Notes under the pieces: model-generated
The model's database searches: none
Told to the model about the DNA's origin: nothing
What the model saw: only the letters and a program-made list of their open reading frames with translations
Program-made: the position numbers and the translations under genes
Part shown: piece by piece, positions 1 through 34,130 of the stretch
How positions within the stretch are numbered: the first letter of the stretch is position 1
How the letters are laid out: every line of letters starts with the position of its first letter
From: Planctomycetota bacterium
Lineage (GTDB): Bacteria > Planctomycetota > Phycisphaerae > Sedimentisphaerales > Anaerobacaceae
Direction: 5' to 3'
Length of the DNA stretch: 34,130 nt
Assembly: GCA_030641115.1 (NCBI GenBank)
Contig: DAOWID010000486.1
Location: forward strand, 1-34,130

Positions 1-3000
1 ACGGCAAATTCCTGCGGGTTCTCAATCTTTGTGATAGTAATAGTCACATCGCACGGGCATGCCCCGGCAGGCACTACCACGGAAACGTCGTCTGCGCCGG
101 TTATGGTTGCGGGGTCGGTTCCCACGGTTGCGCCCGAGGAACTGGTAATCTGTTTTGATGTCAACACGTCCGGCTGCATGAAAGTGCTTGCGGCATAGTA
201 AATCTCCGTATTCGTATTCCTGCCATCGGTCCACACCAGATACGGATGGCCGTACTGGTCTATGTCCATTGCAGGTTCGCTCTGGTCGGCACTCGAGCTT
301 CCATCGCCTACCAGCACATTTGTTCCATAACCGGAGTTTGTCTGCGTCAGGTAAAGATCGGTATCGCTGGTGCTGCCGGCAACGTTTCGCTCATCCAGCC
401 AGGTAGCGAAGACCCTTAAGCTGCTGCCTGCGCTGCCGGTAACGGCGATCGCCGGTGAGAGCTGGTCGGCGCCCGAGGTATCGTCGATGAGGTTGCTTCC
501 GCTTAATGGGCTGCTCGGCAGGCCGTCCGAAGAAGCGTAGTATATGTCTTTGTCGCCTGATGTCTGATCGACCCATAGCAGATGCAAAATCGAGCCGGTG
601 GATTCGACGGCAATTGCGGGGCTTGATTGATCAGCCGCCTTGTCTATTATCAGCACATTGGTCCAGGAGCTGCCGGTGGCCCCGTAAATGTCATTGGATG
701 AGTTTCTGCCGTCTGTCCAGAGAACATAGGCCGTATTGGACGAATCTATCGCAATGGCTGGGGCGACCTGGTCGGAACCATCGGAAGTTATTCTCGTGAG
801 TGTTTTCGTGAGAAAGGCGTTGCTCGATGCGGCGATATATATGTCCTGATTGCCCGCCCGGTCATCCTGGAAAACGACGTGTGCGCGATTCGGAGATTGA
901 CCATCAACAGCCAGGGCAGGATTGATTTGGTTGTCGTTCGAATCGGTGACCCTTTGCTCGGCAGACCAGGTAGTTCCCCCGGTTGAGGTCGAAGTGTAGA
1001 TATCCCAGTTGCCGCGTCTGTTATCCTGCCAGACGACGTACAGCTTGTCATCGGCACCCAGCGCGACAGCGGGATTGCACTGGTCGGCGGCGTTATCTGT
1101 AAGCCGGACACCGGCGCCGAAAGTGTCCGAACCGGCTGCGAGTTTGGCAAGATAGATGTCCCTGCTGCCGGATGCACCGGCGTGCCAGACGGCCCATATA
1201 TTGCCGCTGCTGTCCCGGACGGTAGCAGGAGCGCCCTTATTGAGTGAGTCTGAACCGACCTGTTCGTTCTTGCCGAACGAGCGCATCTCGGTCCTGAAGG
1301 AATAGGTCTGCTCGGTCATTACATTTCCAGCGAGGTCCGTGGCATTAACCGTGACGGTCTTGGTCTCGTCGAAGCCGAATATCTGGCTCGACTGGTACGC
1401 ATAAGTATAGTTGGCTTTCGTACCTGCCCTTCGGCAATTGCCGCCGGCGCTGGTATAGTCTGGCGTATTGCCGGTGTATATGATGTCGTTGTCGAGCTTG
1501 ATGGTTACGGAATTGGCATCGACCCCTTTGCCGTCATCCACAACGTGCAGGACTATCAGGCTGTTCAAGGGGGCCTGGATGGAGTCGGCGTCCGGCGAGG
1601 AATTGGCAACAGCGGGCGCTGAGGCATCACCGACAACGATAGTCATTGTCTGCGAGTCTTCCAGATCGCCGTCACTTACAACAAAGGTTATTTGATAACT
1701 GCTGTCGGCCTGTGCGGCCGTCGGTGTCCAGTTGAAGGTTTGGTCGGTAAGTGCCGCTCCGGCGGGCAAACCAGTCGCTGAATACTCAATCGTATCGCCG
1801 TCAGGGTCGGTTGCGTCTATTCCAAATGTCAAGAGGGCATTGTCGGCAACGGATTTGTCGGCTGTGGTCTCCAGTACGGGCGCTCTGTTGACGTTATTGA
1901 CCGTTACGGTGACGGTTTCGGAGTCCTCGGCCTGGCTGTCACTCGCAGTGAAGGTCACCTCGAAGCTTCCTGCCTGTTCGTATCCCGGAGTCCAGATGAA
2001 CGTCTGGCCGGCAAAGGCTGCTCCGCTCGGCAGGCTCCCGGCTGAGTAGCTTATCGTGTCACCATCGGCATCGGCGGCGCTGACGGAGAAGCTCAGCAGG
2101 CCGGCCTCGTTGACCGACTGACTGCCGACTGCTGCAAGTACAGGCGCTCGATTGATATTACTTATGGTGATGGTAATGGTTTCGGAGTCCTGATCTTCGC
2201 CGTCGCTCGCAATGAAGGTTACGTCAAAACTCCCGGCCTGGGTATAGCCGGGCGTCCAGCTAAAAGTCTGGCCGGAGAAGGTCGCGCCGGTCGGCAAGTC
2301 CTGGGCCGAGTAGGTTAGCGTTTCACCGTCGGGATCGGTGGCGGATGCCGTGATTGTCAAAAGAGTATTCTCGCTTGTAGATTTATTGCCGATTGCCGTT
2401 AGGACAGGGGTCCTGTTGATGTTATTTACGGTTATGGTTACCGTCTCTGAATCCTGACTTTCACCGTCACTGGCAATGATGGTGACGCCATGCGTCCCCG
2501 CCTGGGCATATCCCGGCGTCCAACTGAAGCTCTGACCGGAGAAAGTTGCCCCGCTTGGCAGACCTGTAGCCGAATATGTAATAGTGTCCCCGTCACCGTC
2601 AGTTGCGCTCACCGTAAAGGCCAAAGCGGTATTCTCATTTACAGACTTACTGCCGATCTCCTGGAGCACCGGAGATTGGTTGCTCGAAGGCGATGAAACG
2701 TATTCGTAACATCCGGCATCAGGGGTCGTGCCACGAGAATTGCCCAAAATATCTGTTGCCGGTGCATTTGGAGCACCTATATCGACTGCGTTTGAGTCGG
2801 CGGCAAGCTGATAATTGTAACCATCATAATCCACGAACTCGTTTTGCCACATGTCAATATCTACAACTTCAACAGAATTATCGCCATAAGGAAAATTTGC
2901 ATCATCTATATGAACCCACCAATATCGAACAACATTATAATCTTCGATTCCTGGGTTTGGCGTTTTGGGGTCGTAATCCTCTCCCTCATATCTTTGCTGA

Positions 3001-4403
3001 AAATCTACGATCTCTATTACATTGCCGGTAAAATCATCACACTGTGCATCCCAAATAAATTCAAGTCGTTCATTAGGCAGCGTATTGTTGCGAACAATAA
3101 GATTTCGATGAGTACCGGAAAATGCAACGCCCCTCCCGGAACCGTAGAGGTTATAAAGTAAATTGTTTTCATAGACCATATTGTTATAGCTGACTGAACC
3201 ATCTTTGGACGACCCCGACCATACACCTTGTGCATCCGACCAGGTATAAGCCCCAATATCGTGGATTATATTGTTTATAACAATCACATTATTAGGGTCA
3301 TAACTTCCACTCTGGGGATATGTTTGGATGCCGTCCAGGTGATAGTTAGCGGTCGTTTCTATCTTTGTGATTGTCGGGTAATCCTGCCCAATCGCATTCT
3401 TCAACGTAATAGTATTACTATCAAAGGAGCTAACTTCATAGAATGCACCACTAACACGGATGCCATCTACGGTTAAGATAAGGAACTGAACATAACTCGA
3501 ACTCCATCCATCAAAAGGAGTGCCTGAATTTGCCGTAATAATCTTGGATGCGTCGTCATAGGAAGCTCCGGTGGTATCTGTATATACCACTGGACGCATT
3601 ATGTGGTGAATGGTATTGTTGCTAATTGTACTGCTCCGACCCTGAAGAATAATGCCATCAGAGTACAAATCGTGCAGAATGTTGTTATGTATAGTCCAGT
3701 CATTTCCCCAAAAGGTTATAGCGTGTTGGGTGTGAGTAATATTGCAATCTGTAATCGTAACATGCTCGGTCTCAACAGTTGTCTTCAGCGTCCAGATACC
3801 AAATCTGAAATCAGAAATCGTACAATCACTAACTTCAATCTCAGTACAAGCATTCAAACTCACTGCTGCATTAGCAGTGCCCCAATCCTGAAATGCATTA
3901 GCCGGTGAACTGTCTCCATCGATAGTACAATTTCGTAAGCGAACATAGTTACATAAATGAGCAAAAACGGCTCTATGGTCGGCAGAAGGATTGCCAGGAC
4001 CTATGGTAATGCCTTCAAAGTGCAAATACTTATCAAAAGGGCCGGTCCATAGCCCTAACACAATATATGTAAATACCGGCGTGTGTCCATTATCGGCCTT
4101 ATATGTAACCCAATTGGTACGAACAGTAGTTGCATCGATAAAGGCGCCGTAATTACCCGAGCGGAGTAAAACAGTATCGCCTTCTGCAACAGTTGACTGT
4201 GCTCTATAAAGGCTCTGCCACGGACGGACGCTTGTGCCAGGATCCGAGTCGTCGCCGTTGGGGTCGAGGTAGTATGTTGCTGCTGTTGCAACTGGAGGAT
4301 GAAGAAATAAACCGGCAACGATCAGAGAAAAAGTAAAGAATACCCGGAAGGGGCCGTGTATGGATGCCGGCCAGACTCTTCTTGCGTTATCGTTCGTAAA
4401 CAT
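1..4403 (-). CDS. Large secreted surface protein, 3' end outside window: signal peptide + right-handed parallel beta-helix / choice-of-anchor-Q-like region + four Ig-like (He_PIG/cadherin-like) repeats + seven-repeat beta-propeller-like region
   Basis: Reverse-strand translation from ATG at 4403 (upstream GGGGTGG as SD): MFTNDNARRVWPASIHGPFRVFFTFSLIVAGLFLHPPVATAATYYLDPNGDDSDPGTSVRPWQSL... The segments I translated (4403 to ~2150 and ~1700 to 1) contain no stop. The frame at position 1 (...NPQEFA + GT) matches the frame set by the ATG at 4403 (4403 = 3x1467+2). 'YQLAADSNAVDIGAPNAPATDILGNSRGTTPDAGCYEY' is choice-of-anchor-Q-like. Not in the supplied ORF track, probably because it is open at the edge. 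Confidence 0.88.
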   Translation of the reverse strand, partial: MFTNDNARRVWPASIHGPFRVFFTFSLIVAGLFLHPPVATAATYYLDPNGDDSDPGTSVRPWQSLYRAQSTVAEGDTVLLRSGNYGAFIDATTVRTNWVTYKADNGHTPVFTYIVLGLWTGPFDKYLHFEGITIGPGNPSADHRAVFAHLCNYVRLRNCTIDGDSSPANAFQDWGTANAAVSLNACTEIEVSDCTISDFRFGIWTLKTTVETEHVTITDCNITHTQHAITFWGNDWTIHNNILHDLYSDGIILQGRSSTISNNTIHHIMRPVVYTDTTGASYDDASKIITANSGTPFDGWSSSYVQFLILTVDGIRVSGAFYEVSSFDSNTITLKNAIGQDYPTITKIETTANYHLDGIQTYPQSGSYDPNNVIVINNIIHDIGAYTWSDAQGVWSGSSKDGSVSYNNMVYENNLLYNLYGSGRGVAFSGTHRNLIVRNNTLPNERLEFIWDAQCDDFTGNVIEIVDFQQRYEGEDYDPKTPNPGIEDYNVVRYWWVHIDDANFPYGDNSVEVVDIDMWQNEFVDYDGYNYQLAADSNAVDIGAPNAPATDILGNSRGTTPDAGCYEYVSSPSSNQSPVLQEIGSKSVNENTALAFTVSATDGDGDTITYSATGLPSGATFSGQSFSWTPGYAQAGTHGVTIIASDGESQDSETVTITVNNINRTPVLTAIGNKSTSENTLLTITASATDPDGETLTYSAQDLPTGATFSGQTFSWTPGYTQAGSFDVTFIASDGEDQDSETITITISNINRAPVLAAVGSQSVNEAGLLSFSVSAADADGDTISYSAGSLPSGAAFAGQTFIWTPGYEQAGSFEVTFTASDSQAEDSETVTVTVNNVNRAPVLETTADKSVADNALLTFGIDATDPDGDTIEYSATGLPAGAALTDQTFNWTPTAAQADSSYQITFVVSDGDLEDSQTMTIVVGDASAPAVANSSPDADSIQAPLNSLIVLHVVDDGKGVDANSVTIKLDNDIIYTGNTPDYTSAGGNCRRAGTKANYTYAYQSSQIFGFDETKTVTVNATDLAGNVMTEQTYSFRTEMRSFGKNEQVGSDSLNKGAPATVRDSSGNIWAVWHAGASGSRDIYLAKLAAGSDTFGAGVRLTDNAADQCNPAVALGADDKLYVVWQDNRRGNWDIYTSTSTGGTTWSAEQRVTDSNDNQINPALAVDGQSPNRAHVVFQDDRAGNQDIYIAASSNAFLTKTLTRITSDGSDQVAPAIAIDSSNTAYVLWTDGRNSSNDIYGATGSSWTNVLIIDKAADQSSPAIAVESTGSILHLLWVDQTSGDKDIYYASSDGLPSSPLSGSNLIDDTSGADQLSPAIAVTGSAGSSLRVFATWLDERNVAGSTSDTDLYLTQTNSGYGTNVLVGDGSSSADQSEPAMDIDQYGHPYLVWTDGRNTNTEIYYAASTFMQPDVLTSKQITSSSGATVGTDPATITGADDVSVVVPAGACPCDVTITITKIENPQEFA
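185..1250 (-). repeat. Seven tandem beta-propeller-like repeats (DQxxPAIAVD...VVWxDxRxxxxDIYxA)
   Basis: Seven units read directly: LNKGAPATVRDSSGNIWAVWHAGASGSRDIYLAK; DQCNPAVALGADDKLYVVWQDNRRGNWDIYTST; DNQINPALAVDGQSPNRAHVVFQDDRAGNQDIYIAA; DQVAPAIAIDSSNTAYVLWTDGRNSSNDIYGAT; DQSSPAIAVESTGSILHLLWVDQTSGDKDIYYAS; DQLSPAIAVTGSAGSSLRVFATWLDERNVAGSTSDTDLYLTQ; DQSEPAMDIDQYGHPYLVWTDGRNTNTEIYYAA. Confidence 0.85.
1636..2690 (-). repeat. Four tandem ~264-bp (~88-aa) Ig-like/putative cadherin repeats inside the large surface protein
   Basis: Recurring protein pattern 'NxSPVLxxIGNKSxxENTxLxFTVSATDxDGDxxTYSAxxLPxGATFSGQxFSWTPGYxQAGxxxVTxIASDGExQDSETVTITV'; DNA landmarks (c/tggagtcctg-like) recur near 1651, 1918, 2181 and 2446. 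Confidence 0.85.
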
Positions 4404-4551
4404 TTCACCACCCCTAAACATTAAACAAAAACTTATTACCACATACCTTTCCAGTATAAATGGTAACAATAAATCGCCTCAGGGGCAAACATAACATTTC
4501 GGCTGAGCTGGACTCAGATACGGCGAGTTGGCGATTTTGTTCTTGGAGACG

Positions 4552-4570
4552 GATTAACACAGATTAACAC
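4552..4570. repeat. Short tandem direct repeat GATTAACAC-a-GATTAACAC
   Basis: Two perfect 9-bp copies at 4552-4560 and 4562-4570 in the divergent intergenic region. Confidence 0.6.
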
Positions 4571-4586
4571 TGTTTGAGATATTTGG

Positions 4587-4606
4587 ATTCGCGCTTGCGC
4601 GGGAAT
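4587..4606. repeat. REP-like / dRS3-like small inverted repeat
   Basis: ATTCGCGCTTGCGCGGGAAT: GCGC/GCGC stem plus ATTC/GAAT with a GG bulge. Resembles the ATTCCC-N8-GGGAAT dispersed repeat type with one mismatch. Confidence 0.4.
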
Positions 4607-4902
4607 GACAATCTCTGTTATCCTATTGTAATGAAAGCACTTACGTCAATGTCAGTCTCAACAACGGTCAGCTTGAGTAAGATAGTGAATTGCGTTTGAG
4701 AATTTGGGCGAAAAGTGTGCGATTTGACGGTGGTTTTGAGTTTTTGCAGAGGCAACGAGTTTCTCCGTCCGAGAACGCGGGGCATCTTGGGGGGAATAGC
4801 AGAATTTATGTATGGTTTGCTTGTCAACTAAGCGGATTGCAGCCCATTATCGGAACTTATAGTTGGGGGCACTAATTTTTACTTTTTCCGAAAAATTTTG
4901 CC

Positions 4903-4931
4903 TTGACAGGGGACGATATAGCAAATACAAT
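4903..4931 (+). promoter_or_regulatory. Predicted sigma70-type promoter for the EPS/exosortase cluster
   Basis: TTGACA (4903-4908), 17-bp spacer, TACAAT (4926-4931); first gene begins ~105-180 bp downstream. Confidence 0.65.
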
Positions 4932-5037
4932 TCTATCGAGTTGTTTGGTGATCTCAAGGAGGAGGTCTTCCCATTCTTTCGGTAGTAATTGTGCTTATTG
5001 TGCCCAGAGGGTCGTATTGTAGTTTTGAAGTGCTACT

Positions 5038-5868
5038 TTGGGGCTGTCCTGCTTGATGTATTCATTTAAGAATAGTTGTTCGATGGAACCGGAGAGGGGA
5101 TTGAGACAGATGCGTGGCGCTGCGGGCAAGACGCCGGCATGGTTGATCTGGATTCTGGCCGTTCTGCTGCTGGTATCGGCCGGGGTAGCCTACCGCATTC
5201 CGGCACACCACTTGAAGCTGCTTGGTGAGGCCCCGATTGCGCTTCCCGTCCCTCTGAGCGATTTCCCCATGCAGATCGGCGGTTGGAAAGGCAGCGAGCT
5301 GTCCATTCGCGCGACTACCAGGGAGTATATGGAGGAACACTTTGCGGACGATTTTTTCAGCCGACGATACGTCAATTCTGCCGCCAAACTCTGGGCGGAC
5401 GTCTATGTGGTATATTGCTCGACGCGGCCGGGCGGCATATTGGGCCATCGGCCTCGGGCATGCTATCCGGCGCACGGCTGGCTGCACGATGGCAGCGAAA
5501 CATCGCAATTTACCTCGCAAGCCGGGCGGCAAGTAGCTTGTCTGATACATCGATTCCACAAGCCGCCTCCGGTGCACGACGAGAAGGTTGTCTTGAGCTT
5601 TTACATCTTGAACGGCGAGATTACGACGAATGAAGGGGATTTCTCCGGGGTTTTTGGTCGAAGACCTAATCTTGCCGGTGATCCGGGTCGATATGTGGCT
5701 CAGGTGCAAATAAGCTCGCCGCTGGAGAGTTCGGTCATAAAGGCGGCTGAGGGTATAGCGGACCTCGTGTTTGACTTCCTGCCGGATGAAAACGGCCGAG
5801 TCAGATCAAGTGGAAACATCAAGCCGCGAAGCGGCGACGGGGAAAGCAAACCGCGGAGCGGCGGCTAA
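5038..5868 (+). CDS. epsI: EpsI-like exosortase-associated protein (true start probably ATG 5110)
   Basis: N-terminal TM (AWLIWILAVLLLVSAGVAYRI), 'FPMQIGGWKGSEL', 'VYVVYCSTRPGGILGHRPRACYPAHGWLHDG': typical EpsI/DUF3485-type motifs. Confidence 0.75.
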   Translation: MGLSCLMYSFKNSCSMEPERGLRQMRGAAGKTPAWLIWILAVLLLVSAGVAYRIPAHHLKLLGEAPIALPVPLSDFPMQIGGWKGSELSIRATTREYMEEHFADDFFSRRYVNSAAKLWADVYVVYCSTRPGGILGHRPRACYPAHGWLHDGSETSQFTSQAGRQVACLIHRFHKPPPVHDEKVVLSFYILNGEITTNEGDFSGVFGRRPNLAGDPGRYVAQVQISSPLESSVIKAAEGIADLVFDFLPDENGRVRSSGNIKPRSGDGESKPRSGG

Positions 5869-5989
5869 AGACACACAAAGGCAAGGATGGCCCCATAAGG
5901 TGTTGCCTAACAAGAGGTTATGTCGATTCTCTCGATGTGACCCACGGGGACGGCGTGCAAGTGGCCATCGGCCGATTTCGATTCAATGA

Positions 5990-7186
5990 TTGACTGTTGG
6001 GAGGTATTGGAGTGGAGTTCTCTTGATGGACGAAGGGCACAATACACAAATGAAGCAGAAGCCAGAGTTGCGCGGACAAGTGCTGGAAGGGCCTAGCGAT
6101 ATTGCCGAGGTTGGTAAAGACTGGGACGATTTGTTCGAGCGTGCGCGGGATGCGACGTCGTTCCTCTCGCGTGCCTGGGCGGAGACGTTCATGAGCGAGA
6201 AACGCATTAGAGGAACTCCGCTCTTAGTTGTGGTCTGGGCCGGCCCCAAGCTTGCGGCTCTACTGCCACTGAGTATTAGGAGTTTCTGTGGCATACGTGT
6301 GGCGGAGCCTATAGGTACAACTAAACCCTCATACCTCGGACTTCTGGCGGACCTACACTATGCTGGCGCGATCCAGGTTGTAGCTGATGTCTGGATAAGA
6401 GAAAAAGTGGCCCATGCCTTTTACGATAAATATTTATCTTCACTCGATGAAACTACAAACGAATTATTAGCAGAGTTAGCTAATCACGGCTTTACATATA
6501 AGCTTGGATTTCGCCGCATTTGTCCGTGGATTCGTCTGAACAGATCTTTCGAGGATTACCTTCAAAAAACAAAGAGCGGCAAACGACGCAAGAAATTGCG
6601 CTATCAGGAAAGGCAGGTATTTAACGCAGGCGACGTAGCGGTTGTTCGCTACGCTGGCACAGATATTACGTCGGAAGTTATCGCGCGTATCGCTGCCATT
6701 CAGAAGGAAAGCTGGATGAAGAGACGTGGCGCAGCAGTCTTAGGACAGCCATTCTATCAAAAATTATTAATTGAGATGGCTAAAGCCGGTTTGGGCCACG
6801 TTTGGCTCATGACAAAGGATGGCGACGATGTTGCCTTCGCCTATACCTTTGTATCGCACAAGAAACTCCATCTTAGGTGGATAGCCTTCAAGCTCAAATA
6901 CGAATCTTCTTTGTCCTTCGGGAAAATACTGACCATGCGGATGATTCGTGATGCTTGTGAAGACCAAATTGTATCTTTTGACCTTGGTTTCGGGGATTCT
7001 GAATGGAAACAGTTTTGGGCTACAGATAGTCGTGATGTTGAGAGGGTCGTTGCAGGGCGTGGCGTTTTGGGGTATTTCGCTGTCTTGTGGTATGGCGCCA
7101 CATGGTGGCTCGCTGAGCAGAAATGGCTGTTTTCGTTGTATTCTAGGTTTAAAAGATGGGGCAGAATTCGTCAACAAGGGAGGTAA
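5990..7186 (+). CDS. CelD/FemAB-like GNAT-fold acyl/aminoacyl transferase (start may be ATG 6026)
   Basis: 'KSGKRRKKLRYQERQV', 'IQKESWMKRRG', 'VSFDLGFGDSEWKQFWATDSRDV' resemble the CelD/BioF2-like acetyltransferase family. Confidence 0.7.
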   Translation: MTVGRYWSGVLLMDEGHNTQMKQKPELRGQVLEGPSDIAEVGKDWDDLFERARDATSFLSRAWAETFMSEKRIRGTPLLVVVWAGPKLAALLPLSIRSFCGIRVAEPIGTTKPSYLGLLADLHYAGAIQVVADVWIREKVAHAFYDKYLSSLDETTNELLAELANHGFTYKLGFRRICPWIRLNRSFEDYLQKTKSGKRRKKLRYQERQVFNAGDVAVVRYAGTDITSEVIARIAAIQKESWMKRRGAAVLGQPFYQKLLIEMAKAGLGHVWLMTKDGDDVAFAYTFVSHKKLHLRWIAFKLKYESSLSFGKILTMRMIRDACEDQIVSFDLGFGDSEWKQFWATDSRDVERVVAGRGVLGYFAVLWYGATWWLAEQKWLFSLYSRFKRWGRIRQQGR

Positions 7187-7193
7187 CGTTATT

Positions 7194-7853
7194 TTGAACG
7201 CTAACCTCTCAGAAAACGAAAAGACTTTTCGGCTGGTTGATACAGCTGACATCGATTCTATTGTTGAGATTTGCAGGGCTGCTTTCCCAAAGGTCGTTCG
7301 TTGGCAAGGAGCTCGATTCGTAGCAAAGAAGTGGTGTAAGGTCTGGCTTCACTCGTTATCAAATGAAACGTGGGTTTGTGTGAGTGGGAGAGTGATACTT
7401 GGATTCTTGGTTCTGAAGTTGAATCAATACCCGGCCAGCAAAGAAAGCCAAGAACATTGTCCACGTTTATTGATAAGGATGTCTGCTTTAATGATTTGTC
7501 CTAATGTTGTTTTGTCTCGCCTTAAGAATATGGCTATTTCTTATATGAGGAAAAACAAGCACCGATCAGCGAATGAATCCTGCGATGCAGAAGCGAAGAG
7601 CTCTAATTCTGCTGAAGAAAGAAAAGTGATATGGTTTGGGCCTATGGCCGTCTCACTTGACAAACGGAGGTGTGGTATCGGTACGGAGCTTTTACGTTTC
7701 GCGGAAGACAGAGCTAAGGTATTGGGTTACGAGATGATTAAACTTAGCGTTGATAATTGCAACGAACCAGCGATAACACTGTATGAGAAAATCGGGTTCA
7801 CACGAACTTCGGCGGCAAAAGACCAACTCTATTATACTAAGCTGCTCACATGA
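7194..7853 (+). CDS. GNAT N-acetyltransferase (ORF open from 6948; likely start TTG 7194 behind GGGAGGT)
   Basis: 'MAVSLDKRRCGIGTELLRFAEDRAKVLGYEMIKLSVDNCNEPAITLYEKIGFTRT' is a GNAT acetyl-CoA binding region; SD at 7178-7184. Confidence 0.75.
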   Translation: MNANLSENEKTFRLVDTADIDSIVEICRAAFPKVVRWQGARFVAKKWCKVWLHSLSNETWVCVSGRVILGFLVLKLNQYPASKESQEHCPRLLIRMSALMICPNVVLSRLKNMAISYMRKNKHRSANESCDAEAKSSNSAEERKVIWFGPMAVSLDKRRCGIGTELLRFAEDRAKVLGYEMIKLSVDNCNEPAITLYEKIGFTRTSAAKDQLYYTKLLT

Positions 7854-7932
7854 GAGGGCAGTTAGCAAAACTAACAGGATAGTCTGGGCGACAGCCAATA
7901 AGCAATTCAAAAGATAACAAACATTCGCATTT

Positions 7933-9447
7933 ATGAGAAACTTGATACTAAAGATAACGGAATTGTGGGAGGGGAGCGATCTCAAGGCAAAATGCGCAAA
8001 AGGCGCAATGGCTTTAGGTATTGGAACTGTTGGCGGGCGGACATTGCGATTTTTACGAATCCTGATTCTTGCGCGGATCTTAGCACCTAATCAATTTGGC
8101 ATAATAGCAATCGTAATAGCTTCTCTGAGGATGCTTGAGGCCTTTACGGAAGTTGGTGTAAAACAATCAGTGATTCAAAACAAGCGAGGCGACGAACGAG
8201 AATATCTCAATGTCGCATGGTGGTTTCAGTCGCTGCGAGGGCTGGGTCTTTTTGCAATTGCCATACTGGCTGCTCCGTGGATAAGTTTTTTCTACGGCAA
8301 GCCGGAGCTTCTTAGACTGTTTCAAGTTTCCTACCTGTCAATTCTTTTTACAAGTTTTATCAGCCCGCGTGTTTACGTGCTCGAGAAAGAATTTAGATTT
8401 GGCCGGTCAGTGCTTCTGGTTCAAGGCAGCGGCGTATTGGGCACGGTGATAACAATCGTGGCAGCTTTTATGATAAGAAATGTTTGGGCCCTTGTTATAG
8501 GTTTCGTTGCAGAAGCTGTAATACTGTGCTTGTTTTCATATATACTGGTTCCTTTCCTGCCAAGATTTAGGATAGATAGAGAATGCTTAAGAGAACTAAT
8601 GAAATTTGCTCGCAGAATGTTCGGCTTGCCGATTCTGACCTGGATCAGTCTTGGAGCGGACGTTTTGGTGCTGGGCAAAATTGTAGCCGACCACGAGTTG
8701 GGCATGTACAGTTTGGCCGTACATCTTGTTTCTTTACCCATCATTTTGTTTTCTCAGATAATAAATCCCGTTTTACTTTCTGGTTTTGCTCAGAAGCAGG
8801 ATGATAGAAATGCTCTTTGCCGTGCGGTCCTTAAGATTACGCGGGGCGCAGCTATCTTCGCCATACCGTTGGTAGCCTTTTTGGCGAGTTCTGCAAGTGG
8901 AATACTGCTGCTGGCTTATGGTCCCCAATATGTAGCGGTTGCTTTTCCATGTGGGATATTGTTTTTGCTCATTTTGGTTCGAGTTGAAGCTGCAATTCCT
9001 GCCACGTTGTATTTTGCAGTGGGCAGGCCTCACTTAAATCGCGGATTTGTTATGTTACGTGCAGCAATCATTGTTGCCCTTATTTATCCGGCGATTGATC
9101 GTTTTGGACTATCGGGTGCTGCTGCTGTTATGGTTCTGGGTCATTTTGCAGCTTTGTTGGTGCAGATATTTTGGTGTCGGAGAGTCATTGATCTTCATTT
9201 CGGCCTGTATATGCGCTGTTATGTCCCCGGGTTGTTACTGGCATTGCCGGTGATAGGGATTGTTGGCCTGGTGCAGTTGTCTGGAGTGGACTCTGCCGTA
9301 TGGCTTTTGACTGGTGGGACTTTGGCTCTCGCTGCGGCATTTGTAGGAGGCCTATTTACTTTGAATCACCACAAACCTTCTGCAGTTAAGAAAGGATCTG
9401 AGGATAAACTCGATTATTTATCTTCAGTTGAGGTTGACGGTGTTTGA
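7933..9447 (+). CDS. Polysaccharide/lipid-linked oligosaccharide flippase (Wzx-like, MOP superfamily)
   Basis: Multi-TM; 'GIGTVGGRTLRFLRILILARILAPNQFGIIAIVIASLRMLEAFTEVGVKQSVIQ' is typical of Polysacc_synt proteins. Confidence 0.9.
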   Translation: MRNLILKITELWEGSDLKAKCAKGAMALGIGTVGGRTLRFLRILILARILAPNQFGIIAIVIASLRMLEAFTEVGVKQSVIQNKRGDEREYLNVAWWFQSLRGLGLFAIAILAAPWISFFYGKPELLRLFQVSYLSILFTSFISPRVYVLEKEFRFGRSVLLVQGSGVLGTVITIVAAFMIRNVWALVIGFVAEAVILCLFSYILVPFLPRFRIDRECLRELMKFARRMFGLPILTWISLGADVLVLGKIVADHELGMYSLAVHLVSLPIILFSQIINPVLLSGFAQKQDDRNALCRAVLKITRGAAIFAIPLVAFLASSASGILLLAYGPQYVAVAFPCGILFLLILVRVEAAIPATLYFAVGRPHLNRGFVMLRAAIIVALIYPAIDRFGLSGAAAVMVLGHFAALLVQIFWCRRVIDLHFGLYMRCYVPGLLLALPVIGIVGLVQLSGVDSAVWLLTGGTLALAAAFVGGLFTLNHHKPSAVKKGSEDKLDYLSSVEVDGV

Positions 9448-10753
9448 AAAAGACAGCCCAATAAAGAAAAAGAAGAAAATATGCCTGCTTGGTGCTTCCT
9501 TCGAGACCGGCAATCTCGGTGTGAGTGCTTTGACTGAGTCGAGTATAAAGGTTATTCTTAACCGCTGGCCTGATGCCGAAATTACGCTTCTGGGCAGTGG
9601 GTATGTGCCTCGAGAGCATTGTATATCTCTGTCAGGTAAAGAAATATGTGTCAAAACGCTTCCAATCAGATTCTGTAAAAACATCTTCTTGCGGTATCAT
9701 TTTTTATGGTTCGCGTTTTATGGCCTGCTTGTGAGAGTTCTGCCTACACTGCGGCTGAAAAATGCGGTGGCTGATCGCAATCCAAATTTCAAAGTGCTGT
9801 ATGAGACGGATTTGGTGGCAGACATTACAGGGGGCGACAGCTTTAGCAACATTTATGGTTTTCGACGATTCTTCCTGGGGTTTTTACACAAGTGGCTTGT
9901 CATTTTCCTTCGAAAGAAATTTGTCCTCTTGCCACAAACATACGGGCCCTTCAAAGGAAATATAACCAGGGCCATGGCCAGATACATCTTAAGGCGTGCC
10001 AGCGAGATTTATTCGAGGGACCGGGAGAGCGTGGAATATGTCAAGGACCTATTGGACAGCAATAAAGAGGATGGGAAAATCCAATTTGCTCCGGATGTTG
10101 CCTTTGTTCTGGATTCGCGTAAACCGGACGATTTCGATGCATCACCATTATCACAAATATCGAAGGATGTTACAGTAGTAGGACTCAATGTAAGCGGTCT
10201 TCTTTTTAACGGCGGTTACACTGGGGATAATATGTTCGGCCTGAAAACGGATTACCGCACATTGGTCCGGGACGTTATCAAGATGCTCCTAAAAGAGGAG
10301 GAAGTAGTTGTTTTACTAATTCCCCACGTATTTCCGCCAGCCGGTTGTGAGGTCGAAAGCGACCCTAAAGCGTGCCTAAAGATATATGAGCAGCTAAAGC
10401 AAATATACCCCGGCAGAATATTCCTGGTCGAAGGCGAGTACGACCAGTGTGAAATAAAGTATGTGATAGGGTTATGCGATTTCTTTATTGGCTCCCGGAT
10501 GCATTCATGTATAGCAGCTCTGTCACAGGGCATCCCGGTTGTCGGACTGGCCTATAGCAAGAAATTTCGGGGTGTATTTGAAACAGTGGACGCTGATGAT
10601 TTTGTTGTGGACATGCGTCGTAGTGAACTAAAACAGATACTCATGACTACTGGAAGTGCTTTTGAGCAAAGAAGGATTACAGCAGAGCAACTCAAGAACA
10701 CTATACCTGAGATAAAAAGCAAAGTCTTGAATATGCTCCAGGATTTATTATGA
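9428..10753 (+). CDS. Polysaccharide pyruvyl transferase family protein
   Basis: 'ICLLGASFETGNLGVSALTESSIKVIL', 'LLPQTYGPFKG', 'IYSRDRESVEYVKDLL', 'FIGSRMHSCIAALSQGIPVVGLAYSKKFRGVFE' are characteristic of PF04230-type proteins. Confidence 0.88.
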   Translation: MRLTVFEKDSPIKKKKKICLLGASFETGNLGVSALTESSIKVILNRWPDAEITLLGSGYVPREHCISLSGKEICVKTLPIRFCKNIFLRYHFLWFAFYGLLVRVLPTLRLKNAVADRNPNFKVLYETDLVADITGGDSFSNIYGFRRFFLGFLHKWLVIFLRKKFVLLPQTYGPFKGNITRAMARYILRRASEIYSRDRESVEYVKDLLDSNKEDGKIQFAPDVAFVLDSRKPDDFDASPLSQISKDVTVVGLNVSGLLFNGGYTGDNMFGLKTDYRTLVRDVIKMLLKEEEVVVLLIPHVFPPAGCEVESDPKACLKIYEQLKQIYPGRIFLVEGEYDQCEIKYVIGLCDFFIGSRMHSCIAALSQGIPVVGLAYSKKFRGVFETVDADDFVVDMRRSELKQILMTTGSAFEQRRITAEQLKNTIPEIKSKVLNMLQDLL

Positions 10754-12180
10754 CAGGTGAACGATTGAAACGGAGCAAATCAAATATGGCGGAATCACCA
10801 GCTACTGGAAATTTATTGAAAATACTTTTGTCACCACCTATGAACCGGAAGGGGAAGCGACTTTCGCCGATAAATGCCGTGCCGGCTCTTAACGATACCG
10901 GGTTAGGGTATATTGCAGCAGCCTGCAAGAAAGCGGGAGTAGACGTTACGCTTCTAAGTTGGAATGCAAACCTGGATATAGAGTCCTTTCAGTGCAAGCT
11001 CCTTGAGTTACGCCCTGACATAGTTGGTCTCAAAGTTTTTACGACAATGTTTAGAGAAACATATGAGACCCTCCATTGCGTTCGCGAGACACTTCCCAGT
11101 GCAATAACAATTATCGGGGGTCCACACCCCTCGACGAGCTACCCGGAAGATTTATTTATCGAGTTTGATGGCCTTCTTGATTTTGCTTTTGCTGGCGATG
11201 GTGAAAACGGAGTCGTTGAATTAGTCGACCAGATTCGTGTTGCAGGCGGAAAACCAGAAAGGCAAAAAATTGCGGACGTACCCGGTCTGATATATAAATA
11301 CGGCAATGAAGTGATCAGCAACCAACCAGATTTAGAAGCGGAATTGGATACTTTAGCTCCTATGGACTGGTCCATACAACAACCCGCTTGGTTTGGTACG
11401 AATCATGGTCTGGATAATGTAAGCATAGGTGCGCTAATCATGGATTCTCGAGGTTGCCCAGGCCGGTGCTCTTATTGCCTGTCACATAAGATTAATGGTT
11501 CCAAACCGCGGCACCGTAGCCTGAACCTCTTATGTGCTGAGATCGACGAGTTGGTACACAAATATGGAGTTCGGGTTTTGGTCTTTACGGGAAATGCCTT
11601 TCTATCTGATGTGGATTACGTTCGAGAGTTGTGCCAATGGCTCATCGTGTTCGGTACTCCCCTAAAATGGACCTGTACTGGCGCGGCCTATGGCCGTAAC
11701 TTACGAGATCCTAAACTCCTTGAGCTGATGCGACGCGCTGGCTGCACTCTTATTCATTTTGGCATTGAAAGTGGGAATCCTAACGTGCGGGAGTGCCTGT
11801 GCCAACCCATCTCTCTTGAGGAATGTACTGAAATCGTGAATCTCACTACGGAGGCTAGGATTCATGCAGCGTGCTATTTCATGTTTGGATTCCCAGATGA
11901 GACTGTCAGGGAAATGAACGACACAATCAAGTATGCTTTATCATTGCCAGCCTATTCAATTAGTTTTGCGACCTGTCTGCCTCTGCCTGGAACTTCGAGC
12001 TACAGAGCGGTCTTGGAACGGCAGGGAATAGACCGAATTGACTGGAGTGCGTACAACTTCAGAAACCCCAAACTGCTTCCCTGCAAAGCATCACCGGGAC
12101 AGGTGCACCGCAAAATCTTTGAGATGAGACTACTGAGAAAATTCAGCTTTGCTCGGGGCCTGTACCGATTCATATACTGA
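10750..12180 (+). CDS. B12-binding-domain radical SAM protein
   Basis: N-terminal cobalamin-binding-like fold ('RPDIVGLKVFTTMFRETYETLHCVRETLPSAITIIGGPHPS'), CxxxCxxC motif 'SRGCPGRCSYCLSHKI', 'HFGIESGNPNVRE'; ATGA overlap with the preceding gene. Confidence 0.9.
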   Translation: MTGERLKRSKSNMAESPATGNLLKILLSPPMNRKGKRLSPINAVPALNDTGLGYIAAACKKAGVDVTLLSWNANLDIESFQCKLLELRPDIVGLKVFTTMFRETYETLHCVRETLPSAITIIGGPHPSTSYPEDLFIEFDGLLDFAFAGDGENGVVELVDQIRVAGGKPERQKIADVPGLIYKYGNEVISNQPDLEAELDTLAPMDWSIQQPAWFGTNHGLDNVSIGALIMDSRGCPGRCSYCLSHKINGSKPRHRSLNLLCAEIDELVHKYGVRVLVFTGNAFLSDVDYVRELCQWLIVFGTPLKWTCTGAAYGRNLRDPKLLELMRRAGCTLIHFGIESGNPNVRECLCQPISLEECTEIVNLTTEARIHAACYFMFGFPDETVREMNDTIKYALSLPAYSISFATCLPLPGTSSYRAVLERQGIDRIDWSAYNFRNPKLLPCKASPGQVHRKIFEMRLLRKFSFARGLYRFIY

Positions 12181-12213
12181 CCCGAAAGACAGAGCGCTCA
12201 GATCCACTCTAAA

Positions 12214-12278
12214 ACTCACAGGGGACCTTATTTAGAGCCAACTGCAAAAGTTGAGCTGAGTATCTGTGAGTGATTTTT
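12214..12278 (+). terminator. Candidate intra-cluster terminator/attenuator
   Basis: Perfect 8-bp inverted repeat ACTCACAG (12214-12221) / CTGTGAGT (12264-12271) enclosing an AACT/AGTT hairpin and followed by GATTTTTT. Confidence 0.45.
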
Positions 12279-12365
12279 TCCGAATTGTTTTGATGGCAAT
12301 GCAGAGTGGCAGAAGCAAATGATCCAGATTAAACTGTTAATGAGTTTTGGGGAAATTGTTTCGCA

Positions 12366-13673
12366 GTGCTCGGCATAACTTTGACAATTGCGATTGTTGC
12401 TTCTGTGCTGGTTGTGATACTTCGTCCACATTACGCCGTTGCTGTATATTTTACGGTATTATGCTGGTATCCCAATTATCTTGTGGTAAACATAGGTAAT
12501 ATGGACATATCGGCAGTTCGTATTGTGGTGAGTGTATTGCTTTTACGGTGCCTGTGCAGCAAACAGATTAAGAGTGCATTTGTATGGTCCCGGCTGGATA
12601 CGTTGGTGATACTCAGTATAGCGGTGTATGTCGTGATATTTTTTGTCACCAGGCCATTAAGCATAGCTTTAGAAAATAGAAGCGGATTTTTGCTTGATAC
12701 GTGGTTTGCTTATATGGCTGTCCGCTTTTGCATCACTACTCGTGAAGGATTTAGCACTGTTGTGAAATGTGTTGGCATTCTCCTTGCTCCGCTTGCTATT
12801 CTGGGCGTTGTAGAGGCGGTTAGCGGTTGGCAGCCTTATCTGCCCCTTACACAGTATTGTCCCTGGCGGCAAGGCATCCTGACCATCGAGCCACGTACGG
12901 GATTCAACAGAGCCGTTGGGCCTTTTGGCCATCCGATTATGTTTGGAGCGTGCTTCGCAATGTTTTTGCCGCTTATTTATTCTCTGCGTCACCAGAAGAA
13001 TGCTTGGCACAGTTTGGCTTATATTCTTTCAGGCGTGGCGCTGTTAGGTGGTCTAAGTAGCATGTCCAGTGGTCCGTGGGCCATGGTGATAATGGCAGTT
13101 CTCTGTCTGGCGTTGGAAAAACGCAAACACTGGGTCAAACCACTCCTAATATTTTTTGTAATTTCATGTATTGGCACTGGAATTATCAGTAACAGACCCT
13201 TCTATCATGTGATACTTTCTCGGCTAAATCCAATCGGAGGAAGCTGGTGGCATCGGGCCAGATTAATAGACCTTGCAATTGAGAATATCGGTGAATGGTG
13301 GCTGGCCGGCTATGGCGAGCAAGACCCCGGCTGGGGTCAGTTCCTGGGCAGCGACACCACCGACTTGACAAATCAGTATATTCTGCACGCCGTGCAGTAT
13401 GGTACGCTCGGAGTTGTAGCACTTTGCGTGGTACTGGCTTCTGTGTTTTCAAATTTGAATCGTTTACACAATGTAGCTCAACACCCTCAAACAGAGTCAT
13501 TAGCCTGGGCTCTTGGCAGTTCAATCTTTGCTGTAACAGTCGTATTTATGTCCGTCAGCTTTTTTGGACAAATGCTGAGCTTGTTTTATTGTCTTCTCGG
13601 GATGGTTGGTTCTACCTGCAATTTTGCCCCGATGGAGCAAGGAAGGTCAAGGAGCTCGTTTTTGTGCAAATAG
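12366..13673 (+). CDS. O-antigen ligase/polymerase-like (Wzy) membrane protein
   Basis: Multi-TM with 'GFNRAVGPFGHPIMFGACFAMFLPLI...' and 'YGTLGVVALCVVLASVF', typical of Wzy_C-type proteins; GTG start. Confidence 0.8.
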   Translation: MLGITLTIAIVASVLVVILRPHYAVAVYFTVLCWYPNYLVVNIGNMDISAVRIVVSVLLLRCLCSKQIKSAFVWSRLDTLVILSIAVYVVIFFVTRPLSIALENRSGFLLDTWFAYMAVRFCITTREGFSTVVKCVGILLAPLAILGVVEAVSGWQPYLPLTQYCPWRQGILTIEPRTGFNRAVGPFGHPIMFGACFAMFLPLIYSLRHQKNAWHSLAYILSGVALLGGLSSMSSGPWAMVIMAVLCLALEKRKHWVKPLLIFFVISCIGTGIISNRPFYHVILSRLNPIGGSWWHRARLIDLAIENIGEWWLAGYGEQDPGWGQFLGSDTTDLTNQYILHAVQYGTLGVVALCVVLASVFSNLNRLHNVAQHPQTESLAWALGSSIFAVTVVFMSVSFFGQMLSLFYCLLGMVGSTCNFAPMEQGRSRSSFLCK

Positions 13674-13782
13674 AAGTCTTCGAAAAACTAAGAGACTGAG
13701 GTTGGGGTATCAGGCGGCTTGAGTTGTATTGAACGGGAATGAGAACTTGAAATTTGGAAACCGGTAGAATCTTGAGGAAAAT

Positions 13783-14955
13783 ATGGAGATTATAAAAGCA
13801 ACGAGCCTCGAAGAAATCGAAGCCATCCGTCCTGCCTGGGAGAAGATGCAGATTGACGAACCTCACCCAATTATTAACGCGAATATTGACAGATATCTTT
13901 CTGTTGTCAAAACAAGCGATGATGATGTGCAACCATACGTGCTCCTGTTTTGCCAGCAGAGCGAGCCTGTGGTCATGGTAATAGGACGCCTGGAGGAACA
14001 CAAATTTACGTGCAAAATTGGGTACAAGGTCGTACGGAATCCGTCAGTTCGTTGCTTAACTGTTGTGTACGGCGGTATCCTTGGGCAAACAAATCCTAAA
14101 ATTTGTGCGACAGTCGTTTATGAACTTATGCAAGTGCTTCGGAGAGATGAAGCAGAAGTCATTTTCTTTAACCAGCTTCGAACTGATTCGCATATGTATC
14201 GCTTATCCAGGGAAAAGCCCAAATTTCTTTGTAGAGGCCATTTCCCTAAGGCGGAAAAACATTGGCGGACAGAACTGCCGGCCAGCCCGGAGGTGCTTTA
14301 CGGGAGTTTTAGCAGAAAACGCAAAAAGGAATGGAAACGCTTGAGTAGAAGACTGGAAGATGCTGCTGCTGGGCCAATTGATGTGAAATCGTATTGTGAC
14401 GAGAGCCAAGTAGATCTCTTTGTGACAATAGCCTCTAAAATATCGGCCATGACCTATAAAGGTGCCCTTGGCGTAGGCTTTGAGGATACATCCCAAACGC
14501 GTACTCTGTTGATACAGGCTGCTCAGGCCGATAGGTGGCGTGCTTACGTGCTGTATGCCGGAGATGAGCCTTGTGCTTTCGAATCGGGAATCATCTATGG
14601 AAGAACATATTTTGCGGAGGCCATAGGTTATGAGCCTCATCGGCGATCGTTCAGCCCAGGAACAATATTATTTGTGAAAGTCCTTGAAGGACTATGCAGT
14701 AATCCTCGCGTGGATTTCTTTGACTATGGTTTTGGCAACGCTGAATACAAAGAAAGGCTTGGTACAGAGTCTTGGTTAGAAGCCTCTGTTTACATTTTTG
14801 CGCCCAGGTTCTATCCTGTCTTGGTCAATTTGGCTGACTCTTCAATAAGGGGCTTATCGTTAGGTCTGGCTTTTCTTGCAAGCAAGTTAGGCATTACCAG
14901 AAAAGTCAAAAGACGCTGGCGTGATAGGTTACAAGACAAGGCCGGTGAGAAATAG
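13783..14955 (+). CDS. Second CelD/FemAB-like GNAT-fold transferase
   Basis: 'FSRKRKKEWKRLSRRLEDA', 'FFDYGFGNAEYKERLGTESW' parallel the 5990-7186 product. Confidence 0.72.
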   Translation: MEIIKATSLEEIEAIRPAWEKMQIDEPHPIINANIDRYLSVVKTSDDDVQPYVLLFCQQSEPVVMVIGRLEEHKFTCKIGYKVVRNPSVRCLTVVYGGILGQTNPKICATVVYELMQVLRRDEAEVIFFNQLRTDSHMYRLSREKPKFLCRGHFPKAEKHWRTELPASPEVLYGSFSRKRKKEWKRLSRRLEDAAAGPIDVKSYCDESQVDLFVTIASKISAMTYKGALGVGFEDTSQTRTLLIQAAQADRWRAYVLYAGDEPCAFESGIIYGRTYFAEAIGYEPHRRSFSPGTILFVKVLEGLCSNPRVDFFDYGFGNAEYKERLGTESWLEASVYIFAPRFYPVLVNLADSSIRGLSLGLAFLASKLGITRKVKRRWRDRLQDKAGEK

Positions 14956-14986
14956 AGATTGGAGGTAACTTCACATCACCTTCGTA

Positions 14987-15694
14987 TTGATTGGATTTTG
15001 CGGGCTTGCGGTTGTATTTATCTATGTTGGTATCCCACTAATTTATGGAAGATGTGATAGAGTGCTGCTGAGGCACAAAGCAATCAGGTTGGGATATTTG
15101 CTTTTGACATTTGACGACGGCCCCGGAAGAAGGCTGACCCCTGTTATTCTCCAGTTGCTGGCCGAGTACAAAGTCAAGGCAACATTTTTCCTTCTTGGCG
15201 GAAACATAACTGGGCGTGAAGAAATTGTCAGGCAAATAGCAGCGCAAGGTCATGAGATATGTTCTCATGGCTATGACCATCTGAATTATTGGTACGTTTC
15301 TCCAATTCGCGCTTTGTGTGATATTAAACGGGGTTGGCAATCCATCGATGACGCACTAAATGAAAAACGAAAGAAATATCCCTTTCGGCCTCCTTATGGC
15401 AAGCTTAATTTGGTGTGTATGATATATCTTATTGTAAGAAGAGTCCCTATCATCTATTGGTCAATTGTTTCAGGTGATGCCTGGCCATCAAGCAAAATAG
15501 ACAGTCAACGCGCTGGGTTGCTGACCGAAAAAGCGGGTGGCGGAATAGTCCTTTTTCATGACTTCGATCGGTCGGATGATAGTGTTGATGGGCAGGTTGT
15601 TGCATCGATTCGTTCAGTCCTTGAGGTGGCGGAAAACGCTGGCATGAACTTCGCAACCATTTCGGAGCTACTAAAAGCGCGCGGACAGAATTGA
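14987..15694 (+). CDS. Polysaccharide deacetylase (NodB homology domain), membrane-anchored
   Basis: 'LTFDDGPGRRLTPVILQLLAEYKVKATFFLLG', 'GHEICSHGYDH', 'FRPPYGKLN', 'GGGIVLFHDFD'. Confidence 0.92.
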   Translation: MIGFCGLAVVFIYVGIPLIYGRCDRVLLRHKAIRLGYLLLTFDDGPGRRLTPVILQLLAEYKVKATFFLLGGNITGREEIVRQIAAQGHEICSHGYDHLNYWYVSPIRALCDIKRGWQSIDDALNEKRKKYPFRPPYGKLNLVCMIYLIVRRVPIIYWSIVSGDAWPSSKIDSQRAGLLTEKAGGGIVLFHDFDRSDDSVDGQVVASIRSVLEVAENAGMNFATISELLKARGQN

Positions 15695-15760
15695 ATCTTT
15701 CACACGCAAAACCTGAACCAATATGTTTGTCGAATCATACGAATATACTTCAACTGGAGA

Positions 15761-16375
15761 GTGGCAATGGTTGATGTCGAGGCAATAAAGAAGAAAAGAA
15801 CACAATTGCTGCTGGAATTGATGAAGCGAAAAGGAAATGCCAGGGTTCTGGATGTAGGCTGTCAGTCTGGCGAACTGTGCCGTCAACTCTTGCAACTGAG
15901 ACACGAACCATACGGTATTGAGATAGTAGAAGAGTTGATAGACACGGCCAAAGCCAGGTATCCTCAGATCAAGTTTGAATTGGCGGATTGCGAGAAACAC
16001 ATGCTATTTGCCGATAAGTTCTTTGATGTTGTTTGGGCGGGTGATGTTATTGAACACATACGTTTTACCGACGTCTTCGTCAATGAAATAAACAGAGTTC
16101 TGAAGCGCGGCGGCATTTTTTTCTTGAGTACTCCGATGCATAATATGATCAAGAATGTGCTTATATCTCTGTACAACTTCGAAAAACATTTCGACCCGGA
16201 ATTTCCTCACTTAAGATTTTACTCCGTTAGAAGCTTAACGAGTACGTTGGAAAAGAGAGGTTTTGAAATAGTTTCGGTAAATTACATTGGAAGAATTAGG
16301 CCGATTGCAAGCAGCATGTTCGTTTTGTCAAGGAAGGTAGAGGACAAAGAAGTGGCCAGCACGCACCGCTATTGA
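15761..16375 (+). CDS. SAM-dependent methyltransferase
   Basis: 'ARVLDVGCQSGELCRQLLQLRHEPYGIEIVEELIDTAKARYP', 'FDVVWAGDVIEHI', 'LKRGGIFFLSTP'. Confidence 0.9.
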   Translation: MAMVDVEAIKKKRTQLLLELMKRKGNARVLDVGCQSGELCRQLLQLRHEPYGIEIVEELIDTAKARYPQIKFELADCEKHMLFADKFFDVVWAGDVIEHIRFTDVFVNEINRVLKRGGIFFLSTPMHNMIKNVLISLYNFEKHFDPEFPHLRFYSVRSLTSTLEKRGFEIVSVNYIGRIRPIASSMFVLSRKVEDKEVASTHRY

Positions 16376-16408
16376 AAGACCTATTCACAATCGGGTGATT
16401 GGACGCCT

Positions 16409-17275
16409 ATGAAATCAACTACAAGGAGACTGCTGGAATTTGTAGAATTTGTCAGCGCAGCAGTATATTTGATGGTTTTACTCATGCTGCGAAAAAGAAC
16501 GCGACGATCAATCATATACTACCATGGCATACAGAAGAAAGACGTATGCAGATTTGAAAAACAAATGGTATATTTGGCCAAGAACTGCCGTGTGGTTGGC
16601 GTCTCTGAGATTGGCGAAGTTAACGCAGACATACGGTCTGCAGTTGCAATAACATTTGATGATGCCTTTGTAAGCGTGCTTGAAAATGCTGTTCCGGTTT
16701 TGAAAAAGTATGGTCTGACTGCTGGAATCTTCGTTCCCACTGACAATCTCGCGCAACCACCTCATTGGGAGATGCCGGATAACTGTTCTGAAAAAAATGA
16801 AATCGTTATGAGCAGCGACCAACTCAGCAAACTTGACAAAGACGGTTTTGCGATATTATCACATTCCGTTTCTCACCCTAACTTAACTCTAGTTGACAAT
16901 GATAGACTACAAAGTGAACTGCAATGGTCGAAGAATATTCTGGAAGAAATTCTTGGACACGAAATCGTTGGCATAAGTTATCCTCATGGAGCTTTTGACG
17001 ATAGAGTTTGCCGACTCGCTAAGAAAATTGGCTACAAGCTTGGCTTTACTATAGAACCGACTATGCTTAATAGTAGTACTGACTCTTTGAAGATAGGGCG
17101 GTTTGCTGTGTCACCAAGAGATAGTTTATTAAAATTTAGACTTAAGGTCAACGGGGCATATCAGGCCACAACGTACTTGCGGAGTACGAAAGCCAGTCTA
17201 TTTCGACTGGTGGATAGAAAAAGGATGCTCGCGTGCAACAACACAGACACTAGAGAGCGTATGGAGGCACGTTAA
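16409..17275 (+). CDS. Polysaccharide deacetylase family protein
   Basis: 'SAVAITFDDAFVSVLENAVPVLKKYGLTAGIFVPT', 'ILSHSVSHPNL', 'ISYPHGAFDDRV'. Confidence 0.88.
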   Translation: MKSTTRRLLEFVEFVSAAVYLMVLLMLRKRTRRSIIYYHGIQKKDVCRFEKQMVYLAKNCRVVGVSEIGEVNADIRSAVAITFDDAFVSVLENAVPVLKKYGLTAGIFVPTDNLAQPPHWEMPDNCSEKNEIVMSSDQLSKLDKDGFAILSHSVSHPNLTLVDNDRLQSELQWSKNILEEILGHEIVGISYPHGAFDDRVCRLAKKIGYKLGFTIEPTMLNSSTDSLKIGRFAVSPRDSLLKFRLKVNGAYQATTYLRSTKASLFRLVDRKRMLACNNTDTRERMEAR

Positions 17276-18226
17276 TTGGAGTTGTCAATTATCATAGTTA
17301 GCTGGAATACCTGCGATATCTTGTGTGACTGTTTGAAATCAGTTTTTCAACAAACAAAAGAAATTGACTTCGAGGTCATTGTGGTTGACAATGCCTCGAC
17401 AGACGGCTCCGCGGAAATGGTCAAGAAAGACTTTCCACAAGTAACCCTTATTGAAAATTCCGAGAATCGAGGCTTTGCAGCCGGCAACAATCAGGGAATG
17501 GCGATTGCTGAGGGCCGGTATGTGCTATTATTGAACTCCGACACTATAGTCTTGGGCAGCGCTATTGCTAAAACAGTCTCCTTTGTGGATGCTCACTTGG
17601 ACGCCGGCGTTGTGGGCTGCCGCGTTCTCAATCCCGACCGAACATTGCAGCCGACCTGCTTCATGCTCCCATCTATATTGAATATGCTGCTGTCAACTAC
17701 TTACCTATATAAGCTCTTCCCGAAGAACAAATTCTTCGGACGCGAACGAATGACATGGTGGAACAGAGACAATGTTCGTGAAGTGGATGTCGTGGACGGC
17801 TGTTTTATGCTGGTGCGCCGCGAAGCGATTGATGAAGTCGGTGTGATGGATGAACAGTTTTTTGTCTATGGCGAAGAAACCGATTGGTGCTGCCGCTTCA
17901 AACGGGCCGGCTGGAAAGTACTGTTTACGCCAGGCGCGGAAATTATTCACCTTCACGCAGCGAGCAGTAAGCAAGTCCGACCTGCCATGACATTACAATT
18001 ACGAGGAAGCATATTGCTTTTTTTGAAGAAACATAGAGGTCATGTCGTACACGCCCTGGCGTGTCTCCTGGTTGCATTGTTCTTCGTTTTCAGAGTTCCA
18101 TACTGGCTGGGATTGGCAATCCTGCAGAAACAGAGACGTAAAGTGCACGTTCAAACAGCCCGAACTTACGCCATAGGTGCATTGCAAGCCCTGGGTGGCG
18201 GAAGCGGCCTGTGTATCAGAAGGTAA
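17276..18226 (+). CDS. Glycosyltransferase family 2
   Basis: 'LSIIIVSWNTCDILCDCLKSVF', 'IVVDNASTDGSAEMVKKDFP', 'GFAAGNNQGMA', 'VLLLNSDT', 'FFVYGEETDWCCR'; TTG start directly after the previous stop. Confidence 0.93.
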   Translation: MELSIIIVSWNTCDILCDCLKSVFQQTKEIDFEVIVVDNASTDGSAEMVKKDFPQVTLIENSENRGFAAGNNQGMAIAEGRYVLLLNSDTIVLGSAIAKTVSFVDAHLDAGVVGCRVLNPDRTLQPTCFMLPSILNMLLSTTYLYKLFPKNKFFGRERMTWWNRDNVREVDVVDGCFMLVRREAIDEVGVMDEQFFVYGEETDWCCRFKRAGWKVLFTPGAEIIHLHAASSKQVRPAMTLQLRGSILLFLKKHRGHVVHALACLLVALFFVFRVPYWLGLAILQKQRRKVHVQTARTYAIGALQALGGGSGLCIRR

Positions 18227-18235
18227 AATCGGAAG

Positions 18236-19402
18236 ATGCAGAGGAAATTCGACGTTATTTGCTTCGGCGGTGAAGACTGGTGGTATCATAACCGCGGCCA
18301 CATCGATATGCAATTAATGCGGCGGTTTAGCCGGACAGGCACAACAGTGTATATCAACTCAATTGTTATGCAAAAACCGAATCTGGGCGAGGGCAGGAAA
18401 TTCGTTCGCAAGGTTGTTCGCAAGGCCAAAAGCATTTTCACGGGGCTCAAGAAGAGCGATGCGGGATTCTGGGTTTATAGTCCCTTTTCGTTGCCGGTGC
18501 ATCATATTGGCGGGTTAAGGATGCTAAATGAGCTTATTCTGCGATTACAACTGCGGCTGATAACTTGGAAGCTTGGCGTCCGAAATCCCGTTATCTGGAT
18601 CGCATGTCCGGCAGCGTGTGATGTTGCCGTGAAAATGAAACATAAGAAGCTGGTTTATCAGAGGACGGACAGGTTTGAAGAATATCCCGGCGTGGATGAG
18701 GAAACGATCAGGCAGTACGATCACAAACTGAAAAAGCATGCCGATCTGACGGTATTTGTGAACGAGGTCTTATACGAGCAGGAGCGTCACCAGTGCCAAA
18801 AGGCGATTTATCTGGATCACGGGGTGGATTATGAGATGTTTGCGTCGGCTCATGAGGATACAAATCGACCCGAGGATATCATCGATATTCCCAGGCCGAT
18901 CATAGGTTTTTACGGCGGCTTCGCCAAACATACGACTGATATTGGTCTTTTGGAGAAGGTTGTTGATCTGCTGCCGGAGAAGTCTTTTGTTTTTGTGGGA
19001 CAGCCTTCGTCGGAGTGTGCCGGGCTGAGGACAAGGAAAAACGTGTGGATTTTAGGGCAAAAGCCTTATGAGCAAATTCCGCATTATGGTAAATGTTTTG
19101 ATGTCGCGATTATGCCGTGGAAGCAAAATCGTTGGATTCAGGCGTGCAATCCAATTAAATTAAAGGAATATCTGGCTTTGGGGAAACCTGTAGTCAGTAC
19201 TCCCTTCACCGAATTGAAAAAGTATCTTGACGTTGTTTACGAAGCCACTAGTCCCGCGGATTTCGCACAGGCGATAGAAAAAGCTCTAGCAGAGGATGAT
19301 TCTGAAGGAGTTCTCTCCCGCCAAAGTAAAGTGATTGATGCTACCTGGGACTGTAAAGTCAAAACATTGTTGAATGAACTTTCTCTTACCCGAAGTAGTT
19401 AG
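18236..19402 (+). CDS. Glycosyltransferase, GT4/GT1-like
   Basis: 'IIGFYGGFAKHTTDIGLLEKVVDLLPEKSFVFVGQ', 'FDVAIMPWKQNRWIQACNPIKLKEYLALGKPVVSTPFTELKKY'. Confidence 0.85.
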   Translation: MQRKFDVICFGGEDWWYHNRGHIDMQLMRRFSRTGTTVYINSIVMQKPNLGEGRKFVRKVVRKAKSIFTGLKKSDAGFWVYSPFSLPVHHIGGLRMLNELILRLQLRLITWKLGVRNPVIWIACPAACDVAVKMKHKKLVYQRTDRFEEYPGVDEETIRQYDHKLKKHADLTVFVNEVLYEQERHQCQKAIYLDHGVDYEMFASAHEDTNRPEDIIDIPRPIIGFYGGFAKHTTDIGLLEKVVDLLPEKSFVFVGQPSSECAGLRTRKNVWILGQKPYEQIPHYGKCFDVAIMPWKQNRWIQACNPIKLKEYLALGKPVVSTPFTELKKYLDVVYEATSPADFAQAIEKALAEDDSEGVLSRQSKVIDATWDCKVKTLLNELSLTRSS

Positions 19403-19413
19403 GGCAGGTATCC

Positions 19414-19893
19414 GTGTTGCGTGGGATGAGTAAGCGAAGTAAAGTGAAGATTTGTATAGCCTGCTCACCGGGTGGGCACATGGTGCAGGCCAAACAGTTG
19501 GCTGCCGCTTATGAGAAGCATGAACATTTTTATTTCACCTTTTCAGGACCCGTCGCTGAAGAGCTGGGAAAGTCGGCGACCGTGCTTACTATTCCAAATA
19601 TCGTCAGGCACAATCCCTTGTCTTGGATTGTTGGAGCCATACTATCGGGATATATAGCGATCAGAGAGAGACCTGACGTGGTAATTACCACAGGTGCCGG
19701 AGTGGTGGTGTTTTTCTGTGTGTTTGCGAAGCTGCTCGGTGCAAAGCTCATATTTATCGAGAGCATGGCCCGGGTTGAACGTCCTACTTTGACCGCGAGA
19801 CTCCTTTATCCTTTCGCTGATCTGTTCTTTGTCCAATGGGCCGGCTTGCTTAAGTCTTTCCCGAAGGCAAAATACGTGGGGAGATTGCTTTGA
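19414..19893 (+). CDS. PssD/Alg14-like glycosyltransferase subunit
   Basis: 'IACSPGGHMVQAKQL', 'RPDVVITTGAGVVVFFCVFAKLLGAKLIFIESMARVERPTLTARLLYPFADLFFVQW'. Confidence 0.88.
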   Translation: MLRGMSKRSKVKICIACSPGGHMVQAKQLAAAYEKHEHFYFTFSGPVAEELGKSATVLTIPNIVRHNPLSWIVGAILSGYIAIRERPDVVITTGAGVVVFFCVFAKLLGAKLIFIESMARVERPTLTARLLYPFADLFFVQWAGLLKSFPKAKYVGRLL

Positions 19894-20390
19894 TATTTCT
19901 GACGGTTGGCAATTGGCACAAAGGGTTTGACCGTCTGGTCAAAGCCGTTGACGAGTTTGTCGGCAACGGCGTCATAACCGATCATGTCACTGCGCAGACG
20001 GGCTATGGCTCATACAAGCCAGAGCGTTTGACAGCAGTAGATTTTTGCTCACCAAGCGAGTTCAGGAATCTGATTGCCAAAGCGTGGTTGGTAATATCCC
20101 ATGCAGGTATGGGAACGATGATGGAGACAGTCAAGCAGCGCAAACCGATTATCGTTGTTCCTCGCCGCTCTGCACTTGGCGAGGTCAGTAATGACCACCA
20201 GCTTGCCACAGCCAGGCAGTTGGAATCCGAGGGCAAAGTGCTCGCAGCGTACGAGGTTACAGAATTACCTGATAAGATCCAGGAAGCCAGAGATTTCATG
20301 CCGGCAGTGGGACAGGGGGGCCAGGAGATCATCCGTGCTGTTGAAGCATTTATTGAACAATTGCAGGCAACAAAAACACAGCAGGGCTAG
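19890..20390 (+). CDS. PssE/Alg13-like (GT28 C-terminal domain) glycosyltransferase subunit
   Basis: 'IFLTVGNWHKGFDRLVKAVDEF', 'VISHAGMGTMMETVKQRKPIIVVPRRSALGEVSNDHQLATARQL'; 4-nt overlap with the PssD-like gene. Confidence 0.88.
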   Translation: MIFLTVGNWHKGFDRLVKAVDEFVGNGVITDHVTAQTGYGSYKPERLTAVDFCSPSEFRNLIAKAWLVISHAGMGTMMETVKQRKPIIVVPRRSALGEVSNDHQLATARQLESEGKVLAAYEVTELPDKIQEARDFMPAVGQGGQEIIRAVEAFIEQLQATKTQQG

Positions 20391-20392
20391 CA

Positions 20393-21154
20393 ATGAGTGA
20401 TGTTACAATTTCTATTGTAAGCTATTGCCAAAAGGATCTTCTCGATCGGTGTCTTGGGAGCATAGAGAATCTCGGGCTGTCGACTAAATGGCGAACTATT
20501 CTTGTTGACAATAACTCGTCGGATGGCTCCGCAGATATGGTAGCCATGAATTATCCCTGGGTCGAACTTATCCGACTCAGAAATAACATTGGTTTCGCTG
20601 GCGGGCATAACAGAGCTTATGCGCGGGCAAACAGCCCAATATTTTTTGTGTTAAATCCGGATGTCATTATTCTACCTGGCAGTTTAGAGGCACTTGTTGG
20701 GATATTTGATGAATTTCCGAAGGCCGCTGTTGCAGGCCCCTGCTTATTGAATTCTGATGGATCCCGTCAATATTCGGCGAGGCGTTTTTATACATGGCGG
20801 ACAGTAGCCTGCAGGCGCCTTCCGATACCTGGTGGAGGTAAACATCATGATTACCATCTGATGAAAGACTGTCAATTTAAAGAGCCAACCCGAGTTGATT
20901 GGATATTGGGTGCTGCAATGGGTATCCGAAGGTCCGCATTCAAGGGAAGGAGACTCTTTGATACTCGTTACAAGCTTTACTTCGAAGATGTTGACCTTTG
21001 CTACTTCGCCCAAACAAGAGGGTGGGATGTTCTATATTGTCCCCAGAGTAAAATGATTCACGACCACCAAAGGGCTAGCGCAAAAACCTTTTTCAGTTCT
21101 GCAATAATAAACCATCTTAGAAGCTGGATAAAATTTTATCTAAAAAGCAAATAG
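20393..21154 (+). CDS. Glycosyltransferase family 2 (rhamnosyltransferase-like)
   Basis: 'VTISIVSYCQKDLLDRCLGSIENL', 'LVDNNSSDGSADMVAMNYPWVELIRLRNNIGFAGGHNRAYA', 'LNPDVIILPGSLEALV', 'YFEDVDLCYFAQ'. Confidence 0.93.
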   Translation: MSDVTISIVSYCQKDLLDRCLGSIENLGLSTKWRTILVDNNSSDGSADMVAMNYPWVELIRLRNNIGFAGGHNRAYARANSPIFFVLNPDVIILPGSLEALVGIFDEFPKAAVAGPCLLNSDGSRQYSARRFYTWRTVACRRLPIPGGGKHHDYHLMKDCQFKEPTRVDWILGAAMGIRRSAFKGRRLFDTRYKLYFEDVDLCYFAQTRGWDVLYCPQSKMIHDHQRASAKTFFSSAIINHLRSWIKFYLKSK

Positions 21155-21247
21155 TATCCAAAACCAAACAAAACACCGATGAACCGAGCGTAAAAATGGT
21201 TCTAAAACCTTCCATAAGAAATAACAAAGCTTTAATAAAGAGCTAAA

Positions 21248-23242
21248 ATGGCTAAGCACTGCGGAAGTAAACAAAGTATAAAAGCTATTATCCTTGCCGG
21301 TGGCTGTGACTTTGGGCGTTGTCAACTCGCGGGACGGTTGCCGGCTGCTTTGTGGCCGGTGGCGGGAAGGGCTGTGCTGGAGCGGCTGCTGGTTTCCTTG
21401 GCTGATCAGGGGATAGGCAGGGCGGTAATCTGCTCCAGTGGTGGGGCTTCTTTGCTGGCCGAATCGATCCAGGTTGACGGGTGTATGGAACTGGAATTCC
21501 TGGACGAGTCCCTGCCGGTAGGGACTGCGGGGGCCGTTCGTGACGCCGCGGGCAGCGAGAAGGACGGCTTGTTTCTCGTATTTCCCGCGAGCGTGGTGTG
21601 TCCGCCGAAGATAGACGTGCTGTTGGACGCGCACCGCCAGGGGCAATCTGACTTGACTGTGATGTTCAATCCCGCTGGCCAAAACGGCCGGGCGATGGGG
21701 GAGGCCAGTGGTATCTATGTTTGTAACAGCGCTGTCCTGGAGCTTATTCCGAAGGCGGGCTATTTTGATATCAAGGAGGGTTTGATTCCCGAGATGCTGC
21801 GTGTCGGCAAAGGCGTTCACGCCGCGGTGTTGCCCGTGCACGCCGGCAATTTTCGGGATCGGCGAGAATACCTGGACGCTGTTGGCAATTACCTTCAAAG
21901 CGGTGCAAGACCGAATACCGATTTGAGAACCTGCGAACGGAGAGATTCGCAAAACGTATGGATAGCAGCCAGCGCCAAAGTGCATTCGGCGGCGAGGATT
22001 TACGAGCCGGTGGTTATTTTGGACGGCGCCAGTGTTTCAGACGGCGCGGTCATCATCGGGCCGACGGTTTTAGGGAGCAACGTTAATGTCGGCAAGGACG
22101 CCGTGGTAGTAAATAGCGTGGTCTGGGACGGCGCCCAATTAGGTCCGAATTGCCGCGTTCAGCGATGCCTGGTTGATTATCAGGCTGTTGTCCGGGCCAA
22201 TGCTATCGTGCAAGAAGAATCCAAATTAATTAGACGTGAGAGAGCTTTGAAGGGCTCGATCGGAAACGTATTAGGACTTGCAAAAGAGAAGATGAGCGGA
22301 TTGGATCGCCCGTTGCGGCTGCGGCTCGCTAAGATTAGCAAAAGAATGTCGAATTGGGCCGGGGCCGGCAGGAAGAGGCCCATTATGTTTCTTGGAGCCG
22401 CCCTTGTCCTGATTGCCTTCCTTTGGTCTTACAGGCCGGAGTTAGCAGGTCTTTGGGGCTTATGGCAAAGAAGCGACGAATACTCGTCCGGCCTTTTGGT
22501 TCCTTTCTTAGCGGTCTATGTCTTATGGACGAGGCGTCACGATATTGCTCGGTGCGAGATAAGGCCTTGCGTTTTGTGGGGTCTGTTTGCCTTCGTGGGG
22601 GCGCAGGCGTTCAGACTTTTCGGGCTGTTCTTTATGTACGGCTCAGCAGAACGATTGTCTATTGTTCTAAGTATCGGAGCGATCGTGTTACTGCTGTTTG
22701 GCTGGCGCCTTCTCAGGAAAGTGTTTACTGTATTGTTGTTCCTGTTCCTGATGGTGCCCTGGCCCAACCGGATTCAAGGTGCTCTCACACTTCCCCTGCA
22801 GAGCTGGGCCACCTCATCGGCTGTGTTCTGCCTGGAGATGGTAGGGTACGACGTGGTGCAACACGGCAATGTTATCGACATGGAAGGGACAGTGGTCGCG
22901 GTCGCTGAGGCGTGTAACGGCTTGAGAATGGTCACCGCTTTCTTCGTGATTAGCGGCTTGGTTGTGCTGCTGGTCAAACGAGCGTGGTGGGAAAAACTAA
23001 TCGTTCTTGCCTTGAGCCTGCCTGTGGCGCTGCTTTGCAACACGGTGCGATTAGCGATTACCGCAATAGCTTTTACGATGCTCGACGGTGAGCAGTGGGA
23101 GGGAATATTCCACGATTTTGGTGGCTATGCAATGATGCCATTGGCCCTTGCGGCGATGGTTGCTGAGCTATGGCTCCTGAGAAAACTTACGACGGTTCCG
23201 ACGCAACAGGAAGCCATAGTAATTACACGGCAAGATGGGTGA
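21248..23242 (+). CDS. Fusion: degenerate nucleotidyltransferase-like domain + left-handed beta-helix + exosortase
   Basis: N-terminus 'IKAIILAGG...ALWPVAGRAVLERLLVSLADQGIGRAVICSSGG...LPVGTAGAVRDAAG'; LbH hexapeptides 'ILDGASVSDGAVIIGPTVLGSNVNVGKDAVVVNSVVWDGAQLGPNCRVQRCLV'; exosortase core 'SDEYSSGLLVPFLAVYVLWTRR', catalytic 'VAEACNGLRMVTAFFVI' (Cys), 'LCNTVRLAITAIAF' (Arg), 'FHDFGGYAMMPLAL' (His). One open frame of 664 codons. Confidence 0.88.
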   Translation: MAKHCGSKQSIKAIILAGGCDFGRCQLAGRLPAALWPVAGRAVLERLLVSLADQGIGRAVICSSGGASLLAESIQVDGCMELEFLDESLPVGTAGAVRDAAGSEKDGLFLVFPASVVCPPKIDVLLDAHRQGQSDLTVMFNPAGQNGRAMGEASGIYVCNSAVLELIPKAGYFDIKEGLIPEMLRVGKGVHAAVLPVHAGNFRDRREYLDAVGNYLQSGARPNTDLRTCERRDSQNVWIAASAKVHSAARIYEPVVILDGASVSDGAVIIGPTVLGSNVNVGKDAVVVNSVVWDGAQLGPNCRVQRCLVDYQAVVRANAIVQEESKLIRRERALKGSIGNVLGLAKEKMSGLDRPLRLRLAKISKRMSNWAGAGRKRPIMFLGAALVLIAFLWSYRPELAGLWGLWQRSDEYSSGLLVPFLAVYVLWTRRHDIARCEIRPCVLWGLFAFVGAQAFRLFGLFFMYGSAERLSIVLSIGAIVLLLFGWRLLRKVFTVLLFLFLMVPWPNRIQGALTLPLQSWATSSAVFCLEMVGYDVVQHGNVIDMEGTVVAVAEACNGLRMVTAFFVISGLVVLLVKRAWWEKLIVLALSLPVALLCNTVRLAITAIAFTMLDGEQWEGIFHDFGGYAMMPLALAAMVAELWLLRKLTTVPTQQEAIVITRQDG

Positions 23243-23266
23243 TCTTAATATTAGGAGAACGAGGAA

Positions 23267-25582
23267 ATGAATAATCTGGAAAAGTATCTCGATCAGGTGA
23301 TTGTGCAAAGGTCTGCTAATGCCAATCTTGGAGTACCGCAGATGCGGCCTGAGTCCGCCTCTGATGCTGAGCCAACAGTGAACGTACTGGGTGGCTTGCT
23401 TCGCCGCTGGCATATTGTGCTGCTGACATTTCTGGTATTGTGCGCGGCTGGAATCCCGGCGATCTGGCTGTTGATCGAACGGTCCTACACAGTAACCGGC
23501 GCAATAAGGGTTGCTCCAATTCTAACAAGTATCCTCACTGGAGAAGAAGAGGTATATGGAGGCACACAGGTTTATCAAAGCTTTCTATACAGCCAGGCAG
23601 CCATGGTCACCAACGCCCGAGTGCTACAAAGAGTAGCGAGCGATTTGGCCGATAAAGAGTTGAAGTTTTTTGAAGACCGGACGAACAGGCTTGCCATGAA
23701 ACTGCAGAGACTAAATCCCAAAGATGTAAAGCCCGAGCCGGCAGACGTGCTGAAGGAGGCGATATTAGAGGAAGTCATCACGGTCGCGCCGGTCCGAAGG
23801 GGTGAGCACATTTTAGTGAGTATGAAGTGGACCGACGCCGAAGAGGCAAAGATGATTGTAGATGCTTTCATCCGGCTCTACATAGCTGTCGAAGTTACCA
23901 GCGCTGAGGAAAAAGAGATGCAAGGCCTGGGTGTCCTGCAAAGCGAAGAAAGACTTCTCTCCGGAAAGCTGGACAGTTATCGGGCTGACATCTTTAAACT
24001 GGCAGAGGAGTATGGCTCAAAGAAGCTGGACAGCCGTTACGATATGAATTTGCAGCGTGTCGGCAGTTTGCTGGCACAACTCACCGAGGTGGAGGCGAGG
24101 AGAATCTATCTGGAAACCCAGGTTAAGCTGCTCGAACAGACACACGAAGAGACCGTCCCGCTGCAGGAGTGGGTGAGCATACGCGAGGACTACGTAAACA
24201 AGGACACGGCGGTGCAGGTGCTGACCAGCAGTATTGTCGCATTAGACCAGGAGCTCATTACCGACATACAGACTTTGGCTGCCACCAATCCCCAGATTAA
24301 GCAGAAAGAGGAGCTGCTGAAGATATTAAGAACGCGCCTCATTGAGCAGAAGGAAAAAACACGTGAGGCTTTCGCAGAGTTGATGAAAGAAGAAACAGCA
24401 AGCCAGAGCAAAAAGAAGCTGGCTGACCTGAAGGTGACATTGGAGCAGACACAAGCGCACGAAACAGAGCTTCGCAACCTGCTGAGCAAAGAAGATACTC
24501 AGACTATTAATCTTGGCCAAAAGAATCTGGCCATTCAGGACCTGGAGGACAAGCTGGCGTTCACCAAAGAGATGTATGATAAGATCTCCAGGCGCATTGC
24601 GGAGTTCGAAATGGAACGAAAGCGTCCTGCGAGGATCACTGTTGGTTATGACGCTGACATAGCCGGGATCCGGGACAAACGGGCAAAATACACAATGGCG
24701 CTTATTTTCGGCTCGATGGCTTGCGGAATGCTGCTGGCCTTCCTCAGAGAAAAAGCCGACCATAGTCTGCGCACACCTGACGATGTAGTCGAACGTATTG
24801 GTCTGCGAATAATCGGGACTACCACCAGCACCCACACGATCAAGCCGGCTCGTCTTACGGAGCACGTAGCTGAAGACTACCAAACCATCCGTGCCAATTT
24901 GGGTCTGCTTGACGGCAATGGAATGCCCAGGAATCTGGTTGTCACCAGCCCTGGTATGCGGGAAGGCAAGACCACTTTCGCCATCAATTTGGCCATAAGT
25001 GTGTCGAAGTCCGGGAGAAGGGTCTTGCTTATAGACGGTGACCTGCGGAACCCCAATATTGCGTCTTTATTGGGCCTTCCGAAAGGATCACGAGGCCTTC
25101 AGGACGTGCTCTTGGGGAAAGGACTGCACCAAGCTGTTTATTCTGTGCCTCAAAACGGCTTGGATGTCCTCGCTGCTGATTCGGGCAATACAGCCGATGC
25201 CTTCGAATTGTTGGCGTCTTCCCTGACGGCTCAGCGGCTAAATGAAATCAGCCAAAGCTATGACCACGTAATTATCGATACACCTCCTGTGCTGGCCTTT
25301 GCCGATGCCCTTATATGGGCTAAATCTGCAGACGCCGTTATATTGACCAGCTTCGCCGGGCAGACTACGGGCCCCGACCTGAAAAAGGCGAAGGAACGGC
25401 TGGCCCAAATAAATGCCAATGTGCTGGGTACTGTCCTGAGTAATGTCGAAGTTGGTCATCGTTATTACCCCTATGGCTACGACTACACGCGAAATGTCCG
25501 TTCAAAGACAAATGCCAGGCAAGCCCACAGGAAGATGCTGCTGCCGATGCAAACCCCGAAGCCTAAAGCCGACAGTTCTTAG
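23267..25582 (+). CDS. Wzc-type polysaccharide co-polymerase fused to BY-kinase (Wzz/GNVR + CpsD-like)
   Basis: Wzz-type N-terminus with TM and coiled coil; Walker A 'VVTSPGMREGKTTFAINLA', 'VLLIDGDLRNPNIASLLGL', 'HVIIDTPPVLAFADALI'; C-terminal Tyr cluster 'HRYYPYGYDY'. Confidence 0.92.
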   Translation: MNNLEKYLDQVIVQRSANANLGVPQMRPESASDAEPTVNVLGGLLRRWHIVLLTFLVLCAAGIPAIWLLIERSYTVTGAIRVAPILTSILTGEEEVYGGTQVYQSFLYSQAAMVTNARVLQRVASDLADKELKFFEDRTNRLAMKLQRLNPKDVKPEPADVLKEAILEEVITVAPVRRGEHILVSMKWTDAEEAKMIVDAFIRLYIAVEVTSAEEKEMQGLGVLQSEERLLSGKLDSYRADIFKLAEEYGSKKLDSRYDMNLQRVGSLLAQLTEVEARRIYLETQVKLLEQTHEETVPLQEWVSIREDYVNKDTAVQVLTSSIVALDQELITDIQTLAATNPQIKQKEELLKILRTRLIEQKEKTREAFAELMKEETASQSKKKLADLKVTLEQTQAHETELRNLLSKEDTQTINLGQKNLAIQDLEDKLAFTKEMYDKISRRIAEFEMERKRPARITVGYDADIAGIRDKRAKYTMALIFGSMACGMLLAFLREKADHSLRTPDDVVERIGLRIIGTTTSTHTIKPARLTEHVAEDYQTIRANLGLLDGNGMPRNLVVTSPGMREGKTTFAINLAISVSKSGRRVLLIDGDLRNPNIASLLGLPKGSRGLQDVLLGKGLHQAVYSVPQNGLDVLAADSGNTADAFELLASSLTAQRLNEISQSYDHVIIDTPPVLAFADALIWAKSADAVILTSFAGQTTGPDLKKAKERLAQINANVLGTVLSNVEVGHRYYPYGYDYTRNVRSKTNARQAHRKMLLPMQTPKPKADSS

Positions 25583-25614
25583 CCTGGCCGAGAGAATAAC
25601 GTCCCCAGACTCTT

Positions 25615-25666
25615 GACCGGATGTTAGCTCCCGGTCTCCCATCCTGTAACAGCTCGTAGGCTGGGA
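25615..25666 (+). promoter_or_regulatory. Two consecutive hairpins in the wzc / sugar-transferase spacer
   Basis: GACCGG-N10-CCGGTC (25615-25636) followed by TCCCA-t-CCT-N12-AGG-c-TGGGA (25637-25666), ending 16 nt before ATG 25683. Confidence 0.45.
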
Positions 25667-25682
25667 TACCTCTAATCAACCT

Positions 25683-27419
25683 ATGAACCTGATTATCGTA
25701 CATAAGAACAAAGACTTGCCTGCCGGTGACAATGACAGTTTACTTCGGTTTGCTATTTCCAGCGAGCCTTTGGCCGGTGTTGTTCTCGACGGATTGAGCA
25801 AGGGCCTGTCATGGGGTCAGAGCAGCGTTTCTGCTTTGCGCCGTTTTGCAAAACGGGCTCACGCCGGGACGATTTGCGCCGTCCCGGAAGGCTGGGGCAT
25901 TGAGCCTCACACGACCCAAACGGCACATATAATGCCTTATGCAGGGAAAGTACCCATCCGCTCACAGTCCGTACGGAAGGCCAAACGAAATTCATGGTTT
26001 GTTGTTTCCGACGGGCGATTTGTCACGCACATTAACAATGATCTGCTCGCGAACATACTGGCCACGACTCAGGTGGATGTGGTGGCGGTCAATGCGGAGT
26101 CGGAGTTGTTGGCGGCCCGCGAGAAAATACGGCTGACAGTCCAAGGCAAGGTGGCGGGTTTCCGTCGATTATACGACGATTCCGCTGAATTGGCGCCTCT
26201 TCCTCTTGATTGGCCTCATCACCTTTTTGTCAAGACTAATATCCTTGACCAGGTCCTGGATGATTGGGCTTTGCCTGAGTCATTCTCCAGCGTCCTGGAG
26301 AGGTGCCGGTCACACGGTTTGACGCTGCAGGCGGTCAATGTGGCTGGGCTCGCGCTGGACCTGGAAACTGAAGATGGATTACTGAATTTTTGTAGGGCCG
26401 GCGTTCGTTCGTCGCCTTGCGGCTCTTACACACGAATTGCCCAGGGCAGTTGTAATCCGGCCGTGGTTCACAACCGCGAGGCAGACCGAGAGCCAAGATT
26501 GGTTGGGAAAATCCTGTTGGGAAAAAATGTTCGTATCGGCTCGGATGTTGTCATAGTAGGCCCGACCATTATCGGCAATAATGTCAGAATTGAACGAGGA
26601 TCTGTCATAAACTCATCAATCATCGGACCGCAAGTTCACATACCGCAAGGTCAAATGCTCCAGAACTGTATTGTAAAAGGGCCACAATACTGCGGGAAAG
26701 ACCCGACCGGATCCAAAAGTTGCATTTCAACACAGGTTAGCAGCCATAAGGTGGAGTTCGGACGCCGGGAATTTACCAGTGACATTTTCCGCAGTTGGGG
26801 GATATTCTCCTACGCAGGACGCTTCAAGCGAATGGTTGACTTTCTCGCCGCGGTAATTGTGCTCGCTCTATTCGCGCCGATAACGCCTTTTATCGCGCTG
26901 GCGATAAAGCTGAATTCGCCGGGGCCGGTGTTTTACAAAGATAAGCGCCAGGGATTGCACGGAAAAGCATTCAACTGTTGGAAATTCAGGACAATGCACA
27001 CAGGATCTGAGAGCATACAGGAAAAGCTGCGGGTTGTCAGCCAGGTTGACGGCCCACAATTCAAAATCAAAGATGATCCGAGAATCAGCACCGTTGGCAG
27101 ATTCCTGCGGGACACGTATATCGATGAGATTCCTCAGTTCCTCAATGTTCTTCTCGGTCAGATGAGCGTCGTTGGCCCGAGGCCCTCTCCCGAATCGGAG
27201 AACACATTGTGCCCATCGTGGCGTGACGCCCGGCTGTCGGTCAGGCCGGGAATTACGGGACTTTGGCAGGTTTATAGAACACGTAAACCTGAGCAAGACT
27301 TTCAGGAATGGATCTATTATGACACCGAATATGTCCGAAGGCTGTCTCTGAGGACGGACCTGCGGATATGCTGGCGGACAATTAAGAAGATGGTTCGGAG
27401 TTTCATTAGTCAGTTCTGA
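25683..27419 (+). CDS. Fusion: nucleotidyltransferase-like relic + left-handed beta-helix + bacterial sugar transferase (undecaprenyl-phosphate phosphoglycosyltransferase)
   Basis: LbH 'ILLGKNVRIGSDVVIVGPTIIGNNVRIERGSVINSSIIGPQVHIPQGQMLQNCIV'; PGT domain 'AGRFKRMVDFLAAVIVLALFAPITPFIALAIKLNSPGPVFYKDKRQGLHGKAFNCWKFRTM', 'FLRDTYIDEIPQFLNVLLGQMSVVGPRPSP', 'RPGITGLWQV'. Confidence 0.9.
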   Translation: MNLIIVHKNKDLPAGDNDSLLRFAISSEPLAGVVLDGLSKGLSWGQSSVSALRRFAKRAHAGTICAVPEGWGIEPHTTQTAHIMPYAGKVPIRSQSVRKAKRNSWFVVSDGRFVTHINNDLLANILATTQVDVVAVNAESELLAAREKIRLTVQGKVAGFRRLYDDSAELAPLPLDWPHHLFVKTNILDQVLDDWALPESFSSVLERCRSHGLTLQAVNVAGLALDLETEDGLLNFCRAGVRSSPCGSYTRIAQGSCNPAVVHNREADREPRLVGKILLGKNVRIGSDVVIVGPTIIGNNVRIERGSVINSSIIGPQVHIPQGQMLQNCIVKGPQYCGKDPTGSKSCISTQVSSHKVEFGRREFTSDIFRSWGIFSYAGRFKRMVDFLAAVIVLALFAPITPFIALAIKLNSPGPVFYKDKRQGLHGKAFNCWKFRTMHTGSESIQEKLRVVSQVDGPQFKIKDDPRISTVGRFLRDTYIDEIPQFLNVLLGQMSVVGPRPSPESENTLCPSWRDARLSVRPGITGLWQVYRTRKPEQDFQEWIYYDTEYVRRLSLRTDLRICWRTIKKMVRSFISQF

Positions 27420-27475
27420 AAATGCCCGCAAGGGCCCCTGGCGGGGATAATGTATGGATGTGAAAGGGTAGTCAT

Positions 27476-30400
27476 ATGCCAAGGAGATACTTTAACTGGA
27501 AATTGGCGATTGTTCTGGTGGTTGGTCTGGCTGTTTTGTGCGTGACGGCCTTTGGGCTGCGCCAATGGCAGAAAAGCAACAGGGCCGAGCGGGGACTTGT
27601 CCTTGGAAACAAGGCATACGAAGAACGAAGATATGAGGATGCTGCACGACATCTGGGCAGATATATTGGTGTTCATCAGGATGACGTGCCGGCATTGCTG
27701 AAATACGCCGATGCGCAGTTGAAGATAACACCTCTCAAGCAAAACAATGTTCGGCAGGCTATAGCGACTTATCACATCGTTTTGAGGGCGGACCAGGCCA
27801 ATTCCGAAGCTGCTACACGGCTTATCGAACTGTATTTATCAATGCGTATGCCCGGTGAGGCCGAGTTAATCGCAAAGAAATGCCTCGACACGACCCAGAA
27901 TCCGGAAGTCCGCATACTGTTGGCGACGGCGATGGCCCGTCAGCGAAAGCTCAATGAAGCCGCAGCAGAGCTCAAGAGCATCATAACCGAAGATCCTAAT
28001 CAGGTATTGGCCTACCAGGCATTAGGGCAACTCACAGAGCAATTTCCTGGTGACTTCGCAGAACCCGCAGAACCTCCCGAACATTGGTACAATGAAGCGG
28101 TGAAGAATAATCCCTCCACGGCTTTGGCCTATTTAGCCCGTGCGGCTTTTTATCTGAGGGCCAAAAATGATCCTAATGCACTGGTTGATCTGGACAAGGC
28201 TGCGACACTGGATCTGTCTGAATCTGCGGTCAGGTTGGGCCTTGCGAAAGGGTTCATTGCCGCGGGCGCTTTGGACAAGGCGGAGGAACAGCTTAAGGCT
28301 GTACAAGAGGTCGAGCCGACAAATCAGTCCCTCTGGCAGACCTGGGCCGGCCTTGCCCTGAAATCGCAGTCGCAGGAAAAGATGGCCGAAGTAGCTGAAA
28401 GGGGATTAGAGAGCCTCGCTTATCAACCCTGGGATTTTATGCTCGTGGCCACGGAACTCTTTATCCGGGGCGGTGAGCTTGACAGGGCCACTGATTGCAT
28501 CGCCAAACTGGACCAGAAGGATATAGACCCTGCGATGGTTGCCTTTTTGAGAGGTCTTGTAGCCAGCGAAAAGGGGGACCAGCATGACGCCGTGAAATAT
28601 TGGCAGCAGTCGAGGGAGTTAGGTAATAAATCCCTGCAGGTTCAGTTGGCGGTGGCATCGGCTCTATCGGCTTTGGGTGATACTCAGTCGGCACTTCGGC
28701 AGTTGCGCATGTTTGTCTTCGAAAGGCCTGATTCGTTCGAGGGACATCTAACTTTGGCCAAGCTGTTAGCCAAAAGCGGAGATTGGACCGGGGCGGCAGA
28801 ATACGCCGATAGAGCGCGACAACTTTCGCGGAAAAGTATCGAGGCTGCTTTGTTGTACTGGCAGGCCCGCGCACAGTTGTTGGCGGCGCGTCCTGCAGAG
28901 GAAAACGCCCCGATGTGGGAGGAAATAGACAGACAGTTGGTTTTGCTGGAAGATACTGCCGATGATGTTCTTCAGGTTAGATTATTGCGGCTCCAGGTTG
29001 CACTCCAACGGGGTAAATTCGCCGAAGCTCAAGGGTTGTTAGCTCAACTCAAAGAAGAGTATCCATCACATTTTAGAATTGCTATGGCTGAAGTTGGATT
29101 GCTTGTAGCTCAGGAGAAGGAAGATGAAGTAATCCCGATGTTGAACAAGACGATAGAGGATTTTCCTGAAGCTGTTGAGCCGGTTACCTTCCTTGCGCTT
29201 TTGCTGGATGAGCCGGACAATCACGAGGAATGTGAAGCGGTTATTAAAGAGGCTTTGGCGCGCATTGAGGGACCTCCGGCCCGCTATGATTTGACCATGC
29301 TGCTTGTGCAGTTTTACGGCCAGTGGGGTCAAGTGGACAACGCTTACCGCTTGCTTAATGCCCTCTCTCAGCAGAAGCCCAACAATATTCCCATAAAACG
29401 TCGACTCCTGAGCAGCGAGCCTGTTATTAAGGACCCTGAAAGGGCCCAGCAGCTCGTCGATGAAATCAAGGCCCTTGAGGGTGAGGGCGGTTGGCAATGG
29501 CGATATGAACAGGCGAGAGTCTGGTATAACGGCGGCGATTTCAATAGCCGTTGTCCCCAGATCATTCCGCTTCTGCAGGAAAATCTGTTGGCTAACCAAG
29601 ATGATCAGGCAAGCCGGAGGCTCCTGGCTGCGACGTACGAACGAAGTGACCGCTTACAGATGGCACTGTCGGCATACCGTGAGGCCCTGAGCAGGTCGCC
29701 CCAGGATATTCGGCTTATTGCCGGCACGGTCGGGGCGCTTTACAAGGCACAAGAATATGAAGAGGCCGAGGAGATTTTGAACCGTGTTTCCAAAGAAGGG
29801 CTTTCCGATCCGGCACTTCAGCAACTGCAATATGAAGGTTACCTCAGACGTGGTCAGTTGGGATCGGCAACGGATATCTTGCAGGATTACCTCGGCACTG
29901 ACCCCAATAACATTTCCGCCGGCTTGTCTCTTGCACTGTTGAAGATGCAACAAAACGACTTTGACGAGGCGCGTAAACTGCTGGACGACCTGCGGGCCCA
30001 GGAACCCAATTCACTGCCGATAATGTTCGCACAGATCCAGTTGAATGTTCGTGCGGACAAACCTGATGAGGCGTTGAAGCTGTGTGACCAGATAATAGGC
30101 AATCTTAACAATGCTTCGGCTTATGTCATCCGCGCCAGAACGCATGTCGCGCTTGGGCAAGCCGAGAAGGCAATAGAGGACTTTAACCGTGCCGTAACCA
30201 TCGACCCCAACGGTGCTGGTGTATGGGTGGCCAGAAGTGACTTCTACAGTGCCACAGGCCAATCAGAAAAGGCGATGACCGATATAGAACAGGCTCTTTC
30301 TCTCGACCCGAACAACATCCAGATTCAAAGACGCGTTATCGCCTTGTTCCTGGCATCAGGCAGACCCGACAAAGCTCAGCAGGCAAGAGCTATTCTCGAC

Positions 30401-31657
30401 CGGGCTCTAAAATCCAACCCTGCCAATAGCATGTTGAAGCTGCTCAAAGCACAAGCGCTGCTTGCCGAAGGAACGGCTCCGGCTATTGATGGCGCTGTGC
30501 AGATTCTTCGGAGGCTTACAGAGGATCAGCCCAGAATCAGTGGTGCTTGGGCGTTGTTGGGGGAAATCCTGCTAAGGCAGGGACTGCCGGGTGAGGCTAT
30601 AGACACTGTTCTGCAAGGCCTTGTCTATAATACCAAAGACAGAACGCTGCTTATCCTGAAGGCCCGTGCCGAGGCAGCCAGGTCACCATTCTTGGCGATT
30701 GCCACTCTCAAGCAGCTAATGACTCTGGACCCAAACGACGTAGGTGCGGCGATGCGCCTGGCCGACGCGTACATCGCAACAGGGGAGCCTGACAAAGCGG
30801 TAAATCTGCTTAGAAGACTGGTGACCACTTGCGATACGTCCGATCGACGCGGATGCAGTATTGGCTTGGCTGTTGCGCTGTACAGCAACGACAGCAAGGC
30901 GGAAGCTCAGAAGGAATTTGATTCTCTGGTCCAAGCCGAGCCCAATGACCCGGCTCCTCTATTGGCGCAAGTGCAGTTGTTCGAGGGGGACAAGCTCTGG
31001 GGCGAGATAGAGCGCAAGGCCGTAGATTGGTATCAGAAGCATCCCGAAGATATTCAGACGCCTCTTTTTGTTGCCAGGCGTCTGGCCGCAGTTGAGGACA
31101 CCGCCTCAAGGAAGACCGCCGAGAACATACTTAGGATGGTGCTCAAAGATCATCCCGAAGATGTTGAAACAATGAGCACCCTTGCGATGCTCATGCAGCT
31201 CGTGGAGCGCAGCGATGAGGCGGCCAAACTTTACCGGCGCGTGCTCGAAGTTCGCCCCGATGATGTGGTCGCTATGAATAATCTGGCTTGGATTCTGTGT
31301 GAAGACCAGGAGAAACATCAAGAAGCGTTTGAGCTTGCTCAGAAAGGCTTGAAGATACTGCCGAACTATGTTGATCTGATCGATACGCGCGGCATGGTGT
31401 ACTACCGAATGGGTGAATTCGACAAAGCCGTCCAGGATTTCTCTACCTGCATAAAGCTCTATCCCAGCGAGACGAGCGTTGTCACTGCTTCACACTTTCA
31501 CCTGGGAAGAGCCTTTGCCAAGCTCAACCAGACGGATAAGGCAGTTGAGAGCTTAAACAAAGCTTTGAACTTGAATAGCGAAGCTGGGGGCTTATCGACA
31601 GCAGACTTGGCCGACGTAAAGCGTTTGCTTGAAAAGCTATCAAAAGAAGGAGGTTAA
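27476..31657 (+). CDS. Large membrane-anchored TPR-repeat protein (PEP-CTERM/PrsT-type EPS-associated)
   Basis: N-terminal TM 'WKLAIVLVVGLAVLCVTAFGL' then many TPR-like helices across 1393 aa (e.g. 'AEKAIEDFNRAVTIDPNGAGVWVARSDFYSATGQSEKAMTDIEQALSLDPNN'). Confidence 0.88.
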   Translation: MPRRYFNWKLAIVLVVGLAVLCVTAFGLRQWQKSNRAERGLVLGNKAYEERRYEDAARHLGRYIGVHQDDVPALLKYADAQLKITPLKQNNVRQAIATYHIVLRADQANSEAATRLIELYLSMRMPGEAELIAKKCLDTTQNPEVRILLATAMARQRKLNEAAAELKSIITEDPNQVLAYQALGQLTEQFPGDFAEPAEPPEHWYNEAVKNNPSTALAYLARAAFYLRAKNDPNALVDLDKAATLDLSESAVRLGLAKGFIAAGALDKAEEQLKAVQEVEPTNQSLWQTWAGLALKSQSQEKMAEVAERGLESLAYQPWDFMLVATELFIRGGELDRATDCIAKLDQKDIDPAMVAFLRGLVASEKGDQHDAVKYWQQSRELGNKSLQVQLAVASALSALGDTQSALRQLRMFVFERPDSFEGHLTLAKLLAKSGDWTGAAEYADRARQLSRKSIEAALLYWQARAQLLAARPAEENAPMWEEIDRQLVLLEDTADDVLQVRLLRLQVALQRGKFAEAQGLLAQLKEEYPSHFRIAMAEVGLLVAQEKEDEVIPMLNKTIEDFPEAVEPVTFLALLLDEPDNHEECEAVIKEALARIEGPPARYDLTMLLVQFYGQWGQVDNAYRLLNALSQQKPNNIPIKRRLLSSEPVIKDPERAQQLVDEIKALEGEGGWQWRYEQARVWYNGGDFNSRCPQIIPLLQENLLANQDDQASRRLLAATYERSDRLQMALSAYREALSRSPQDIRLIAGTVGALYKAQEYEEAEEILNRVSKEGLSDPALQQLQYEGYLRRGQLGSATDILQDYLGTDPNNISAGLSLALLKMQQNDFDEARKLLDDLRAQEPNSLPIMFAQIQLNVRADKPDEALKLCDQIIGNLNNASAYVIRARTHVALGQAEKAIEDFNRAVTIDPNGAGVWVARSDFYSATGQSEKAMTDIEQALSLDPNNIQIQRRVIALFLASGRPDKAQQARAILDRALKSNPANSMLKLLKAQALLAEGTAPAIDGAVQILRRLTEDQPRISGAWALLGEILLRQGLPGEAIDTVLQGLVYNTKDRTLLILKARAEAARSPFLAIATLKQLMTLDPNDVGAAMRLADAYIATGEPDKAVNLLRRLVTTCDTSDRRGCSIGLAVALYSNDSKAEAQKEFDSLVQAEPNDPAPLLAQVQLFEGDKLWGEIERKAVDWYQKHPEDIQTPLFVARRLAAVEDTASRKTAENILRMVLKDHPEDVETMSTLAMLMQLVERSDEAAKLYRRVLEVRPDDVVAMNNLAWILCEDQEKHQEAFELAQKGLKILPNYVDLIDTRGMVYYRMGEFDKAVQDFSTCIKLYPSETSVVTASHFHLGRAFAKLNQTDKAVESLNKALNLNSEAGGLSTADLADVKRLLEKLSKEGG

Positions 31658-31659
31658 TT

Positions 31660-32019
31660 ATGCAGCAATTTCCAAGATTAGTGACCGAAGATGTTGGCAG
31701 GGGGGATGGACCATATCAACGCCCCAAACTCATACTGCTTGACGACAAGCATTGGTCGTATGTCCAGAGACGCTACCATATCAGTCCACGCGAACTTGAA
31801 GTGGCCAAGCTTGTCTGCCACGGTCTGAGCAACAAGGAAATAGCAGAGGCCCTGAGTATAAGGCACGGGACCGTAAAGACTCACATAAAAAATATTTACC
31901 GAAGGATCCACGTCAAGAATAAGGTCGCGCTCCTGCTAAGGTTCATGGCTGATGTGAGCAAGCTTCTGAGCGAGTCTTCCGGCAGAGCTATTGTTCCAAT
32001 CGTGGATGCCGAGGCCTGA
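31660..32019 (+). CDS. LuxR-type HTH transcriptional regulator lacking a receiver domain
   Basis: 'ISPRELEVAKLVCHGLSNKEIAEALSIRHGTVKTHIKNIYRRIHVKNKVALLLRF'; ATG 2 nt after the TPR gene stop, SD (GGAGG) inside the TPR gene's last codons. Confidence 0.9.
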   Translation: MQQFPRLVTEDVGRGDGPYQRPKLILLDDKHWSYVQRRYHISPRELEVAKLVCHGLSNKEIAEALSIRHGTVKTHIKNIYRRIHVKNKVALLLRFMADVSKLLSESSGRAIVPIVDAEA

Positions 32020-32341
32020 GCCCAGATCGCTTCTGACGCGGCGAGATTCTTTAAGAAGTAGTATGGCTCAGTCGCGTCGAGTAGCTCCGGGGTAGACCCT
32101 TCGTCTACAGTCTGGACCTGGCAAGTACTTTCATGTGCGGGTCCTTCAAGCCAGAACCACCTTCATTCCTGTCCTCTCATACCACATCACATCTCGATCG
32201 TTCTCCAACCGTTCTCGACCGGCTTTGTTTCTGCCGGCCCCACCTGCATTGTTGACCACCAACCGTTACATCGTTGTCTGATCGCGTATTGTCTGCTGGC
32301 CGGACAGACCCTCCGATTCCCTTCCGGCTCATCACTACCGC

Positions 32342-32491
32342 ATGCTTCTGGCCTGCTCACCGGGCCTGCGCTACCTGCGGCGTTATGGCGTTGACGTGTA
32401 TGCGCGCAATAAGATAGCATTTGGCGATTCGGCATCTGCTGTGGTACGGCGGGTTCTTCCAGCGCTTGCTGGCGAGGTCTTAAGGAGGTAG
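32342..32491 (+). CDS. Small ORF, 49 aa, uncertain
   Basis: MLLACSPGLRYLRRYGVDVYARNKIAFGDSASAVVRRVLPALAGEVLRR*; no clear homology and no strong SD. Confidence 0.2.
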   Translation: MLLACSPGLRYLRRYGVDVYARNKIAFGDSASAVVRRVLPALAGEVLRR

Positions 32492-32493
32492 AA

Positions 32494-32676
32494 ATGGAAC
32501 GATATGGAATGATGCTTGGTTGAAATAGGGACGCGGGACATTGTGGAAATTCTTCGTGAAGCCATGGGCGCTGGTGAGAAGATATTGGCGAAGCGAACGG
32601 AGTTAAAACGAAGAACAGCTGTTGACAGAAAAGAATACAACAGTACAATGACACCCGGAGTTGAAATCGTGTCCTA
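32494..32676 (+). pseudogene. Possible frame-disrupted small gene
   Basis: Perfect AGGAGG (32483-32488) then ATG 32494 giving MERYGMMLG*; skipping one base before the stop opens VEIGTRDIVEILREAMGAGEKILAKRTELKRRTAVDRKEYNSTMTPGVEIVS*. Confidence 0.25.
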
Positions 32677-32752
32677 ACTCAGAGACCTTTTTGTCTCATT
32701 CTTGCTGATGAAGCACAAGCGTGGAAGCCTACGCTGGAGATTCATGGGACAG

Positions 32753-33244
32753 ATGAAACGTAGAGCATATCTTGACATAGAAACAACAGGACTTAGCAGG
32801 AACTACTATGACATTACTGTCATTGGGATAGCTCTTGAGAATAGGAAAGAGTGCAGAGTAGTCCAGCTCATAGGTGATGAGATTTCAGACGTCAGACTGT
32901 TGAAACTGCTCTCTGGGGTAGATGAGATCTATACCTACAACGGTTCAAGATTCGACATGCCTTTCATCAGAATTAAGCTCAATGTTGATCTCAACAAAGA
33001 GTTCAGCCACAGGGATCTGATGTATGATTGCTGGAAGCATAATCTCAAGGGTGGTCTCAAGGTAGTAGAAAGAAAGTTGGGAATAGGAAGAAATTTAGAG
33101 GGCATAGATGGATTTGTGGCTGTGAGGCTGTGGTCGGATTATGTAAATGGCAATGATGAGGATGCTCTGAATACTCTGCTCGAGTATAACAAAGAGGATG
33201 TGGTGAATTTGAGGATTCTGAGGCAGAAGCTGTGGGTGGGGTGA
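32753..33244 (+). CDS. RNase H-like / DEDDy 3'-5' exonuclease domain protein (YprB-like); ORF open from 32702
   Basis: 'AYLDIETTGL', 'YTYNGSRFDMPFI', 'HRDLMYDCWK', 'YNKEDVVNLRIL' are consistent with a DEDDy active site (RNase_H_2-like). Confidence 0.8.
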   Translation: MKRRAYLDIETTGLSRNYYDITVIGIALENRKECRVVQLIGDEISDVRLLKLLSGVDEIYTYNGSRFDMPFIRIKLNVDLNKEFSHRDLMYDCWKHNLKGGLKVVERKLGIGRNLEGIDGFVAVRLWSDYVNGNDEDALNTLLEYNKEDVVNLRILRQKLWVG

Positions 33245-33493
33245 GGGTGTTTCCCGTGAGCAGAAGTGAGGAATATGTGCGGCTGGTTAACGCATGCTGG
33301 AGCTTTCGCGAGACACTGCTGGGAATCACCATTTGGGATCTTTGCAGTTCTGGGTTTCGGAGAAGGTGCATGGCACGAGTTCCTCACCCCAAATTTTTTT
33401 GCCAGCTCGCTTTGGGTGTTTCTGAAAGTATTTGTTCGTAAACTTTCGCACTTTTTAGGCGGCTGATTTTAATGATTTATCAACACAAACATA

Positions 33494-33543
33494 CCAACCT
33501 TCCGATGTCTTTATTGAAAACAAAAATAAGACAGGGAGGTTGG
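33494..33543 (+). promoter_or_regulatory. Long stem-loop sequestering the transposase Shine-Dalgarno
   Basis: CCAACCTTCC-ga-TGTCTTtATT (33494-33515) pairs with AATAAGACA-GGGAGGTTGG (33525-33543), ~19 bp including one T.G pair. GGGAGG at 33534-33539 lies in the 3' arm and ATG is at 33545. Confidence 0.65.
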
Positions 33544-33544
33544 C

Positions 33545-34130
33545 ATGAATACAATTATTACTTCGACATGGGATACGATAATTCAATACTTTTTCCCAGT
33601 ATTTACGGTTCCAACGACAGAAATTTTTCTCAATCTCATAACCGGATGGGTTCTCTGCACCGCGAGACATACCATCACCGGCATCTTGCCATTCGCAGAC
33701 CCGGCTGGACAGAAAGCTCACGATGCTTATCATCGGTTCTTCCCGGACGCTTCCTGGGCAATGAGCGAGTTGTGGAGACTTTTGACGACTCTGCTGGTCA
33801 AAATATTTTACCCAACCGGTGTAATACCTACCGATCTGGACGACACCCTGTTTCATCGCAGTGGCAGAAAAGTCAATGGTGCGGGCTGGTGGCGGGACGC
33901 GGTTCGTTCGACCGGTACAAATATAGTCCACGCCTGGGGCCTGAACCTGGTAGTACTTACACTGAGAATAAATCCGCCCTGGGGCGGCGAGCCTTTGGGT
34001 TTGCCAATCAATATGAGACTTCACCGAAAGAATGGGCCGACTCTTACAAAACTGGCCAGCCAGATGCTCACAGAAGTTGCCCTCTGGCTGCCTCAAAGGC
34101 GTTTTCTGTGCAGTGCGGACGGTTTTTACG
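33545..34130 (+). CDS. DDE transposase (IS701-like), N-terminal part, runs off the right edge
   Basis: Open frame MNTIITSTWDTIIQYFFPVFTVPTTEIFLNLITGWVLCTARHTITGILP...IPTDLDDTLFHRSGRKVNGAGWWRDAVRS...; absent from the ORF track because no stop lies in the window. Confidence 0.75.
   Translation, partial: MNTIITSTWDTIIQYFFPVFTVPTTEIFLNLITGWVLCTARHTITGILPFADPAGQKAHDAYHRFFPDASWAMSELWRLLTTLLVKIFYPTGVIPTDLDDTLFHRSGRKVNGAGWWRDAVRSTGTNIVHAWGLNLVVLTLRINPPWGGEPLGLPINMRLHRKNGPTLTKLASQMLTEVALWLPQRRFLCSADGFY

Follow-up and report, generated by a model that had tools for sequence, protein, structure and literature searches.

Exosortase genes have long been noted inside EPS (slime polysaccharide) loci, and to our knowledge the physical reason for this is not known. 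A gene at positions 21248-23242 of the 34,130-nucleotide stretch of DNA analyzed here (the window, in which all features described below lie on the forward strand) raises the question in a concrete form, as it appears to join an exosortase to a soluble module with a nucleotidyltransferase (NTase) fold and a left-handed beta-helix (LbH). Is this fusion genuine, what are its parts, and could it link protein sorting to polysaccharide synthesis?

Architecture and conservation of the fused gene

The gene is a single open frame of 664 codons, running from ATG to TGA with no internal stops, exactly where the original prediction had placed it. As delimited by the open frame, Pfam, and a structural model, its 664-aa product consists of a pseudo-nucleotidyltransferase, an LbH, a linker, and an exosortase. 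The pseudo-nucleotidyltransferase domain spans aa 9-218 (21272-21901) and is identified by Pfam NTP_transferase, PDB profile matches, and Foldseek, and the beta-helix, with its hexapeptide repeats, follows at aa 237-325 (21956-22222; PF25084, PF00132, and PF24894, and a high-confidence beta-helix in the model). A variable basic linker, recognized by its charge, partly low pLDDT, and the weakest purifying selection, covers aa 326-385 (22223-22402), and the exosortase core takes up aa 386-650 (22403-23197). Pfam matched the 664-aa protein to Exosortase_EpsH at aa 389-644 (PF09721, E=1e-55), to LbH_EIF2B, the best LbH model, at aa 235-325 (E=4e-13), and to NTP_transferase at aa 12-142 with a score barely over the gathering score (E=8e-5); across 48 fused homologues, these domains were found in 48/48, 47/48, and 38/48 proteins, respectively.

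An AlphaFold2 model of the 664-aa protein, built with the 48 fused homologues (mean pLDDT, 79.7), contains confident NTase (residues ~8-218) and LbH (235-325) modules and an exosortase bundle (~376-648), with low confidence in the linker at 331-350 and 366-374. The top Foldseek PDB matches of this model were NTase-LbH proteins, namely 8x7s, plant VTC1, human GMPPA and GMPPB, and eIF2B, and the same order of a Rossmann-like NTase and then an LbH was found with PDB profiles, AlphaFold2, and Foldseek. Domain searches and structural modeling, both proposed as checks in the original prediction, therefore recovered a three-part architecture that we consider well supported, and they bore out the LbH hexapeptides that had been read from the letters. 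At aa 331-377 the linker is net positive in 47/48 homologues (mean, +5.2) and directly precedes the first membrane helix, which points to a position on the cytosolic side for the N-terminal module and agrees with the earlier suggestion of a soluble cytosolic domain.

Such a fusion could be mimicked by an error of annotation or assembly, or by internal initiation near 22347 that yields two separate proteins from a single message, and an in-frame ATG at codon 367 is indeed preceded by AAAAGA. However, the source genome contains a second full-length copy of the fusion (59% identity), located in a further cluster with the same layout, and a class-wide search returned full-length fusions with 39-66% identity from some thirty genomes within the same family and order. 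Among GTDB species genomes, the fusion was found in one frame at 58 of 75 named loci, nearly all of them in Planctomycetota, and it persists down to ~37% identity to the 21248-23242 protein; the conservation in several independent genomes that the original prediction had looked to for support is thus in place. The 17 unfused loci comprise two cut by contig ends (L054 and L088), three without the exosortase (L069, L071, and L072), one that looks frameshifted on a low-coverage contig (L073), one that is split (L100), and ten that form a separate stand-alone group. Because the frame is uninterrupted in dozens of independent genomes, an assembly chimera or frameshift is ruled out. ATGs do occur in the linker of 29/44 homologues, but their positions are scattered, and we therefore found no conserved internal start; the start codon near 22347, which the original prediction had named as one possible refutation, is not conserved among the 44. 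We give an artefact or internal initiation next to no probability.

In close pairs, dN/dS was 0.15-0.41 for the NTase, 0.13-0.35 for the LbH, and 0.09-0.21 for the exosortase, and the linker, which is variable among homologues, was under the weakest purifying selection. By this measure, the three folded parts are all under purifying selection. Two individual loci deserve mention. At L100 (10372-12680), AGSKQQ-like low-complexity repeats, inserted both in the coding sequence and between genes, split the fusion into two open reading frames. L080 is a contig from a Pelotomaculum metagenome-assembled genome that carries the fusion; its sequence is nested among Phycisphaerae and groups with a Phycisphaerae sequence, and it is probably a binning error or contamination.

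The nucleotidyltransferase domain and the exosortase core

The original prediction described the N-terminus as nucleotidyltransferase-like. The fold held up in Pfam and Foldseek, but the loss of the catalytic residues had gone unnoticed. The catalytic-Lys position is K in 1/48 homologues and the metal-Asp position is D in 1/48, each being replaced in the other 47, and the motif DFGRC at aa 21-25 (21308-21322; D in 46/48, F in 45/48, G in 43/48, R in 43/48, and C in 44/48) occupies the position of the GxGTR signature loop. An authentic NTase encoded in the same genome, taken as a control, reads LAGGKGTRLLPYTTTIPKPLVPV and MNGDILTD, with GKGTR..PK and NGD present, whereas the corresponding stretches of the fused family are LxGxRDFGRCPLASRLPTALWPV and VFPAS. 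The loss of GxGTR, the PK Lys, and the NGD Asp rules out an active sugar nucleotidyltransferase, and with substitutions at the GxGTR Arg, the Lys, and the metal-binding Asp alike, neither the phosphate site nor the metal site is likely to survive. The canonical motifs were also absent from all of the stand-alone and divergent relatives examined.

The substitutes are themselves conserved: the fused NTase carries DFGRCP, GTAGC, and GYxDIKE, with GTAG retained, and the last of these motifs, recognized in the alignment and reading GYFDIKE at aa 171-177 (21758-21778), also occurs in the stand-alone relatives. Over the signature-loop, GTAG, and GYxDIKE stretches, the mean top-residue frequency was 0.78 versus 0.54 for the rest of the NTase domain, a comparison in which the third stretch (GYxDIKE) was picked after seeing the alignment, for its conservation. 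When the stretches were shifted circularly through 210 positions, a mean of 0.78 was reached only without a shift. Judged from its alignment, the NTase of the fusion is a pseudoenzyme with a constrained active-site region.

The exosortase passes the family cut-offs over its full core (PF09721, 189 bits versus 25.7; TIGR02602, 141.6 bits versus 105.55). The Cys, Arg, and His already singled out in the original prediction correspond to the predicted nucleophile Cys556 (22913-22915) and the predicted catalytic residues Arg601 (23048-23050) and His622 (23111-23113), all three invariant in 48/48 homologues and presumably on the outer side, as established family models would have it. No specific Xrt class was reached with NCBIfam (XrtD, 174.5 of 400; XrtW, 155.9 of 425; XrtA, 148 of 208), and the chain ends after the exosortase core, with no C-terminal EpsI domain found in the 664-aa protein by Pfam or NCBIfam. 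The source genome has ~20 PEP-CTERM matches over cut-off and two further exosortases. PEP-CTERM content does not track the fusion, as such proteins were found in 48/48 genomes examined, fused or not, many of which also contain another exosortase.

The EPS operon and the origin of the fusion

The exosortase sits in an EPS cluster. The next gene (23267-25582) encodes a Wzc-like chain-length determinant/BY-kinase (TIGR01007, 130.9 bits, over cut-off), and beyond it lie genes for a phosphoglycosyltransferase (PGT; 25683-27419), a PrsT-like TPR protein of the exosortase/PEP-CTERM system (27476-31657; TIGR02917, 336 bits, over cut-off), and a LuxR-type regulator (31660-32019), which has weak LuxR/NarL-type matches and a homologue in the same place in many relatives. 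An EpsI-like exosortase-associated protein is encoded by a separate gene of the same EPS cluster (5038-5868; TIGR02914, E=6.5e-8, below cut-off). Among fused loci with enough flanking sequence, Wzc is directly downstream in 47/51, the PGT is present in 44/45, and the PrsT-like TPR protein is present in 37/39. Gene order therefore lends strong support to the link between the fusion and EPS synthesis raised in the original prediction, and it suggests, for a group of Planctomycetes, a physical connection between protein sorting and the EPS machinery.

The NTase-LbH (NT-LbH) module does not depend on the exosortase for its place in this order. Stand-alone NT-LbH relatives likewise precede Wzc and the PGT (L099, L101-L105, and L107-L109). 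L069, L071, and L072 are nested in the fused clade, yet they have NT-LbH alone at the same place, and the exosortase was therefore secondarily lost there; L148, which groups with L069 in the tree, also has NT-LbH at this place and no exosortase. L143 encodes the NT protein, exosortase, EpsI, Wzc, and PGT in neighboring but unfused genes. Since the module precedes Wzc and the PGT with or without an exosortase, it is tied more tightly to them than to the exosortase, and it belongs originally to the EPS-initiation operon. In one locus the frame runs further still: at L062 (2-4153), the exosortase stop is lost and the frame continues into Wzc, giving an NT-LbH-exosortase-Wzc open reading frame of at least 1384 codons.

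The PGT is itself a fusion. Its 578-aa product combines an NTase-like part (~25683-26426), an LbH (~26490-26678), and a monotopic phosphoglycosyltransferase (~26811-27407; PF02397, E=2e-60). By hhalign, its N-terminal half is colinear with the exosortase module (11-317 versus 13-336; probability, 99.4), with the score coming mostly from the LbH and the NTase-like part aligning at low identity. In Foldseek searches with its AlphaFold2 model (pLDDT, 80.0), the catalytic part matched PglC and the remainder matched NTase-LbH proteins. The PGT thus carries its own, diverged NTase-like/LbH module that is related to that of the exosortase. NTase-LbH-bearing PGTs are conserved beside Wzc across Planctomycetota.

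In the NT-domain and exosortase-domain trees, the order-wide fusions and a more distant family (f58) group together, forming one clade in the exosortase tree (support, 95/92), whereas family f19 (L138-L141) stands apart from them. A single clade of all fused exosortases was rejected by AU tests (P = 0.003, and P = 0.012 without the longest branches), with a caveat for long branches that applies to both values. The trees, which have long branches, suggest at least two separate fusion events, and the f19 fusions probably represent one such separate event. These divergent NT-LbH-exosortase fusions are followed by EpsI, Wzc, PGT, and TPR genes, and the N-terminus of the f19 PGT is a soluble domain with no match to the profile. 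In the 608-codon frame of L142, an unassigned N-terminal region of ~278 aa is followed by an exosortase (279-500).

Possible roles of the fusion and related systems

Our preferred reading, to which we give a slightly better than even chance, is that the fusion is a cytosolic EPS-initiation scaffold or regulatory module that tethers the exosortase, siting PEP-CTERM sorting at EPS assembly. The dead NTase and the LbH would lie in the cytosol, and the flexible basic linker would connect them to the inner membrane, where the full-length exosortase resides. LbH domains usually oligomerize, and LbH-mediated assembly of the modules could give a cytosolic platform made of homotrimers or of mixed assemblies with the PGT. 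Such a platform may organize or regulate the first EPS step, and PEP-CTERM processing by the exosortase fused to it would then take place at the EPS assembly site. The mechanism, including oligomerization, contact with the PGT or Wzc, colocalization, and any ligand, is inferred. In Myxococcus, a small partner protein regulates the EPS-initiating PGT posttranslationally (PMC12802240), and regulation of the first EPS step is therefore plausible here. It is also conceivable, if rather doubtful, that the dead NTase-LbH modules on the exosortase and the PGT co-assemble through beta-helix contacts and sense a nucleotide sugar, which would confine surface-protein sorting to the sites and times of EPS priming; if true, this would be a coupling device not described before.

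The main rival, close to the sugar-sensing idea of the original prediction, is a nucleotide-sugar sensor, in which the dead NTase binds an EPS precursor (e.g., an NDP-sugar) and gates the exosortase or the PGT allosterically via the LbH. Within the NTase, conservation peaks in the stretches equivalent to the active site and GTAG is kept, and the top structural matches include GMPPA/GMPPB, of which GMPPA is a noncatalytic precedent; however, substitutions have removed the GxGTR Arg, the Lys, and the metal-binding Asp, and one of the three conserved stretches was chosen for being conserved. We regard a sensor as unlikely but not far-fetched. Alternatively, the fusion may be passive, a stop codon having been lost between operon neighbors while both halves work as before, without functional coupling. 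The persistence of the module without the exosortase at four loci, the fission seen at L100, the L062 read-through that likewise adds Wzc in frame, and the variability of the linker would all fit such an origin, but the maintenance of the fusion to ~37% identity, its seemingly repeated appearance (at least 2 times), and the full conservation of the exosortase after the linker make it quite improbable. A conserved fusion to an EPS-initiation module, apparently made more than once, turns a shared sorting/polysaccharide complex into a directly testable question.

Described exosortase fusions are to EpsI and to CAAX-protease-like domains (Haft 2006, PMC1569441). We found no exosortase-nucleotidyltransferase or exosortase-left-handed beta-helix fusion in the open-licence literature, and no NCBIfam or Pfam model searched names the architecture as a family, in line with the original remark that no such fusion was well described. 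The folds are individually known; what is new, within the reach of these tests, is their combination, the operon logic, and the paired PGT. The protein resembles EpsH/XrtA, XrtD, and XrtW in its full core, its Cys/Arg/His, its EPS locus, the nearby EpsI and PrsT-like genes, and the genomic PEP-CTERM proteins, but it falls below all class cut-offs and adds the N-terminal NTase-LbH.

This module shares its fold and domain order with GMPPA/GMPPB and VTC1/KJC, systems in which a dead NTase-LbH acts as a regulator; GMPPA, a noncatalytic NTase-LbH, binds GDP-mannose and inhibits GMPPB (PMC11228364). Here, in contrast, a membrane enzyme is attached to the module, and DFGRCP replaces the signature loop. 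The gamma and epsilon subunits of eIF2B similarly combine a degenerate NTase with an LbH, which in eIF2B serves multisubunit assembly, although eIF2B is a translation factor without a membrane enzyme. A bacterial family of NTase-LbH pseudoenzymes thereby joins the eukaryotic ones (GMPPA and eIF2B). The term Bi-PGT is in use for monotopic PGTs that are fused to functional domains (PMC10942596). The 25683-27419 product shares a PglC-like core with bifunctional monotopic PGTs and PglC/WbaP, but where large PGTs have a four-helix bundle and a DUF, it has an NTase-like/LbH N-terminus. At another locus (L137; G023:C20), an exosortase-type NT-LbH, identified by a profile match, is fused straight to a PGT in a 703-codon frame.
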